A stretch of 64,000 nt of DNA, taken from assembly GCA_018702955.1 (NCBI GenBank), contig JABJEK010000057.1:1-64000 (forward strand). The letters are read 5' to 3'. Source of the stretch: Rhodospirillaceae bacterium (lineage in GTDB: Bacteria; Pseudomonadota; Alphaproteobacteria; UBA6615). Below are positions 1 through 64,000 of this stretch, one piece after another. Positions within the stretch are counted from its first letter, which is position 1, and every line of letters begins with the position of its first letter. A program made the translations under genes and the position numbers. A model generated the notes under the pieces. That model saw only the letters and a list, made by a program, of their open reading frames with translations. It was not told the origin of the DNA and ran no database searches.

Positions 1-1
1 C

Positions 2-1090
2 GTCGTCGAAGGCATGCAGTTCGACCGCGGTTATCTCTCGCCGTACTTCATCACCAATGCCGAGAAGATGATCTGTGAGCTGGATAATCCCTACATCCTG
101 CTGCACGAGAAGAAGCTCTCGAGCCTCCAGACCATGCTGCCGGTGCTCGAAGCCGTTGTTCAGTCGGGCAAGCCCCTGCTGATCATCGCCGAGGACATCG
201 AAGGCGAAGCGCTGGCGACCCTCGTCGTCAACAAGCTGCGTGGTGGCCTGAAGATCTCCGCCGTCAAGGCGCCGGGCTTCGGTGACCGTCGCAAGGCGAT
301 GCTCGAGGATCTGGCGACCCTGACCAAAGGTCAGGTTATCTCCGAGGATCTCGGCATCAAGCTCGAGAATGTCACGCTCGATATGCTTGGCACGGCCAAG
401 CGGGTCTCGATCACCAAGGAAGAGACCACGATCGTCGACGGTGCCGGCAAGAAGTCCGAAATCGAAGGCCGGGTCAACCAGATCCGCGCCCAGATCGAGG
501 AGACTTCTTCGGACTATGATCGCGAGAAGCTGCAGGAACGTCTGGCGAAGCTCGCCGGCGGTATTGCGGTCATCAGTGTTGGTGGTGCGACCGAGATCGA
601 AGTGAAAGAGAAGAAGGATCGCGTCGAAGATGCGATGCACGCAACCCGTGCGGCTGTCGAAGAAGGCATTGTTGCCGGCGGCGGTGTCGCACTTCTCTAT
701 GCGACCAAGGTTCTGGACAAGCTCGAAGGTGAAAATGACGACCAGCAGGTCGGCATCAACATCATCCGCAAGGCCATCCAGGCTCCGGTTCGTCAGATCG
801 CCGAGAATGCAGGCTTCGACGGTGCCGTTGTTTCGGGCAAGTTGCTCGAGCAGAAGGACACCGATTTCGGCTTCGACGCGCAGAGCGGTAAGTACACCAA
901 TCTCGTGAAGGCCGGCGTCATCGACCCGACGAAGGTCGTGCGCGCAGCCCTGCAGGATGCCGGTTCGATCGCGGGTCTGTTGATCACGACCGAAGCGATG
1001 GTTGCCGACAAGCCCGAAGTGGGTGGCGGCGCCGGTGCCCCGCCGATGCCTGATATGGGTGGCATGGGCGGTATGGGCGGCATGATGTAA
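2..1090 (+). CDS. groEL: Chaperonin GroEL, C-terminal part (gene runs off the left edge)
   Basis: ATP-driven 60 kDa chaperonin that forms tetradecameric double rings and folds proteins with GroES in the cytoplasm. The reading frame is open from base 2, so the N-terminal third lies outside the window; 362 residues are visible. They start in the apical domain ([16 protein letters not shown]) and include [17 protein letters not shown], the intermediate-domain stretch [22 protein letters not shown] and the equatorial region [14 protein letters not shown]. The tail is the typical [10 protein letters not shown] repeat. An intrinsic terminator follows directly, so this is the last gene of its (presumably groES-groEL) transcript. 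Identity is certain; only the 5' part is missing. Confidence 0.98.
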
Positions 1091-1117
1091 GCCAGTCCCT
1101 ACCGGACAAGATAAAGA

Positions 1118-1148
1118 GGGCCACACCGGCAACGGTGTGGCCCTTTTT
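1118..1148 (+). terminator. Intrinsic terminator of groEL
   Basis: Eleven base-pair perfect stem (1118-1128 with 1133-1143), GCAA tetraloop, then TTTTT. It lies 27 bases after the groEL stop codon. Confidence 0.9.
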
Positions 1149-1183
1149 CTTTGTGGCCTCTGCGGAGAACACCCAACCCACAT

Positions 1184-1266
1184 CCGTCATACGCGGGCTC
1201 GACCCGCGTATCTTGTCTCGTTGTCGGCTGGTGCATGAGATGCCCGGATCGAGTCCGGGCATGACG
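1184..1266. repeat. Inverted pair of short palindromic intergenic repeats
   Basis: Two copies of the same short element face each other. The left one, from about 1184, reads cgtcat + acgcgggctcgacccgcgta. The right one, read on the minus strand from 1266, is cgtcat + gcccggactcgatccgggca. Each is internally palindromic. Elements of this shape (gtcat followed by a palindrome around a TCGA-like core) are common between genes in many alphaproteobacteria. The pair sits between the convergent groEL and oxidoreductase genes, and the T-run at 1268-1275 could also let it act as a terminator. Confidence 0.6.
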
Positions 1267-1280
1267 CGTTTTTTTGAGTT

Positions 1281-2162
1281 TTACTCTTCCTCGACGGCGC
1301 GGATGATGCCCGCCTGATCGAGGTTGGCCCAGCCGCGGTCCATCATCTTCTGCCAGAGCTCAAGATTGGTCTTGAGCGAGACCAGATCGATGCCGACCTG
1401 CTCGGCCAGCTCGAGCGCCTGGAGGATGTCCTTGTGGTGCACCGACGCGCGGCCATGGGGCTCGAACGCGCGGTCCACCATGCGGCCGCCATGCAGGTCG
1501 AGGACGCGGGATTCGGCGAAGCCGCCGAGTAACGCCTGACGTACCTTGGCGGGGTCCACGCCGGCCTTGTCGGCGAGGGTGAGGCCCTCAGCGACGGCGG
1601 CCAACGTCATGCCGACGATGGCCTGGTTCGCGGTTTTCGTGACCTGGCCGGCACCCACGTCACCAATATGGGTGATGTTCTGACCCAGCACGTCGAACAC
1701 TGGCATCACGCGGGGCAGAACGTCGTCACCTGCGCCGACCATGATGGTGAGATTGCCGTCTTGCGCACCCCCGGTGCCACCCGATACGGGCGCGTCGACA
1801 TAGTGCGCGCCCAGCGCTGCGGCCTCTTCGGCCCAGGCGCGGGTCTCGCGCACCTTGGTGGTGCCCATGTCGATGATAGTCTTGCCTGCCGACAGGCCCG
1901 CGAAGACGCCGTCGTCGCCGTGCAGGACCTTGTCCACCGATGGGGTGTCGGTGACCATGATCATGGTGATGTCGCTCGCTGAGGCCACATCGCGCGGTGT
2001 GGCGGCGGTGTTCATGCCCAGGGCCGCCAATTCTTCGGCGGGGCCCGGGCTGCGGCTCGTCACCGTGACCTCGGCGCCGGCCTCGTGCAGGTTACGGGCC
2101 ATCGGCTTGCCCATCAGGCCGAGCCCGATGAAGCCGATTTTTGTGTTTTTTATATCCGTCAC
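1281..2162 (-). CDS. NAD(P)-dependent oxidoreductase, 3-hydroxyisobutyrate dehydrogenase family
   Basis: A 293-residue beta-hydroxyacid dehydrogenase of the 3-hydroxyisobutyrate / tartronate-semialdehyde reductase (GarR) / 6-phosphogluconate dehydrogenase-like family. The N-terminal Rossmann motif is GFIGLGLMGKPMARNL (about residues 9-24). The substrate loop APVSGGTGGAQ and the catalytic-lysine motif GAGQVTKTANQ are both present, so it should be active, but the substrate cannot be read from sequence. The start is GTG at 2162, placed 11 residues before the nucleotide-binding glycines; no strong ribosome site precedes it. It lies 20 bases downstream of the TerB-like gene on the same strand, so the two are probably co-transcribed. 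Confidence 0.9.
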   Translation of the reverse strand: MTDIKNTKIGFIGLGLMGKPMARNLHEAGAEVTVTSRSPGPAEELAALGMNTAATPRDVASASDITMIMVTDTPSVDKVLHGDDGVFAGLSAGKTIIDMGTTKVRETRAWAEEAAALGAHYVDAPVSGGTGGAQDGNLTIMVGAGDDVLPRVMPVFDVLGQNITHIGDVGAGQVTKTANQAIVGMTLAAVAEGLTLADKAGVDPAKVRQALLGGFAESRVLDLHGGRMVDRAFEPHGRASVHHKDILQALELAEQVGIDLVSLKTNLELWQKMMDRGWANLDQAGIIRAVEEE

Positions 2163-2182
2163 GACGCGCTACCCGGCTGCAA

Positions 2183-2587
2183 TCAGGCGGTGGCGTAGCG
2201 AGCCCGCGCGGCCCGCTCGATGGCGGCGGCGGTCAGGCGTTCGATGTTGAGCGTGTGGCGCAGCATTTCGAGCAAGCGCAGCTCTTCCTGGCTGGCTTTC
2301 TCGTCGGCCGTCGCGATGTCACAGGCGAGCACATAGGCCGTGTCGCGCAGGCGCTCGGGCAGCGCGTCGCGAATCTGCGCAAGCGCGTCATCCAAGCCGT
2401 CTTCGTTGGACAGCAGATCGGCGCAGTCGCGCGCGATGTCGGTGAGCTGCTCGGTGTCGAAGCCGGAAAAAACCGGGAGCTGGCTGACCATCTCGCCGAT
2501 CCGGCCGATCTCGGAATCGGTCATGTCGCTGTCGGCGGCGGAGACCATGACCATGGTGTAGACGAGGGCGGTCTGGGGTTCGATCAT
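2183..2587 (-). CDS. TerB-like (tellurite-resistance TerB fold) protein
   Basis: A 134-residue all-helical acidic protein resembling the TerB/DjlA-like domain. It has two repeats of the pattern seen in that fold: an acidic loop followed by E-I-G-R-I (AADSDMTDSEIGRIGEM, residues about 14-30) and a second acidic loop DIATADEKASQEELRLLEML. Acidic loops of this type bind metal in characterised TerB proteins. The start was set at the ATG at 2587 (MIEPQTALVY) because AAGGAAG lies just upstream; a longer open frame runs upstream to 2758 but overlaps the divergent permease. It is followed by the oxidoreductase gene. The role is unknown; many alphaproteobacteria carry such solitary TerB proteins. Confidence 0.75.
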   Translation of the reverse strand: MIEPQTALVYTMVMVSAADSDMTDSEIGRIGEMVSQLPVFSGFDTEQLTDIARDCADLLSNEDGLDDALAQIRDALPERLRDTAYVLACDIATADEKASQEELRLLEMLRHTLNIERLTAAAIERAARARYATA

Positions 2588-2714
2588 ATCGAATGCTTCC
2601 TTACTGGTGCGTAGGCTCGTTAAAGCGGCCGGGGGGAGTGGCGTCAAGCCGTCATAGGTGGGTTTGTCCAAAGACCGTATCGACAGGCCTTCGGACCCCC
2701 AATAGGTTGGTCCT

Positions 2715-3653
2715 ATGTCTGCCGTAATCAATGTCGCCGTTCCGGTTTTTGCAATCATGCTCGCGGGCTATCTCGCCGGGCATTTTCGTATCCTGGGTGA
2801 ATCAAGTTCCGAGGCGTTGAACGCCTTCGTTTACTGGTTCGCCCTGCCGCCGGTTCTGTTCCTGTCCATGGCCAGTGTGCCGGTGGCCGAAATCTTCAAC
2901 TGGCCGTTCATCTGGACGCTGCTGGGCGGGATGGCGATCGTCGCGATCCCGTCCGTGATCCTCGCGCGCTATGTGTTTCGCAACAGTCTGGGCGGGATCA
3001 CGCTACATGGCCTGACCGGGGTTTTCGCCAACACCGGTTACATGGGAATTCCCCTGTTTCTGGCCGCGTTCGGGCCGGACGGGGCGTTGCCGGCTGTCAT
3101 CGCCACCGCCGTGAACAATGCTGTGTTGCTGGGTCTCACGATCCTGTTGATCGAGATGGACGGCGGAGAGGGGCCGTCGCCGCTGCGCCTGTTCGCCAAC
3201 GCGGTGCTTGCGGTCGTGCGCGGGCCGCTGTTTTTGGCACCACTGGCGGGGATTCTCTGGTCCTGGTCAGGGCTCGGCCTGCCGGACCCGGCATCTAACT
3301 TTTTTTCGCTGATGGGGGCCGCCGCCGCGCCATGTGCGTTGTTCGCGATGGGGCTGTTCATGGTCGGAAAGCCGATCACCAGCGGTGCGTCCGAGGTTGG
3401 GTGGATGGTGTTCGTCAAACTGATTGGCCAGCCGCTCGTCACCTGGTGGCTGGCGGTCGCGATGTTCGATCTCGATTTTGAGATGACGCGGGGGGTAGTC
3501 CTGATTGCCGCATTGCCGACAGGCGCGCTTGCCTTCGTTGTGGCCCAGAAGTATGGGATTTTCGTGCAACGCTGCTCGGCGGCGATCCTTGTCTCGACGG
3601 TCTTGTCCGTCGTGACCGTCAGCGCGTTACTCGCCTGGTTCGGGACTGGCTAG
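2715..3653 (+). CDS. AEC-family (auxin efflux carrier type) permease
   Basis: A 312-residue integral membrane protein with about ten hydrophobic helices. It starts MSAVINVAVPVFAIMLAGYL and has the NAFVYWFALPPVLF segment and a mid-protein FANTGYMGIPLFLAAFGPDGA motif. The family includes bacterial malonate and dicarboxylate carriers and plant PIN-like auxin exporters; the substrate cannot be deduced here. The gene stands alone on the plus strand, and its stop overlaps by 4 bases the stop of the convergent helicase gene. Confidence 0.88.
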   Translation: MSAVINVAVPVFAIMLAGYLAGHFRILGESSSEALNAFVYWFALPPVLFLSMASVPVAEIFNWPFIWTLLGGMAIVAIPSVILARYVFRNSLGGITLHGLTGVFANTGYMGIPLFLAAFGPDGALPAVIATAVNNAVLLGLTILLIEMDGGEGPSPLRLFANAVLAVVRGPLFLAPLAGILWSWSGLGLPDPASNFFSLMGAAAAPCALFAMGLFMVGKPITSGASEVGWMVFVKLIGQPLVTWWLAVAMFDLDFEMTRGVVLIAALPTGALAFVVAQKYGIFVQRCSAAILVSTVLSVVTVSALLAWFGTG

Positions 3654-6439
3654 CGAGCCAAAAACTCTTCCGTCGCCTCGATGGCGTCGACCAGCCCGAC
3701 CCGTTCGGGCACCACGCCGTCGGGAAACGCGCCGAACAGTCGCGTCGGGGTCGCGGCATCGAGGATCACGAACACGCCCTTGTCACCCTTGCGCCGGATG
3801 AGCCGCCCATAGGCCTGGGACAAGCGGAGGCGGGCGAGGAGATCGTCATGGTTCCGGCCGCCGAACGCCTCGCGACGGGCGCGGTGAAGGATCGTCGGGC
3901 GGGGCCAGGGAATACGGTCGAAGGCGAGCATGCGCAGCGAACGCCCCGGTACGTCCACACCATCACGCACCGCATCCGTGCCGAGCAGGCAGGCGTTGGT
4001 CTCGGCCCGGAAGATATCGATCAGCGTGGCCACGTTCAGGGAATCCACATGTTGGGCGTAGAGCGGCAGTCCGGCGGCATCCAGCGCGTCGGCGATCCGC
4101 GCATGAACCTGGCGCAGGCGGGCGATTGACGTAAACAAGCCGAGCCCGCCGCCGCCGGACGCGACGAATAATTCGCGCATGGCGGCCGCCATCTGGTCGG
4201 CATCGTTGCGGCGTACGTCGGTGACCACGAACACACGGGTTTGTTCGGCATAGTCGAATGGTGAGGCGACGCGCACGTGAACCGCCGGCATCGGGAAATG
4301 GACCGCACCGGTGCGCGCATCGGCACTCACCCAGTCGGTGGGCGTTTCAGTAAGTGTGTCTCCGTCTGCGTTGCGGGTGTGGTCGGTCAGCGTGGCTGAG
4401 GTGAAGACCATGCCATGGGCGATAGGCGCCATCGCCTCGGCGAAGGGTTTGGTGGGGTCCACCCAGTGGCGGTAGAGCCCCGCATCGAGTTCGCGGCCGT
4501 CGATCCGCTCCACTTCTATCCAGTCCACGAACGCCTCTGATGCGGGTTCGACGACCGCATCGAGCATGTCGATCCAGGCGCCGATCAGCAACTCCGAGCG
4601 TCGCTGCAGTGCGCGGGCGACCGCCTCGATGCGCACGCGGGTGGCGCTGTCGAGCTCGTCAGCGTCGGCGTCCAGTCGGTGGATCAGCCGGGCGCAGAGC
4701 TTGCGCAGCGGTGTTGCCAGAGCCACGAGATGTTCGCGCAGCGCGGCCGCTGCGTCGGGCATGCCGTCGGATGGCGGCCGTACCTCGGTTTCAAGGGAGT
4801 AGGGGCCGTCGCCGGACTTGGCGCGGGCGAAGACCTGTTCGCGGACCTCGGCGAGGAAGGCCTCCGCCGGACCCTCGGTCATCGCGCCCGACAGACGATT
4901 GAGCCAACCGGGTGCGGGCAGGATTTGTGCCGCATCCAGGGCCGCCGCGAGCGCGTCGGCGGCATCCGCATCGTCCGCTGCAATCAGATCTTCCGCCCGC
5001 TCGCGCAGGCCGCGTGCGCGCCCGCCGCTTCGCCGCCGCCCGGTACCTTCGTTGCCGAGCAGCCAGCGACGCAGTTCGGCCATCTCGCGGCCGCTTAGAT
5101 GGGCGGCGAAGGCGGAATCCGCAGCGTCGAAAATATGATGGCCCTCGTCGAAAACATAGCGCGACGGGACGTTGGCGCCGTCGCCCCCGCCGTCGCCGGC
5201 ACCGAGTGCGGCCTGGATCATGACAAGCGCATGGTTGGCGACGACCAGCCGGGCCTTGCGCGCCTTGCGCACGGAGTGTTCGACGAAGCAGCGGTTGTAG
5301 TGGCTGCAGGCGGAATAGATGCATTCGCCGCGCCTGTCGGACAGGCCCAATGTTGGTGCGACCCCCACGAGGTCGACCAGCCAGGCGGGGAAATCACCGC
5401 CCAGGTCGCCGTCGCGTGTGGCCTGCACCCAGCGCGCGGTTAATGCCACGCCCAGCGCGTTGCGGCGTTGCAGGGTCGTGAACCGGCCCGCCGCATCCTC
5501 GAGGTTCAGCAAGCAGAGATAGTTTTCCCGCCCCTTGCGGATAACCACGTGGCGCGCTTTTTCATCCGGGTCCGGGTAGAGGCGGCTCAGCTCCTGATCG
5601 ATCTGCTGTTGCAGGTTGCGGGTGTAGGTGCTGATCCAGACCGGGCCGCCGTTCTTCTCCGACCAGATGCTGGCCGGCGCGATGTAGCCCAGCGTCTTGC
5701 CGGTGCCGGTGCCGGCTTCGGCGAGAACGATGTTGGGGCTGTCCTCCGCGGGGCGTGGTGCAAAAGCCTCGGCCGTGACGGCGGCGTAGTCGCGTTGTCC
5801 TTCGCGGCTTTCGGCATCACCGCCCAGCAGGAATGTTAATCGGTTGCGCGCCTCATCGGCAGAAACAGGGTCGTTGCCGGGCGGCGGCTCCGGCGCGGTC
5901 TCCCCCCACTCGGGTACCTCGCGCCACACAGCCAGAGCACCGGCGACGCGGCTATCGCTGTTGTCGGGCCACCCGGTCGTGTCCAGGGCCGCCAATACAA
6001 ACGGCGCCCATAGCCAGCCCGCGCGTTGCATCGCGCGGGCGATGGCGGCGGCATCCTCATAGCCCTGTCGATCGTCGGCGAGGTCGGTGAGCAGGCGGTC
6101 GGCGATGGCGATCAACGCATCGGCATCTTCGGGTTCGGTAATTCCGAGTGTCCGGGTGAGCCCCTGGATGGTGGGGAGCGTGAATTCGGCGGGCCGGACG
6201 AACGCGAACAATTCGAGCACGTCATAGCCGTCGATATGGTCGCTCCCCAGGCGCCGTGCTGTGGCCGGCCCGTGGCACAACACGGGAGGTTGCGCACGCG
6301 CCCGGCGGACGGCCTCGTCCGCGCCCAGCGCGTCGCGCGCGCCGCCCGCATCGCGCCAGGTCGCGAAGCTGCGACCGGCAACCAGGGATGGCAGATCGAC
6401 GGCGCGGACGTCATGGGCTGGGAAGGGCGGCTCGCTCAT
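3650..6439 (-). CDS. ATP-dependent DNA helicase, DinG/XPD type (superfamily 2)
   Basis: A 929-residue helicase. Walker A is AEAGTGTGKTLGYIAPA (around residue 245). A four-cysteine iron-sulphur signature follows (a Cys in YLCLLNLEDA, then CIYSACSHYNRC), as in XPD/DinG enzymes. Motif II is DEGHH, and the C-terminal helicase half includes the arginine-finger-like stretch QAYGRLIRRKGDKGV. DinG-type enzymes are 5'-3' helicases that unwind R-loops, D-loops and damaged forks. The protein is about 200 residues longer than E. coli DinG, because of an N-terminal region of some 200 residues before Walker A that starts with a charged helical segment. The ATG at 6439 is the first in frame. The gene appears monocistronic. 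Confidence 0.9.
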   Translation of the reverse strand: MSEPPFPAHDVRAVDLPSLVAGRSFATWRDAGGARDALGADEAVRRARAQPPVLCHGPATARRLGSDHIDGYDVLELFAFVRPAEFTLPTIQGLTRTLGITEPEDADALIAIADRLLTDLADDRQGYEDAAAIARAMQRAGWLWAPFVLAALDTTGWPDNSDSRVAGALAVWREVPEWGETAPEPPPGNDPVSADEARNRLTFLLGGDAESREGQRDYAAVTAEAFAPRPAEDSPNIVLAEAGTGTGKTLGYIAPASIWSEKNGGPVWISTYTRNLQQQIDQELSRLYPDPDEKARHVVIRKGRENYLCLLNLEDAAGRFTTLQRRNALGVALTARWVQATRDGDLGGDFPAWLVDLVGVAPTLGLSDRRGECIYSACSHYNRCFVEHSVRKARKARLVVANHALVMIQAALGAGDGGGDGANVPSRYVFDEGHHIFDAADSAFAAHLSGREMAELRRWLLGNEGTGRRRSGGRARGLRERAEDLIAADDADAADALAAALDAAQILPAPGWLNRLSGAMTEGPAEAFLAEVREQVFARAKSGDGPYSLETEVRPPSDGMPDAAAALREHLVALATPLRKLCARLIHRLDADADELDSATRVRIEAVARALQRRSELLIGAWIDMLDAVVEPASEAFVDWIEVERIDGRELDAGLYRHWVDPTKPFAEAMAPIAHGMVFTSATLTDHTRNADGDTLTETPTDWVSADARTGAVHFPMPAVHVRVASPFDYAEQTRVFVVTDVRRNDADQMAAAMRELFVASGGGGLGLFTSIARLRQVHARIADALDAAGLPLYAQHVDSLNVATLIDIFRAETNACLLGTDAVRDGVDVPGRSLRMLAFDRIPWPRPTILHRARREAFGGRNHDDLLARLRLSQAYGRLIRRKGDKGVFVILDAATPTRLFGAFPDGVVPERVGLVDAIEATEEFLAR

Positions 6440-6624
6440 CGGGGGACATTACCGGGGACGCCCCGAATCCCTAAAGCTTTGTGGGAATGCCGCTCGTATT
6501 TGCCCCAATTCACCAGCGATGGCGCATGACCCCGGCGAATGAATGCACCACATTCATTGCGCAGTTCGTGCCCGTAACGGGGCGCGAGGCCGATTGCCCA
6601 GGATGGTGCAAGGACGGAGCAAGG

Positions 6625-6906
6625 ATGATGGATCTCGGTTCCATGAGTCAGGTATCGACGTTGGTCCCGGAACCGGCGCGCAACCCTTCGGCTGCCCCTA
6701 CAGCCAACGCGCTGGCCCCGGCGACCGATACGTCGGGAGACGGATCGGGCAACCAGGGCCCCGGCTATCCGGTCGATCAGGTTGAGGTGCCTCAACCGGC
6801 GGCAGATGCGCCGGCGCCGTGGGTGGACCGCACGCCGACAGAGCCGCTGGTGGACCGGTCGTTTCCCTTATCCGACCGCGCGGCGCGCCTCAATCTAACG
6901 ATATGA
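6625..6906 (+). CDS. Small Pro/Ala-rich hypothetical protein
   Basis: I do not recognise this family. The 93-residue frame starts at the ATG at 6625, preceded by GGAG with 5-base spacing. The middle is low-complexity (Pro, Ala, Thr, Asp, Gly; residues about 15-60) and probably disordered. The C-terminus is more ordered and charged (PLSDRAARLNLTI). No signal peptide or membrane segment is visible. The open frame could extend to an ATG at 6481, but that start lacks a ribosome site. It lies between the divergent helicase and lysK, 90 bases before lysK. It may be a real small protein or a chance frame in GC-rich DNA. Confidence 0.45.
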   Translation: MMDLGSMSQVSTLVPEPARNPSAAPTANALAPATDTSGDGSGNQGPGYPVDQVEVPQPAADAPAPWVDRTPTEPLVDRSFPLSDRAARLNLTI

Positions 6907-6996
6907 AGCAGCCTTGATCTGAAGAGGGGGCGGTTGACCTGATTCCGGCCCGCGCCTAGTTTCCGCCGCACGTAACTGGCGGACGAAAACGGGCAT

Positions 6997-8598
6997 ATGG
7001 CAAACGATCAAGACATGCTGTTGGCGGCCAAGGCATGGCCGTTTCAGGAGGCGAGGACGATTCTCGATCGTTTGGGCGGCCCCGATGCCGCGCAAACGCC
7101 CGAGAAGGGCTATGTGCTGTTCGAGACCGGCTACGGGCCCTCGGGTCTGCCGCATATCGGTACATTCGGTGAGGTGGCGCGGACCACGATGGTGCGCCAT
7201 GCATTCCAGCAGATGTCGGACATCCCCACGCGCCTGGTTGCGTTTTCCGACGACATGGACGGGCTGCGGAAGGTTCCCACGAATCTGCCCGAACAGGAGA
7301 TGCTCAACAGCCATCTTGGCAAGCCGCTGACGGCGGTGCCGGACCCGTTCGGCACCCATGATAGCTTTGCCGCCCACAACAATGCACGCCTGCAGGCATT
7401 CCTCGATACGTTCGGGTTTGAATATGAGTTCTACAGCTCGACCGAATGTTACCGGGCGGGCATGTTCGACGACACGCTGCGCGCGATGCTGTCGCATTAT
7501 GACGCGATCATGGGTGTGATCCTGCCGACCCTGGGCGCGGAACGTCAGGCGACCTACAGCCCGTTCCTGCCGGTCTGTCCGCGCACCGGCGTGGTGCTGC
7601 AGGTGCCGATGGAGGCGACCGACCCCGAGGCGGGCACGGTCACCTACAAGGACCCCGAAACGGATGTTGCCGTTGAGACGCCGGTTACCGGGGGGCATTG
7701 CAAGCTCCAGTGGAAGGCGGACTGGGCGATGCGCTGGGTGGCCCTGTCGGTCGACTACGAGATGTCGGGCAAGGACCTGATCGATTCCGTGAATTTGTCG
7801 GGGAAAATCTGCCGCATCCTCGGCGCCAGACCGCCCGCCGGCCTGACCTATGAGCTGTTCCTCGACGAGAATGGCGAGAAGATATCCAAGTCCAGGGGCA
7901 ACGGCCTGACGATCGAGGAGTGGCTCACTTATGGGCCGCCCGAGAGCCTGTCCCACTATATGTTCGGCAAGCCGAAATCCGCCAAGCGCCTGCATTTCGA
8001 TGTGATACCAAAATCCGTTGATGAGTATCTGACCAACGTCGCGCGCTATCCGGCACAGGAACCGGACAAGCAACTCGAGAGTTCCGCCTGGCACATCCAC
8101 ACCGGTGACGTGCCGCCCGCGGGGGCCGATCTGTCGTTCGGGCTTTTGTTGAATTTGGCGGGTGCGTGCAATTCGGAAGATCCGGCGGTGCTTTGGGGTT
8201 TCATCGAGCGATATGCAGAAGGTGCGACGCCGGAGAACAGCCCGTTTATTGATCGGCTCGTCGGCCATGCGATTGCCTACTACCGCGACTTCGTCAAACC
8301 GTCGAAGCAATATCGCGCGCCCGACGATAAGGAACGCGCCGCGCTAAGTGACCTGGCGGATCGTTTTGCGGCGATGCCGGCCGACGCGGACGGCGAGGCG
8401 CTGCAGAATGAGGTCTATGCCGTCGGCAAGGACCACGAGTTCGAGCCGCTGCGCGACTGGTTCCGCGCGCTCTATGAGGTGCTGTTCGGCCAGAGCCAGG
8501 GGCCTCGGTTCGGCTCCTTCGCCGCGCTCTATGGCCGCGACGCGACGGTCGACCTGCTGCGACGCGCGCTGGCGGGTGAGGACCTCAGCGCCGCCTAG
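6997..8598 (+). CDS. lysK: Lysyl-tRNA synthetase, class I
   Basis: Charges tRNA-Lys with lysine in the cytoplasm. This 533-residue enzyme is the class I form found in archaea, alphaproteobacteria and spirochaetes, unrelated to the class II LysS of most bacteria. The HIGH-type signature is [10 protein letters not shown] (residues about 50-59) and the KMSKS-type motif is [11 protein letters not shown] (about 293-303). The C-terminal helical bundle matches tRNA-binding domains of the family. No second lysyl-tRNA synthetase is in the window. The stop overlaps the stop of the convergent aminotransferase by 4 bases. Confidence 0.96.
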
Positions 8599-9440
8599 TC
8601 GCCTGAATGGGCGAAATCCCAGTAGAGTTCGCGGGCGCGGCGGTAGATGGGGCCCGGCTGCAGGCGGCGGTCTTCGTATTGGATTACCGGCTGGACCTTG
8701 CCGTAGTTGCCGGAATTGAAAATCTCGTCGGCCTCGAGCAACTCACCGGCCTCGACCGTGCGCTCCTGCACCTCGATCCCGTCGTCGCGCATCAATTGAA
8801 TAAGCCGCTGGCGGGTGATGCCGTTCAGGAACGATCCGTTTGGCACCGGTGTAATCGCGACGCCGTCCCGGACGATCCATATGTTGGCCGTGGCGAATTC
8901 AGCGACATGGCCCAGCGCATCGCGCATGACCGGATTGTCGAAGCCGCGATCGCGTGCATCGATGATCGCGCGCGACGAGTTGGGATAATGGCAGGACGCC
9001 TTTGCGTCGGTCGGCGCGAGTTCGGGCCCAGGCCGTCGGTAGGGGCTGAGGCAGCAGGAAAAACCGTCGCCGGTCGGCATCGGTGCCTCGAAGACGGTCA
9101 GGACGAAACGCGTGCTGTCCGGGTCGGGCGCGAGCAGGCCGAGCCCGGCGTCGGCGTAGAGCATTGGCCGCACGTAGAGTTCGGCGTCCGCGCCGAAGCG
9201 CGACACGCCATCGAGCGCGATCTGCTGGATGTCATCGGCCGGCAGGGGAGACTTCAGATGCAGGGCGGCGGCAGAATTGACCACCCGCTGGCAGTGTCGA
9301 TCCAGATCCGGCGTGACCCCTTCGAAGGCACGCGCGCCATCAAACGCGATCGAGCCGAGCCAGATGGCATGAGACGTGGCGCCGATCACCGGCACGTTGC
9401 CGTCATGCCAGTCGCCGTCGATGTACGTAATTGCGCTCAA
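8595..9440 (-). CDS. Class IV aminotransferase, branched-chain aminotransferase-like
   Basis: A PLP-dependent fold-type IV transaminase of about 281 residues. The active-site lysine lies in [15 protein letters not shown], where the usual AKAGGNYLNS of classic IlvE is altered. The C-terminal cofactor loop reads [16 protein letters not shown] in place of EGTGENIF. Both variants fit an alphaproteobacterial subgroup of IlvE-like enzymes, so branched-chain or related amino acids are the likely substrates, but D-amino acids cannot be excluded. The open frame extends to 10304 but would there overlap def on the other strand. I chose the TTG at 9440 (then [13 protein letters not shown]), which leaves the normal family N-terminus. 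Its ribosome site (GGGA) is weak, so the start is moderately sure. Confidence 0.85.
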
Positions 9441-9578
9441 GGGTCGTTCCCGGTTTAGAATCTGAAGCGCAAGGATAGCGTCATCGCTCGGGCAGGTGCG
9501 AGCCTTGTGTTTGGCCTGATTTGGCCCTGAGACGGCCGGGGCCTTGCAGCAAGCGGGCCGCGACCGCATATTCCGCCC

Positions 9579-10178
9579 ATGGCGATACTGAAAATAGCCC
9601 GCATGGGCCACCCGATCCTGCGCACCCGCGCGACCGACGTTCCCGACCCGACCGCCCCCGAGGTCGCGCGGCTCGTCGATGCGATGATCGAGACCATGGA
9701 CGACGCGGACGGCACCGGCCTGGCCGCGCCCCAGGTGCACATGCCCTGGCGGATCGTCGTCTACAAGGTCGAGGCCGACCGGATGGCGGATGAAGAATAT
9801 GACGAGGAAGAGGGCGCGGGTGACGAAGGTGCTGTTGAAGATGGCGGCGTGCCCCTGACCGTTCTGGTCAATCCGGTGGTCACGCCGGTGGGCGAGGAGA
9901 CCAACCTCGGCTTCGAGGCCTGCCTGTCCGTGCCCGGCATGGCCGGGGCGGTGCGCCGGTTCAATCAGGTGCAGGTGACCTATCTGACATTGGCTGGTGA
10001 GGAGATTTCCTTCGACGCGGAAGGCTTCCACGCGCGGGTGATCCAGCATGAATGCGACCATCTCGACGGGATCCTCTATCCGAGCCGGATAGACGACATG
10101 TCCCAGTTCGGCTTCGTCGAGGAACTGAGCAAGGGTGCGGCGGAGCAAGAGGTCGTGGAAGAGGGTGAGGATGGCTGA
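9579..10178 (+). CDS. def: Peptide deformylase with an acidic insertion
   Basis: Removes the formyl group from the N-terminal methionine of nascent proteins; a metalloenzyme. All three signatures are present in 199 residues: GTGLAAPQ (45-52), EACLSVPG (113-120, metal ligand Cys115) and HECDHLDG (157-164, ligands His157 and His161, catalytic Glu158). Between the first two motifs lies an extra acidic stretch, roughly residues 66-90, rich in Asp, Glu and Gly, which ordinary bacterial deformylases lack; it would extend a surface loop. The downstream COQ9 gene overlaps by 8 bases, so the two are translationally coupled. No fmt gene accompanies it here. Confidence 0.95.
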   Translation: MAILKIARMGHPILRTRATDVPDPTAPEVARLVDAMIETMDDADGTGLAAPQVHMPWRIVVYKVEADRMADEEYDEEEGAGDEGAVEDGGVPLTVLVNPVVTPVGEETNLGFEACLSVPGMAGAVRRFNQVQVTYLTLAGEEISFDAEGFHARVIQHECDHLDGILYPSRIDDMSQFGFVEELSKGAAEQEVVEEGEDG

Positions 10179-10839
10179 CGCGCCGCATATGGATGCCGAG
10201 CGGCGCGCGATCCTCGACGCGATCCTGCCCCATGTGCCCTTCGACGGGTGGTCCCAGCGGGCATTGCGCGGGGCCGCGGCAGGCGCCGGCCTCGATGTGG
10301 CCATGGTGCAGCTCGCCTTTCCGGGTGGGGTGGCCGAGGTAATCGCTTACTGGAGTGACGCGGCCGACGCCGCGATGGCTGCCGCCTATGCCGAAGCGGA
10401 CGGCGACGAGATGCGGTTTCGCGAGCGGATCACCTGGCTGGTGCGCGCCCGGATCGGCGCGGTGGCCGACCATCGTGAGGCTGTTCGGCGCGCGCTCACC
10501 TATCTGGCGCAACCCCAGCACAGCGGGGCAGGTCTGCGATGCCTTTACCGGACCGTCGACGAGATGTGGTACGCGGCGGGCGACCGGGCGACGGACTTCA
10601 ATTTCTACACCAAGCGGCTGACCCTGGCCGGGGTCTATTCCTCGACCCTGCTGTACTGGCTCGATGACGCGTCCGAGGACAGCGAAGCGACGTGGGAATT
10701 CCTGGATCGCCGCATTGCCGGGGTGATGCGAGTGCCGCAGCGGAAGGAAAAGCTCCGCCGGGCAGGAACCTATCTGCCGAACCCGAAGCGGTTCGCGCGG
10801 CTGGTCTCGGAACGGCTACGCGAGGGTGGGGTTGGCTAG
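10171..10839 (+). CDS. COQ9 family protein (ubiquinone biosynthesis accessory)
   Basis: A 222-residue helical protein of the COQ9 family. In mitochondria COQ9 binds lipid and presents ubiquinone precursors to COQ7; the bacterial proteins are presumed to act similarly at the membrane. Family features are the TetR-like N-terminal helices (AILDAILPHVPFDGWSQRAL), the central DEMWYAAGDRATDFNFYTKRLTLAGVYSSTLLYW core and the C-terminal amphipathic region. The start was set at the ATG at 10171, inside the last codons of def, because it has GAGGGTGAGG upstream and leaves the family N-terminus intact. Confidence 0.9.
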   Translation: MADAPHMDAERRAILDAILPHVPFDGWSQRALRGAAAGAGLDVAMVQLAFPGGVAEVIAYWSDAADAAMAAAYAEADGDEMRFRERITWLVRARIGAVADHREAVRRALTYLAQPQHSGAGLRCLYRTVDEMWYAAGDRATDFNFYTKRLTLAGVYSSTLLYWLDDASEDSEATWEFLDRRIAGVMRVPQRKEKLRRAGTYLPNPKRFARLVSERLREGGVG

Positions 10840-10867
10840 TCGAACCTAGCTCCCGAACGAGTTCCTG

Positions 10868-12103
10868 TTAATGGGCCGCCTGCAGCCGCGTCACCGGCCG
10901 GTCATCGATCGCCATGTGTACCGCCGCTGCAATGAAACCCAGCGCGATCGCGATCCACCAGACGGTTTCGTAGGAGCCGGTCGCGTCGAACACGCGCCCG
11001 CCGAGCCAGACGCCCAGGAATGCGCCGACCTGGTGGCTCAGGAAGACGATCCCGAACAAGGTTGCCATATAGCGGGTGCCGAAGATCTGCGCGACGAGGC
11101 CGCTCGTGAGCGGCACCGTCCCGAGCCAGAGAAAACCAATGGCCGCCGCGAAGATCATCACGCCGGCCGTGCTCGGGGGCGTGATGACGAATGCGAAGAT
11201 CACCAGAGAGCGCATCGCGTAGAGGCCGGAAAGCAGGTGCTTTTTGCTGTGGCGGCCGCCGAGCCAGCCGAACCCCCACGAGCCGATGCCGTTGCACACG
11301 GCGATGACGACCAGCGCGGTTGCCGCCAATTTGGGCGTGAAGGCCAGGTCGCCGAGATAGGCCGGCAGATGGACGGCGATGAAGCGGACGTGGAACCCGC
11401 AGACGAAAAACCCGACGATCAGCAGGATATAGCCCGAATTGCTGCGCGCCTCGAAGAGCGCCTCACCGAGCTTCTGCGTCGATGGTGTTTCCGTGCTGGT
11501 GCTGTTCATTCGCCGGATGACCAGCGCCAGCGGGACGATGAGGCTGACGATGCAGGCGACCGCGATCAGTGCGACGGGCCACCCATAGGCGGAGATCATC
11601 TGCTGGCTGAAGGGCACGATGAGGAACTGGCCGAGGGTGCCGCAGGCCGTCACGGTGCCGAGCCACACGCTGCGCTTTTCGGCGCTGACATTGCGACTGA
11701 CGATCGACAGAACCAGCGGCATGCCGGTCGCCGCGGCGGCGAAGCCGACCAGGAATCCGGCGTTCACGAACATCGCCACCGGTGTGACCGATTGCGACAT
11801 CAGCACCAGGCCGACGAAGTACAGCACGCCGCCTGTTGCCAGCACGCGGGGCGCTCCCCATTTGTCAGCGATTGCCGCGACGAAGGGCGTCGTCAGGCCG
11901 ATGATGAGCGCCTGGCCGGCGAGCGCCAGTGACAGAATTTCGCGCCCCCAGCCCTGTTCGGCACTGATCGGCAACATGTACAGGCCGAAGGTCTGCTGGA
12001 TACCGGCGGAAATGACGATGACCGCCAGCGCACTGGCGAGAACGATCCAGGTCTGGCGACCCCGCGCGGACCCGCTGTCAGGCATTGTGGCGTTCTGGTT
12101 CAT
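10868..12103 (-). CDS. Major facilitator superfamily permease
   Basis: A 411-residue protein with about twelve hydrophobic segments. It resembles the monocarboxylate / oxalate-formate antiporter-like MFS group: N-terminal QTFGLYMLPISAEQGWGRE and the cytoplasmic loop motif FVAAIADKWGAPRVLATGG. The substrate is not identifiable. The ATG at 12103 is preferred; a GTG at 12142 would add 13 residues and overlap purK by 20 bases. The gene follows purE-purK on the same strand, so read-through from the purine genes is possible, though no functional link is obvious. Confidence 0.85.
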   Translation of the reverse strand: MNQNATMPDSGSARGRQTWIVLASALAVIVISAGIQQTFGLYMLPISAEQGWGREILSLALAGQALIIGLTTPFVAAIADKWGAPRVLATGGVLYFVGLVLMSQSVTPVAMFVNAGFLVGFAAAATGMPLVLSIVSRNVSAEKRSVWLGTVTACGTLGQFLIVPFSQQMISAYGWPVALIAVACIVSLIVPLALVIRRMNSTSTETPSTQKLGEALFEARSNSGYILLIVGFFVCGFHVRFIAVHLPAYLGDLAFTPKLAATALVVIAVCNGIGSWGFGWLGGRHSKKHLLSGLYAMRSLVIFAFVITPPSTAGVMIFAAAIGFLWLGTVPLTSGLVAQIFGTRYMATLFGIVFLSHQVGAFLGVWLGGRVFDATGSYETVWWIAIALGFIAAAVHMAIDDRPVTRLQAAH

Positions 12104-12122
12104 TTTGCTGATCGACCCGCGA

Positions 12123-13232
12123 TCATCCGCCAAATACCGCACCCAGCCGCGTCACATGCCCCATCTTGCGGCCCGGGCGGGTTTCGGTCTTGCCGTAGAG
12201 ATGTAGCCGCGCCTGGGGGTCTTTGATCTCGTCGCGCCAGGTCTCGACGTCATCGCCGATCAGGTTCTTCATCACCGCGTCGCAGCGGCGCGTGGGGTCG
12301 CCGAGCGGCAGGCCGCAGATGGCGCGGACGAGCTGTTCGTACTGGCTGGTGCGCCCGGCATCGATGCTCCAGTGACCTGAATTATGCGGTCGCGGGGCGA
12401 CCTCATTGACCAGCACGTCCCCCTCGGCGGTGACGAACATTTCGACCGCCAGCAGGCCGACCACGCCGAGGCCCTCGCACAGGCGGGTGGCGATATCACG
12501 TGCCTTGTCGGCGGTCGCGTCGGGGATAGAGGCCGGGACGATGGTCTCGTCGAGGATATGGTTGCGGTGGCGGTTCTCGACCGGGACGAAGGCCGCGGTC
12601 TCGCCGCTCGCCGTGCGGGCGACGATGACGGAGATTTCGAGGTCGAAATCCACGAAGCCTTCGAGGATGCCGCCGTCGGTGGCGGGGCCGGCGCCGCTGT
12701 CGGCCCAGGCCGCCTCGGGGTCGGTGTTCGCGTCGATCCCGACCTGACCCTTGCCGTCATAGCCGAAGCGGACGGTCTTCAGGACCGAGGGCGTGCCGAT
12801 TTCGGTGATGGCGTCCGCCAGTTCGGCGGCGCTCGTGACGGCACGGAAGGGTGCAGTGGCGATGCCGAGTTCGTTGGCGAAGGTCTTCTCGCGGAGCCGG
12901 TTTTGGGCCACGGCCTGGACCGACGGGGAGGGGTGGACGGGCACGTGTTCTGCGATCCGTTCGAGGGTCGTGATGGGCACGTTCTCGAACTCGAGCGTCG
13001 CGACGTCGATGTCGGCGGCAAACGCGTCCAGGGCGGCGTTGTCATCGAAGGCCGCCAGGGTCGTGCGGGCGGCGATCTGGGCGGCGGGCTCATCCGCGCT
13101 CTGGCAGAAGATGTGGCAGCGATAGCCGAGGTTGGCCGCCGCAAGTGCTGTCATGCGGCCGAGCTGGCCGCCGCCGAGAATGCCGATTGTGGCGCCAGGC
13201 AGGATGCGCGCGCCGCTGTCGTCCCCGGACAT
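12123..13232 (-). CDS. purK: 5-(carboxyamino)imidazole ribonucleotide synthase
   Basis: ATP-grasp enzyme of purine synthesis that makes N5-CAIR from AIR, bicarbonate and ATP. The 369-residue sequence has the N-terminal GILGGGQLGRMTALAAANLGY motif, the ATP-grasp core KTVRFGYDGKGQ, the metal-binding region VNEVAPRPHNSGHWSIDA and the C-terminal GHVTRLG. The start at 13232 (MSGDDSG) is 4 bases after the purE stop. With PurE it performs the bacterial two-step route to CAIR. Confidence 0.96.
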   Translation of the reverse strand: MSGDDSGARILPGATIGILGGGQLGRMTALAAANLGYRCHIFCQSADEPAAQIAARTTLAAFDDNAALDAFAADIDVATLEFENVPITTLERIAEHVPVHPSPSVQAVAQNRLREKTFANELGIATAPFRAVTSAAELADAITEIGTPSVLKTVRFGYDGKGQVGIDANTDPEAAWADSGAGPATDGGILEGFVDFDLEISVIVARTASGETAAFVPVENRHRNHILDETIVPASIPDATADKARDIATRLCEGLGVVGLLAVEMFVTAEGDVLVNEVAPRPHNSGHWSIDAGRTSQYEQLVRAICGLPLGDPTRRCDAVMKNLIGDDVETWRDEIKDPQARLHLYGKTETRPGRKMGHVTRLGAVFGG

Positions 13233-13236
13233 GGTT

Positions 13237-13731
13237 TCAGGAATCGCTGGTTGGCGCGTCGGCGACGGCGTCGGTCTGGTTGGCGCGCCACGCATCGAGA
13301 GCGGCTGTTACCGCAGTGTCTTCGAGGCCGACCACGGACGCCGCGAGCAATGCGGCGTTGACCGCGCCTGCACGGCCGATCGCGAGGGTGCCCACAGGCA
13401 CGCCGGCCGGCATCTGGGCGATCGACAGGAGGCTGTCCATGCCGGAAAGCGCCTTGCTCTCCACCGGCACGCCGAAAACAGGCAGGCTGGTCATGGCCGC
13501 GGTCATGCCGGGCAGATGGGCGGCCCCGCCGGCGCCGGCGATGATCACCTTCAAGCCACGGTCGCGCGCGGCCTTGGCATAGGCGGACATGCGGTCGGGG
13601 GTGCGATGGGCGGAGACGATCTTGACCTCGTGCGCGACCCCAAGCTGCTCAAGGGTTTCGGCGGCATGGCGCATGGTTTCCCAGTCGGACTGGCTTCCCA
13701 TGATAATTCCGACAACCGGCGCATCTGCCAT
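13237..13731 (-). CDS. purE: N5-carboxyaminoimidazole ribonucleotide mutase
   Basis: Converts N5-CAIR to CAIR, the step after PurK. The 164-residue class I PurE shows [22 protein letters not shown] (catalytic His), [15 protein letters not shown] and [11 protein letters not shown]. The start at 13731 (MADAPVVG) has GGGAGA as ribosome site; the open frame runs 31 residues further upstream without support. It is first in the purE-purK operon and reads divergently from the GGDEF gene. Confidence 0.97.
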
Positions 13732-13857
13732 CTGCGTCTCCCTGGCGTGTATTGGGGGCTTGGGGCCCGGAAAAGCGGGGATTATAGGAGTGCTGCCCGG
13801 TGTGGCAAGCGCGGTGGTGCGCATTGCGCCTGTTTCGCGACAATACGCAAAGATTTG

Positions 13858-13865
13858 TTAACCAC
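13858..13865 (+). promoter_or_regulatory. CtrA-like half-site upstream of the GGDEF gene
   Basis: TTAACCAC, matching seven of eight bases of the TTAACCAT half-site recognised by the alphaproteobacterial cell-cycle regulator CtrA. It lacks a second half at the normal spacing, so support is weak. Confidence 0.25.
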
Positions 13866-13946
13866 TTTCGGAATAGTGTCGAGCAGCGTATTTTTGTGGC
13901 AATCCAGTTGTTTGCCGGCTTTAGGTATCACCCCGACGGGGTTTGG

Positions 13947-14702
13947 ATGAAGATCGAACGCACGCAGCCCGGCCGCACGAATGCGGCGAAACCGGTTCGC
14001 GCCCCTGACCAGGCGGCGCAGGCTGCGCAGGCCTATGGGGTGGCCGGCGCCGAACAGGCGAGCGCGCCACCGCCATCGGGCGACGTCGCGACGATCGCCG
14101 GCCTGAGCGAAACAGACCTGACACCGAAGGTGCGCCAGGCGCTCGATCTGCTGATGACGGAAGTCCAGCGAATGCGCGAGGAGTTGAGCCAGGCGCGGCA
14201 CAGGATCAACTATCTTGAGAAGCTGGCGGATGAAGACACGCTGGTGCCGGTGGCGAACCGTCGCGCGTTTGTGCGCGAGATGAGCCGTATGGTGGCCTAT
14301 GCCGAGCGATATGGTGCCGGTTCGAGCGTCCTCTATTTCGACATTAACGGCTTCAAGGAAATCAACGACCAGCATGGGCACGCCGCCGGCGACGCCGCGC
14401 TGCGGCAGATTGCAGAATTGCTGGCCGAAAATGTTCGTGAATCCGACATCGTCGGCCGGCTGGGCGGCGATGAGTTCGGCGTGATCCTTGCCCAGGCCTC
14501 ACCCGAGGTCGCAGCAGAGAAGGCGGCATCCCTTTCGGCGTTGATCGCCACCACGCCGCTCGATTGGGAGGGCACCGCGATTACGTTATCGGTGTCTTAT
14601 GGCGTCTATTCTTTCTCGGGCACCGAGGATGCGGGCGAGGCGCTGCAGCGCGCCGATCAGGCCATGTACGAACAGAAGCAGGGTCGCGCCGTCGGTGATT
14701 AG
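13947..14702 (+). CDS. Stand-alone GGDEF protein (diguanylate cyclase)
   Basis: Probably makes cyclic di-GMP from two GTP in the cytoplasm. The 251 residues consist of a disordered Ala/Pro/Gln-rich head (1-50), a short helical coiled-coil segment (about 55-92) and one GGDEF domain. The domain is complete: DEDTLVPVANRRAF, metal ligand in FDINGFKEIND, GGDEF at 173-177 and SYGVYSF. An allosteric I-site RxxD (Arg164-Glu-Ser-Asp167) lies five residues before GGDEF, so product inhibition is expected. There is no sensor, response-regulator or membrane domain; input may come through the coiled coil. A CtrA-like half-site lies 82 bases upstream and a small GC hairpin just before the ATG. Confidence 0.92.
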   Translation: MKIERTQPGRTNAAKPVRAPDQAAQAAQAYGVAGAEQASAPPPSGDVATIAGLSETDLTPKVRQALDLLMTEVQRMREELSQARHRINYLEKLADEDTLVPVANRRAFVREMSRMVAYAERYGAGSSVLYFDINGFKEINDQHGHAAGDAALRQIAELLAENVRESDIVGRLGGDEFGVILAQASPEVAAEKAASLSALIATTPLDWEGTAITLSVSYGVYSFSGTEDAGEALQRADQAMYEQKQGRAVGD

Positions 14703-14755
14703 TGGCGATTAGCCGCGACCGCGTTCCGCTCAGGCGTGTATTAGTCTGATCCGGC

Positions 14756-14971
14756 TCAGGCGATGATGTCGGGCAGCAGCTCGTTCTCGATTTGTAGAAT
14801 CTCGTCCTTCAAACCAAGCTTTCGCTTTTTTAGCCGCTGAACCTGCAGCTGATCGAACGGTTGCTCGTCAGTAATGCGCGCGATGACATCATCAAGGTCA
14901 CGGTGTTCGCTCAGCAGTTCGTTCAGGCGAAGCTGCAGGGTCTCCTGATCCGATGTGAGGTCGTCCGACAA
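14756..14971 (-). CDS. DUF465 / YdcH-family small protein (first of a divergent pair)
   Basis: A small basic helical protein. Its recognisable part runs from LQLRLNELLSEHRDLDDVI through DQLQVQRLKKRKLGLKDEILQIENELL, the typical DUF465 pattern of two helices with a KKRKLxLKDEI turn. Function is unknown in the family. No ATG is in frame. I use the TTG at 14971 (71 residues), which matches the family length of about 60-80; a TTG at 15103 would give 115 residues. The second DUF465 gene at 15180 faces away from it, so the two probably share the intergenic region. Confidence 0.75.
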   Translation of the reverse strand: MSDDLTSDQETLQLRLNELLSEHRDLDDVIARITDEQPFDQLQVQRLKKRKLGLKDEILQIENELLPDIIA

Positions 14972-15179
14972 TTCAAGCGTCCGGTCTTGCGGGGTTTGGT
15001 TGAGGACAACCAGTATAGCAGTCCGGGCCTCGGCGCGCGTGGTACCGCTCTCGACTGTTCTCCACAATGCGGTCGGGCGTTGGGCGGCATCATGCCTTCC
15101 CAATTCACGGTGAATCGGCTTAGCATTCGCAGGTGATCTTTTCGATAAGCCCTAGCTCTTGGACAAGGAGACGCGTCAC

Positions 15180-15347
15180 GTGATGATGGATGTCAGGATC
15201 GAAAATCTGAAGCGCAAGCACGCCACCCTGGATGAGGAGATCGGAGGCGAAGTTCAGCGCCCCATTCCCGATCAGGCAGCGATTTCCGAGTTGAAGAAAG
15301 AAAAATTGAAATTGAAGGACGCGATTGTCAGCCTCCAGGAAGCCTGA
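15180..15347 (+). CDS. DUF465 / YdcH-family small protein (second of a divergent pair)
   Basis: A 55-residue helical protein with the DUF465 pattern: RIENLKRKHATLDEEI, then a short Pro-containing turn, then ISELKKEKLKLKDAIVSLQ. The start could be the GTG at 15180 or the ATGs at 15183 or 15186; AAGGAG at 15165-15170 best fits the GTG. A TTG at 15159 would place the ribosome site inside the gene. A strong terminator follows. Function is unknown; it is a paralogue of the divergent neighbour. Confidence 0.8.
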   Translation: MMMDVRIENLKRKHATLDEEIGGEVQRPIPDQAAISELKKEKLKLKDAIVSLQEA

Positions 15348-15375
15348 CGAACGCCCAATTGACCATCTCAGAAGA

Positions 15376-15406
15376 AAAGGCGGCTCCTAAGAGCCGCCTT
15401 TGTTGT
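15376..15406. terminator. Terminator between DUF465 and the acyl-CoA synthetase
   Basis: Perfect 11 bp stem (15376-15386 with 15391-15401), CTAA loop, T-rich on the right and A-rich on the left. It can therefore serve both the DUF465 gene (plus) and the convergent acyl-CoA synthetase (minus). Confidence 0.85.
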
Positions 15407-15424
15407 TTGAAGGCCTGCGTTGGG

Positions 15425-17062
15425 CTATTCAGCCGCGCTCGCGAGGGCGACCGCCTGATCGCGAAGCTTGAATTTCTGAATCTTGCCGGTCGATGTCTTG
15501 GGCAGCGGCCCGAACACGACATGGTGCGGGCATTTGAAGTGGGCGAGGTTGTCCCGGCAATGCTGGATGATGTCTTCTTCAGTGGCTTCGACACCGGGTT
15601 TCAGCTCGATGAAGGCACAGGGTGTCTCGCCCCATTTCTCGTCCGGCCGGGCGACGACGCCGACTGCGGCGACCGCGGCATGCCGGTACAGCGCATCCTC
15701 GACCTCGATCGATGAGATGTTCTCGCCGCCCGAGATGATGATGTCTTTCGATCGGTCCTTGAGTTCGATGTAGCCGTCGGGATGCCAGACCCCGAGATCG
15801 CCGGTGTGGAACCAACCGCCGGCAAAGGCCTCGTCGGTGGCCTTCGGGTTTTTCAAGTAGCCCTTCATCGTGACATTGCCGCGGGTGAAGACCTCACCCA
15901 GGGTCTCGCCATCCTGCGGGACCGGGACCAGGGTCTCTGCGTCGGCGACCATCATGTCTTCCAGGACCTCGTAGGGCACGCCCTGGCGTGACTGCAGGCG
16001 GGCGCGCTCCTCGAGCGGCAGCGCGTCCCATTCGTCCTGCCAGGCGCAGATGATGGCCGGACCGTAGATTTCGGTCAGGCCATAGACATGGGTGACGTTG
16101 ATGCCTTCCTCCGACATTGCCGCGAGTACGGCGGCCGGGGGTGGGGCCGCGGCGGTCATGAACTCGACCTGCTGCTCGAACGGGCGGCGGTCCGCGTCGG
16201 TGGCGTTGACGATCATTTGCATGACGATCGGCGCTCCGCACAGATGGGTGATGTCCTTGGTCTCGAATGCCTTGTAGATGTTGGCGGCGTTCACGTCGCG
16301 CAGGCAGACATTGGTGCCGGCCACGGCGGTCACGCCCCAGGTAAAGCACCAGCCGTTGCAGTGGAACATCGGCAGGGTCCACAGATAGACCGGGCCGCCG
16401 GTCGCCCCCCAGGTGAAGACGTTGCCGATCGCGTTCAGATAGGCCCCCCGGTGGTGGAACACCACGCCCTTGGGGTTGCCGGTCGTGCCGGACGTGTAAT
16501 TGAGCGCAATCGCGTCCCATTCATCGTCGGGGAACGACCATTCGAATTCGGGATCACCGGTGGCGATGAAGGCCTCATAGTCCATCTCGCCGAGTTTCTC
16601 GCCGCCCGGACCTTCCTTGTCGTCGATGTCGATGACGATCGGGTCGACCTTGGCCAGCGCGAGGGCCTCCTTGATGATGGGTGCAAATTCGGTGTCGGTC
16701 AGCAGCACCTTCGCCTCGCCATGATCGAGGATGAAGGCGATGGCCTTGGCGTCGAGGCGATAGTTCAGCGCGTTGATCACGCCGCGGGTCATCGGCACAC
16801 CGAAATGGGATTCGAGCATCGGCGGCGTATTGGGCGACATGATGGCCACGCAATCACCGACCCCGATGCCGCGCTGGCTGAGCGCCGAGGCGAGGCGGCG
16901 CGCGCGGGCGTAGAATTCCGCATAGGTGAAGCTGGTGTCGCCATGCACGACGGCTGCCCGGTTGGGATACACCTTTGCCGAGCGCCGTAAGAAGCTGAGC
17001 GGCGACAGCGGCATAAAGTTCGCCGCGTTCTTGTCCAGATCGGTTTCGAAATGATTGGTCAT
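15425..17062 (-). CDS. Acyl-CoA synthetase (AMP-forming)
   Basis: Activates a carboxylic acid to its CoA thioester through an acyl-adenylate. The 545 residues carry all ANL-superfamily signatures: P-loop YTSGTTGNPKGV, YGLTEIYGP, GWFHTGDLG, the hinge DRSKDIIISGGENIS and the catalytic-lysine tail PKTSTGKIQKFKLR. The sequence type resembles medium/short-chain acyl- or methylmercaptopropionate-CoA ligase (DmdB-like) proteins, but the substrate is not fixed by sequence. The ATG at 17062 follows GGAGG by 5 bases. It lies 42 bases downstream of the DUF1192 gene on the same strand. Confidence 0.93.
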   Translation of the reverse strand: MTNHFETDLDKNAANFMPLSPLSFLRRSAKVYPNRAAVVHGDTSFTYAEFYARARRLASALSQRGIGVGDCVAIMSPNTPPMLESHFGVPMTRGVINALNYRLDAKAIAFILDHGEAKVLLTDTEFAPIIKEALALAKVDPIVIDIDDKEGPGGEKLGEMDYEAFIATGDPEFEWSFPDDEWDAIALNYTSGTTGNPKGVVFHHRGAYLNAIGNVFTWGATGGPVYLWTLPMFHCNGWCFTWGVTAVAGTNVCLRDVNAANIYKAFETKDITHLCGAPIVMQMIVNATDADRRPFEQQVEFMTAAAPPPAAVLAAMSEEGINVTHVYGLTEIYGPAIICAWQDEWDALPLEERARLQSRQGVPYEVLEDMMVADAETLVPVPQDGETLGEVFTRGNVTMKGYLKNPKATDEAFAGGWFHTGDLGVWHPDGYIELKDRSKDIIISGGENISSIEVEDALYRHAAVAAVGVVARPDEKWGETPCAFIELKPGVEATEEDIIQHCRDNLAHFKCPHHVVFGPLPKTSTGKIQKFKLRDQAVALASAAE

Positions 17063-17104
17063 GTAATCCTCCACGCACCGTTGGCCGGCGCTAATTCTTG
17101 AACC

Positions 17105-17302
17105 CTAATTCTTGAACAGGGCGTCCGCATCGCCGCGCAAGGATTCCCGGCCCGCTATTTCGGCCTCGGCGCGCGCGATCTCCTGCTTGGCATGCTCGAT
17201 ATAGTCTTTCAGCTCCTCAATCGATAGAGCCTCGACCTTCATCTCGCTGAAATCGCCTGGGTGCCCCTGGAATGTCGGTTCCAGATCATCGTCCGCACTC
17301 AT
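17105..17302 (-). CDS. DUF1192 family small protein
   Basis: A 65-residue protein of the alphaproteobacterial DUF1192 family. The diagnostic segment is LSIEELKDYIEHAKQEIARAE, a helix preceded by an acidic N-terminus, then EIAGRESLRGDADALFK. No function is known. It precedes the acyl-CoA synthetase. Its last 14 bases, including the stop, are duplicated just beyond the stop. Confidence 0.85.
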   Translation of the reverse strand: MSADDDLEPTFQGHPGDFSEMKVEALSIEELKDYIEHAKQEIARAEAEIAGRESLRGDADALFKN

Positions 17303-17423
17303 GTTCGCCTCCCTGCCGGTGTCGCCTGTTCAATGAACGGCTTGTCGTTGTGCATCGAGTTTGACGCGCCTAGATTGCGCCCGCAACCATCAGAAAGATT
17401 GAGACCCAGAACGGAGGGTGACC

Positions 17424-18434
17424 ATGGCGTTGCCGGAAACAATGCGTGCGATGGAAATTTCCGAGCCCGGTGGGCCGGAAGTGTTGAAGCCCACCGACCG
17501 TCCCGTGCCTTTACCGGGCGATGGCGAGGTGCTGATCCGCGTCGCGGCGGCCGGCGTGAACCGACCCGACGTGGCCCAGCGCAAGGGGCTCTATCCGGCA
17601 CCTCCGGGGGCATCGGATCTGCCGGGGCTCGAAGTGTCGGGCGAAATCGCTGCCGTCGGTGTAAATGCCGGTGACTGGAAAGAGGGCGACAACGTCTGTG
17701 CGTTGGTCTCCGGCGGCGGCTATGCCGAGTATGTGGCCGTCCCCGGATCACAGACCCTGCCGTTACCCGAGGGCCTCGACATGGTCCAGGCCGCAGGCAT
17801 ACCCGAGACGTTCTTCACGGTCTGGACGAATGTCTTCGATCGTGCGCGGTTTGCGGCCGGCGAGCGGTTTCTGGTGCATGGCGGCTCCAGCGGCATCGGC
17901 ACCACGGCGATCCAGCTTTGCAAGGCGTTCGGCGCCGAGGCGATCTACACCACGGTCGGCACGGCGGAGAAGGCGGCATTCTGCGAACAGCTCGGCGCAA
18001 CCAAGGCCATCAACTACAAGACCGAGGCCTTTGACGAGGTGATTGGAACGCTCACCGCGGACAGTGCGGGCGGCAAGGGCGTTGATGTGATCCTCGATAT
18101 GGTCGGCGGCGAATACACGCCGCGGAACATCGCCTCGCTGCGGCCCGATGGGCGGATCGTACAAATCGCTTTGATGGGCGGCGTCAAGACGGAGATCAAT
18201 CTCGCGAAGATCATGATGAACCGGCTCACCCTGACCGGTTCGACCCTGCGACCGCAAACCGTGGCGACGAAGGCCGCCATCGCGACATCGCTGCGTGAAA
18301 AAGTCTGGCCGAAGTTTGCAGCGGGTGAACTCTCACCTGTGATCCACGCGACATTTCCGCTGGATCAGGCGCCCGCGGCCCATGCATTGATGGAAACCAG
18401 CACCCATATCGGCAAGATCATCCTCGAAGTTTGA
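17424..18434 (+). CDS. NAD(P)H-quinone oxidoreductase, zinc-free MDR family (PIG3-like)
   Basis: A 336-residue medium-chain reductase of the quinone oxidoreductase group. The N-terminal GroES-like fold contains AAGVNRPDVAQRKGLYP, and the cofactor domain shows HGGSSGIGTTAIQLCKAFGA. No structural-zinc cysteine cluster is present. Likely role: NADPH-dependent reduction of quinones or reactive enones. The ATG at 17424 has GGAGG six bases upstream; the GTG at 17418 directly abuts that site and is unlikely. It stands alone on the plus strand. Confidence 0.92.
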   Translation: MALPETMRAMEISEPGGPEVLKPTDRPVPLPGDGEVLIRVAAAGVNRPDVAQRKGLYPAPPGASDLPGLEVSGEIAAVGVNAGDWKEGDNVCALVSGGGYAEYVAVPGSQTLPLPEGLDMVQAAGIPETFFTVWTNVFDRARFAAGERFLVHGGSSGIGTTAIQLCKAFGAEAIYTTVGTAEKAAFCEQLGATKAINYKTEAFDEVIGTLTADSAGGKGVDVILDMVGGEYTPRNIASLRPDGRIVQIALMGGVKTEINLAKIMMNRLTLTGSTLRPQTVATKAAIATSLREKVWPKFAAGELSPVIHATFPLDQAPAAHALMETSTHIGKIILEV

Positions 18435-18467
18435 TCGCTTTCCGGTGCATGTGGTGCACGCTGTGCT

Positions 18468-18496
18468 TTGCATTTCGGCGTATCGCCGCATATATA
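18468..18496 (+). promoter_or_regulatory. Sigma-70-like promoter of trcR with a palindromic spacer
   Basis: TTGCAT, 17-base spacer, TATATA. The spacer holds the inverted repeat CGGCG-TAT-CGCCG (18477-18489), which could be an operator. A second dyad, GTGCA-N5-TGCAC, lies at 18445-18459. Confidence 0.5.
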
Positions 18497-18575
18497 GTGG
18501 CGCAACCCCCACAGGGATGATGAATTGGCCCGGTTCGGCCGCGCGCGGCGCGGATGACCGGCGAAAGGAGAATTC

Positions 18576-19232
18576 ATGGCACCTCCGTTGATGCCGAAGG
18601 CCACGGCGGTTTGGCTTGTTGAGAATACGTCGCTGTCGTTCGCACAGATTGCGGACTTTACCGGCATGCACCAGCTCGAGATTCAGGGCATCGCCGACGG
18701 CGAGGTCGGGGTCGGCATGCATGGGCTCGATCCGGTGACCCACGGTCAGGTTACGGCGGACGAGATCGAACGCTGCCAGGCTGATCCCGCAGCGCGTCTC
18801 GTGCTCCAGGAATCGGACAACCCCGCACCGGTCAAGCGCACCAAGGGCCCGCGTTACGTTCCGGTCTCGAAGCGCCAGGACAAGCCCGACGGTATTGCCT
18901 ATCTGGTCCGCTACTATCCGGAACTCAGTGACGCCCAGATCGGCAAGCTGATCGGCACCACAAAGCCGACCATCGTGGCCATTCGCGAACGGACCCACTG
19001 GAATTCTTCGCAGATCCAGCCCCGGGACCCGGTGACAATCGGCCTGTGCCGACAGGTTGATCTCGATGAGGCGATCGAGAAGGGCCGCAAGGCGGGCCGC
19101 CAGCCGGCAGCCGATGATCGCCGTCCGATCAGCGCCGATTTGATCCCCGAAGAAGAGCCCGCACAGAGCCGAATTCCCGATTGGATGGCCGATGTGCGCA
19201 TCGGTGGCGGGAACAATCAGGGCGACAACTAA
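18576..19232 (+). CDS. trcR: Cell-cycle transcriptional regulator TrcR (DUF1013)
   Basis: A 218-residue protein of the DUF1013/TrcR family, which is restricted to alphaproteobacteria. It holds two helix-turn-helix-like segments: one near the N-terminus (SLSFAQIADFTGMHQLEIQGI) and one in the middle (LSDAQIGKLIGTTKPTIVAI), followed by RTHWNSSQIQPRDPVTIGLC. Family members are assigned as cell-cycle transcription regulators. A good ribosome site (AAAGGAG) precedes the ATG. A terminator follows, and beyond it an intergenic stretch that probably encodes small RNA. Confidence 0.9.
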   Translation: MAPPLMPKATAVWLVENTSLSFAQIADFTGMHQLEIQGIADGEVGVGMHGLDPVTHGQVTADEIERCQADPAARLVLQESDNPAPVKRTKGPRYVPVSKRQDKPDGIAYLVRYYPELSDAQIGKLIGTTKPTIVAIRERTHWNSSQIQPRDPVTIGLCRQVDLDEAIEKGRKAGRQPAADDRRPISADLIPEEEPAQSRIPDWMADVRIGGGNNQGDN

Positions 19233-19261
19233 GTTATTGATATTAAATAATTAGCGTGGAA

Positions 19262-19289
19262 ACGGGGTCCGGTTCGGGCCCCGTTTTTC
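19262..19289 (+). terminator. Intrinsic terminator of trcR
   Basis: Nine-pair stem with one G-U (19262-19270 with 19276-19284), loop GGTTC, then TTTTT. Confidence 0.85.
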
Positions 19290-19305
19290 GTATGTGCAGG
19301 CGGCG

Positions 19306-19320
19306 TTAACCATTTCTTAG
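19306..19320 (+). promoter_or_regulatory. CtrA-box-like site
   Basis: TTAACCAT followed by TTAG: the spacing TTAA-N7-TTA(G) matches the CtrA consensus TTAA-N7-TTAA at seven of eight positions. It lies just upstream of the putative small RNA and directly after trcR. Confidence 0.45.
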
Positions 19321-19334
19321 ACATTGCCTGCAAT

Positions 19335-19393
19335 TATGTGTGTGATGGCTCCTCCCATAGACCATCTTTGGATCTTACCTAGATCCTCTTTTT
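19335..19393 (+). ncRNA. Putative small RNA with an exposed CUCCUCCC loop
   Basis: Between the trcR terminator and metY (303 bases without a gene) lies a stem GATGG/CCATC (19344-19348 with 19362-19366). Its 13-base loop contains CTCCTCCC. A second hairpin, GGATCT/AGATCC (19370-19375 with 19381-19386), follows with TCTTTTTT, an intrinsic terminator on the plus strand. Loops exposing anti-Shine-Dalgarno CCUCC runs are a hallmark of many alphaproteobacterial trans-acting small RNAs. The 5' end is not determined. Confidence 0.45.
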
Positions 19394-19415
19394 TGCCTCC
19401 CTGTTTGACTTCGAG

Positions 19416-19450
19416 CCGCTTCGGGACCCCCTTCCGGAGCGGTTTTCTTT
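19416..19450 (+). terminator. Further terminator-like hairpin upstream of metY
   Basis: Stem CCGCTTCGG/CCGGAGCGG (19416-19424 with 19434-19442, one wobble) followed by TTTTCTTTT. It is the third plus-strand terminator-like structure in 190 bases. It may end a second small transcript that contains GCCTCCC, or attenuate metY transcription. Confidence 0.55.
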
Positions 19451-19535
19451 TGCCGATGCCGTCCATGCCGGTTCAAGCCCGGGCCCGGTTGGGATAAGTT
19501 CCGCAGCGAATTCCCATCGCTGCCGGACAAGACCC

Positions 19536-20840
19536 ATGATCGATCCCAAGCATCTGAAGTTCGCGACGCTGAGCCTGCATGCGGGACAGCACCCCGACCC
19601 GGTGACCGGTGCGCGCGCCGCGCCGATCTATCAGTCGACCTCCTATGTCTTCCCCGATGTCGAGTATGCGGCGAGCCTGTTCAATCTCGAGCGGGCGGGG
19701 CACATCTACTCGCGGATATCGAACCCGACGGTCGCGGTGTTCGAGGAACGCATGGCGGCACTCGAGGGCGGGGTCGGCGCCATCGCGACGGCCAGCGGGC
19801 AGGCGGCGATGAGCCTCGCGGTGATGACGCTGATGGGCGCGGGCGGTCATATCGTTGCCTCGCGGAATATCTACGGCGGCACCCATAACCTGTTCGTGCA
19901 CACGCTACCGCGTTTCGGGATCACCACCACATTCGTCGATCCCCGCGACCCGGACGCCTTCAAGGCCGCTATCCGCGATGAGACACGGGTGGTCTTCGCC
20001 GAGACGATTGGTAATCCGGGACTTGAGGTTCTCGATATTTCTGCGGTGGCCGAGGTGGCGCATGACGCCGGCCTACCGCTGCTGGTGGACGCCACCTTCT
20101 CGACCCCCGCGCTGCTGCACCCGTTCGAGCATGGGGCCGACCTGATCATGCACTCGGCCACCAAATGGATCGGGGGGCATGGGGTCGCGATTGGTGGCGT
20201 GTTGATCGACGGTGGGAGTTTCGATTGGGAAGGCTCGGGCAAGTTCCCGGGCATGACCGAACCCTATGCCGGGTATCATGGCCTCGATTTTGCCGAGGAG
20301 TTCGGTCCCGCCGCCTTCATCATGCGTGCGCGCGCCGAGGGCTTGCGCGACTTCGGCGCCTGCATGGCGCCGCAGACGGCGTTCTATCTCCTGCAGGGGC
20401 TCGAAACCCTGCCGATACGCATGGCGCGGCACGTGGCGAATGCGCAAACGGTGGCGGCATTCCTCGAGGGCGTCGACGAGGTCGCGTGGGTCACATATCC
20501 GGGGCTGGAGAGCCACCCCGACCATGCGCTGGCGGAAAAGCTTCTGCCGGAAGGCGCGGGTGCCATCGTCACGTTCGGCGTCAAACCCGGCACCGAGGGA
20601 CCGCGGCGCGCAGGCGCCAAATTCATCGAGGCGCTGGAGCTGTTTTCCCATCTGGCCAATGTGGGTGATGCGAAATCGCTGGTGATCCACCCGGCGAGTA
20701 CGACCCATCAGCAGATGAGCGCCGAGGACCTGGTGGCCGCAGGCGTGGGCGAAGAAATGGTGCGCCTGGCGATCGGGCTCGAGGATCCGGGCGACATCGT
20801 CGCGGATTTGAAGCAGGCGCTGCGCGCCTCGCAGAAATAG
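19536..20840 (+). CDS. metY: O-acetylhomoserine sulfhydrylase
   Basis: PLP enzyme that makes homocysteine from O-acetylhomoserine and sulfide, in direct-sulfhydrylation methionine synthesis. The 434-residue length fits MetY better than the shorter MetZ/MetB (about 390). Signatures: YSRISNPTVAVFEERMAALEGG, ATASGQAA, DATFSTPALLHPFEHGAD and the PLP lysine in HSATKWIGGHG; the C-terminus SHLANVGDAKSLVIHPASTTH is canonical. It is followed after 10 bases by the hydrolase gene, so the three plus-strand genes here probably form an operon. Confidence 0.93.
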   Translation: MIDPKHLKFATLSLHAGQHPDPVTGARAAPIYQSTSYVFPDVEYAASLFNLERAGHIYSRISNPTVAVFEERMAALEGGVGAIATASGQAAMSLAVMTLMGAGGHIVASRNIYGGTHNLFVHTLPRFGITTTFVDPRDPDAFKAAIRDETRVVFAETIGNPGLEVLDISAVAEVAHDAGLPLLVDATFSTPALLHPFEHGADLIMHSATKWIGGHGVAIGGVLIDGGSFDWEGSGKFPGMTEPYAGYHGLDFAEEFGPAAFIMRARAEGLRDFGACMAPQTAFYLLQGLETLPIRMARHVANAQTVAAFLEGVDEVAWVTYPGLESHPDHALAEKLLPEGAGAIVTFGVKPGTEGPRRAGAKFIEALELFSHLANVGDAKSLVIHPASTTHQQMSAEDLVAAGVGEEMVRLAIGLEDPGDIVADLKQALRASQK

Positions 20841-20850
20841 GAGCGCCGTT

Positions 20851-21651
20851 ATGGAGATGCATGTCGACGGCCAGTCGGTCTTTGTTCACACGGGTGGACG
20901 CGAATTCGATTCCGAACAGCCGACCCTGGTGCTCGTCCATGGCGGCGGCAACGACCACAGCGCGTGGGGATTGCAGACGCGGTATTTCGCCCATCACGGC
21001 TACAACGTGCTGGTGCCAGACCTGCCCGGGCATGGCCGTTCGGGCGGCACCACGCCGACGACGGTGGAGGGTTTCGCCACCTGGTTGTGGCGGTTCGTGG
21101 ATGCGGCCGGTGCCGAGACTGTTCATCTCGCGGGGCACTCGATGGGATCGCTTATCGCGCTGGCCGCGGCAGCCGAGGCGCCGGACCGTGTGGCCTCGCT
21201 GATCCTGATCGGGCCGTCGGACCATATGCAGGTGCATCCCGACCTACTGACCGCCGCGGCGGCCAATGACCCCGTGGCCTGGGAGATGATCACCGACTGG
21301 GGCTTCGGCAAGACGGCCCATAAGGGCGGGCATCAGGCGCCGGGGTTGTGGTTGCGCGGCGGTGGCCGGGCGCTGCTGGCGTCGTGCCCCGTGGACGTGC
21401 TCGGCAGCGATCTGGCGGCGTGCAACGACTGGACCGGCGCGCCGGATGCGGCCGCAAAAGTCAGCTGCCCGACGCTGTTCCTGATGGCCGCCGGGGACCG
21501 CATGACACCCGTCGGGGCGTCGAAGGGGCTCCGGGCCGCGATCAAGGACGCACGGTCTGAAATATTGCCCGACACGGGTCACATGATCATGGTCGAGCGG
21601 CCGAATGAGACGATCGACATTCTTTCTGGATTTCTGGACGATATTCGATGA
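20851..21651 (+). CDS. Alpha/beta-fold hydrolase
   Basis: A 266-residue alpha/beta hydrolase. The oxyanion region is LVHGGGNDHSAW, the nucleophile elbow GHSMGS (Ser about residue 98), the acid probably the Asp in MAAGDRMTP, and the catalytic His in PDTGHMIMVERP. A cap region lies between about residues 125 and 195. The substrate is unknown. It overlaps the following thioesterase by 4 bases (ATGA) and sits 10 bases after metY. Confidence 0.9.
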   Translation: MEMHVDGQSVFVHTGGREFDSEQPTLVLVHGGGNDHSAWGLQTRYFAHHGYNVLVPDLPGHGRSGGTTPTTVEGFATWLWRFVDAAGAETVHLAGHSMGSLIALAAAAEAPDRVASLILIGPSDHMQVHPDLLTAAAANDPVAWEMITDWGFGKTAHKGGHQAPGLWLRGGGRALLASCPVDVLGSDLAACNDWTGAPDAAAKVSCPTLFLMAAGDRMTPVGASKGLRAAIKDARSEILPDTGHMIMVERPNETIDILSGFLDDIR

Positions 21652-22097
21652 GTGACAAGAAAAGCGAGCGCGACGAACAGCGCGGCGACTATCCGCACTT
21701 CCTGCAGGTCCCGACCCGCTGGATGGACAATGATGTCTACGGCCACGTCAACAACGTGACCTACTATTCCTACTTCGACACGGCGGTGAACGAGTTCCTG
21801 ATTCGCTTCACCGGGCTCGACTATCGCAAGAGCGAGCCGGTCGGCATGGTCGTCGAGACGGGCTGTCGCTTCCACAGCGAGATCGCGTTTCCCGATGTCC
21901 TCGACGTGGGCGTGCGGGTGCGCCGGCTCGGCAACTCTTCGGTTACCTATGAGATCGCGATCTTCAAGCAAGGCGCAGAGGCCCCGTCGGCGACCGGACA
22001 TTTCGTGCATGTCTATGTGCGCCCGGGCGAAATGAAGCCGATCCCGGTGCCCGACCAGGTGCGGGCCGGGCTGGCGGCGTTGCTGGTGGGCGGATAG
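21648..22097 (+). CDS. Acyl-CoA thioesterase, 4HBT hot-dog family
   Basis: A 149-residue single hot-dog-fold thioesterase of the 4-hydroxybenzoyl-CoA thioesterase type. The active-site Asp lies in PTRWMDNDVYGHVNNVTYYSYFDTA. It should hydrolyse acyl-CoA esters in the cytoplasm; chain length is not predictable. Translation is coupled to the hydrolase through an ATGA overlap. Confidence 0.9.
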   Translation: MSDKKSERDEQRGDYPHFLQVPTRWMDNDVYGHVNNVTYYSYFDTAVNEFLIRFTGLDYRKSEPVGMVVETGCRFHSEIAFPDVLDVGVRVRRLGNSSVTYEIAIFKQGAEAPSATGHFVHVYVRPGEMKPIPVPDQVRAGLAALLVGG

Positions 22098-22109
22098 ACC
22101 CCGTAGGCT

Positions 22110-23261
22110 TTAGCGCCCGAACATGGGCATGCCCTCAAGCGCGGCGATGCGGGGCAGATAACCTTCAGGGTCGTACATGTTGGCGACGTCGACCCGGCGG
22201 TCTCCTTGGGTGGAAATATCCGCCGGGGCCGTCGTGTAGTGCCCGTCCTGCACCGCCATCATCAGGCCTGTCCGGCCCTCTTCGATGCAGCGTACGGCCA
22301 TGGTCGCGTAGTTGCGCGGCACCAGCTGGTCGACGGCATCGGGCGCGCCCGCACGCAGCAGGTAGGCCAGGGACTGGACCATCACCCCGACGCCGGTCGC
22401 CTGTTTGAGATGCTCGCCGACGGCCTGACCAATACCGCCGAGCTTGCGGTGCCCATAGGCGTCCGGGTCGCCGGATTCAAGAATGTCCCCCCCGGAAACC
22501 TGTGCGCCCTCGGAGACGACCACCACGGCGTAGTTTGACGGGTTCGCGCGCCGGTCCTCGGTGAGAAAGCCGGTGACCCGATCGAGGTCGAACGGTACTT
22601 CGGCGATCAATGTGCGATCGGCCCCGGCGAGGTAGCCGGCCATCAAGGCCGTCTGCCCGCAATTGCGCCCGAACAGCTCCACCACGAGGAAACGTTCGTG
22701 GCTGCCCACAGGGGTGCGGAGCCGGTCGATGAGTTCGACCGAGCGGGTCACGCAGGTCGAGTAGCCGATGCAGTATTCGGTGCCGAACACATCGTTGTCC
22801 ATGGTCTTGGGAATGCAGATGGTCGGCATGCCCGCGCCGTGAATTCGTGCGGCATAGGACAGGGTGTCGTCGCCGCCGATGGCGATCAGGACGTCGATGT
22901 CGAGCGCCTCGAACACCGACAGGACATGGTCCGTGCAGTCGACGATATCGTCTGGTGCCCGCCCGGCGGTGCGCAGGAATTCGGGCAGGTCCTTCGCGCG
23001 CATCTTCGAGGGCTGGGTGCGCGACGTGTGCAGGATCGTGCCGCCGGACCGGTCGATGGCATGAACGTCCGTGACCGAAAGAGGCATGATGAATGTCTGC
23101 GAGCCCTCCGGGTCGGCGGGATTGTAGTTCAGGGGGCCGGCCCAGCCGCGGCGGAATCCCGTGACCCGCCAGCCGCGCCGGTCGGCCTCGTTGACCACGG
23201 TCTTGATGGCCGGGTTCAGGCCCGGAACATCGCCGCCGCCGGTCAGAATTCCCAGATGCAT
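22110..23261 (-). CDS. pfp: Phosphofructokinase, pyrophosphate-type signature
   Basis: Phosphorylates fructose 6-phosphate to the 1,6-bisphosphate. The 383-residue protein has the Pfk N-terminal GILTGGGDVPGLN. Two diagnostic sites point to pyrophosphate, not ATP, as donor: GGDD (129-132, where ATP enzymes have GGDG) and PKTMDND (151-157, Lys where ATP enzymes have Gly). A PPi enzyme works reversibly in glycolysis and gluconeogenesis. The ATG at 23261 is chosen because AGGAG lies seven bases upstream; the open frame extends 58 residues further without family similarity. It lies 52 bases after the MetE-like gene. Confidence 0.9.
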   Translation of the reverse strand: MHLGILTGGGDVPGLNPAIKTVVNEADRRGWRVTGFRRGWAGPLNYNPADPEGSQTFIMPLSVTDVHAIDRSGGTILHTSRTQPSKMRAKDLPEFLRTAGRAPDDIVDCTDHVLSVFEALDIDVLIAIGGDDTLSYAARIHGAGMPTICIPKTMDNDVFGTEYCIGYSTCVTRSVELIDRLRTPVGSHERFLVVELFGRNCGQTALMAGYLAGADRTLIAEVPFDLDRVTGFLTEDRRANPSNYAVVVVSEGAQVSGGDILESGDPDAYGHRKLGGIGQAVGEHLKQATGVGVMVQSLAYLLRAGAPDAVDQLVPRNYATMAVRCIEEGRTGLMMAVQDGHYTTAPADISTQGDRRVDVANMYDPEGYLPRIAALEGMPMFGR

Positions 23262-23313
23262 CGCGCAACTCCTGTTGAACGGGTCTCTACACCACCCCGC
23301 GGCAACGCAGGCG

Positions 23314-24459
23314 TTAGCCCCAGAGGCGGTCCGACGCGATTTCCGCACCCTGGACCAGCGACTTGAACTTCTCGATGGCGATCTGCGGGTCCACCTTGCC
23401 GATGCCGGCGAAGGTCGCGAAGCCGCAATCGGCACCCGCCATCACCCGCTCCCGGCCCACCACGTTGGCGTAGTTGCAGATGCGGTCGGCGACGACGCCG
23501 GGATGCTCGATATAGTTTGTCACGCTGTCGATCACGCCCGGGATGATGATTTTGTCGTCGGGCAGCGCCTTGTCCTCGAACACACGCCATTCATGGGCGT
23601 GGCGCGGGTTGGAGGATTCGACCAGCATGCCTTGCGGTTTTGCCTTCATGATCACGTCGAAGATCGTCTCGAACGGGATGTCGAGATGGTGGGGCCCCTC
23701 GTAATTGCCCCAGCAGATATGCATGCGTACCCGGTCAGCGGGGATGTTCGCCAGTGCTGCGTTGAGCGCCTCGATCTGCATCTCGGCATGTTTGAGGAAG
23801 TCCGCGTCCGACATCTCGCGATACTCGGTGTGGCGGCCCATGGCCAGATCCGGACAGTCGATCTGCAGCACGAAACCGGCGTTCGCGATCGCCTCATATT
23901 CCTCGCGCATGACGTTGGACAGGGCCTCGAGATAGGCATCATCGCTTGGATAGAACTCGTTGTGCTGAAATACCGTGATGACGCCCGGCGAGGCCGCGTT
24001 CATGAAGAATTCGGTCGCATCGCTGCCTTCTTTGGCGGCGGTCAGGTTCTCCAGATCCTTGCGCATCGGCTCGCGGTCGCGGATGACGACCTCGCTGGTG
24101 CAGCAGGGCCGGTTCAGGCGCCGCGTCTCCGCCATGCGCGACAGCATCTTGCGGTACCCGGGAAAACCCGAGAGGTCGTCGAAGCGCACCGACGGGCTGT
24201 CGCCGGAGAAACCATCCAGGCGCTGCTGGATATAGGTGGCGTAGCCGGTCTTGCTCATCTCGCCGTCATTGATGACGTCGAGGCCCCATTCGCGCTGGGC
24301 GGCCACGATGTCGGCGACGGCGCGAGTCACGGTCGCGTCGAATGATGCCGGGTCGTAATCCTCGCCGAACTCGACCTTGTAGAGGAGGTCTTCCAGGTCT
24401 TCGGGGCGGGGCAGGCTACCCACATGGGTCGTCAGGATACGGTCTTTACTGTGTTGCAT
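23314..24459 (-). CDS. Cobalamin-independent methionine synthase-like protein (MetE C-terminal domain only)
   Basis: A 381-residue zinc methyltransferase-like barrel that corresponds only to the catalytic C-terminal half of MetE (about 750 residues). It starts with the family motif LTTHVGSLPRPEDL. The zinc-site His-x-Cys is in RMHICWGNY, further ligands probably in LVESSNPRHAHEW and GADCGF. Enzymes of this short group act on unknown methyl or alkyl thioethers; a direct role in methionine synthesis is unproven. The ATG at 24459 has GGGAG upstream. It lies upstream of pfp on the same strand. Confidence 0.87.
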   Translation of the reverse strand: MQHSKDRILTTHVGSLPRPEDLEDLLYKVEFGEDYDPASFDATVTRAVADIVAAQREWGLDVINDGEMSKTGYATYIQQRLDGFSGDSPSVRFDDLSGFPGYRKMLSRMAETRRLNRPCCTSEVVIRDREPMRKDLENLTAAKEGSDATEFFMNAASPGVITVFQHNEFYPSDDAYLEALSNVMREEYEAIANAGFVLQIDCPDLAMGRHTEYREMSDADFLKHAEMQIEALNAALANIPADRVRMHICWGNYEGPHHLDIPFETIFDVIMKAKPQGMLVESSNPRHAHEWRVFEDKALPDDKIIIPGVIDSVTNYIEHPGVVADRICNYANVVGRERVMAGADCGFATFAGIGKVDPQIAIEKFKSLVQGAEIASDRLWG

Positions 24460-24533
24460 GGGGGCTCCCGGGAAATGTCCGTGTCGGCTCTGAGGCGGCC
24501 GCGTTGATATGTTTATACACCGGTCACAAACGA

Positions 24534-24562
24534 AAAGGGCCCGCCGTTTCCGGCGAGCCCTT
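24534..24562 (-). terminator. Terminator of hsp20
   Basis: Stem of twelve pairs with one mismatch (24535-24546 with 24551-24562) around TTTC; on the minus strand it is followed by TTTTCG. Confidence 0.75.
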
Positions 24563-24583
24563 CTTGAAGGTTGGCTGGCAGGA

Positions 24584-25048
24584 TTACGCCGCCTTTTTCT
24601 CGTGGTCGAGAGTATGCGACGCATCGCCGGCGGCAATTTCGATCTTCCGCGGCTTCAATGCCTCGGGCACCTCGCGCTTCAGGTCGATGACCAGCAAGCC
24701 GTTTACGAGGTCGGCCTTGGACACATTCATATGCTCGGCGAGATCGAACCGGCGCTCGAACGCGCGCGTGGCAATGCCGCGATGGAGGAAGGTTTCCTCG
24801 CTGTCGGCCTTGCCCTGTTCGCCCTTCACGACCAGCGAGCTGTTGGTCTGGGTGATGTCGATATCGCCGGTTCCAAAACCCGCGACTGCCATGGTCACGC
24901 GGTATTCGTCATCGGCCAGCTTTTCAATGTTGTAGGGCGGATAGGTCGGCGCTTCGCTGTTGAAGGCCGAATCCAGCATTTGTCCGACCCGGTCGAAACC
25001 GACCGATGAACGGAACAATGGGGTCAAATCGAGATTGTAGGTACGCAT
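24584..25048 (-). CDS. Small heat-shock protein, Hsp20 family
   Basis: A 154-residue ATP-independent holdase of the alpha-crystallin type that binds unfolding proteins under heat. Order: N-terminal arm (MRTYNLDLTPLFRSSVGFDRV), the alpha-crystallin beta-sandwich (about 35-125, with YRVTMAVAGF and FERRFDLAEHMNVSKADLVNGLL), and a C-terminal PRKIEI carrying the I-x-I type anchor. The start at 25048 follows AAGGAGG. Upstream are a sigma-32-like promoter and a leader of about 110 bases with a ROSE-like hairpin at the ribosome site. The most similar named class is IbpA/HspD type. Confidence 0.94.
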   Translation of the reverse strand: MRTYNLDLTPLFRSSVGFDRVGQMLDSAFNSEAPTYPPYNIEKLADDEYRVTMAVAGFGTGDIDITQTNSSLVVKGEQGKADSEETFLHRGIATRAFERRFDLAEHMNVSKADLVNGLLVIDLKREVPEALKPRKIEIAAGDASHTLDHEKKAA

Positions 25049-25054
25049 TTCACG

Positions 25055-25155
25055 TGTCCTCCTTAAAGAGCAACTGTGACGTCGACAGTCCCGCGATTGG
25101 CCAGGAGCTGCCGGGTTAACGCGGTCTGGAACCCGAATTCGGCATTCCCCGCGAC
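25055..25155 (-). promoter_or_regulatory. ROSE-like RNA thermometer in the hsp20 leader
   Basis: The leader between the predicted promoter and the ATG is about 100 bases. Next to the start, TTGCTCT can pair with the ribosome site AAGGAGGA around a TTAA loop (25057-25073 on the plus strand). The pairing leaves a G opposite G inside the stem, as in the U-U/C-G-C-U versus AGGA hairpin of ROSE thermometers, which control hsp20 genes in rhizobia. Confidence 0.45.
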
Positions 25156-25161
25156 AATCTC

Positions 25162-25189
25162 GATATAGGTGGATGTTTTTCCGGTTCAA
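25162..25189 (-). promoter_or_regulatory. Heat-shock (sigma-32-like) promoter of hsp20
   Basis: Read on the minus strand: CCCTTGAAC, then CACCTATAT; as hexamers TTGAAC (25184-25189), 16 bases, TATATC (25162-25167). The CTTGAA box and the C-rich -10 fit the RpoH consensus. Confidence 0.55.
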
Positions 25190-25221
25190 GGGCTTGCAAG
25201 CGCCGAGCCTTGTCCCTGAAT

Positions 25222-25250
25222 CAAAACGGGCGCTGCAACTGCAACGCCCG
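25222..25250 (-). terminator. Terminator of rpmE
   Basis: Stem CGGGCG/CGCCCG (25227-25232 with 25245-25250), followed on the minus strand by TTTTGATT. Confidence 0.65.
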
Positions 25251-25279
25251 GGAAACACTCGAATTTTCGGGGGTTCGGC

Positions 25280-25501
25280 TCAGCCGAGGCCCAAACCTTC
25301 GTAGCGCTTGTTGAACTTCGCGACCTGACCGCCCGTGTCGACCAGGCGATGCTGACCGGTCCACGCCGGGTGGGTCTTCGGGTCAATGTCCAGACGCAGC
25401 GTATCACCCGGCTCACCATAGGTAGAGCGGGTTGTGAATTCGCTGCCGTCGGTCATGACAACCGTGATCTCGTGATACTCGGGATGAATGTCTTTTTTCA
25501 T
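25280..25501 (-). CDS. rpmE: 50S ribosomal protein L31, cysteine-free form
   Basis: A 73-residue large-subunit protein that bridges the two ribosomal subunits. It starts [20 protein letters not shown] and has the family stretch [21 protein letters not shown] and ending FNKRYEGL. It lacks all four cysteines of zinc-binding L31, so it is the zinc-independent kind. A promoter and a terminator bracket it as a single-gene unit. Confidence 0.96.
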
Positions 25502-25530
25502 CTCATACTCTCTAGGCTTGGAAGGCCGTG

Positions 25531-25559
25531 GTTATAGCCAAGCCCGCTCTCGACCGCAA
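25531..25559 (-). promoter_or_regulatory. Sigma-70-like promoter of rpmE
   Basis: On the minus strand TTGCGG (25554-25559), 17-base spacer, TATAAC (25531-25536); 30 bases before the rpmE ATG. Confidence 0.5.
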
Positions 25560-25665
25560 GGGGAGAGAGCATCAGCTTGCAGGGAGTATCGCCGGACACA
25601 GTTTCGATAGGTGTGAAGGCCTTTCTTGGCGGGGTTTGTCGGGCCTGCTAAACCCTGTTCCCAAG

Positions 25666-27486
25666 ATGGCAATGCAACCCAGATCAAGCCGCAACTCCGA
25701 CGAGACGGAGAACCAGTCGCCGAAAGGTAGCCTGCGCGAGCTTCGCAGGCTCGGAGGCTTCCTGCGCCCCTACCGTCTGGCGATAGTCGGGGCTTTTCTT
25801 GCCCTGACGATTGCAGCCGGCACGGTGCTGGTGATTGGCCAGGGTTTGCGCCGCCTGGTTGATGACGGGTTTGCCGCGGGCAACACCGGGTTGCTGGACG
25901 ATGCGTTGGTCGCACTGCTCGTGGTGGTCGTGGTGCTCGCAGGGGCGACATATTCGCGCTTTTTCCTGGTGTCGTGGATCGGTGAGCGGGTGATGGCTGA
26001 TCTGCGCAAGGCGGTTTTCGACCATACGCTGCGGCTCGATCCGGCCTTTTACGAAACGATGCGGATCGGCGAGGTGATGTCGCGCCTCACCGCCGATACC
26101 ACGTTGATTCAGGCCGTTGTCGGCACGTCGGCGTCGATGGCATTGCGCAATGTGCTCCTGGTCTCCGGCGGGCTCGTGATGCTTGGCATTACCAGTCCGC
26201 GGCTTACTCTCCTGGTGCTGGTCGTGGTGCCGCTCGTGCTGGTGCCCATCCTGGTCTTTGGCCGTCAGGTGCGCCGGCTCAGCCGGGAGAGCCTCGACCG
26301 TCTGGCAGACGTCAGCGCGTATGTCGATGAATCGATCTCCAATATCCGCACGGTTCAGGCCTTCGGGCACGAAGGCCTGGACAGGGCCCGCTTCTCCGAG
26401 CGTGTGGAAGATACGTTTGCAACCTCCGTACGGCGCATCCGCGCCCGCGCCCTACTGACGGCCATTGTCATTCTGCTCGTTTTCGGGGCCATCGGGATCA
26501 TCCTCTGGATCGGCGGCCGCGACGTTATCTCCGGGCGTTTGAGTGCCGGTGACCTGTCGGCTTTTGTCTTCTACTCGGTGATTGTCGCCAGCTCGGTCGG
26601 TGCGATTTCAGAAGTGATCGGCGAATTGCAACGCGCCGCGGGTGCGACCGAGCGCCTGTTCGAGCTGATGGATGTCGCACCCGCGATCGTCGCGCCCGCG
26701 AGCCCAAAGTCTCTTCCGGATCGGGCCAGGGCCCAGGTCGCGTTCGATGCGGTGACGTTCCGTTATCCCTCGCGCCCCGAAGATCCAGCCCTGTCCGACT
26801 TCTCTCTTGAGGTGGCGCCGGGTGAAACGGTGGCACTGGTCGGGCCGTCGGGCGCGGGTAAAACCACGGTCTTCCAGCTGCTGCTGCGCTTCTATGATCC
26901 GAATTCGGGGCGGTTGAGTTTCGATGGGATCGATCTGCGTGATTTGGTGCCCGAAGAGCTCCGCCGCCATGTCGGCCTCGTGCCCCAGGAGCCGGTGATT
27001 TTCTCAGCCGATGCCTGGGAGAACATCCGTTATGGCCGGACGGATGCGAGCGACGACGAGGTGCGGGCCGCTGCGGACGCCGCATCGGCGCTTGAGTTCA
27101 TCGAGGCGCTGCCGGACGGCTTTGACACGTTCCTGGGCGAGAAGGGCGTGCGCCTGTCCGGTGGGCAGCGACAGCGTATGGCTATTGCGCGCGCGATCCT
27201 GCGAGACCCGGAACTGTTGTTGCTTGACGAGGCGACCAGCGCGCTGGACGCCGAATCGGAACGCGCCGTGCAGTCCGCGATGACGGGCCTGATGCAGAAC
27301 CGCACGACGCTGGTCATCGCCCACCGGCTGGCGACGGTGATCGCCGCCGACCGCATTGTGGTGATCGATGAGGGCCGGATTGTCGCCGAGGGCACCCATC
27401 AGGAATTGATCGGACAGGGCGGGCTCTATGCGCGTCTGGCCGAACTTCAGTTCGATCTTGAGGGTGTGAGCGCCGCCGCCCAGTAA
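25666..27486 (+). CDS. ABC exporter, fused permease-ATPase (MsbA-like)
   Basis: A 606-residue half-transporter that should work as a homodimer in the inner membrane. The first 330 residues hold six membrane helices, starting near RPYRLAIVGAFLALTIAAG. The ATPase follows with Walker A GPSGAGKTTVF, Q-loop PQEPVIFS, signature LSGGQRQRMAIARA, Walker B ELLLLDEATSALD and H-loop VIAHRLATV. The type is ABCB/MsbA-like lipid, drug or peptide export; the substrate is open. The open frame begins at 25528, but ATG 25666 gives the usual N-terminus. It converges on the MotB-like gene with 18 bases between the stops. Confidence 0.92.
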   Translation: MAMQPRSSRNSDETENQSPKGSLRELRRLGGFLRPYRLAIVGAFLALTIAAGTVLVIGQGLRRLVDDGFAAGNTGLLDDALVALLVVVVVLAGATYSRFFLVSWIGERVMADLRKAVFDHTLRLDPAFYETMRIGEVMSRLTADTTLIQAVVGTSASMALRNVLLVSGGLVMLGITSPRLTLLVLVVVPLVLVPILVFGRQVRRLSRESLDRLADVSAYVDESISNIRTVQAFGHEGLDRARFSERVEDTFATSVRRIRARALLTAIVILLVFGAIGIILWIGGRDVISGRLSAGDLSAFVFYSVIVASSVGAISEVIGELQRAAGATERLFELMDVAPAIVAPASPKSLPDRARAQVAFDAVTFRYPSRPEDPALSDFSLEVAPGETVALVGPSGAGKTTVFQLLLRFYDPNSGRLSFDGIDLRDLVPEELRRHVGLVPQEPVIFSADAWENIRYGRTDASDDEVRAAADAASALEFIEALPDGFDTFLGEKGVRLSGGQRQRMAIARAILRDPELLLLDEATSALDAESERAVQSAMTGLMQNRTTLVIAHRLATVIAADRIVVIDEGRIVAEGTHQELIGQGGLYARLAELQFDLEGVSAAAQ

Positions 27487-27504
27487 ATTATCCGGGCAGG
27501 ATTC

Positions 27505-28671
27505 TCAGCGCTGGTCGAGTTTGAACTCGATACGCCTGTTTCGCCGATAGGAAATCTCGTCCTGCCCACCGTCGATCGGCTGGAACTGGCCAAAGCCGGC
27601 CGCCACAAGATTCTCCGGCGGAATGCCCGAACGCACCAGGAATTTCACAACCGATATGGCGCGCGCCGATGCGAGCTCCCAGTTGGACGGAAAGCGTGCC
27701 GTGCTGATCGGGCGTTCGTCCGTATGGCCGTCGACCCGGAGGATCCAGTCGATGTCGGCGGGAATTTCCCCGGCGATTTGAACCAGGGTCTGTGCCAGCT
27801 GTTCGAGCTGTTGCTCGCCTTGCGGGTTCAAGACCGCCTGGCCGGACCCGAACAGCACTTCGGACTGGAAGACAAAACGGTCACCGACGATGCGGATATC
27901 CGCCCGGTCGCCTAGGACCTCGCGCAGGCGGCCGAAGAACTCGGATCGATAACGCGCGAGCTCCTGCACCTTGGTCGCGAGCGCCTCGTTCAGTCGTTTA
28001 CCCAGATTGACGATCTGGACGTTCTGTTCCTCGTTCTTGGCCTCGGAGGCTTCGAGTGCCTCGTTGAGCGCGGCAAGCTGATTACGCAGTGCAGCGAGCT
28101 GAAGGTTGAGCAACGCCACCTGGTCCTGCGCCTGGCGTGATATTTCGCTTTGCTCGAGGAATGATGTCTCGGCGGTTTCGGCCCGCTCCGTGAGCTCGGC
28201 CAATCGGGCTTCACGGGCTGCGATATCGGCTTCGAGCCGGGCCAGGTCGCGGCTTTGCGATTCGATGGTCTCCTGGTCGGCACTCGCCTGCGCGCGCAGA
28301 GACTCCAATTGGTCGGTATTCTCCTGCCGGGCTGATTTGAGCAGGCTTTCCATGAACGACAGGCGGTCGGTCAGTGACTCACGATCGGAAATCGAATTCT
28401 GGAGCTGGGCCGACAGCTGGGAAACGGACAACCGGAGTTCCGTGTTGGCCGAACGTTCGAGATCGAGCATGCGGGCCAGCTCGTCGACCTGCCGGTTCAG
28501 TTTCGACAACGCGTCGTCGCGACCCGACAGCGCTTCCGACAGGAAGAACTGCGCGAGCGCAAACACCATGATCAGGAACACCACCACGACCAGCAGGGCG
28601 GCGAGTGCATCGACGAAGCCAGGCCAGTAGTTGATGGCCGATTGACGTCGTCGCGAGGAAGAGCCGGGCAC
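27505..28671 (-). CDS. MotB-like OmpA-domain protein with long coiled coil
   Basis: A 388-residue inner-membrane protein. A single helix (residues about 16-45) carries the conserved ion-binding Asp21 in WPGFVDALAALL, as in MotB/TolR/ExbD. Next comes a periplasmic coiled coil of about 180 residues (50-235), rich in Glu, Gln, Leu and Ala. The C-terminal OmpA-like peptidoglycan-binding domain (about 260-386) shows LRVDGHTDERPI and YRRNRRIEFKL. It follows the MotA/ExbB-like gene by 11 bases, so the two probably form a stator-like ion channel. No flagellar genes are near. The long coiled coil is unlike MotB (about 300 residues) and could reach across the periplasm. Its job is unknown. Confidence 0.87.
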   Translation of the reverse strand: MPGSSSRRRQSAINYWPGFVDALAALLVVVVFLIMVFALAQFFLSEALSGRDDALSKLNRQVDELARMLDLERSANTELRLSVSQLSAQLQNSISDRESLTDRLSFMESLLKSARQENTDQLESLRAQASADQETIESQSRDLARLEADIAAREARLAELTERAETAETSFLEQSEISRQAQDQVALLNLQLAALRNQLAALNEALEASEAKNEEQNVQIVNLGKRLNEALATKVQELARYRSEFFGRLREVLGDRADIRIVGDRFVFQSEVLFGSGQAVLNPQGEQQLEQLAQTLVQIAGEIPADIDWILRVDGHTDERPISTARFPSNWELASARAISVVKFLVRSGIPPENLVAAGFGQFQPIDGGQDEISYRRNRRIEFKLDQR

Positions 28672-28682
28672 CGGTAATTCCG

Positions 28683-29825
28683 CTAGCGGCCGTCGTCTTC
28701 GGCAAGCGCGGCAATGGTGCGTGCCAGGAGACGAATTTCGGAACGGATTTCCTGGACGATCTGGTTTCGCCCGTTCACCTGATCTTCGAGCATGCGCGAC
28801 AGGTAGCTGTCGATATTCCGTATGTGGTTCCGAGTTGCATCATCGAAGTCTTCGCTCTGACGTGGTTCGGCCAGGCGTTGCAGCACGGGCCGAAGCTCGG
28901 CCTGATTCTCCGCCAGCCGGACCATCAGTTCCTGCTCGGTCCGCATCTGGTCGGTCATGGTGGACAAACGTTCGGTCAACATCTGGAGGCTTTGATCGCC
29001 GTGGCTGCGCGAGGTCTCGGCCTGTGCCACCGTGCGCTGCAGATTGTCGAGCGAGTCTGCCGTCGTCTCGAGCAATGCCTGAATGTAGGCCGGGACCGAT
29101 TGATCACCCTCGCCACCACTGAGTGGACCGCCACTGGAGACGCGTGTGGCGCTGCTCAGCCAATCCTCCAGGTCGTTGTAGAACCGGTTCTGGGCGGCAC
29201 TGGCCTGCAGGTCGAGGAACCCCAGCAGCAGTGAGCCCGCTAAACCGAACAGCGATGAGCTGAAGGCCGTTCCCATGCCCGACAAGGGCGCTTCCAGCCC
29301 GCTCTTCAGGTCGCTGAATATCTGGGTTGAATCGCCGCCGCCGACTTGCAGGCCGGCGATGACCGCCGCGACCGATCCGACCGTCTGGAGGAGACCCCAG
29401 AATGTGCCGAGAAGGCCGAGGAAGATCAGAAGCCCGATCATGTAGCGCGAAATGTCGCGTGATTCATCGAGCCGCGCGCTGATCCCGTCGAGGATCGAGC
29501 GCAGGGATGTCGTGTTCAGTCGCAATTGCCCCTGGCGGTCGCCGATCATGGCTGCCATCGGCGCCAGCAGATGCGGCGGGTCGGCCACCGAAACGCCCGG
29601 CTGCAGGCTGCGATAGCTCTCGATCCAGCGGACCTCGTTTTTGAGCATCAAGACTTGTCGAAACACGAAGAGCAGGCCAAACAACAGCACCAGAATGATA
29701 ACGCCGTTGATCGCCGGGTTGGCGAGGAACGCTTCAATCAGGGGTTGGTGCAAGACGCCGGCCACCGCAACGGCGAGCGCCAGGAATATCCCCATACGAG
29801 TGAGGTAGGTGCGCGGGTTGGTCAT
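28683..29825 (-). CDS. MotA/TolQ/ExbB-family proton-channel protein
   Basis: A 380-residue inner-membrane protein with four hydrophobic helices (about 10-30, 38-60, 127-150, 185-207). The last two carry the family core: MIGLLIFLGLLGTFWGLLQT and SGMGTAFSSSLFGLAGSLLLGF. A tail of about 170 residues follows, predicted helical with Gln/Glu-rich heptads, which is absent from TolQ or ExbB (230-250 residues). With the downstream MotB-like gene it should make a proton- or sodium-driven complex. It differs from TolQ at 45440, so the cell carries at least two such motors. Confidence 0.87.
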   Translation of the reverse strand: MTNPRTYLTRMGIFLALAVAVAGVLHQPLIEAFLANPAINGVIILVLLFGLLFVFRQVLMLKNEVRWIESYRSLQPGVSVADPPHLLAPMAAMIGDRQGQLRLNTTSLRSILDGISARLDESRDISRYMIGLLIFLGLLGTFWGLLQTVGSVAAVIAGLQVGGGDSTQIFSDLKSGLEAPLSGMGTAFSSSLFGLAGSLLLGFLDLQASAAQNRFYNDLEDWLSSATRVSSGGPLSGGEGDQSVPAYIQALLETTADSLDNLQRTVAQAETSRSHGDQSLQMLTERLSTMTDQMRTEQELMVRLAENQAELRPVLQRLAEPRQSEDFDDATRNHIRNIDSYLSRMLEDQVNGRNQIVQEIRSEIRLLARTIAALAEDDGR

Positions 29826-29972
29826 GGCTTCTCTACCCGGTTGCGCGTGTGGTCGATGAAGTTCGCCACGTAGTTACTCGTCACGACGCAGCGGCGTGAG
29901 ACGACCTGCCCAGAAACGACAATATGGTGTCGCAACTATGTGACGACTTTAGGGCGAAAGCGACGAGTCCCG

Positions 29973-30905
29973 CTATCGTCGAACGACGACGGCATCGACC
30001 CGGTCGGCCGGTCCGCCTTCGGCCTTAACGCCGAGGGCGCGAACATCCATGCGGGTGCTGCGAACGCCCTGATCGATCAGATGCGAGCGAACCTTGAGGG
30101 CGCGCGATAGGGACAGGCGTCGCGCGTCCGGCGCTGTTTCGTCGGTGCCGGCCGCATAGGCCTGAAGCTGGACCCGGATATCGGCTTCACCCTTGAGCAG
30201 GGTCGCAAGTGCATCCAGTCCGGCTTTTGCCGCATCGTCTAGAATTGCGGAGCCTGCATCGAAGAGAATACGGGTCTCATCACCGGCAGAGGCGCTGGGC
30301 CGGGAGGCCGTTTGCGTCGGTGCGGGCGGCGGTGGCGGGGTTTCAGCCGCGGCTTTTGCGGTCGGTGCCGGCGGCGGAGGCGGCGGTGTTACCTTGGGTG
30401 CTGCCGGGGCCTGTGGCGCGGGCGGTGTTGCCGCAGCGGGAGCCGGCGTCGGTTTGGGTGCCGGCGGGCTCGCAGGCGCAGCGGCGACCGGAGCCGGCTT
30501 CTGAACGACGGGAGGTTGCGGGGCCACGGTCGGCGCGGGTGCCATGACCGGTGCTGCAGATGCTGTTCGGCTAGTGGGCAGGGACGTGCGGCTGGTCGGC
30601 GGCGTGAGCGTCAGGCTGCGACTGACGAGGGGGCCTTCGAGGCGTGATACCGGCTTTTGCGCCGGAGGAAACTGTGCGAATCCGCCGCTGGAACTCGGCG
30701 CGATCTGGCCAGTGGGGCCGGTCGGGAGCCGTCCACCGCCGCCATCGAGCACGCTGAGATCAATAACCACACCGCTGCTGCCCTGAAACCGCTGCTGGGC
30801 GTCGGCTGGCACCGTCAAGATTAACCCTGTCGAGATGCTCACGACCGATGCGATCATCGCACCGCGGATGGCCTTCAGGGCCGTACTTGTTTGTTGCCGT
30901 GTCAT
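29973..30905 (-). CDS. Secreted OmpA-like protein with proline-rich linker
   Basis: A 310-residue periplasmic protein. A signal peptide ends near VPADAQQ (about residue 35). A Pro/Ala-rich linker follows (about 60-215, with KP, AP and PPPP runs) that could span the periplasm. The C-terminal OmpA/MotB-like domain (about 220-310) contains ILFDAGSAILDDAAKAGL, VQLQAYAAGTDETAPDARRLSLSRALKVR and ends VDAVVVRR. The peptidoglycan-contact loop differs from Pal (AAGTDET for NTDERG). The ATG at 30905 is the start giving the signal peptide. It precedes the MotA/MotB-like pair by 147 bases and may be their partner, by analogy with TolA or Pal. Confidence 0.82.
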   Translation of the reverse strand: MTRQQTSTALKAIRGAMIASVVSISTGLILTVPADAQQRFQGSSGVVIDLSVLDGGGGRLPTGPTGQIAPSSSGGFAQFPPAQKPVSRLEGPLVSRSLTLTPPTSRTSLPTSRTASAAPVMAPAPTVAPQPPVVQKPAPVAAAPASPPAPKPTPAPAAATPPAPQAPAAPKVTPPPPPPAPTAKAAAETPPPPPAPTQTASRPSASAGDETRILFDAGSAILDDAAKAGLDALATLLKGEADIRVQLQAYAAGTDETAPDARRLSLSRALKVRSHLIDQGVRSTRMDVRALGVKAEGGPADRVDAVVVRR

Positions 30906-31009
30906 ATCGCCCAGCCCGTTATTTTCTCGAATGGACCACATCGGCCCTATTGCGGGTGCGAACATACCGTAACGTTGACGAAATCGACAACCGCTTCCGA
31001 ATCAGTCGT

Positions 31010-31828
31010 TTAACTCGCCACGGCGCTGGCTGTCGGCCCGGGGTCCGCTTCGCGCAGGCATTTGCGCAGCTTTTCCTGGATCTTGTCGTTGCCGGCGACC
31101 ACTTCGCCGGTCTGCAACACACTGTCGCGTCCGGCGATGTCGCTGACGAAGCCACCGGCTTCGCGGACAATCAAGATGCCTGCGGCAATGTCCCAGATCT
31201 TGAGATCGAACTCCCAAAAACCGTCAAAGCGGCCAGCCGCCAGATAGGCCAAATCGAGTGCCGCAGACCCGTAACGCCGGATGCCGGCCACTTCGCCCAT
31301 AACCGCTTTCAGGGTCTCAAGATAGCGTTCGTGGTCGCCATGTCCCAGGAACGGCATGCCGGTGGCGATCAGGCTTTCCGACATATGCTGGCGGGCCGAG
31401 ACCCGCAGGCGCGTGTCATTGAGATATGCGCCGGTGCCGCGTTCGGCCCAGAAGAGCTCGTCGGTCAGCGGGTTATAGACAATGCCCGCGACGATCTGGC
31501 CGCGTTCCTCGAGCGCGATCGAGACCGCGAATTGCGGCAGGCCATGCAGGAAGTTCGTGGTTCCATCGAGCGGGTCAACGATCCAGCGATGGACCCCGTC
31601 TCCCTCGGCCTGGGTGCCGCCTTCCTCGCCGATAAACCCAAATTCCGGTCGGGCACGCATCAGTTCGTAGCGGACCGTTTCCTCGGCACGCCGGTCGGCG
31701 GCGGTAACGAAATCCGCGGCGCCCTTGCGCGACACCTGGAGTTGCTCAACTTCGCCGAAGTCGCGCGACAGGTCGCGCCCGGCGCGACGGGCGGCCTTGT
31801 CCATAACGTTGATAATGGCTGGTCGCAT
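31010..31828 (-). CDS. suhB: Inositol monophosphatase family protein
   Basis: A 272-residue magnesium-dependent phosphatase of the SuhB/IMPase family. Metal-site motifs are FIGEEGG, WIVDPLDGTTNFLHG and FDLKIWDIAAGILIVREAGG. It should dephosphorylate inositol 1-phosphate or related sugar phosphates; in E. coli SuhB also joins the rRNA antitermination complex. It lies 57 bases after efp on the same strand. The product starts MRPAIINVMDKAARRAG, as usual in alphaproteobacteria. Confidence 0.92.
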   Translation of the reverse strand: MRPAIINVMDKAARRAGRDLSRDFGEVEQLQVSRKGAADFVTAADRRAEETVRYELMRARPEFGFIGEEGGTQAEGDGVHRWIVDPLDGTTNFLHGLPQFAVSIALEERGQIVAGIVYNPLTDELFWAERGTGAYLNDTRLRVSARQHMSESLIATGMPFLGHGDHERYLETLKAVMGEVAGIRRYGSAALDLAYLAAGRFDGFWEFDLKIWDIAAGILIVREAGGFVSDIAGRDSVLQTGEVVAGNDKIQEKLRKCLREADPGPTASAVAS

Positions 31829-31885
31829 ATCTAGCTGCGCTGGGTGCGGGTGAGAGAGGTCGTATTGGCGTGCGAAATCGTCATG

Positions 31886-32455
31886 TTAATCGCGGGCGCG
31901 TTCGACATAGGTGGCATCCGCCGTGTTGACCACGACCGCAGTCCCGGCCTCAACATGCGGGGGCACCTGAATTCGGACCCCGTTCTCGAGGGTCGCAGGC
32001 TTATAGGAAGACGTTGCCGTCTGGCCCTTGACGACCGGGTCGGCCTCAACGATCTCCAGGGTAACGCGCTCCGGGAGTTCGACGCCGATCGGTTCTTCCT
32101 CGTAGGATTCGATTTGCACAACCATGCCGTCCTGCAGGAAGCGCGATTGATCGGCCTCGATGATGTTCTCATCGAGTGTCACCTGCTCGAAATTTTCCTG
32201 ATCCATGAAGGTATGGGACGTGCCGTCGCTGAACAGGAACTGATATTCTTTCTGATCGAGCCGCACGCGTTCGACGGTTTCCGCCGAGCGAAAACGCTCG
32301 TTCAGCTTGGTCCCGTCGCGAATATCCTTCAGTTCGACCTGCAGGAACGCGCCGCCCTTACCGGGTTTGACATGCTGGGTTTTCACCGCGCGCCAGAGGC
32401 GGTTCTGATGTTCGATCACGTTGCCGGGTCGAATTTCGTTGCCATCGATCTTCAT
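31886..32455 (-). CDS. efp: Elongation factor P
   Basis: Relieves ribosome stalling at proline runs. The 189-residue three-domain protein has the modification loop [13 protein letters not shown] with Lys33 at the site that is lysylated in other bacteria, and the C-terminal [20 protein letters not shown]. No epmA/epmB modification genes are in the window. The proline-rich neighbour at 29973 and TolA (46643) are typical EF-P clients. It is followed by suhB. Confidence 0.97.
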
Positions 32456-32563
32456 GGTCTTCGCCTGTGGAGTTGGGCCGGTTGCGTTACACCCGCAAAC
32501 TTGGGTGTGCGGCGCGGTTCTCTAGCAGGTGCGGCCGACCTTTTCCAGCCCGGCCAACCTGCG

Positions 32564-33256
32564 CTATGCGCAGGCCGCGTTGAATTCGCGCACGGCGGCG
32601 TCCGGGCCATCAGGGTGCGCCCAGACTCCGGCGGACACCGCGAGGAAATCTGCACCGGCTTCGATGAGGCCGTTACAATTGTCGGCAGTGATGCCCCCGA
32701 TGGCAACGCACGGCACCTCGGTGATGTCCGACCACCATGTGAGGATGTCCCGGCCGGCACGGCTCTTGGGGGATTTGGTGCCGGTGTCGAAGAAGGCACC
32801 GAATGCGACATAGTCCGCGCCGGCCTCAGCCGCCTCAAGCGCGAGATGTCGGGAGTCATGACATGTCACGCCGACGATGGCGTCATCTCCCAGCAATCGT
32901 CTTGCGTCCGCATAGGACGCGTCCTCTTGCCCGACATGGACACCATCGCACCCAAGCTCGGCGGCGAGGTCGGGGCGGTCGTTCAGGATGAAGGCGACGT
33001 CATGGTTTTGGGTGATCGGTAGCAATTCACTGACCGCGCGGCGGATTTCATCGTCTGGTATCAGGGTTTCGTCGGGTCCCTTGAGGCGCAGCTGAAGGCA
33101 CGCGACGTCGCCCGCCGCGAGCGCCAACTCAAGCGCGGCGGCAAACGCTGCCAACTTCTCAGCCGAGAGGTCGGGGGGGCTGATCAGGTAGAGGCGGCAA
33201 CCCTGGTCGCCGCCGTCAGTCCCGTCGGAGGTCCCGTCTGTATCGGGGGTGCTCAG
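32564..33256 (-). CDS. thiE: Thiamine-phosphate synthase, with an unusual start
   Basis: Joins HMP pyrophosphate and thiazole phosphate to thiamine phosphate. The barrel shows [46 protein letters not shown] and AIGGITADN. The first strand [19 protein letters not shown] is encoded upstream of the first canonical start (TTG at 33154), so the gene must begin earlier. No ATG, GTG or TTG exists in that part of the frame. The best candidate is CTG at 33256, overlapping the aldolase stop (cTGA) with AGGG six bases upstream. This gives about 230 residues, with a Gly/Asp/Thr-rich head. A rare start codon or a sequence error remains possible. Confidence 0.85.
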
Positions 33257-34173
33257 AACTTGCCCTGATAAATTTTGATGACGTTGGAGAGCAGCTCAAG
33301 CGCATCCTCGCGGGACCGCTGGAAGCTGTTGCGGCCGATGATCGATCCGTTCGCACCACCATCGCGGAGCTGCCGGATTTCGGCATAAACATCTTCGGTA
33401 CCCTTCGCCGCGCCACCGGAGAAGACGACCAGGCGTCGCCCGCCAAACGAGCTTTCCATGACATGCGCGATACGGGTGCTGAGGCTCGAAATGTCGATCT
33501 TCTCGGCGTCGTAGACCTTCTGCGCATCCGGGCTTTCGATGAAATCGGTTGGCGGCTTGACCTTGATGATGTGGGCACCCAACTGTGCGGCCATGTGCGC
33601 GGCATAGGCCGTCACGTCGATTGCCGTTTCGCCTTCCTTCGAGAGATTGCCGCCGCGCGGATAGGACCAGATCACGGTGGCGAGGCCAAAGGCCTTTGCC
33701 TCCTCGCTGATCTCGCGGATTTCCTCGATCATTTCGAACGCATCGTCCGAACCAGGATAGATCGTGAAGCCGACCGCCGAGCAGCCGAGGCGAAGCGCAT
33801 CTCCTACCGAGGCGGTGATTGCCTGGTCCTTGGTGGTCGCATGGGAGTTCGATGAGTTCATTTTGAGAATCAGTGGTACCGAACCCGCGAAGCTGTCGGC
33901 CGCCGCTTCGATCTGGCCGAGTGGTGCGGCGTAGGCATTGAGGCCGGCATCAATCGCAAGCTGCGGGAAATAGTGCGGATCATAGGCGGGCGGATTTGGC
34001 GCGAAGCTGCGGGCCGGCCCGTGTTCCCAGCCCTGATCGACCGGCAGGATCACCATCTTGCCGGTGCCCGCGAGTTTGCCCGTCATCAGGATGCGGGCAA
34101 TATTCGTTTTCGTGCCCGGGTTGTCGCTTTCGTACCAAGAGAGAATTTTTCGGACGCGCTGCGTGACTTTCAT
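33253..34173 (-). CDS. fbaB: Fructose-bisphosphate aldolase, class I (DhnA / FbaB type)
   Basis: Cleaves fructose 1,6-bisphosphate through a Schiff base. The 306-residue enzyme belongs to the archaeal-type class I family. Visible are [20 protein letters not shown], the lysine region [12 protein letters not shown] and the phosphate-binding VFSGGAAKG and [15 protein letters not shown]. The ATG at 34173 ([11 protein letters not shown]) leaves the family N-terminus; an upstream in-frame GTG-type extension is not supported. The stop overlaps thiE. Together with gap, tkt and pfp in this window it covers parts of glycolysis and the pentose phosphate pathway. Confidence 0.93.
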
Positions 34174-34251
34174 GTCGCTGTTTCCCGTTGTCGGAGCCGG
34201 TCCATCACGCCGCGCAGCCAAGTCACGGGCAGGACTTTGAACACCAGTGAA

Positions 34252-34716
34252 TTAGCCGAGCACGCCCGGTTTTGCAACGTCGTCCGGGCCTTCGGAGAGG
34301 TAGAGATTGCAATCACGCTGTGGATTGTTTGAGCCGACGAGATCGAGTGCGCCGGTACGATCAACCTTTAAGACACTGGCATCGCACCGGGCCGCGATTT
34401 GTGCCACGCGCGACCAGATCGGTTCGCTCGCGTTCAGTGCGATTGTCCCGACCCCTTCGCGCAGGGCGGCGAGCGCCATGCCGGGTTCGTCGCCGCAATC
34501 GAGAATCCATTCGGCGTCTTGTTCCGGCATGCTCTCACGGGATTGCGCAACCAGTTCACGCCACCATCCGGCACCGGCAGAACGCACGGCACCCGTTGAG
34601 CTGAGGATAATAAGTGGCCGGTTATGCGCCCGCGCAGCGCTCAATGCGGCCAGCGCATGACCGATTTCGTGAACGACAATCCTTGCGGGGGTGTTCTGAG
34701 GATTGACTTCGGTCAT
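34252..34716 (-). CDS. Hypothetical protein upstream of the aldolase
   Basis: I do not recognise a family. The 154-residue product starts MTEVNPQNTPARIVVHEIGHA and looks like a small alpha/beta fold: a hydrophobic strand PLIILSSTGA, a predicted strand WILDCGDEPGMALAALREG, the strand GTIALNA, and a C-terminal region ending in EGPDDVAKPGVLG. The HEIGH sequence resembles a zinc-peptidase HExxH but probably only by chance (no downstream ligand, soluble short protein). It lies 78 bases before the aldolase on the same strand and divergent from the LysR gene. The ATG at 34716 is chosen because the frame further upstream is unlike protein and overlaps the LysR promoter. Confidence 0.7.
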   Translation of the reverse strand: MTEVNPQNTPARIVVHEIGHALAALSAARAHNRPLIILSSTGAVRSAGAGWWRELVAQSRESMPEQDAEWILDCGDEPGMALAALREGVGTIALNASEPIWSRVAQIAARCDASVLKVDRTGALDLVGSNNPQRDCNLYLSEGPDDVAKPGVLG

Positions 34717-34815
34717 CCGCCGCCGATCTCCGTTGGATGCGTGGCGCGCGCCTAGTGAAATTGCGCAGCTTTGCTGACGTTCATATTGATGTGACGCATT
34801 GTCGTGGACGCCGAA

Positions 34816-34833
34816 TGTAATTACAACAATTGT
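34816..34833. promoter_or_regulatory. Two adjacent palindromes between the LysR gene and the divergent operon
   Basis: Perfect inverted repeats TGTAATTACA (34816-34825) and ACAATTGT (34826-34833), 29-46 bases before the LysR start. They are AT-rich islands in GC-rich DNA and plausible operators for autoregulation. Confidence 0.45.
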
Positions 34834-34861
34834 GCCGCGCTGGAACATATAGGTGATTTGA

Positions 34862-35773
34862 ATGGATACGCTGACGTCGATGGAGCTTTTCGTGAAAGCC
34901 GTCGAATCCGGCAGCTTCTCGGCCACGGCCCGGTCGATGAATCTGACCCCGTCTGCCGTGAGCAAGCAGATTTCCCGGCTGGAGGACAGGCTCGGGGCCC
35001 GGCTGTTCAACCGGACCACGCGCCAGCTGGCGCCGACCGAAGAAGGCCGCGCCTATTATGAGCGCTGCCAGCAGATCCTGGCCGATATCCAGGAGGCGGA
35101 GGCGGCGGTTACGGAATTGAACACCGAGCCGCGCGGGGCCCTGCGGGTAAATATGCCGGTGGTGTTCGGCCGTCGGCACATCGTCCCGATCCTCGGCGAG
35201 TTTCTCGAACGACACCCCTATGTGTCGATGGAACTGTCGATGTCTGATCAGTTCGTCGACCCCATCGCGGAAGGCGCGGACATGCTGATCCGGGTCGGCG
35301 AACTCAAGGATTCAAGCCTGATCGCACGCAAGCTGGCCGAGGCGCGGCGCGTGGTTGCCGCGACTCCCGCCTATTGGGAGAAGAATGGAACCCCCAAGAA
35401 ACCCGAGGATCTGCGGGCCCACAACTGTCTCACCTATTCCTATCTGTCGAGCGGCAACACTTGGCGCATGACGGACCCCAAGGGCAAGGAACATGTGATC
35501 CAGGCGACGGGAAATCTCGCATCGAACAATGGTGAGGCGTTGCTTGAAGCGGCTGTCGAGGGACTGGGTGTGGTCAATCTACCAACCTGGATGGTCGGAC
35601 CGGATCTGGAAGCCGGGCGCCTGACCGAAGTGCTGGACGAATATGCCCAGCCAGAACCGTCGGTGCATGTCATCTATCCGCCGGGCCGGCATCTTTCGGC
35701 CAAGGTACGCGCGTTCGTCGATTTCCTGGCGGGGCATTTCAAGGAGCGCCCGCTCGGCACTGCAGCCAAATAG
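34862..35773 (+). CDS. LysR-family transcriptional regulator
   Basis: A 303-residue LTTR. The winged helix-turn-helix is at residues 1-60 (MELFVKAVESGSFSATARSM, LTPSAVSKQISRLEDRLGARLFNRTTR), followed by the linker helix and the periplasmic-binding-like effector domain (about 90-295). It belongs to the DsdA/AaeR-like group with MDTLTSMELF at the N-terminus. It is divergent from the unknown-aldolase-thiE genes, so it may regulate them as well as itself; the ligand is unknown. Confidence 0.92.
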   Translation: MDTLTSMELFVKAVESGSFSATARSMNLTPSAVSKQISRLEDRLGARLFNRTTRQLAPTEEGRAYYERCQQILADIQEAEAAVTELNTEPRGALRVNMPVVFGRRHIVPILGEFLERHPYVSMELSMSDQFVDPIAEGADMLIRVGELKDSSLIARKLAEARRVVAATPAYWEKNGTPKKPEDLRAHNCLTYSYLSSGNTWRMTDPKGKEHVIQATGNLASNNGEALLEAAVEGLGVVNLPTWMVGPDLEAGRLTEVLDEYAQPEPSVHVIYPPGRHLSAKVRAFVDFLAGHFKERPLGTAAK

Positions 35774-35801
35774 GGCGGCGCTGTACCTGCATAAAAAGAA
35801 T

Positions 35802-35822
35802 GGCCCGGGCAGGGCCCGGGCC
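35802..35822 (-). terminator. GC-rich hairpin between the LysR gene and gap
   Basis: Nine-pair perfect stem GGCCCGGGC/GCCCGGGCC with loop AGG. On the minus strand it is followed by ATTCTTTTT, on the plus strand by no T-run. It therefore looks like a backup terminator for leftward transcription from gap. Confidence 0.5.
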
Positions 35823-35929
35823 AAAGGTAAGATCGTTTCAGGGAGGAATCGATCGAAATGTCGTGCCGGCTGCGTGCCAGCATAACGTCTATGTAGGGCG
35901 TGCTTGGTCGGGATTAAACGGGCACAAAA

Positions 35930-35963
35930 AGAAACCCACATGTTCCGATTCGGAACACATGGG
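35930..35963 (-). terminator. Terminator of the tkt-gap unit
   Basis: Stem 35935-35947 with 35951-35963 (seven inner and four outer pairs around a 2x2 mismatch), followed on the minus strand by TTTCTTTTT. It lies 69 bases beyond the gap stop. Confidence 0.6.
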
Positions 35964-36031
35964 CTCTTTGGTGGTTCTTGAAATCCGTCTGCCGCCAACC
36001 ACGACGGATAATAATCCGAAATATCAGATGG

Positions 36032-37057
36032 TTAGATGAGGCGTCCCATCTGGACCGCCGTGTCGCTCATGCGGTTCGAGAAACCCCACTCATTGTCATA
36101 CCAGCTCAGGATGCGGACCATGCGGCCGTCCGTGACTTGGGTCTGGGTCAGGTCGAACACCGAACTCGCCGGGTCGTGGTTGAAATCCGACGAGACCAGC
36201 GGCGCGCTGTTGACGGTCAGAATGCCCTTCATCGGGCCTTTCTCGGCCGCCTTGATCATGGCCGCGTTCACCGCCTCGACGGTGGTGGCTTTCTTGGCCT
36301 CGATGACCAGATCGACCATGGACACGTTGGCGGTCGGCACGCGCACCGCGGTGCCGTCCAGCTTGCCCGCCAGTTCCGGCAGCACGAGGCCGACCGCGCG
36401 GGCCGCACCCGTGGACGTCGGGATGATCGACATCGCCGCCGCGCGGCCCCGGTGCAGATCCTTGTGCATGGTGTCCTGCACCGGCTGGTCGCCGGTGTAG
36501 GCGTGCACGGTGGTCATGAACCCACGCTTGATGCCGACGGTCTTGTCCAGGATGGCCGCAACCGGCGACAGACAGTTGGTCGTGCAGGATGCGTTGGAGA
36601 CGACCGTGTGCGACTTGCGCAGCTTCTTGTCGTTGACGCCCTGGACGATCGTCAGGTCGGCGTTCGTCGCCGGTGCCGAGATCAGCACCTTCTTGGCGCC
36701 GGCTTTGATGTGAGCGCCGGCGGATTCTTTCGAGGTGAAGATGCCGGTGCATTCCAGCACCACGTCGATGTCCAGATCGCCCCAGGGCAGGTCGGCCGGG
36801 TTGCGCTCGGCGAAGACCTTGACCGAGCGGCCGATGGTCGACTTGGCGCCGAGATTGATCGACGATTTGCCGGCCTTCACGATGCCGGGGAAACGGCCAT
36901 GGATCGAATCGTACTGCAGCAGGTGCGCGTTTGTATCGACCGGACCCAGGTCGTTGATCGCCACGAAGGTGATGTCCTTGCGGCCCGACTCGTATGCCGC
37001 CCGCATCACCAGGCGTCCAATTCGCCCGAAACCGTTGATTGCTACCCGAACTGCCAT
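36032..37057 (-). CDS. gap: Glyceraldehyde-3-phosphate dehydrogenase, type I
   Basis: Oxidises glyceraldehyde 3-phosphate to 1,3-bisphosphoglycerate. The 341-residue enzyme has the Rossmann start [13 protein letters not shown], the Asp after strand two (FVAINDLG) that favours NAD, catalytic Cys158 in SNASCTTN, and the C-terminal [13 protein letters not shown]. The ATG at 37057 is six bases after AAGGAG; a GTG at 37060 is also in frame. It lies 62 bases downstream of tkt, so a tkt-gap operon is likely. No pgk follows in the window, unlike many alphaproteobacterial tkt-gap-pgk clusters. Confidence 0.97.
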
Positions 37058-37119
37058 CACCTTCTCCTTGTTCTCAAAATTGGTTTGTCTTCATTAACAG
37101 GTGCGTTCCCGACCGAAGG

Positions 37120-39120
37120 TCAGGACATCGCCGCCTTTACGCGGTCAGCGACGGCTTCCGCGGTGATTCCGAAATGCTTGTATACCTCGGGCGCCGGCGC
37201 GGACGCGCCGAAGCTCCGCATGCCGACCACATCGGCCTCGGCCACGCCATAGCGCGACCATCCGAAAGTAACGCCGGCCTCGACCGCGACGCGCACATCA
37301 CCACCGAGCGTTTCGGCCTGGTAGGCCGCGTCCTGCGCGTCGAATAATTCCCAGCAGGGCATAGACACGACGGCCGTTGGGATGCCGTCGGCCTGTAATG
37401 CGTCGCGCGCCGCCATCGCGATCTCGACTTCCGAACCGCTCGCCAGGATCGTCGCCGCGCGTTCGCCATCAGCGGGTGCCAAAACATAGCCGCCGCGCGC
37501 GCAGAGGTTTTCCTCGGTATGGTCGTGGCGCACGGTCGGCAGCCCCTGACGGGTCAGCGCCAGGACGGACGGCGTACTCGTGCTCTGCACCGACAGCGCC
37601 CAGCACTCGGCGGTCTCAACAGCGTCGGCCGGCCGGTAGACGTTGACGTTCGGCATCGCGCGCAGGCTTGCGACATGCTCGACCGGCTGATGGGTGGGGC
37701 CGTCTTCGCCGAGCCCGATCGAGTCATGGGTCATCACATAGATCACCCGCAAGCCCATCAGCGCCGACAGGCGGATCGACGGGCGACAGTAATCGGTGAA
37801 GGTCAGGAACGTGCCCGAATAGGGGATGAAGCCGCCATGCAGCGCCATCCCGTTCATCGCGGCGGCCATGCCATGCTCGCGCACGCCGTAGTAGATGTAG
37901 CGTCCGTCGAAGGCGTCGGCCTGAACCGGTTCCATGCAGGCGGTCTTGGTGTTGTTCGAACCCGTCAGATCTGCCGAACCGCCGATCATGGTCTCGACCA
38001 GCGGGGTGATGACCTCGAGCGCTTCCTGGCTCGATTTTCGGGTCGCCCATTTCGGTGCGTCGGCCGACAGCTGTTTCTTGTAGGCGTTGACCGTGGCCAT
38101 GAATTCATCGGGCAGGGTACCCGCGATGGCATCATCGAAGGCCTGACGGCGATCCGCTGCCAATGCGCCATGGCGCTCGGTCCAGGCGGCACGTTCGGCC
38201 CGACCGCGTGCGCCGGCTGTGCGCCATTCGGCGAGGATGTCATCCGGGATTTCGAACGGCGGGTGGTTCCAGCCGAGTTGGGCGCGGGTGGCGGCGATCT
38301 CGTCATCGCCGAGCGGCGCGCCATGGGTCGCGGACGTGCCCTGCTTGTTCGGTGAGCCGTAGCCGATGATCGTGCGACACGCGATCAGGGACGGCCGGTC
38401 GGTGGCCTTCGCCGCCGTGAGTGCCGCGTCGATTGCCTCGGGGTCGTGTCCGTCAATGCGCGCAACGTCCCAGCCGCACGCGGCGAACCGGCCCAACTGA
38501 TCGTCGGAGACCGAAAGGTCGGTGCTGCCGTCGATCGAGATGTCGTTGTCGTCGAACAGGACGATCAGGCGCGACAGCTTGAGATGGCCGGCCAGGGAAA
38601 TGGCCTCGTGGCTGATGCCTTCCATCAGGCAGCCATCGCCGGCGAAGACATAGGTGTGGTGATCCACAAGGTCGTCGCCATAGCGGGCATTCATCATGCG
38701 TTCCGCGAGCGCCATGCCGACGGCATTGGCGATGCCCTGGCCGAGCGGGCCGGTGGTCGTCTCCACGCCCGCCGCATGCCCATACTCAGGATGACCCGGG
38801 GTGCGGCTGCCGAGTTGCCGAAAATTCTTGATCTCGTCGAGCGTCATATCCGGTGAGCCCGTGAGGTACAGCAGCGAATAGAGCAGCATCGATGCGTGGC
38901 CGTTCGACAGGACGAAGCGATCGCGATCCGGCCAGTCCGGGTTCGCGGCATCGAATTTGAGATGGCGGGTGTAGAGCACGGTCGCCATGTCGGCCATGCC
39001 CATCGGCGCGCCGGGGTGGCCGGAGTTGGCGGCCTGTACCGCGTCCATCGACAGGGCCCGGATGGCGTTGGCCAGTTGCGCGTGTGCGCTGTCGGCTGCT
39101 TGGGGGGCGGTGTTGTTCAT
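37120..39120 (-). CDS. tkt: Transketolase
   Basis: Thiamine-diphosphate enzyme that moves two-carbon units in the pentose phosphate and Calvin-type pathways. The 666 residues include [18 protein letters not shown], the ThDP/magnesium motif [15 protein letters not shown], the active-site [13 protein letters not shown] and, in the second half, [10 protein letters not shown] and [19 protein letters not shown]. The start ATG at 39120 is unopposed. It is upstream of gap. The promoter region reads divergently from the DUF4164-zapA genes. Confidence 0.97.
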
Positions 39121-39192
39121 ATTTTTAGGCGCCTTCGGACACGGCGATAAGATGGGGATGGCGGCAAATGCCGCGCAGGATCACGCGGCGGC

Positions 39193-39221
39193 AACATGCC
39201 GTTCCCTCTGCGGGCCGTCAA
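39193..39221 (-). promoter_or_regulatory. Possible tkt promoter
   Basis: On the minus strand TTGACG (39216-39221), 17 bases, CATGTT (39193-39198). The -35 is good and the -10 is weak; it lies 73 bases before the tkt ATG. Confidence 0.35.
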
Positions 39222-39332
39222 CGCCTACTTCTGGGGGTTTTCCACCGCGGATTTACGGGGGTTTCGAGACCCACCTCCTGTTGACCGTGCGACTCGCGCC
39301 CGCGTACGATGCGCAGCGTTGGAGACAGGGTC

Positions 39333-39575
39333 ATGTCAAAACTTAATGATGCGAACGAACGCCTCGATGCGGCACTGGCGCGGCTTGAAACCGCCGTCAC
39401 GACGCGTCGTCACGACGATGGGCAGGCTGACGATGCCGTCGCGGATAATGCGCGCCTGCAGGGTGAACTCACGCAATTGCGCGCGGATTTCGTGACCCTC
39501 CAGGAAACGTCGGGTACGGTTTCGAGCCGCCTTGACGATGCCATCGGTCGATTACGAAACATGCTCGCGGAATAG
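39333..39575 (+). CDS. DUF4164 family small coiled-coil protein
   Basis: An 80-residue coiled-coil protein of the DUF4164 type found upstream of zapA in alphaproteobacteria. It has heptads LNDANERLDAALARLETAV and LQGELTQLRADFVTLQ, ending VSSRLDDAIGRLRNMLAE. GGAG lies upstream of the ATG at 39333. It is 12 bases before zapA; the position suggests a role with ZapA in division or envelope work, but none is known. Confidence 0.8.
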   Translation: MSKLNDANERLDAALARLETAVTTRRHDDGQADDAVADNARLQGELTQLRADFVTLQETSGTVSSRLDDAIGRLRNMLAE

Positions 39576-39587
39576 CAGGGACACAAA

Positions 39588-39929
39588 GTGGCGCAGGTCG
39601 AGATCAAAATTAACGGACGGGACTATCGCATCGCGTGCGAGGACGGGCAGGAATCGCATCTTTCGAATTTGGCCAAGTATCTCGACGGCAAGGTGAACGA
39701 GCTGGTCGAGGAAGTTGGCCAAATCGGCGATACCAGCCTGATGGTCATGGCGGGCCTGTTGATCACCGACGAGCTGTCCGACACGCGCGATGAACTCGAA
39801 GAGGCGCGCAACGAGACCGCGCGGGAAACCCAATCGGCCATCGACACGACCGAAGAGCGCGTCGCCGCGCAGGTCGATGCCTTGTCCGAACGGATCGAGA
39901 AGCTCGCCACGGTCCTCGCCGACGATTGA
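39588..39929 (+). CDS. zapA: Cell division protein ZapA
   Basis: Promotes FtsZ filament bundling at the Z-ring. The 113-residue product has the globular N-terminus AQVEIKINGRDYRIACEDGQE and a long C-terminal coiled coil (about 60-113) for tetramerisation. It starts with GTG at 39588. It is followed by a 6S RNA gene and fthC, an arrangement also seen in E. coli and other proteobacteria. Confidence 0.93.
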   Translation: MAQVEIKINGRDYRIACEDGQESHLSNLAKYLDGKVNELVEEVGQIGDTSLMVMAGLLITDELSDTRDELEEARNETARETQSAIDTTEERVAAQVDALSERIEKLATVLADD

Positions 39930-40019
39930 GGCCGAGGAATTCCCGCCGCCGTTCGTCATTATGAATGTGCCGCTGATTGCGGTCGTAGTTGCAGACCGGG
40001 CAGTGCGAGCCTAGTTTCA

Positions 40020-40160
40020 TAGGTGGACGGTCTGCTGGGTGTCGCGTCAGGCGGCAATTAGTCCCGGAGACCTTACTAATCCACTAGGGAGCTGTCCCTG
40101 CCGGGATCGAGGTTTCGGTACTTACGGCGCCCACCTGCTTTTAGCAGGTCTCGGTGGACT
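40020..40160 (+). ncRNA. ssrS: 6S RNA
   Basis: The 304-base gap between zapA and fthC holds a 6S-like RNA, which binds the housekeeping RNA polymerase by mimicking an open promoter. The closing stem TGGGTGTCG (40036-40044) pairs with CGGCGCCCA (40125-40133) using two G-U pairs. The 5' strand contains AGTCCCGGAGACCTTA, like the AGUCCCCUGAGCC of E. coli 6S, and the 3' strand GGTACTTACGGCGCCCACCT resembles GGUUACAGCCUGCGGCGGCAUC. An inner stem TCCCGG/CCGGGA (40062-40067 with 40101-40106) and an apical AGGGA/TCCCT hairpin complete the rod. A hairpin ACCTGCT/AGCAGGT ends it. Ends are approximate. Confidence 0.75.
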
Positions 40161-40233
40161 TCCCGTTCGTCGACCTTCACTTGGCGCCGTCCACTTCCAC
40201 CCTGCCAACCCCGCGCATTGAAAGGCTTCTCCG

Positions 40234-40836
40234 ATCAACGATTCGACCGGTGATATCGATGCGCGCAAGGCCGACATACGCGCCGCCGCACGTGACGCGC
40301 GCGACGCGCTTGCCTCGGGCCTGGGGGCCGCCGCCGCGACCGGCATTGCGGCGCGGTTCATGGCATCACCGCTGCCAGGGTTGGCGGCGGGGTCGGTCGT
40401 GGCCGGGTACATGCCGATGCGCAGCGAGATCGATCCGCGGTTGCTGATGGACCGGCTGGCCGCTGCGGGGGCGGTGCTGTGCCTGCCCGACGTCGTCGCT
40501 GAGGGAACGCCGTTGGAATTCCGGCGCTGGATGCCCGACGATCCGCTGGACACGGGGCGTTACGGTATCTCCGTGCCGTCTCCGGCCGCCGATGTGCTGG
40601 TGCCGCACCTGGTGCTGGTGCCGGTGCTGGCCTTTGATCGCCAGGGCCATCGGATGGGATATGGTGGCGGCTACTATGATCGAACCATTGCCCGGTTACG
40701 TGATGAGGGCGATGTTTTGACGGTCGGGCTTGCCTTTTCGGGCCAAGTCCGTGACGACTTGCCTGTGGAGCCACATGACTTGCGTCTCGACTGGATTGTC
40801 ACCGAATCCGCAGCGCTGCCCGTATCTGTCAGCTAA
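40234..40836 (+). CDS. fthC: 5-formyltetrahydrofolate cyclo-ligase, start codon unresolved
   Basis: Converts 5-formyl-THF to methenyl-THF with ATP; the YgfA family gene that follows 6S RNA in many proteobacteria. The C-terminal part is clear: LVLVPVLAFDRQGHRMGYGGGYYDRTIA. The N-terminal family region, DARKADIRAAARDARDAL, is encoded upstream of the only ATG (40360). The frame is open from 40222 (after TGA at 40219) but has no ATG, GTG or TTG before 40360. The ATC at 40234, eight bases after GAAAGG, is my provisional start, giving 200 residues; ATC at 40255 is another. A single-base error is equally possible. The ATG at 40360 would give only 158 residues. Confidence 0.85.
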   Translation: MNDSTGDIDARKADIRAAARDARDALASGLGAAAATGIAARFMASPLPGLAAGSVVAGYMPMRSEIDPRLLMDRLAAAGAVLCLPDVVAEGTPLEFRRWMPDDPLDTGRYGISVPSPAADVLVPHLVLVPVLAFDRQGHRMGYGGGYYDRTIARLRDEGDVLTVGLAFSGQVRDDLPVEPHDLRLDWIVTESAALPVSVS

Positions 40837-40861
40837 TGCGACGGGCTTGTAGGAAAATGCG

Positions 40862-41704
40862 ATGAAGATTTTGTTTTGCGGAGACCTGGTGGGCCGCGCG
40901 GGCCGCGATGTGGTGCTGGAGCATTTGCCCGCGCTGCGCGCCGATATGAATCTCGATTTTGTCGTCGTGAATGCCGAAAACGCGGCGCACGGTTTCGGTC
41001 TGACGCAGAAAATCTGTGAGGAGCTGTTCGAGGCCGGCGCCGATGCGATCACGACCGGCAACCATGCCTGGGACCAACGCGAAATCATTCCGTTCATCGA
41101 CGCCGACCATCGTGTGCTGCGTCCGTTGAATTACACCGGGGGTACGCCAGGGCGTGGTGCGTCCGTGATCAAGGCGCGTGACGGTCGTTCGGTGCTCGTG
41201 GTCAATGTGATGTGCCGACTGTTCATGGAATTGCTCGACGATCCGTTCGCGGCCGTTGACGGGGTGCTGAAAAGCCACCCGATCGGCAACGCGGTCGATG
41301 CCGTCCTCATCGACGTACATGGCGAGGCCACATCGGAAAAGATGGCACTCGGGCATGTCTGCGACGGCCGGGCGAGCCTCGTCGTCGGCACCCACACCCA
41401 CATCCCCACAGCCGATGCACAAGTACTGCCCGGCGGCACCGCCTATCAGTCGGATGCCGGCATGTGCGGCGACTATGATTCTGTCATCGGCATGAAGAAA
41501 GAAACCGCGATCGCCAAGTTCCGGACCAAGATCGTGACCGAACGCCTGGCGCCGGCGCGCGGACCGGCGAGCCTGTGCGGAACCTATGTCGAGACCGATG
41601 ATGCCACCGGCCTGGCAGCCCGGGTCTCACCCGTGGTTTTGGGAGGTCGGCTGCACCCTGCCTGGCCGGCGTTCCTGCCACCGCGCGCGACGGCGGCCGA
41701 ATAA
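40862..41704 (+). CDS. ymdB: YmdB-type metallophosphoesterase (TIGR00282 family)
   Basis: A 280-residue binuclear metal phosphodiesterase. Characterised relatives hydrolyse 2',3'-cyclic nucleotides and influence biofilm and sporulation in Bacillus. Ligand motifs: FCGDLVGRAGR, NAENAAHGFGL, TTGNHAWDQ, IDVHGEATSEK and GTHTHIPTADA. The C-terminal 40 residues include a weaker extension. It follows fthC by 25 bases and is probably co-transcribed with it. Confidence 0.92.
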   Translation: MKILFCGDLVGRAGRDVVLEHLPALRADMNLDFVVVNAENAAHGFGLTQKICEELFEAGADAITTGNHAWDQREIIPFIDADHRVLRPLNYTGGTPGRGASVIKARDGRSVLVVNVMCRLFMELLDDPFAAVDGVLKSHPIGNAVDAVLIDVHGEATSEKMALGHVCDGRASLVVGTHTHIPTADAQVLPGGTAYQSDAGMCGDYDSVIGMKKETAIAKFRTKIVTERLAPARGPASLCGTYVETDDATGLAARVSPVVLGGRLHPAWPAFLPPRATAAE

Positions 41705-41880
41705 CAGTCGTCGAACGAGGCATCGCGGCGGAAATCAGGGCTTCTCGACGCGGGCGACAATCCGGTAAACCGGGATATTGAAATTGCAGTGATCCGCAAC
41801 ATCCGGCGCCGTGGCGCGGTTGTTGGTGGGTTGGGCTGCGCGGTTCAATTTGTATTTGCAGACTTTCGGAGTGCTCGGGC

Positions 41881-42627
41881 ATGGCAGGCCATTCCCAATT
41901 TAAGAACATCATGCACCGCAAGGGTGCACAGGATGCCAAGCGGGCGAAGGCGTTCGCGAAACTGGCACGCGAGATCGAGGTTGCGGCACGCAGCAGTCCC
42001 GATCCGGACCAGAACCCGCGCCTGCGGACCGCGATCGTGGCCGCGCGCGGCGCCAATATGCCCAACGACCGCATCAAGCGCGCCATCGACAAGGCGACGG
42101 GTGGCGGCGATGCCGACAGTTATGAAGAGATCCGCTACGAGGGCTATGGCCCGGGCGGCGTCGCGGTGATCGTCGAGGCGTTGACCGATAATCGCAACCG
42201 CACGGCGTCGGAAGTGCGGTCGGCGTTCGCCAAGCATGGCGGCAACCTTGGTGAGACCAACAGCGTGGCGTTCATGTTCGATCAGATCGGACAGATTCTT
42301 TACGCCGCCGATGTCGCCAACGCCGACGAAATGTTCGAGGCGGCGCTGGAAGCGGGCGCGGCCGATGTGGCCAGCGGCGACAGCGGGCATGACATCACCT
42401 GCGCGCCCGATGATTTCGGCCAGGTCGTCGAGGCTCTCGATGGTCGTTTCGGCGCACCGGAATCGGCCAGCCTGACATGGAAAGCGCAAACCTCGGTCGA
42501 CCTGAACGCGGATACGGCACGCACGCTCCTGAAACTGATCGACACGCTCGATGACAGCGATGATGTGCAACGGGTCTCCGCCAACTTCGAAGTCAGCGAC
42601 GATGTCATGGCGGAACTCACGGTCTGA
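41881..42627 (+). CDS. yebC: YebC/PmpR family DNA-binding protein
   Basis: A 248-residue member of the YebC family, known as a transcription regulator and, in recent work, as a translation factor for proline-rich stalling. It starts [24 protein letters not shown] and contains the [29 protein letters not shown] core. It stands directly upstream of ruvC, the usual place. The intergenic stretch before it (41705-41880) shows no gene. Confidence 0.95.
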
Positions 42628-42663
42628 TATGCGCAGCGGACAGACCGGCAGCGGGGAGTGAGC

Positions 42664-43155
42664 ATGCGGCTGTTGGGCGTCGATCCGGGTCTGCGTTTCA
42701 CCGGTTGGGGTGTTGTGGACATTGACGGAAACCGTCTGCGCCATGTCGCCAACGGTGTCGTGAAATCAGGCAAGGGCGAACTCGCGCAGCGGCTGGTCCG
42801 GCTGCATCAGGGGTTGGATGAGGTGGTAAGCACACATCGGCCCGACAGCGCCGCCGTCGAGGAAACATTCGTCAACAAGGACGGCCAGTCCACCCTGAAG
42901 CTTGGGCAGGCCCGGGGCATCGCGCTGCTGGTGCCGGCACTGGCCGGTATTCCGGTGGCCGAATATGCCGCCAACAGCGTCAAGAAATCGGTGGTGGGAT
43001 ACGGCCATGCCGACAAGGACCAGATCGGCCACATGATCGGCGTGTTGCTGCCCGGGGCGCTGGTCGAATCTCCCGATGCGGCAGACGCGCTCGCGGTCGC
43101 CATCTGCCATGCACATCACATGAGCGCGCAGGCGATTTATGAGGCCGCCCAATGA
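42664..43155 (+). CDS. ruvC: Crossover junction endodeoxyribonuclease RuvC
   Basis: Resolves Holliday junctions. The 163-residue nuclease has the first catalytic Asp7 in [14 protein letters not shown], the Glu in [22 protein letters not shown] and the C-terminal [15 protein letters not shown]. The ATG at 42664 follows GGGAG; the GTG at 42658 is less likely. Its stop overlaps ruvA by 4 bases. Confidence 0.96.
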
Positions 43156-43790
43156 TCGCGCGCCTGAAGGGTGTGCTCGACGAGGTCGGTCTGGACTGGA
43201 TCGTCATCGATGTCGCAGGGGTGGGTTACCAGGTGTTCTGCCCGGCCCGGGTGATTGCCGCGCTACCCGGGGTCGGTGAGCCGTTGTCGCTGCATATCGA
43301 GACCCATGTCCGCGAGGATCATATTCATCTGTTCGGTTTCGCGTCGGCGCGCGAACGTGAGTGCTTCCGGATGCTGACCACCGTCCAAGGCGTCGGCGCC
43401 AAGGTCGGCCTGGGGATCCTGGGCACGCTGTCCGTCGATGATCTGACGACCGCGATCGTGGCCGAGGACAAGGCGCTGCTCACGCGAGCCGATGGCGTCG
43501 GACCGCGGCTGGCGGCGCGCCTGATGACAGAGCTGAAAGACAAGATACTTTCTTTGAACGGCGAGTTCGCGCCGTCTGTTTCAACGGCCGCACCTGCGGT
43601 CGACGTTGCAGATGCTGCGGCGGATGCGGTGGGGGGTTCGGTTTCGACGGATGCCGTCTCGGCGTTGGTCAATCTCGGCTACGGCCGTGCCGAGGCCTAC
43701 AGCGCGGTCAACCGCGCAGCCCAGGCGCTCGGTGATGCGTCCGATCTGGACCACCTCATCCCGGCGGCTCTCAAGGAGTTGAGCCAGTGA
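43152..43790 (+). CDS. ruvA: Holliday junction DNA helicase subunit RuvA
   Basis: Binds the four-way junction as a tetramer and loads RuvB. The 212 residues include an N-terminal OB fold ([28 protein letters not shown]), two helix-hairpin-helix motifs ([16 protein letters not shown] and [21 protein letters not shown]), an Ala/Val-rich linker and a C-terminal RuvB-binding helix domain ([19 protein letters not shown]). It overlaps both neighbours (ATGA, GTGA). Confidence 0.96.
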
Positions 43791-44896
43791 GCGACGGCGC
43801 CGAAGCCTCACCCGCCGACCGACTTGTTGATCCGGCAGCGCGTGATGACGACCGGGTTGATACGGCGCTGCGCCCGCAAGAGCTGGACGGGTTCATCGGC
43901 CAGGCTGCCGTGCGCGAAAATCTGTCGGTCTTCATTGCCGCCGCAAGGCAGCGTGGCGAAGCCATCGATCATGTGCTTTTTCACGGTCCCCCGGGGCTGG
44001 GCAAGACCACGCTGGCGCGGATTGTGTCCCAGGAGTTGGGAGTCGGATTTCGTGCGACGTCCGGCCCGGTCATCACCAAGGCCGGGGATCTGGCGGCGGT
44101 GCTGACAAATCTGCAGCCGCGTGATGTGTTGTTCGTCGACGAAATTCATCGCCTCAACCCGGCGGTCGAGGAAGTGCTCTATCCCGCCATGGAAGACGGA
44201 GAGCTCGACTTGATTATCGGCGAAGGGCCGGCGGCCCGCTCGGTGCGGATCGAACTGCCACCGTTCACGCTGGTGGGCGCCACCACGCGGCTCGGCCTGC
44301 TGACCACGCCGTTGCGCGAACGCTTCGGCATCAACCTTCGCCTGGAATTCTACTCACCGGAAGACCTGGCGACGATCGTGCGCCGGGCCGCCGCGCTGCT
44401 TGAACTGGACATGAGTGAAGATGGGGCGACGGAGGTTGCCCGTCGCGCCCGGGGTACGCCACGCATCGCCGGGCGCCTGCTGCGCCGGGTGCGGGATTTC
44501 GCACTCGTGGAGAACAGTCTGCCGGTCGACCGGAAAGTGGCCGATCACGCGCTGTCGCGGCTCGATGTTGATGACCGTGGTCTCGATACGATGGACCGGC
44601 GCTACCTGCGGCATATTGCGGAGGTGCATTTTGGCGGCCCGGTCGGGATCGACACACTTGCCGCCGCACTCTCGGAGGAGCGTGACACGCTTGAAGATGT
44701 GGTCGAGCCGTATCTGATTCAACAGGGGTTTATCCAGCGTACGCCCCGGGGCCGGATGCTGACGCCGCGCGCATACGGACATCTGGGGCTTGATGTTCCG
44801 AAGGGTGCCCAAGAGGACCTGTTATCCGGCCATACGGTTGCCACAAATGACCCACAGACTCCGAACCGTGAAGATGACGGGGCGGACGGATCGTGA
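43787..44896 (+). CDS. ruvB: Holliday junction DNA helicase motor RuvB
   Basis: Hexameric AAA+ motor for branch migration. Walker A is [13 protein letters not shown], Walker [13 protein letters not shown], sensor 1 [18 protein letters not shown], and the C-terminal winged helix ends [16 protein letters not shown]. The 369-residue protein carries a 20-residue acidic N-terminal extension and a longer C-terminus than E. coli RuvB. The start is GTG at 43787. Confidence 0.97.
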
Positions 44897-44900
44897 CGCC

Positions 44901-45377
44901 ATGAGCGGACAAGCGGCGGAGCGCGCGAATGTTTCGGGATGGTTTGAGGGTGTCCGCCATGTGTATCCGGTGCGGGTCTATTACGAGGACACGGACGCGG
45001 CCGGCATTGTGTACCACGCCAACTACCTCCGGTTTGCGGAGCGGGCGCGGACGGAGATGATGAGATGTCTGGGGACCGAACACCGGTCGTTGATGCAAAG
45101 CGATGGAGTTGCCTTTGCGGTGCGCAGCCTCGATACGGAGTTTTTTCAGCCCGCGCGGCTGGACGATCCGCTGACGGTCGATACCCGCGTCGACGGAGTG
45201 GGTGGCGCGAGCATGCGCCTGTCGCAAACCGTGATGGGTTGTGTAGAGGAAACCTGGGAGCCGGTCGCGCTGGTGCAGATGGCCGTGCGTCTGGCTTGTA
45301 TCGATGGGGACCTGCGACCGGCGCGATTGCCGCGGGTGGTGCGGGCCGCGTTGTCAGATTTAGTGAAAGACCAATGA
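44901..45377 (+). CDS. ybgC: Tol-Pal-associated acyl-CoA thioesterase YbgC
   Basis: A 158-residue hot-dog thioesterase of the tol-pal cluster; E. coli YbgC acts on short-chain acyl-CoA and contacts phospholipid-synthesis enzymes. The active-site motif is VYYEDTDAAGIVYHANYLRFAERART (Asp about residue 31). The ATG at 44901 is used: upstream extension in the same frame overlaps ruvB. It precedes tolQ by 62 bases. Confidence 0.94.
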   Translation: MSGQAAERANVSGWFEGVRHVYPVRVYYEDTDAAGIVYHANYLRFAERARTEMMRCLGTEHRSLMQSDGVAFAVRSLDTEFFQPARLDDPLTVDTRVDGVGGASMRLSQTVMGCVEETWEPVALVQMAVRLACIDGDLRPARLPRVVRAALSDLVKDQ

Positions 45378-45439
45378 GAGCCGCGCCGGCCTGGACGCGG
45401 TCTCGAACGACAGAACAATAACGAGAGGCATTTCGTTCC

Positions 45440-46171
45440 ATGGAATCCAATATTGTCGAAACGATCGCGGTGACCGGGGGCGCCGGGATTGCAGATTTTT
45501 CGGTCTACGGACTGTTTTTACGCTCCGACATCGTCATCAAGCTGGTCATGATCATCCTGTTCGTGGCCTCGTTCTGGTCGTGGACCATCATCGTCGACAA
45601 GTGGATCAAGCTGCGTCGGCTGTCGGCGGACGCGGCGCGTTTCGAGGAGAATTTCTGGTCCGGTGGTTCGCTGGAAGAGCTCTACGAGCGGCTCGGCAAT
45701 AAGCCGTCAGATCCAATGGCGGCAGTGTTTGCCGCGGCAATGTCCGAATGGCGACGAAGTTCATCGCGTGGGCTGGCGGCGACGGATGCGTTGCGGGCCA
45801 ACCTGCAGGAACGGATCGAGCGGGTAATGGAAGTGTCTCTGACCCGCGAGATGGAACGTATCGAACGCTACATGGTGTTCCTGGCATCGGCCGGTGCAAC
45901 GGCGCCTTTCATCGGATTGTTCGGCACCGTGTGGGGCATCATGAACAGCTTCCAGGCGATCGCCGTGGCGAAGGATACCAATCTTGCGGTTGTCGCGCCG
46001 GGCCTCGCAGAAGCCCTGTTCACCACGGCCATGGGCCTGATCGTCGCGATCCCGTCGGTCGCGGCCTACAACAAATTTAGCTCCGACATGTCCCGCTATT
46101 CGCAGCGGCTCGAGGGGTTTGCCGCGGAATTCAGCGCTATCCTGTCGCGTCAGCTTGAGGAGTCGAAATAA
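45440..46171 (+). CDS. tolQ: Tol-Pal proton channel subunit TolQ
   Basis: Inner-membrane protein, 243 residues, with three membrane helices (about 25-48, 145-165 and 180-205). With TolR it forms the proton-driven motor of Tol-Pal. Family motifs: ASFWSWTIIVDKW in helix 1, ASAGATAPFIGLFGTVWGIMNSF in helix 2 and GLAEALFTTAMGLIVAIPSVAAYN in helix 3. First of tolQ-tolR-tolA-tolB, tightly spaced. Confidence 0.96.
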   Translation: MESNIVETIAVTGGAGIADFSVYGLFLRSDIVIKLVMIILFVASFWSWTIIVDKWIKLRRLSADAARFEENFWSGGSLEELYERLGNKPSDPMAAVFAAAMSEWRRSSSRGLAATDALRANLQERIERVMEVSLTREMERIERYMVFLASAGATAPFIGLFGTVWGIMNSFQAIAVAKDTNLAVVAPGLAEALFTTAMGLIVAIPSVAAYNKFSSDMSRYSQRLEGFAAEFSAILSRQLEESK

Positions 46172-46174
46172 GCC

Positions 46175-46621
46175 ATGGCGCTTAACTCAGACAGTATGCG
46201 GCTACGCCGCCGTTTGCGCGGCGGCCCGATGACCGAAATCAACGTCGCACCCTTCGTCGATGTGATGCTCGTGCTGGTAGTGATCTTCATGATCGCGGCG
46301 CCGCTGCTGACGGTCGGCGTCCCTGTGGACCTGCCGAAAGCCGCCGTGGACCCTCTCAATGAGGATAAGGAACCACTGATCATCACCGTGGATGCAGAAG
46401 GTCGTGTCTATCTGCAGGAATCGGAGATCGAGGAGAACGTCCTCATTCCCCGTCTGGTGGCCGTCTCCGAGGCGAACCCGGATTTGCGTGTCTTCGTGCG
46501 CGGTGATCGGGCGATTAATTATGGCCGCGTGATGGAAGTGATGGGAATGGTCTCCGAGGCGGGCTTCGCGAAAGTCGCGCTGATCGCTGAAGTTCCGATC
46601 CCGAAATCTCAGGATCAATAG
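46175..46621 (+). CDS. tolR: Tol-Pal channel subunit TolR
   Basis: Single-helix inner-membrane protein, 148 residues, partner of TolQ. The ion-carrying Asp is in INVAPFVDVMLVLVVIFMIAAPLLT (about residues 24-48); the periplasmic domain follows with LPKAAVDPLNEDKEPLIITVDAEG. GAGGAG before the ATG; 3 bases after tolQ. Confidence 0.96.
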   Translation: MALNSDSMRLRRRLRGGPMTEINVAPFVDVMLVLVVIFMIAAPLLTVGVPVDLPKAAVDPLNEDKEPLIITVDAEGRVYLQESEIEENVLIPRLVAVSEANPDLRVFVRGDRAINYGRVMEVMGMVSEAGFAKVALIAEVPIPKSQDQ

Positions 46622-46642
46622 CGGAGCTGTTGGCGATCGATC

Positions 46643-47530
46643 ATGCAGCTGAAATGGGCAAATTTCAAAACAGGAGGCGTGTTGTCGGCGGTGGGCCACT
46701 TGTCCATCATCGTCGTCGCCCAGTTTGGATTGCCGTTTCTGTTTACGTCGCCCGAAGTGACCGCGACGGTGATCCCGGTCGAGGTGGTGCGCATCGACGA
46801 TTTAACGCGACCGCCCGCTGCCGCGACACCCGAACCGGACCCCGAACCGACCCGGACAGCATCACCTCAGCCGCCGCCGAAACCGCCGCAGCCGGTCCCC
46901 GAACCGCCGAGGAAGGCGCCGCCCGAAAAGGTTGCAGCACTCCCCGAACCGGCGCCGCCGGCGATCAAGCCCGCACCGCCGAAGGAAAAGACACCCGAGC
47001 CCAAGCCCGAGCCGGTACCGCAGATCGCCAAGGTCCAGCCGAAGGCCAAGCCGAAGCCTCCCGCACCGTCGCGGAGTTTCGACAATATCCTCAAGGACCT
47101 CGCCGCCGACGAGAAACCGGTCGAGACTGCGGAACGCGCGCGCGAGCCGGAGACGGTGCGCGAGAAGGGCAAGGAAGCCCCGCAACAATCGCAAATTGCC
47201 GAGCATGCGGCGATCGCCGAACTCGATTTGCTGCGCCAGCTGATCCGGCAGCAGGTTCAAGCATGCTGGAGCCCGCCGGTTGGCGCACGCGATGCGGAGG
47301 ATCTGATCGTCACGGTGCTCATCCGGCTCGATCCTCAGGGCGCAGTGCGCGAGGCCACGGTGGTTGACGCTCCGCTGATGGGTCTCGATCGTTATTTTCA
47401 GTCGGCCGCCGAGGCCGCCCGTCGTGCCGTGTTGAACGACAGGTGTCAGCCATTTCAGTTGCCGGCTGACAAGTACGAAATCTGGAAAGAGATCCGGTTC
47501 AACTTCGACCCAAGTAAAATGCTGAGCTAG
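46643..47530 (+). CDS. tolA: TolA-like protein
   Basis: A 295-residue inner-membrane protein that bridges to the outer membrane. One N-terminal helix (about residues 12-35), a long Pro/Lys/Glu/Ala linker (about 55-165, with PKP, PEP and EPKP runs) and a C-terminal TonB/TolA-like domain (190-295: LRQLIRQQVQACWSPPVGA and ALNDR-type end). EF-P and ample proline translation would be needed. The sequence of the linker varies freely in this family. Placed between tolR and tolB as usual. Confidence 0.92.
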   Translation: MQLKWANFKTGGVLSAVGHLSIIVVAQFGLPFLFTSPEVTATVIPVEVVRIDDLTRPPAAATPEPDPEPTRTASPQPPPKPPQPVPEPPRKAPPEKVAALPEPAPPAIKPAPPKEKTPEPKPEPVPQIAKVQPKAKPKPPAPSRSFDNILKDLAADEKPVETAERAREPETVREKGKEAPQQSQIAEHAAIAELDLLRQLIRQQVQACWSPPVGARDAEDLIVTVLIRLDPQGAVREATVVDAPLMGLDRYFQSAAEAARRAVLNDRCQPFQLPADKYEIWKEIRFNFDPSKMLS

Positions 47531-47533
47531 CCG

Positions 47534-48886
47534 ATGATGATGACCGCACCCCCTGTCCGCACTCTTTTCGCGGTTCTTGCCGTCCTGCTGTTCACGGCGC
47601 CGCTGACACTTCCAGCGCGGGCCGAGCTGACCGTGGACATCACGCAAGGCAATATCGAGCCACTCCCTATCGCGGTGCCGAACTTTATCGCGTCCGATGA
47701 TGTCGCGCGGCGGTTCAGCATCGATATCGCGCAAGTTATTTCGGACAATCTCGAACGTTCGGGGCTGTTCCGGCCGATCGACAAGCAAGCCTTCATTTCC
47801 CAGCCGCAAAGTCTGGGCGTGAACCCGCGCTTCGCCAATTGGAAGCCTCTGAATGCGCAGGCGCTGGTCGTTGGCGAAGTCAATATCGAGCCCAATGGTG
47901 CGCTGCGAGCCTCATTTCGGCTGTGGGATGTGTTTGCGGAAAACCAGATGACCGGGTTGAGCCTGACGACCACCCAGGCGAACTGGCGCCGCGTGGCACA
48001 TATCATCTCCGACACGATCTATGAGCGGATCACGGGCGAGGCCGGCTATTTCGATACGCGCATCGTCTATATTGCGGAGAATGGCCCGTCCGACCGCCGT
48101 GTGAAACGCTTGTCGATCATGGATCAGGACGGCGCCAATCATCGGTTCCTGACCGACGGAAAAACGCTTGTCCTCACGCCGCGTTTCTCGCCGACCCAGC
48201 AGGAAATCACCTATCTCGCCTACTTCAACGACCAGCCGCGGGTCTATCTGTTCAACATCGATACCGGCGAACAGGAACTGCTGGGTGACTTTCCGGGCAT
48301 GACGTTCGCGCCGCGATTCTCGCCGGATGGTGACAGCGTCATCATGAGCTTCGCGGAGGGCGGGAACTCGGATATCCACGTCATGGATTTGCGCACCCGA
48401 CGCGTGCGCAGGCTGACGGACAATCCGGCGATCGACACCGGTGCCTCTTATGCGCCGGACGGGCGCAAGATCGTTTTTGAATCCGATCGCGGCGGCAGTC
48501 AGCAGCTCTATGTCATGAATTCCGATGGCGGTGGGCAGCAACGAATCAGTTTTGGTGATGGTCGTTACGGGACACCGGTGTGGTCTCCGCGAGGCGATCT
48601 TATCGCCTTCACAAAGATCTTCCGGGGAACGTTCCATATCGGCGTGATGCGGCCCGATGGCAGCGGCGAACGCCTGTTGACCCGAGGATTCCTGGTCGAG
48701 GGGCCGACCTGGGCGCCGAACGGCCGGGTTCTCATGTTCTTTCGCCAGGAAAAAAGCGACGCGCGGGGCCTTGGCGGTACGCCCCGCCTGTTCTCGATCG
48801 ATCTGACGGGCTTTAACGAACGCGAACTGGGGACCCCGGTCGGAGGTTCGGACCCGGCATGGTCTCCAGGGCCTCTCCGCCAATAG
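47534..48886 (+). CDS. tolB: Tol-Pal periplasmic protein TolB
   Basis: A 450-residue periplasmic protein that binds Pal and TolA. A signal peptide ends near TLPARAE (residue about 27). The N-terminal domain (to about 165) is followed by the six-bladed beta-propeller with repeats such as [38 protein letters not shown] and [19 protein letters not shown]. The first of three ATGs is taken as start, 3 bases after tolA. A separate promoter for pal follows. Confidence 0.96.
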
Positions 48887-48950
48887 TCTCAGAACGACGA
48901 AAGTGACTGAAAATACTTGTCAATTTGCGTGAATATCCCCGCGCGGAAGC

Positions 48951-48979
48951 TTGATTCCGAAAAAATCGCAACGTATAGT
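48951..48979 (+). promoter_or_regulatory. Sigma-70-like promoter of pal
   Basis: TTGATT, 17-base spacer, TATAGT, 156 bases before the pal ATG, in the 248-base gap after tolB. It would allow pal and cpoB to be expressed apart from tolQRAB. Confidence 0.6.
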
Positions 48980-49134
48980 TCGGCAGTCTGCGGGCATGGC
49001 TTCATTGGGCCTGTCGGCGGTTGCGCAATAATTCTGCACCGATAGGTGTGACGCACGATAACAAGTTGTTCCGTACACCGGAATTTCGCCAAGGGCGGCT
49101 TGGGATCGTGATAATTCGGCTTAAGGAGTCACCC

Positions 49135-49650
49135 ATGCGATTTAATATTCCCGGCCTGGTGGTAGCGGCCTTTGTTCTTGCCGCCTGTTCATCTACGGGC
49201 GACGACAGTGCCAACTCCGGCAGCACCGGCGCATCCAGTGCCAGTTCCGGCGGTAATCAGACGGCCACGGCGCCGACAGGTCCCAAGCCTGGCACCCAAC
49301 AGGACCTTGAGGTCAATATTGGCGACCGCGTCTTCTTCGCTTTCGACAAGTCAAACCTGACGGCCGATTCCCGCACCGTGGTTGAGCGTTGGGCGGCTTG
49401 GCTCAAGACCTACCCCGCGAACAAGGTGGTCATTCAGGGCAACACCGACGAGCGCGGCACCCGTGAATACAACCTGGCGCTCGGTGAGCGTCGCGCAGAT
49501 TCGGCGCGCGACTATCTGGTCTCCCTCGGCGTAGATTCGAACCGGGTGAAGATCGTCAGCTTCGGCAAGGAACGTCCGGCAGTTCCGGGTTCGAACGAAA
49601 GTGCGTGGGCACAGAACCGCCGTGCGGTCGTGGTGATTAACGCCAACTAG
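49135..49650 (+). CDS. pal: Peptidoglycan-associated lipoprotein Pal
   Basis: Outer-membrane lipoprotein, 171 residues, that binds peptidoglycan and TolB. Lipobox LAAC with Cys18; a Ser/Gly/Thr-rich linker to about residue 55; OmpA-like domain with VFFAFDKSNLTADSRTVVERW, QGNTDERGTREYNLALGERRA and QNRRAVVVIN. AAGGAG upstream. A terminator ends it, so cpoB has its own transcript or reads through. Confidence 0.97.
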   Translation: MRFNIPGLVVAAFVLAACSSTGDDSANSGSTGASSASSGGNQTATAPTGPKPGTQQDLEVNIGDRVFFAFDKSNLTADSRTVVERWAAWLKTYPANKVVIQGNTDERGTREYNLALGERRADSARDYLVSLGVDSNRVKIVSFGKERPAVPGSNESAWAQNRRAVVVINAN

Positions 49651-49675
49651 CGTTCAACTATCCGTTTAAAACGAT

Positions 49676-49702
49676 ACGCCCCGGGTGATCCGGGGCGTTT
49701 TC
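49676..49702 (+). terminator. Terminator of pal
   Basis: Nine-pair stem ACGCCCCGG/CCGGGGCGT (49676-49684 with 49690-49698), loop GTGAT, then TTTT. Confidence 0.88.
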
Positions 49703-49849
49703 GTTTGTCCGGATGTTTTTGTTTCCCCGGGTGATTTCGTCTCAACCGGCGCCATGCCATAGTTTCGCCGAAATGGGTGGCGAAAGTTGCCAGGGGCCAA
49801 TGGGCCGCCATTACTCATTCACCAGTCACCATCAACGGACTGCGTTGTC

Positions 49850-50866
49850 ATGTTGAAGCCTCTTCGGATTTATATGCCTGCCGGTCTTGCGCTGCTGCTC
49901 ATGTTGTCGAGCGGCGCAGCGCTGGCCCAGTCGAACGATGTGCGTGGGCTGGCCGATACGGTCTCCCGGCTGGAGCGTCAATTGCAGGCCCTTGAGCGCA
50001 ACGTGTATCGCGGCGCGCCGCCGCCCGCGACGACGTCCCAGGCTTCAGGGCCCGGCGTGTCACCCTCGGCCGCACCGTCGGGGACGGCCTTGTCCAACCT
50101 TCAGGTCACGACCGATGGTCTCGAAGAGCAGTTGCGTCGGCTCACCGGCCAGGTCGAACAGCTCGATTTCCAGGTCCGACAGATGAACCAGCGGATGGAC
50201 CGGCTTGTGTCGGATGTTGATTTCCGGCTCCAGGCCCTCGAGCAGGGGGCCGGAGCCACGACCCCGCTCGGCACGACCCAGCCCGTTGCACCTGCGGCGC
50301 CGCGATCACCGGGTGCGGTAACTGTCGAGTCCGCCGGCGGGGCTGGCGCGCCTCGGGTGTTTGGCACCCTGACCGAGACACAATTGCGAGCTGCGGGTGT
50401 CGAGACGGCCCCGGTTGGCGAGCAGACCGCCAACGCCGACCCGGCCGCGCAGGCGCCGTCGCCAACCGCATTGCCGGCGGGCAGCCCGCGAGATCAGTAC
50501 GACTTTGCCTATAAGTTCCTGCTGCAACGCGATTTTAAAAGTGCCGAGACGGCGCTTAGCGCCTTCGTAGCTGCGAATCCCGAAGATTCTCTGGCTGGCA
50601 ATGCCCAGTACTGGCTGGGTGAGACCTTTTACGTCCGTGGCGACTATCCGACGGCGGCGCGCGCCTTCGCGGAGGGGTTTCAACGCTATCCCGACAGCGC
50701 CAAGGCGCCGGATAATCTTCTGAAACTCGGCATGTCTCTGGCGCAGCTCGATCAGAGTGCTGATGCCTGTATCACCCTCAAGAAATTGCGGGTTGAGTAT
50801 CCTGACGCACCCACCAGCATTGTTCAGCGCGCCGATCGGGAGATCGGCCGGCTGCAGTGCCCGTAG
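49850..50866 (+). CDS. cpoB: Tol-Pal periplasmic protein CpoB (YbgF)
   Basis: A 338-residue periplasmic protein that links Tol-Pal to peptidoglycan synthesis. Signal peptide ends at GAALAQS (about residue 25); a coiled coil (residues 30-50 and 85-125); Ala/Pro-rich linker; C-terminal TPR repeats (about 215-338) with YDFAYKFLLQRDFKSAETALSAF and YWLGETFYVRGDYPTAARAF. The ATG at 49850 was chosen since it gives the signal peptide; its ribosome site is poor. The last 10 bases overlap tilS. Confidence 0.92.
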   Translation: MLKPLRIYMPAGLALLLMLSSGAALAQSNDVRGLADTVSRLERQLQALERNVYRGAPPPATTSQASGPGVSPSAAPSGTALSNLQVTTDGLEEQLRRLTGQVEQLDFQVRQMNQRMDRLVSDVDFRLQALEQGAGATTPLGTTQPVAPAAPRSPGAVTVESAGGAGAPRVFGTLTETQLRAAGVETAPVGEQTANADPAAQAPSPTALPAGSPRDQYDFAYKFLLQRDFKSAETALSAFVAANPEDSLAGNAQYWLGETFYVRGDYPTAARAFAEGFQRYPDSAKAPDNLLKLGMSLAQLDQSADACITLKKLRVEYPDAPTSIVQRADREIGRLQCP

Positions 50867-52257
50867 TCGCCAAACCTGTAATCCCAATTTCGGTGGTGTG
50901 TGCCACCGATGATATCGCTGCGCCGATCAATGCGGATGAATTCGCGGTCTGGATGCAACGCCTGGGTCCGTTCGAGGATCGCCCGCAATTGGCGGTCGGC
51001 GTTTCGGGAGGACGCGACAGTCTGGCGCTCGTCCTGCTGGCCGGCGAATGGGCGGCTGCGCGAGGTGGCCGGGTTACGGCGGTCACGATCGACCACAGCC
51101 TGCGGGCGGCATCTGCGTCGGAAGCGGCGCAAGTATCTGCATGGATGGAGCAGCACGCGATTCCCCACCACACGCGCGCCTGGCAGGATTCTCCCGGGCC
51201 CGGCTTGGAGGGCGTGGATGCAACGGCGGGTGCCAGCGAGGCCGCCGCGCGGTCCGCGCGTTATGCATTGCTCGAAGCATTCTGCAAAGATCAGGAAATC
51301 TTGCACCTGCTCGTCGGGCACCATCGGGAAGACCAGTTGGAAACTCAGGCGATTCGCCGCGCGCGTTCGAGTGGTGCGCTCGGTCGGGCGGGGATGCCGG
51401 CAGTGCGCGAGCTACCTCACGTGCGGGTCTTGCGACCATTTCTCGATATCCCTCGCACGCGCATCACCGAGACCCTGCGCGCGCGCGGACAGATCTGGAT
51501 CGAGGATCCGAGTAATCAGGATACGCGGTTTGCCCGTGCCCGGTTGCGGACGGTTCAGCCAGCCGTTCCTGCCAACGGACTGGACGCGGATATGGCCCGG
51601 GCCCGGGTGGCCGTGGAACGCAGGGTCGCCAGGCTCGCGGCACAGGCCGTCGCCGTTCATCCCGCCGGATTTGCGACGCTCAATCCGGCGTTGCTCGACA
51701 CCGCCGATCGGGAAACGGGTGTCCGACTGATCGCCAATCTGGTGACGTGCATTGGCGGGCGGGCCTATGCCCCACGCGGACCGCGTCTCACCCGGCTGGC
51801 GGACAGGCTGATCGATGGTGGTCTTGGCGGCGGCGCGACCCTTGGTGGCTGTATCGTGCGATCGGATGGCAACGGCATGGTGCGTGTCATGCGCGAACAG
51901 GCGGCGATTGAACCGCCACGCCATGTGACAGGTGCTATCCAGGCCATGTCGTGGGACGGGCGTTTTCAGCTCTTGTTTCCCGCGACAGATGGCGCAGGCA
52001 TGGACTCGGACCCTGACAGGAAAGTTCAACTCGGCGCCGTTGGGTGTTTTTCCGCTCTTGGGGTACCCGCGCACTCGGAATCACCGCGTTATGAAGCGAT
52101 GCCCCACGCGATCCGGATGACATTGCCGGCGATTTACCGCGATGGGTATTTTCATGTTTGTGCGATGCCATTTTCGGCAGAAACGGGCCACGTAGCGGTA
52201 AAAGCCCGGTTTGTGCCGAAAAACCCCGTTGCGGGTGCCGTTTTCGCAACGAGTTGA
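50857..52257 (+). CDS. tilS: tRNA(Ile)-lysidine synthase
   Basis: Modifies C34 of tRNA-Ile(CAU) to lysidine so that it reads AUA. The PP-loop is GVSGGRDSLALVLL (SGGRDS at 50-55), followed by VTIDHSLRAAS and the HHREDQLET motif. The 466-residue length fits the family with the C-terminal domain. The GTG at 50857 lies inside cpoB; later in-frame GTG codons are alternatives, but the N-terminal 45 residues before the PP-loop are poorly conserved in any case. It precedes ftsH as in other alphaproteobacteria. Confidence 0.9.
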   Translation: MPVVAKPVIPISVVCATDDIAAPINADEFAVWMQRLGPFEDRPQLAVGVSGGRDSLALVLLAGEWAAARGGRVTAVTIDHSLRAASASEAAQVSAWMEQHAIPHHTRAWQDSPGPGLEGVDATAGASEAAARSARYALLEAFCKDQEILHLLVGHHREDQLETQAIRRARSSGALGRAGMPAVRELPHVRVLRPFLDIPRTRITETLRARGQIWIEDPSNQDTRFARARLRTVQPAVPANGLDADMARARVAVERRVARLAAQAVAVHPAGFATLNPALLDTADRETGVRLIANLVTCIGGRAYAPRGPRLTRLADRLIDGGLGGGATLGGCIVRSDGNGMVRVMREQAAIEPPRHVTGAIQAMSWDGRFQLLFPATDGAGMDSDPDRKVQLGAVGCFSALGVPAHSESPRYEAMPHAIRMTLPAIYRDGYFHVCAMPFSAETGHVAVKARFVPKNPVAGAVFATS

Positions 52258-52420
52258 TAATCATCACACTCGTATTATCGGGGTGATTTTCGCATTGCCC
52301 TCGGGGACTTGGAGCACCATGTTAGGGCCTGTAAACGTTCCAATGTAATTCGCAGCACTTACGGTCGCCGGTCACGTTCGGCGACGCTGGTCCAGATGGT
52401 CAGTTGATCGGAGAAGGTCT

Positions 52421-54346
52421 TTGAACAATTTCGGTAGAAACATTGCGCTGTGGGTCATCATCGCCTTGCTGGTCGTGGCGCTGTTCAACCTGTTTCAGAG
52501 TTCGGGCCGCCAGGGCACCGAACAGCAACTGGCATTCTCGGATTTCATGGGCCAGGTCGAGACCGATCAGGTTCTGGATGTCACCATTCAGGGCAACGAC
52601 ATCAAGGGCACGCTGCGCAATGGTACGGCCTTCAAATCCTATGCGCCGAACGACCCCACACTCGTTTCGACCCTGTCCGAACATGGTGTTCGCATCACGG
52701 CCGCACCGCAGGAAGAAGCGAATTTTCTGGTGCGTACGCTCCTGAGCTGGTTGCCGTTCATCGTCATCGTTGGCATCTGGGTGTTTTTCATGCGCCAGAT
52801 GCAGGGCGGCGGCGGGCGCGGCGCGATGGGCTTTGGCAAGTCACGCGCCAAGATGCTGACGGAGAAAACCGGACGCATCACCTTCGATGATGTTGCGGGC
52901 GTGGAGGAAGCCAAGCAGGAGGTCGAGGAAGTCGTCGAATTCCTGCGTGACCCCCAGAAGTTCCAACGGCTCGGCGGAAAGATACCCAAGGGTGTTCTGC
53001 TGGTCGGGCCTCCGGGCACGGGCAAGACGCTGCTGGCGCGCGCAATCGCGGGTGAGGCGAATGTTCCGTTCTTCACCATCTCCGGTTCCGACTTCGTCGA
53101 AATGTTTGTCGGCGTCGGCGCCAGTCGTGTGCGCGATATGTTTGAGCAGGGCAAGAAAAATGCCCCCTGTATTATCTTCATCGACGAGCTCGACGCTGTG
53201 GGCCGCCACCGTGGTGCGGGACTGGGCGGCGGTAACGACGAACGTGAACAGACGCTGAACCAGCTCCTCGTCGAAATGGACGGCTTCGAAACCAACGAAG
53301 GTGTCATCCTGGTGGCGGCGACCAACCGACCCGACGTGCTCGACCCGGCCTTGCTGCGACCCGGCCGCTTCGACCGACAGGTGACGGTGCCGAACCCCGA
53401 TATTGTCGGCCGTGAAAAAATTCTCAAAGTGCACATGCGCAAGGTGCCGTTGGCCCCTGATGTGAACGCCAAAACCATCGCGCGTGGCACGCCGGGCTTC
53501 TCGGGCGCCGATCTGGCGAATCTCGTGAATGAGGCGGCGTTGATCGCGGCGCGCAAAAGCCGACGCATGGTCACCATGGCCGAGTTCGAGGACGCCAAGG
53601 ACAAGGTGCTGATGGGCGCCGAACGCCGTTCCATGGTGATGACCGAGGACGAGAAGAAACTGACGGCCTATCACGAGGCCGGGCACGCGTTGGTCGGCAT
53701 GCACATGGATGGCTGCGACCCGCTGCACAAGGTCACGATCATCCCGCGTGGGCAGGCACTGGGTGTGACGATGTCGCTGCCCGAGCGCGACCGGTACACC
53801 TATTCGATCTATGAGTTGAAGGCCAAGCTGGCGATGATGTTCGGCGGGCGCGTCGCCGAGGAAATCATCTTCGGCAAGGAACATGTCACGACCGGAGCCG
53901 GCAATGATATCAAGCAAGCAACGAATCTGGCGCGTCGGATGATTACCGAGTACGGCTTCAGCGAGAAGCTCGGTCCGCTGCGTTATGAGGACAACCAGGA
54001 AGAGGTCTTCCTCGGCCATTCGGTGTCCCAGCACAAGAACGTGTCGGATGCGACGGCGAAGATCATCGACGACGAGATTCGGGCGCTGATCGACGCGGCA
54101 GAATCCGATGCGATGCGCATTCTGACCGAACAGCTGGAGGATCTGCATACGATCTCCAACGGCCTGCTCGAATATGAGACCCTGTCGGCCGATGAAGTAA
54201 ATGCGCTCCTGCGCGGCGATTCCATCGACCGGCCGGACGACGAGGAAGATTCAGCCGGCAGCTCACGTTCCTCCGTTCCGACAAGTGGCACGGCGAACAA
54301 GAAGGACCGGCCAAGCGGCGGCATGGAGCCTCAGCCCCAGGGTTAG
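52421..54346 (+). CDS. ftsH: ATP-dependent zinc metalloprotease FtsH
   Basis: Inner-membrane AAA+ protease, 641 residues, that degrades misfolded membrane proteins and regulators such as RpoH and LpxC. Two membrane helices (about 8-25 and 107-124), AAA domain with Walker A GPPGTGKT (196-203), Walker [12 protein letters not shown] (251-261), second region of homology [20 protein letters not shown], and the zinc site HEAGH (418-422). It starts with TTG at 52421, with GGAGAAGG just upstream, and the conserved [10 protein letters not shown]. The C-terminus is a disordered tail. Confidence 0.97.
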
Positions 54347-54397
54347 TCAATATCGAGGCTGGACCAATTCCACACGAACCGATCCAGACATCCAATT

Positions 54398-54429
54398 CAG
54401 GGGCTTTCGCGGCGACGCGGGAGCCCCTG
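54398..54429. repeat. Hairpin between ftsH and folP
   Basis: Perfect eight-base arms CAGGGGCT/AGCCCCTG (54398-54405 with 54422-54429) around a 16-base loop. The right arm ends directly at the folP start codon. No T-run follows, so it is a control hairpin or an intergenic palindrome rather than a classical terminator. Confidence 0.5.
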
Positions 54430-55521
54430 TTGGATTCCCGCACCGGCGAAAGCCGATTGCGCCTGATGCCCCTTGGTCTGGTCTCGGGCGCCGAAGCGAT
54501 CGCGGTTTGCGGGTCGGGTGACGGCCTCGCGCTCGCGGGCGGTCCGTTTGCGTTTACCCACGCCCGGATCACGGGCGCAGATAAGCCGACTGAACACACG
54601 CTCACGATTGCCAGCCTGTTGCGCTGGGCGACACAGGCTACGCGCGACGGCGATGCGGGCCCAGCCGAGCTGGTGGCACGAATCTCACAACCGCGGGCGG
54701 ACTTCGCGGGTATGGCATTGAGTGGTGCCGGTGCGCGGCCACGGATCATGGGCGTGTGCAATGTCACGCCCGACAGCTTTTCCGATGGCGGCGATCACGC
54801 CGCGCCCGAACAGGCGATCGCATTCGCAAAACAGCTCGCCGGCGCCGGCGCGGACATCATCGATATCGGCGGAGAATCGACCAGGCCCGGCGCGCTGCCG
54901 GTCGCCGAGGAAAACGAGATCGACCGGGTCTTGCCGGTAATTGAAAGTCTGGTGGGGCAGGGGGTGCCCGTGTCGATCGACACGCGGCGCGCGCGCGTCA
55001 TGCGGGCCGCCATTGATGCCGGTGCCGCTCTCGTCAATGACGTGAGCGGCCTTTCCGATGACCCGGATGCGCTTGCCGTGGTCGCCGCATCGAATGCACC
55101 GGTGGTCCTGATGCACATGCAGGGGCAGCCTGAGAACATGCAGGACGATCCGTCCTACATGGATGTCTTGAGTGACGTGTATGACGGGCTGGCGGCGCGC
55201 GTCGATGCCTGCCTGAACGCCGGTATCGCGCTTGAACGGATCGCCATCGACCCCGGGTTCGGCTTTGGCAAGACAGTGGCGCACAATCTCGAATTGCTGA
55301 CCGGGCTCGCGCAGTTCCACGGTCTTGGTTGCCCGATCATGGTTGGCCTTTCGCGCAAAAGCTTCATTGGCGCGCTGACGGGCGAGGAAAACCCCAAACA
55401 ACGTGTCACCGGCTCCGTCGTGGCAGCCATCAAGGCACTTGATCAGGGTGCACAGATCGCCCGGGTGCATGATGTTGCGGAGACCCGGCAGGCAATAGAT
55501 GTCTGGAGAGCAGCCCTTTGA
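54430..55521 (+). CDS. folP: Dihydropteroate synthase with N-terminal extension
   Basis: Condenses DHPP with p-aminobenzoate in folate synthesis; the sulfonamide target. The catalytic barrel starts near residue 97 with RPRIMGVCNVTPDSFSDGG and includes DIGGESTRPGA, VSIDTRR, NDVSGL, IDPGFGFGKT and GLSRKSFIG. About 95 extra residues at the N-terminus (RLRLMPLGLVSGAEA..) are typical of alphaproteobacterial FolP. The start is uncertain: TTG at 54430 (immediately after a hairpin) or ATG at 54466. It follows ftsH and precedes glmM. Confidence 0.94.
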   Translation: MDSRTGESRLRLMPLGLVSGAEAIAVCGSGDGLALAGGPFAFTHARITGADKPTEHTLTIASLLRWATQATRDGDAGPAELVARISQPRADFAGMALSGAGARPRIMGVCNVTPDSFSDGGDHAAPEQAIAFAKQLAGAGADIIDIGGESTRPGALPVAEENEIDRVLPVIESLVGQGVPVSIDTRRARVMRAAIDAGAALVNDVSGLSDDPDALAVVAASNAPVVLMHMQGQPENMQDDPSYMDVLSDVYDGLAARVDACLNAGIALERIAIDPGFGFGKTVAHNLELLTGLAQFHGLGCPIMVGLSRKSFIGALTGEENPKQRVTGSVVAAIKALDQGAQIARVHDVAETRQAIDVWRAAL

Positions 55522-55541
55522 CCGTCCCCATGACGGGATTG

Positions 55542-55569
55542 TTAACGGTTCAGGGCAGGGTGCTATAAG
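55542..55569 (+). promoter_or_regulatory. Possible glmM promoter
   Basis: TTAACG (55542-55547), 16-base spacer, TATAAG (55564-55569), 31 bases before the glmM ATG. The -35 is weak. Confidence 0.35.
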
Positions 55570-55599
55570 TCGGGTTCTCGACACGTTCGGATATTGACG

Positions 55600-56949
55600 A
55601 TGGCACGAAAGCTTTTCGGCACAGATGGTATCCGCGGCAAGGCCAACCAGGAGCCGATGACCGCCGAAACGGCATTGCGCGTTGCGATGGCGGCGGGACA
55701 TCGCTTTACCCGCGGCGATCACCGCCATCTCGTGATCATCGGCAAGGACACGCGGCTCAGCAATTACATGCTGGAGCCGGCAATGCAGGCCGGTTTCACG
55801 GCGATGGGCATGGATGTCGTGCTGGTCGGCCCGATGCCGACCCCGGCGGTCGCCATGTTGACCCGGACCCTGCGGGCCGATCTCGGCGTTGTTCTTTCGG
55901 CTTCGCACAATCCGTATGAGGATAACGGCATCAAGCTTTTCGGACCCGACGGGTTCAAGCTTTCCGATGCGGTGGAAGAAGAAATCGAGGCCCTGATCGA
56001 GAACGGGCTGCTCGACCACCTCGCGGACGCGGGCAGCCTCGGGCGTGCGCGTCGTCTCGAGGACGCCCCGGGCCGTTACATCGAGTTCGTCAAACACACC
56101 TTTCCGCGCGGCCTGCGTCTGGACGGTCTCAAGGTGGTCGTCGATTGCGCGAACGGTGCCGCCTACAAGGTCGCGCCCTCCGTGTTTCACGAGCTGGGCG
56201 CCGATGTCATTCCCATGGCGATCGATCCGGATGGCACGAACATCAACCGCGATTGCGGTGCCACGGCAACAGACGCCTTGCAGCAACAGGTCGTAACCCA
56301 TGGTGCCCATCTGGGCGTTGCGCTGGACGGCGATGCCGATCGGGTCATCCTGTGTGACGAAAGTGGCGAAGTTGTCGACGGCGATCAGGTGATGGCGGTG
56401 ATCGCCCGATCCTGGCAGGCCGCGGAACGGTTGCAGGGCGGAAAAGTGGTCGCGACAGTGATGTCCAATCTCGGTTTCGAGCGTTACTTGCAGACCATCG
56501 ATTTGGAAATGGAGCGGGCGAAAGTCGGTGATCGCTATGTCCTCGAGCGGATGCGCGCGGGCGGCTACAACCTTGGCGGCGAGCAGTCCGGCCACATCAT
56601 CCTGAGCGATTATTCGACCACGGGCGATGGACTGATCGCGGCGCTCCAGGTGCTGGCGGCGCTGGTTGAATCCGGAGCCGCCATGAGCGCGCTGACCAAT
56701 GTGTTCGAATCCTATCCGCAGTTGCTGCGCAACGTTCCCGCAGATGGCGCGGCGGCGATGGAGCATGCGAGCGTCATATCCGCTGTTACCGCGGCCGAAG
56801 CAAAGCTTGGCGATGACGGGCGCGTGCTGATCCGCCCCTCGGGCACCGAGCCCGTTATTCGTGTGATGGCGGAAGGCCTCGACGCCGAAATTGTGACCTC
56901 CGTGGTCGACGAGATCGCCGGCGCGATCGCCGACGTTCCGGCGACATAG
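55600..56949 (+). CDS. glmM: Phosphoglucosamine mutase
   Basis: Interconverts glucosamine 6- and 1-phosphate for peptidoglycan and lipopolysaccharide precursors. The 449-residue enzyme starts [15 protein letters not shown] and has the phosphoserine loop [16 protein letters not shown], the magnesium loop DGDADR and the C-terminal substrate loop [15 protein letters not shown]. The ATG at 55600 gives the normal N-terminus; a TTG two codons upstream is also in frame. Standard position after folP. Confidence 0.97.
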
Positions 56950-56969
56950 CGCGGAGCCCGTTTTTCGAG

Positions 56970-57779
56970 ATGGATGGACGTGTACTGATCGTCGCCGGTT
57001 CGGATTCCGGCGGAGGCGCGGGAATTCAGGCTGATATCAAGGCCGTCACCGCACTCGGCGGATTTGCGATGACCGCCGTGACGGCCCTGACGGCGCAGAA
57101 TACCCAGGGTGTGCACGGTATTTTCGGGGTCGAGACCAGTTTTATCGCGCAGCAGATGCATGTCGTGCTGGACGATCTCGGTGCCGACTGCCTGAAGACC
57201 GGCATGCTGCACAGCGTCGAGGTGATCGAGACCGTCGTTGAGACCCTGTCGGAGACCGGAGGCGATATTCCACTGGTGGCAGACCCGGTCATGGTCGCAA
57301 AGGGCGGTGCGCGGCTGCTGGACGAGGGCGCCAACGCGGCGTTGATCTCTTTGCTGATCCCGCGCGCCAGCGTGTTGACGCCCAACGCACCGGAGGCTGC
57401 GGCGCTGACGGGAATCGATGTGAATGACGAGGACGGGCAACAACGCGCCGGCGAACGGCTGCTGGAGCTTGGCGCGGCGGCGGCTCTGGTCAAGGGCGGG
57501 CATATCGAGGGCCCGGACGTTGTGGACTTGCTGGTCACGCAGGATCAGACGATACGATTTGCCGACCCACGCATCGAAACGCGCCACACCCACGGTACCG
57601 GCTGTACGCTCGCCTCGGCGGTTGCGGCGGGCCTGGCCCAGGGGATGGAGCTCGCGAACGCGGTGGCGCGCGCGCGCACTTATGTCAGGCAGGCCATCGC
57701 GGCCGCGCCGGGCTACGGAGCCGGACACGGCCCTCTCGATCATGGGGTGACGTTCGATCCCGGTCGCCTCGAAAACTGA
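56970..57779 (+). CDS. thiD: Hydroxymethylpyrimidine / phosphomethylpyrimidine kinase
   Basis: Phosphorylates HMP and HMP-P for thiamine synthesis; it supplies the substrate used by ThiE (32564). The 269 residues include GSDSGGGAGIQADIKAVTALGG, VADPVMVAKGGARLL, LTPNAPEAAALTG and the anion-hole motif RHTHGTGCTLASAVAAGLAQG. It starts 20 bases after glmM. Confidence 0.95.
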   Translation: MDGRVLIVAGSDSGGGAGIQADIKAVTALGGFAMTAVTALTAQNTQGVHGIFGVETSFIAQQMHVVLDDLGADCLKTGMLHSVEVIETVVETLSETGGDIPLVADPVMVAKGGARLLDEGANAALISLLIPRASVLTPNAPEAAALTGIDVNDEDGQQRAGERLLELGAAAALVKGGHIEGPDVVDLLVTQDQTIRFADPRIETRHTHGTGCTLASAVAAGLAQGMELANAVARARTYVRQAIAAAPGYGAGHGPLDHGVTFDPGRLEN

Positions 57780-57792
57780 CGCCGGCGCAACC

Positions 57793-58701
57793 ATGGCGAA
57801 ATCATCCAATCCGCAACCAGCGACCGTCGGGTTCTTCTCCCTCGCCACGGCGGCGGCACTCGTCACCGTGTTCACCTGGGGCGGCACGCCGATCATCACG
57901 AAATTCGGTGTGGTCTCGGTCGACGTCATGTCTCTGGCGCTCCTGCGCACGGTCATGTCGCTTCCGCTCGCGGTCCTGATTATTGTTGTTTTGCGTTGTG
58001 CGCTGCCCTGGCGCGGTAATGACAAATGGTTGCTCGTGTTGGTGGGCATCCCGGGCGTGGTCGGTTTTCCTGTCCTGTTCACGCTGGGTATCGGGCTTAC
58101 ATCAGCCGGGCATGCCGCTGTCGTCACCGCGGCAACGCCTGTCTTTGTCGGATTCCTCGAGGCTGTCGTCAGCCGAAAACTGCCGCCGCGACGTTGGTGG
58201 ATCGGCGTGTCTGTCGCGTTTGTCGGCGCGGTAATTTTGATCGCGGAGGCAGTTGGCCTCGATTCGGCGGATGCGACCTGGCAGGGCGATCTTCTTGCCG
58301 CCGCCGGCGGCTTCTCGGCTGCGGTGAGTTTCGTCGCGGGTGCGCGCTTAACGCCACGCTATGGCGCCGTGGGTGTGACCATGTGGGGGGTCGTGATCGC
58401 GGGCGTGGTTCAGGTGCCGTTCGTCATCATGCGGATGGATGCGGAGGCCTGGGCCGCGGTCGAGCCGCTGGGCTGGACGGCGATCATCTATCTGTCGCTG
58501 GGATCGACGATCGTGGCCTATATCAGCTGGATTTTTGCCCTGTCCCGCGGTGGTATCGGGCGAATGAGCGTCTGGCAGTTCGCGATGCCGATTGTCGGGG
58601 TCGCGGGGGCCGCGATATTCCTGGGTGAACCGTTGACGGGGCTGCTCGTGGCGGCCACGGTCATTATTCTCTTTGGCGTCGGGCTGGTGCAGCGACGCTG
58701 A
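57793..58701 (+). CDS. EamA/DMT-family permease (first of two)
   Basis: A 302-residue membrane protein with ten predicted helices in two EamA repeats (about 15-145 and 160-300). Motifs: VFTWGGTPIITKFGVVSVDVM in the first half and LGSTIVAYISWIFALSRGGIGRMS in the second. The substrate is unknown; the family exports amino acids, nucleotides and drugs. It lies 13 bases after thiD. Its sequence is clearly related to the next gene, indicating tandem duplication. Confidence 0.88.
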   Translation: MAKSSNPQPATVGFFSLATAAALVTVFTWGGTPIITKFGVVSVDVMSLALLRTVMSLPLAVLIIVVLRCALPWRGNDKWLLVLVGIPGVVGFPVLFTLGIGLTSAGHAAVVTAATPVFVGFLEAVVSRKLPPRRWWIGVSVAFVGAVILIAEAVGLDSADATWQGDLLAAAGGFSAAVSFVAGARLTPRYGAVGVTMWGVVIAGVVQVPFVIMRMDAEAWAAVEPLGWTAIIYLSLGSTIVAYISWIFALSRGGIGRMSVWQFAMPIVGVAGAAIFLGEPLTGLLVAATVIILFGVGLVQRR

Positions 58702-58717
58702 TGCTTCGCGAGCGCCG

Positions 58718-59605
58718 ATGTCCGAAACAACCCGAACCCGCCTCTATACCGTCGCGCTGATTGCGGTCGTCATCTATGGCATGACGCCTGTTTTTACGAA
58801 GGTCGGGACGCTGAGCGCAGACGGCATCACTGTGGGTGCCTTACGCGCCGTCATCGCGGCACCCGTGGCTGCGATCGTGATCATATTCATGGGATGCCGG
58901 ATACCCTTGCGCCTGGATGCGCTGTTCCTGGTGTTTGTGTCGGGGATGGGCGGCCTGGTCCTGTTTCCCGTCTTTTTCAGCTGGGGTGTGCAGTTCACCA
59001 CGGCAGGCCACGCCGCGGCGGGTACCGCATCGGGCGCCGTGATGGCGGGCGCGATCATGGCGGTGTTACATCGACGAATGCCCGGCGGGCCCTGGTGGAT
59101 CGGTGTGGCGGTCGGCTCGGCCGGTGCACTGCTCCTGATCTGGGAGGCGCTCGGCCTGTCGGTGAAGGGTGTGACGTGGCAGGGCGATGCGCTGGTATTT
59201 CTCGGCATGTTCGTGGGCGTCCTGGGCTATGTCGCCGGGGCCAGGCTTACAGCCGAACTTGGCGCCGTGACGGTGACCATGTGGTCGGTTCTCGTGGCCG
59301 CGGCGTTTCTGATGCCGGTGGTTGTGTTCCACTCGGGCGTCCAGACGCTGGCGGCGATCGACGTGCCGGGATGGCTCGCGATCTGTTCATTGGCCTGGGG
59401 CACCACCATCCTCGCCTATCTGCTGTGGAACCGGGCGCTCGCCGATGGTGGCGTGGCCCGCATCGGGGCGCTGCAGCTGCTCCAGCCCGTCATCGGGATC
59501 GGACTCGCGCCCGTGATCCTCGGTGAACCGCTGACCCCGACATTACTCGTGGCCACATTCATCATTCTTGCCGGAGTGGTTCTGGTTCAACGCGAGCGCG
59601 CCTGA
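58718..59605 (+). CDS. EamA/DMT-family permease (second of two)
   Basis: A 295-residue paralogue of the preceding permease. It has the same repeat structure: IYGMTPVFTKVGTLSADGITVGALRAV in the first half and WGTTILAYLLWNRALADGGVARIGALQLLQPVIG in the second. The ATG at 58718 is preferred to an upstream alternative start at 58673 inside the previous gene. The pair could act together or transport different substrates. Confidence 0.88.
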   Translation: MSETTRTRLYTVALIAVVIYGMTPVFTKVGTLSADGITVGALRAVIAAPVAAIVIIFMGCRIPLRLDALFLVFVSGMGGLVLFPVFFSWGVQFTTAGHAAAGTASGAVMAGAIMAVLHRRMPGGPWWIGVAVGSAGALLLIWEALGLSVKGVTWQGDALVFLGMFVGVLGYVAGARLTAELGAVTVTMWSVLVAAAFLMPVVVFHSGVQTLAAIDVPGWLAICSLAWGTTILAYLLWNRALADGGVARIGALQLLQPVIGIGLAPVILGEPLTPTLLVATFIILAGVVLVQRERA

Positions 59606-59725
59606 CGCTGCCTTCGACTTTACGCAAGAACCGGGTGGGGCCTGCCCGAGCAGACGCCTAGTTTCCCAGAGTGCGAAACGGATCGCACAGACTCTCCAGC
59701 CGGGTGTAAAAAGGAGCTACGGAAC

Positions 59726-60631
59726 ATGGCCATGATCGACACATTCGAGCCCGATACTCTCGATAATACGTATGACGACGACTACGGTTTTGCCTTGGTT
59801 GGCCGTCTGCTGACGTGGCTGAGCGAGAATTACCGCGACCAGCCCAACCTTGAGAAAATCGCAGCAGAAGCAGGCTTAAGCGCGTTTCACCTCCAGCGGC
59901 TGTTTACCCGCTATGTCGGCGTCAGCCCCAAGAAGTATGTCCAGTATCTGACTCTCGAACACGCCAAGCGGGCGCTGAACGAATCCCGGAGCGTGCTTGA
60001 TGTCGCGTTCGAGACCGGGTTGTCGGGGGCCGGGCGTCTGCATGACCTGTTTGTAAGCCATGAGGCGCTCACGCCGGGGGACTGGAAGCGCCGCGGCGAA
60101 GGGCTGGAACTGCGTTATGGCTGGCATGACAGCCCGTTCGGGGAGTGTTTGATCGTCGTCGGCGCGCGTGGCGTTTGCGGATTGGCATTCAACGGTATTG
60201 GAGATCGCGCTGCGACTCTGGCGGACCTGCGCGGCAGCCTCGATGCGGCGAATATGGCGGAAGACTTTGAAGCAACGCACCCGCATGCCGAGGCGGCATT
60301 CGGGAAGGGTGATGTGCACCTGATGCTCCGGGGAACGTCCTTCCAGCTCAAGGTCTGGGAGGCGCTGCTGCGTATCCCCGAGGGCGCGGTCCTGACCTAT
60401 TCGGACCTCGCCGAACGTATTGGCGCGCCGGGCTCGGCGCGGGCTGTGGCTGGCGCGGTCGCGCGTAATCCGGTCTCGTGGCTCATCCCCTGCCACCGGG
60501 TGATCCGCAATGGGGGCAGCATCAGCGGATACCGCTGGCACCCCGATAAGAAGCGGCTGATTTTGGCCTGGGAAGCCGCTCGATCCGAGATGGGGGCACC
60601 AGATGCGCCGCCAGCCGGGTCAGGGCGTTGA
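59726..60631 (+). CDS. AraC-type / O6-methylguanine-DNA methyltransferase fusion (Ada-like, no N-terminal zinc domain)
   Basis: A 301-residue fusion. Residues about 25-120 form an AraC-type double helix-turn-helix (LEKIAAEAGLSAFHLQRLFTRYVGVSPKKYVQ; LDVAFETGLSGAGRLHDLF). Residues about 130-290 form the suicidal methyltransferase with SFQLKVWEALLRIPEGAV, the catalytic Cys256 in PCHRVI and the binding HTH. The Cys4 phosphotriester-sensing domain at the front of E. coli Ada is absent, so the methyl-triggered switch must differ. AAGGAG precedes the ATG. It may repair alkylated DNA and regulate genes. Confidence 0.92.
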   Translation: MAMIDTFEPDTLDNTYDDDYGFALVGRLLTWLSENYRDQPNLEKIAAEAGLSAFHLQRLFTRYVGVSPKKYVQYLTLEHAKRALNESRSVLDVAFETGLSGAGRLHDLFVSHEALTPGDWKRRGEGLELRYGWHDSPFGECLIVVGARGVCGLAFNGIGDRAATLADLRGSLDAANMAEDFEATHPHAEAAFGKGDVHLMLRGTSFQLKVWEALLRIPEGAVLTYSDLAERIGAPGSARAVAGAVARNPVSWLIPCHRVIRNGGSISGYRWHPDKKRLILAWEAARSEMGAPDAPPAGSGR

Positions 60632-60693
60632 GCCCACTTTATTCCCGGGAAGCGAAAGGGTAGGGTCCGCGCCTGAAAATCGGGAAGGGCCCC

Positions 60694-61152
60694 ATGACGG
60701 CGCGATATTGGGAAGATTATACGGTTGGTGAGGTCTTCGAGACCGAGCCGGTCACGGTCACGGAAGAGCAGATCATTGCCTTCGCCGAGAGATATGACCC
60801 GCAGGTATTTCATACCGATCCTGTCGCTGCGAAAGACAGCGTTTACGGCGGCCTGATCGCCAGCGGTCACCAGACGATCGGCCTGGCCTTCGCGCAGTTT
60901 GTCCGGCTTGGTTTGTTTGAAGAGAACGCACTCGGCGGCCCGGGCATGGACGAGATACGCTGGACGGCACCGGTGCGCCCCGACGACACGCTTCACACCA
61001 CGGCCGAAGTGGTGGAGCTTCGAGCTTCGAAATCACGGCCTGACCGAGGGATCATCCGCGTGAAACTCTCGATCCGTGTTGGGGATCAGGATGTCTCCAG
61101 CTTGATCACCACGACATTCTTGCGCCGGCGCCCGGCGGAGGACGCGGCATGA
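60694..61152 (+). CDS. MaoC-family hydratase (first of two)
   Basis: A 152-residue single hot-dog (R)-hydratase-like protein. The hydratase motif is AERYDPQVFHTDPVAAKDSVYGGLIASGHQT, with catalytic Asp and His. It probably hydrates an enoyl-CoA or a related thioester. It ends with an ATGA overlap into its paralogue, so the two are made together and may form a heterodimer. Confidence 0.9.
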   Translation: MTARYWEDYTVGEVFETEPVTVTEEQIIAFAERYDPQVFHTDPVAAKDSVYGGLIASGHQTIGLAFAQFVRLGLFEENALGGPGMDEIRWTAPVRPDDTLHTTAEVVELRASKSRPDRGIIRVKLSIRVGDQDVSSLITTTFLRRRPAEDAA

Positions 61153-61604
61153 CCGGTCTCTATCTGGAGGATTACACAGTCGGCCGGATTTTCGAGACCG
61201 AACCCGTGAAACTCGACGCCGATGAAATCATCTGGTTCGCCGAACAATATGATCCGCAGGTTTTCCATACGGATCCGGTGGCTGCGAAAGATTCGGCATT
61301 TGGCGAGCATGTCGCGAGCGGGTTCCAGACCGTGGCGATTGCGACGGGACAGTTCATCCGGACCGGCGCTGTCGATGATACCGGAATGGGTGGACCCGGC
61401 CTGGACGAGATCCGCTGGACGGCGCCCGTGCGCCCCGGCGACAGCCTGTACACCACAGTGGAAGTGGCCGAGGCGCGGGCCACGCGTTCGAATCCCGGGC
61501 GCGGCATCGTGACCCTGGCATTCGTGGTGACGACGGGGTCGGATCCGGTTCTGACCTTCAAGGCCACGATCTTCGTGCGTGCCCGGGCGGGCGAAAAGGC
61601 ATAG
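61149..61604 (+). CDS. MaoC-family hydratase (second of two)
   Basis: A 151-residue paralogue of the preceding gene with the same active-site motif (AEQYDPQVFHTDPVAAKDSAFGEHVASGFQT) and common TVGRIFETEPV head. The Gly-Gly-Leu of the first copy's loop is replaced by Gly-Glu-His. The pair arose by tandem duplication. Substrate unknown. Confidence 0.9.
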   Translation: MTGLYLEDYTVGRIFETEPVKLDADEIIWFAEQYDPQVFHTDPVAAKDSAFGEHVASGFQTVAIATGQFIRTGAVDDTGMGGPGLDEIRWTAPVRPGDSLYTTVEVAEARATRSNPGRGIVTLAFVVTTGSDPVLTFKATIFVRARAGEKA

Positions 61605-61661
61605 ATAGCCGCCGCGTGGTAGACTGAAGGCTGTATCCGACTTCCTGCCTGCGTTGAGAAG

Positions 61662-63536
61662 ATGACTAGTTTTATCGCCGAAATGGACCCGAGCCAGCTC
61701 GGGATGTGGCTGACCTTCGCCGTGATTCTCGTGGCGCTGGTCATGTACACGCTCGAACGGCTGACGTTCGAACTGACCTCGCTCGGCGTGATCTGTGTCC
61801 TGCTGGTGTTTTTCCACTTTGTCCCGGTCGTGGATGCGGACGGCCACAATATCCTCAATCCCACGCGACTATTGGCCGGTTTCGCCAACCCCGCGCTGCT
61901 GACGGTCGTGGCCTTGCTGGTGATGGGCGAAGGGCTGGCACGTACCGGTGTGCTCGAGGCCGGCGCGCAGATGTTCTTCCGCTACGGGCGCGGTCATGCC
62001 GCCCTGGCAACAGGGCTGGCCTTTGTGGCTGTACTGGTCGTCAGCGGGTTCATGAACAACACGCCTGTGGTGGTCATCTTCATTCCGATCATGCAGGCGT
62101 TGGCCTCGCGCCTGGGACAATCGCCCTCGCGGCTGATGATGCCGCTATCCTTCGCCGCAATCCTCGGCGGCATGGTGACCCTGATCGGCTCCAGCACGAA
62201 CCTGCTCGTGTCCGGCATGCTGATCGAACTGGGCAATGAAGGATTCTCGTTCTTCCAGTTTGCGTTACCCGGCGCCGCACTGGCCTTGGTCGGCGTCGTC
62301 TATGTGATTTTCGTCTGTCCGCGGTTGCTGCCGGAACGCGCGTTACTGACCAATGCGATCGCCGGTGGCGGGCGCCAGTTCATGGCCGAAGTCGCCGTGA
62401 CGGAAGACTCCAAGTTTCACGGCATGCAGCCGCGTGGCGGTTTCTTCCCGGACCTCAAGGACATGACGGTGCGGGTGATTATCCATGAGGGTGAATCCTT
62501 CATGCCGCCGTTTGACGATGCATTCCGGCTTTCCGACGGCGATATCCTGGTTGTCGCGGCGACCCGTGCGGCGTTGACCGAGGCGCTCAAGGGCGAGCCC
62601 GAACAATTCCACCCCGAACTGGGCCAGGACTGGGAACGCTTCGAGGGCGAGGATGGCGCGCAACGCTGGCAGGTCGGAAACCAGGTCCTGGCTGAAGCGA
62701 TGGTGACGCCGGCCTCGCGGCTGGTTGGCCAGACACTCACGCAGATTGGTTTTCGCTACCAGTATCATTGCGTGGTGTTGGGCATTCAGCGCCGCTCTCA
62801 GATGATCCGGGCGCGGGTGACAGAAATCCGGCTGGAGCCGGGAGATGTTCTTCTGATGCAGGGGCGCGAGAGCGATGTTGAATCCCTGCGCGGCAATCAG
62901 GACATCCTGTTGGTCGAGTGGACTGCTGCCGAGATGCCGGCGGTCCACCACGCTACCAGTACGCTGGTTATCTTCGCCGCCGTGATCGGTTCGGCTGCGC
63001 TGGGGCTGGTTCCTATCGAGATTGCAACGCTGGTCGGGGCCGGTGCGATGCTTGCGACCGGCGTATTGAACATCCGTCAGGCCGCGCGCGCCATCGACCG
63101 GACGATCGTGATGATGATCGCTGCGGCATTGGCGCTCGGCAGCGCGTTGCAGGCTACCGGCGGTGCTGAATTTCTCGCGGGTTTGTTGTTGAGCGCCGTG
63201 GGTGATGCGTCGCCGGCGGTGATTTTGTCGGCGTTCTTCCTGCTGGTGGCTGTGCTGGCCAATATCATCAGCACCAAGGCGACCGCCGTGTTGTTCACAC
63301 CGATCGCCGTCGGGTTGGCGAACGGCCTTGCGCTGCCCATCGAGCCGTTCGCCGTGGCGGTCGTATTTGCGGCGAACTGCTCCTTCGCCTCGCCGGTGGG
63401 GTATCAAACCAACCTTCTGGTGATGGCACCGGGCAACTACCGATTCGTCGATTTTGTGCGGGTTGGAACACCTCTGTTGATCATTGTCTGGCTGATCTTC
63501 AGCCTGGTTGCGCCCTGGTATTACGGGCTTATTTGA
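61662..63536 (+). CDS. SLC13/NhaD-type permease with two TrkA-C domains
   Basis: A 624-residue membrane protein of the CitMHS/SLC13/ArsB-like group. N-terminal membrane part (about 15-220) with FANPALLTVVALLVMGEGLARTG and GGMVTLIGSSTNLLVSG; a cytoplasmic middle (about 225-420) with two TrkA-C (RCK_C)-like repeats (VRVIIHEGESFMPPFDDAFRLSDGDILVVAA and the later VLGIQRRSQMIRARVTEIRLEPGDVLLMQG); a second membrane half ending with SPVGYQTNLLVMAPGNYRFVDFVRVG. Related proteins move dicarboxylates or sulfate; the substrate here is unknown. It stands before serC. Confidence 0.9.
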   Translation: MTSFIAEMDPSQLGMWLTFAVILVALVMYTLERLTFELTSLGVICVLLVFFHFVPVVDADGHNILNPTRLLAGFANPALLTVVALLVMGEGLARTGVLEAGAQMFFRYGRGHAALATGLAFVAVLVVSGFMNNTPVVVIFIPIMQALASRLGQSPSRLMMPLSFAAILGGMVTLIGSSTNLLVSGMLIELGNEGFSFFQFALPGAALALVGVVYVIFVCPRLLPERALLTNAIAGGGRQFMAEVAVTEDSKFHGMQPRGGFFPDLKDMTVRVIIHEGESFMPPFDDAFRLSDGDILVVAATRAALTEALKGEPEQFHPELGQDWERFEGEDGAQRWQVGNQVLAEAMVTPASRLVGQTLTQIGFRYQYHCVVLGIQRRSQMIRARVTEIRLEPGDVLLMQGRESDVESLRGNQDILLVEWTAAEMPAVHHATSTLVIFAAVIGSAALGLVPIEIATLVGAGAMLATGVLNIRQAARAIDRTIVMMIAAALALGSALQATGGAEFLAGLLLSAVGDASPAVILSAFFLLVAVLANIISTKATAVLFTPIAVGLANGLALPIEPFAVAVVFAANCSFASPVGYQTNLLVMAPGNYRFVDFVRVGTPLLIIVWLIFSLVAPWYYGLI

Positions 63537-63594
63537 TCCCGCCCTTGATCAGTACGGGACCTGCGACAATGCGGCTATTGACCCGACGAGAAAT

Positions 63595-63656
63595 ACTTCT
63601 AGTTTCTGCAGCGGGCCACACCTCCCCAACGAGGTGCGGCGTTCTGTAAGGAGCGC
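63595..63656 (+). promoter_or_regulatory. SerC-type leader hairpin
   Basis: Just upstream of serC lies CACCTC-CCCAAC-GAGGTG (63619-63624 with 63631-63636), extended outside by GCC/GGC, then GTTCTGTAAGGAG with the ribosome site. TTCTGCAG precedes it. A hairpin at this place with the final part touching the ribosome site is the description of the SerC leader known from alphaproteobacteria. Confidence 0.6.
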
Positions 63657-63659
63657 GTC

Positions 63660-64000
63660 ATGACGCAAACAACGAATAAACCGGGCACCCGTCCGGCTTC
63701 ACCCCTCTTTTCTTCTGGCCCCTGCGCCAAGCGACCCGGCTGGTCGCTGGATGCGCTGACCGATGCGAGCATCGGTCGTTCGCATCGCGCGAAGGGACCC
63801 AAGGCCAAACTCCAGCGTGTCATTGAAGACAGCCGGTCGATCCTGGGAATTCCCGAGGATTACCGGATCGGCATCGTGCCCGCCTCGGATACCGGCGCGT
63901 TCGAGATGGCCATGTGGTCCGTGCTCGGTGCGCGGCCCATCGATATCCTCGCCTGGGAAAGTTTTGGCCAGGGATGGGCCACGGATGTGGTCAAGCAGCT
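63660..64000 (+). CDS. serC: Phosphoserine aminotransferase, N-terminal part (runs off the right edge)
   Basis: PLP enzyme of serine synthesis. The visible 113 residues start [20 protein letters not shown] and continue [38 protein letters not shown], and [15 protein letters not shown], the pattern of the alphaproteobacterial SerC type. The frame stays open to base 64000. AAGGAG precedes the ATG. The serC leader hairpin lies immediately upstream; serA usually follows, outside the window. Confidence 0.94.

Follow-up and report, generated by a model that had tools for sequence, protein, structure and literature searches.

BjrC1505 (Rfam RF02356) is a small RNA described from Bradyrhizobium japonicum. 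We found no function for it in the literature searched. For several other alphaproteobacterial RNAs, a mode of action or a characteristic loop has been reported. The alpha-r8 RNA SisA of Caulobacter pairs through a CCUCCC seed with mRNA ribosome sites and represses, together with Hfq (PMC12559287). The "cuckoo" or ar14 RNAs of the Rhizobiales (SmelA075, SmelA099, NfeR1) carry the anti-Shine-Dalgarno sequence CCUCCUCCC in hairpin loops (PMC3927594). In Caulobacter crescentus, the exposed C-rich 5' loop of GsrN pairs with G-rich mRNA leaders (PMC5869019), and CcnA is a small RNA with a C-rich loop that is tied to CtrA (PMC8959179).

Here, we analyse the region between trcR and metY in a 64,000-nucleotide stretch of DNA from a Rhodospirillaceae bacterium, referred to as the window. 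Our comparison makes it fairly likely that this region encodes one trans-acting RNA, at about 19344-19451, which would be a diverged ortholog of BjrC1505 with its own promoter, a CtrA-type box and an action against ribosome sites. The relationship to BjrC1505 is our main result and was absent from the preliminary description of the locus.

Like the ar14 RNAs, the window RNA combines an anti-Shine-Dalgarno loop motif with several hairpins and a terminator. However, ar14 RNAs present CCUCCUCCC in each hairpin loop, whereas only hairpin 1 of the window RNA has the full motif, CUCCUCCC; the ar14 model (RF02344) gives the window a score of 17.3 bits, below its cut-off of 58.8. CcnA is encoded at the replication origin, and its gene position bears no resemblance to that of the window RNA. 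GsrN differs by its EcfG/SigT general-stress promoter, by activating katG and by its usual location near a stress-response locus and not at trcR. Both GsrN and CcnA were considered for the window RNA and set aside.

Organization of the trcR-metY region

The preliminary description had placed three plus-strand hairpins, their T-runs and a CtrA box downstream of trcR, and all of them were found at these positions; the upstream neighbour, given there as trcR, matches Pfam PF06242. The region comprises the following features:

18576-19232, plus strand: trcR (DUF1013, cell-cycle regulator TrcR), upstream neighbour; Pfam PF06242, E 2.9e-63
19260-19289, plus strand: intrinsic terminator of trcR; fold -22.7 kcal/mol, z -4.0; kept in relatives
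19306-19320, plus strand: CtrA-type box TTAA-CCATTTC-TTAG (TTAA-N7-TTAG); 7/8 consensus bases
19332-19337, plus strand: probable -10 element AATTAT (GATATT in relatives), judged only by position and alignment
19344-19451, plus strand: small RNA of ~107 nt with predicted ends; conserved block with compensatory changes
19344-19366, plus strand: hairpin 1, GATGG-CTCCTCCCATAGA-CCATC, from folding
19349-19356, plus strand: CUCCUCCC motif in the loop of hairpin 1
19370-19386, plus strand: hairpin 2, GGATCT-TACCT-AGATCC, from covariation
19387-19394, plus strand: T-run 3' of hairpin 2, TCTTTTTT; may act as an early stop, chiefly in the window's genus
19395-19409, plus strand: single-stranded core GCCUCCCUGUUUGAC, the best conserved part and likely anti-Shine-Dalgarno seed
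19413-19451, plus strand: hairpin 3 (stem 19413-19445) and T-run TTTTCTTTT, the RNA terminator; -21.5 kcal/mol
19468-19500, plus strand: conserved promoter-like sequence of metY, CCGGTTCAAGC ... GATAAGTT, from the alignment
19536-20840, plus strand: metY (O-acetylhomoserine aminocarboxypropyltransferase), downstream neighbour; NF006004, E 4.6e-226

Since the promoter-like sequence at 19468-19500 is conserved, metY probably starts on its own. The RNA stretch holds no conserved ORF, in keeping with its earlier description as ORF-free: the listed frames overlap and are unconserved, and the alignment contains frame-breaking indels. Elsewhere in the window, a serC leader (RF00517) is found at 63609-63660 on the plus strand with 55.3 bits.

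Relationship to BjrC1505

A search of Rfam at the gathering cut-off yielded no match in the RNA region. Below this threshold, RF02356 aligns over its full length (1-140) to 19297-19449 with 13.9 bits, against a gathering cut-off of 50. A covariance model (R1) was built from members of the host's family only, with the box region left out. R1 matches 15 of the 24 family genomes at 63-126 bits, and in other alphaproteobacterial families it finds matches at E-values of 1.9e-5 to 6e-4, with one at 0.04. All R1 loci outside the host's family carry GAYGCCTCCCTGTT or a near variant, and two of the R1-found loci exceed the Rfam cut-off for BjrC1505, L113 with 91.3 and L112 with 57.4 bits. The reverse model (R2), whose 21 input loci all lie beyond the close relatives, recovers the window RNA with 27.0 bits (E 1.5e-4). 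This reciprocal recognition with above-cut-off BjrC1505 loci is supportive but not specific: R2 also matches alpha-r8/mmgR loci, at 13-37 bits, so that the model score alone cannot split BjrC1505 from alpha-r8.

The core and the gene context are shared as well. A GCCUCCCUGUU core between a small hairpin and a terminator is common to the window and to BjrC1505-type loci of 14 other families, and the likeness extends to the GAGCCGC terminator stem and to an upstream CtrA-type box. In a class-wide RF02356 search combined with gene context, most BjrC1505 loci have a quinone oxidoreductase gene and trcR nearby, and nearly all have at least one of the two. The block shared between these loci and the window consists of quinone oxidoreductase, trcR, RNA and metY, and the RNA directly precedes metY in the same orientation in L112, L177, L178, L187 and the window. 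In contrast to BjrC1505, the window RNA has an added CUCCUCCC loop in hairpin 1, and its immediate upstream gene is trcR itself. As its score falls under the Rfam cut-off, we regard the window RNA as a diverged ortholog and not as a certified member. As a separate observation, locus L189 (G380) contains two tandem BjrC1505-like copies separated by ~200 bases, both with a perfect TTAA-N7-TTAA box.

Distinction from alpha-r8

The window RNA could alternatively be a diverged member of alpha-r8 (RF00519; mmgR/suhB, SisA-D of Caulobacter), with a CCUCCCU seed before the terminator and dependence on Hfq, instead of BjrC1505, a reading we consider unlikely. RF00519 matches 19381-19457 with 21.6 bits (E 0.023), which exceeds the RF02356 score and falls short of the RF00519 gathering score of 41 bits, and alpha-r8 loci are in turn recognised by the BjrC1505-like model. 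In both RNAs, a weak hairpin precedes and a terminator follows the single-stranded CCUCCCU seed, and the two resemble each other in the seed and in the ACUUCG-GCCG stretch. However, the window's genome possesses a separate alpha-r8 copy above the cut-off (G000:C123:23358-23429, 50.5 bits). At the core, alpha-r8 has UUUCCUCCCUA, whereas the window shares GCCUCCCUGUU with BjrC1505; the bases flanking the seed differ, and in place of the alpha-r8 10-mer UUUCCUCCCU the window RNA reads UUUUGCCUCCCUGU. Further, alpha-r8 is encoded elsewhere in the genome, none of 18 alpha-r8 control loci has a CtrA-type box, and the gene neighbourhood of the window is that of BjrC1505 loci. Thus, core letters, neighbourhood, box and the separate alpha-r8 gene in the same genome set the window RNA apart from alpha-r8.

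A second alpha-r8-like candidate occurs in the window at 35786-35891 on the minus strand, downstream of a GAPDH-like gene. It consists of GATTCCTCCCTGAAACG followed by a strong GGCCCGGGC terminator and scores 20.6 bits with RF00519 and 17.8 bits with R2.

Conservation, structure and number of RNAs

Among 40 relatives compared by blastn, the host's family is represented by 24 genomes, of which 15 have an alignable trcR-metY gap; 16 other families gave no match to the stretch. When 84,980 genomes were scanned for the exact pattern, the form with hairpin 1 plus core turned up only in close relatives, apart from a few chance matches. The alignment contains four conserved blocks, namely the box, hairpins 1 and 2, the core GCCTCCCTGTT with hairpin 3, and the promoter-like element before metY. 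Within the family, the RNA is gone in G005 and degraded in G001 and G017.

Folds are more stable than those of shuffled sequences, with z-scores of -2.8 for hairpins 1 and 2, -3.1 for hairpin 3 and -3.9 for all. Pair counting in the model-fitted alignment reveals 11 stem pairs with changes on both sides, compared to a mean of 4.7 in shuffled alignments, and 0 of 500 shuffles reach 11. Stem 1 is mostly invariant, and covariation support comes from helices 2 and 3, with both-side changes in 5 of the 6 pairs of helix 2 and in 5 of the 14 predicted pairs of hairpin 3. The features of the preliminary description are conserved in relatives, with the stretch kept in 15 family genomes and compensating changes in stems 2 and 3. 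Its CCUCC motifs likewise proved to be exposed, conserved elements. Hairpin 1 is kept in genera g1 and g6, and a second CCUCC motif has been added in the first loop in the window's genus and its sister g6. In g7 and g9, the motif is gone from loop 1 and has moved to loop 2 (UCCUCCCU; GGATCCTCCCTAGATCC).

The T-run behind hairpin 2 leaves room for a different partition, in which two short RNAs end at 19394 and 19451, or a 50-nt RNA is followed by a downstream back-up terminator. In the window's genome, TCTTTTTT directly follows hairpin 2, which is also listed by the terminator scan. We nevertheless judge this partition rather improbable: the stem of hairpin 2 has only 6 pairs, and merely ~18 nt, without a conserved promoter, separate the T-run from hairpin 3. 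In addition, several sister species have a broken T-run, which reads CTCTTGATG, TTTTGATG or TTCATGATG, while core and hairpin 3 are kept. Only the window's genus and a few relatives possess an intact middle T-run, whereas hairpin 2, the GCCUCCCUGUU core and the last terminator are retained. Hairpin 2 is therefore no general terminator, and the earlier statement that every T-run ends a transcript was too strong; the middle one may terminate at most in part of the group. Of the one or two small RNAs previously proposed after trcR, one is upheld, and two are disfavoured by the unconserved T-run. Since this T-run is unconserved and the core GCCTCCCTGTT is the best conserved part, we favour one RNA of ~107 nt. 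Judged from the sequence comparison, the conserved small-RNA gene between trcR and metY appears to be real, with one RNA of this length as the simplest reading.

A CtrA-type box upstream of the RNA

We compared 39 orthologous loci of 15 families, and 36 of them show at least 7/8 bases of TTAA-N7-TTAA in the interval from 100 to 70 bases upstream of the core. The box mostly lies at -84 to -96 relative to the core, and its 7-base spacer is free to vary in sequence. Apart from the alpha-r8 controls, the box frequency is 1.5% in random DNA of the same loci and 1.9% in AT-matched DNA. Because the RF02356 model itself covers the box, loci picked with the Rfam model could be box-biased; the box is present in all six loci outside the close relatives that were found with the box-free model R1 (L106, L107, L112, L113, L114 and L126). 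The near-perfect CtrA box that had been noted at 19306-19320 is thus confirmed at 7/8 bases, lies at a fixed upstream distance and is conserved far beyond chance.

In the Rfam alignments, the box falls within the first ~20 model positions, and many pairs of real matches within positions 1-45 are non-standard (broken). We infer that positions 1-45 of RF02356 represent promoter DNA and not RNA. The literature searched, to which the original description of BjrC1505 did not belong, contains no report of a class-wide conserved box.

Occurrence of the CtrA protein was surveyed with an approximate Caulobacter sequence as query at E<=1e-80, i.e. above ~53% identity. CtrA was found at 69-72% identity in 7 of the 24 family genomes. 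At this threshold, it was undetected in the window's assembly (G000; 92.8% complete, 145 contigs) and in 16 other family genomes, among them the box-keeping G002, G003 and G011 as well as G005, G001 and G017, where the RNA is gone or degraded. Across the family, CtrA and the RNA show no significant association (6/7 vs 8/17, p 0.10). Where ctrA was found and inspected, it adjoins chpT-like and flagellar genes (L351, L352, L353). As ctrA lies near a contig end in two cases, real loss of CtrA and assembly gaps are both possible. CtrA control in this organism is only putative, given that CtrA was detected in just 7 of the 24 family genomes, this assembly not among them.

These data also bear on whether the region comprises only terminators and promoter remnants and yields no stable RNA in the host, CtrA having perhaps been lost. 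The lack of detectable CtrA in this assembly and the coincidence of RNA loss or degradation with undetected CtrA in G005, G001 and G017 are in line with such decay. Yet core, stems and box have stayed whole, with compensating base changes, in the window's species and in no fewer than four close relatives, which renders this reading decidedly improbable. That the RNA is instead a leader or attenuator of metY is highly improbable, for although it lies immediately upstream of metY here and in L112, L177, L178 and L187, the interval between the two holds a strong terminator and also a distinct, conserved promoter-like element, metY is out of reach in many loci, and in G008 (L106) trcR and the RNA are followed by an HSP20-type gene.

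Proposed mode of action and target search

Returning to a single BjrC1505-like RNA, we propose that it is transcribed from its own promoter, with the CtrA-type box over the -35 region read by CtrA or by another factor recognising TTAA-N7-TTAA. The transcript would present two small hairpins, the single-stranded GCCUCCCUGUU core and a strong terminator. Its CCUCC motifs may pair with purine-rich ribosome-binding sites of mRNAs and thereby lower translation. By analogy to alpha-r8 SisA and the Rhizobiales RNAs with anti-Shine-Dalgarno loops, blocking of ribosome sites is the most likely function.

Among genes with AACAGGGAGG before the ATG, 11 of 24 encode periplasmic solute-binding proteins, compared to 2 of 17 in a loose control. 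Against the context-matched control AADAGGGAGG (8 of 23), the excess vanished (p 0.32), and solute-binding-protein genes as a group were rejected as targets. As the matched control behaves alike, the excess is put down to the strong ribosome sites that such genes have. In several species, one gene for a TRAP solute-binding protein retains AAACAGGGAGG or AACAGGGAGG. The motif is lost in G005, which lost the RNA, and in G001, where the RNA is degraded, and also in the RNA-bearing G006, G011, G012 and G014; the case for this gene as a target is suggestive at most. Its ribosome site reads AACAGGGAGG in several RNA-bearing species and AAAAGGGAGG in G005 (L215, L221, L203, L266, L267 and L312).

Implications

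If our reading is true, the BjrC1505 model of Rfam overlooks diverged members, and its first positions lie in the promoter. On a wider view, BjrC1505 and its unrecognised orthologs may constitute one class-wide anti-Shine-Dalgarno RNA of the CtrA regulon, switched by this regulator of cell cycle and motility, encoded beside trcR and metY in at least 15 alphaproteobacterial families and with a model start that is promoter, a proposal to which we assign an even chance. CtrA control of the promoter is a prediction that can be tested in cultured Bradyrhizobium or relatives. Should the promoter box hold across most of the class, the cell-cycle master regulator would have a broadly conserved small RNA under its control.
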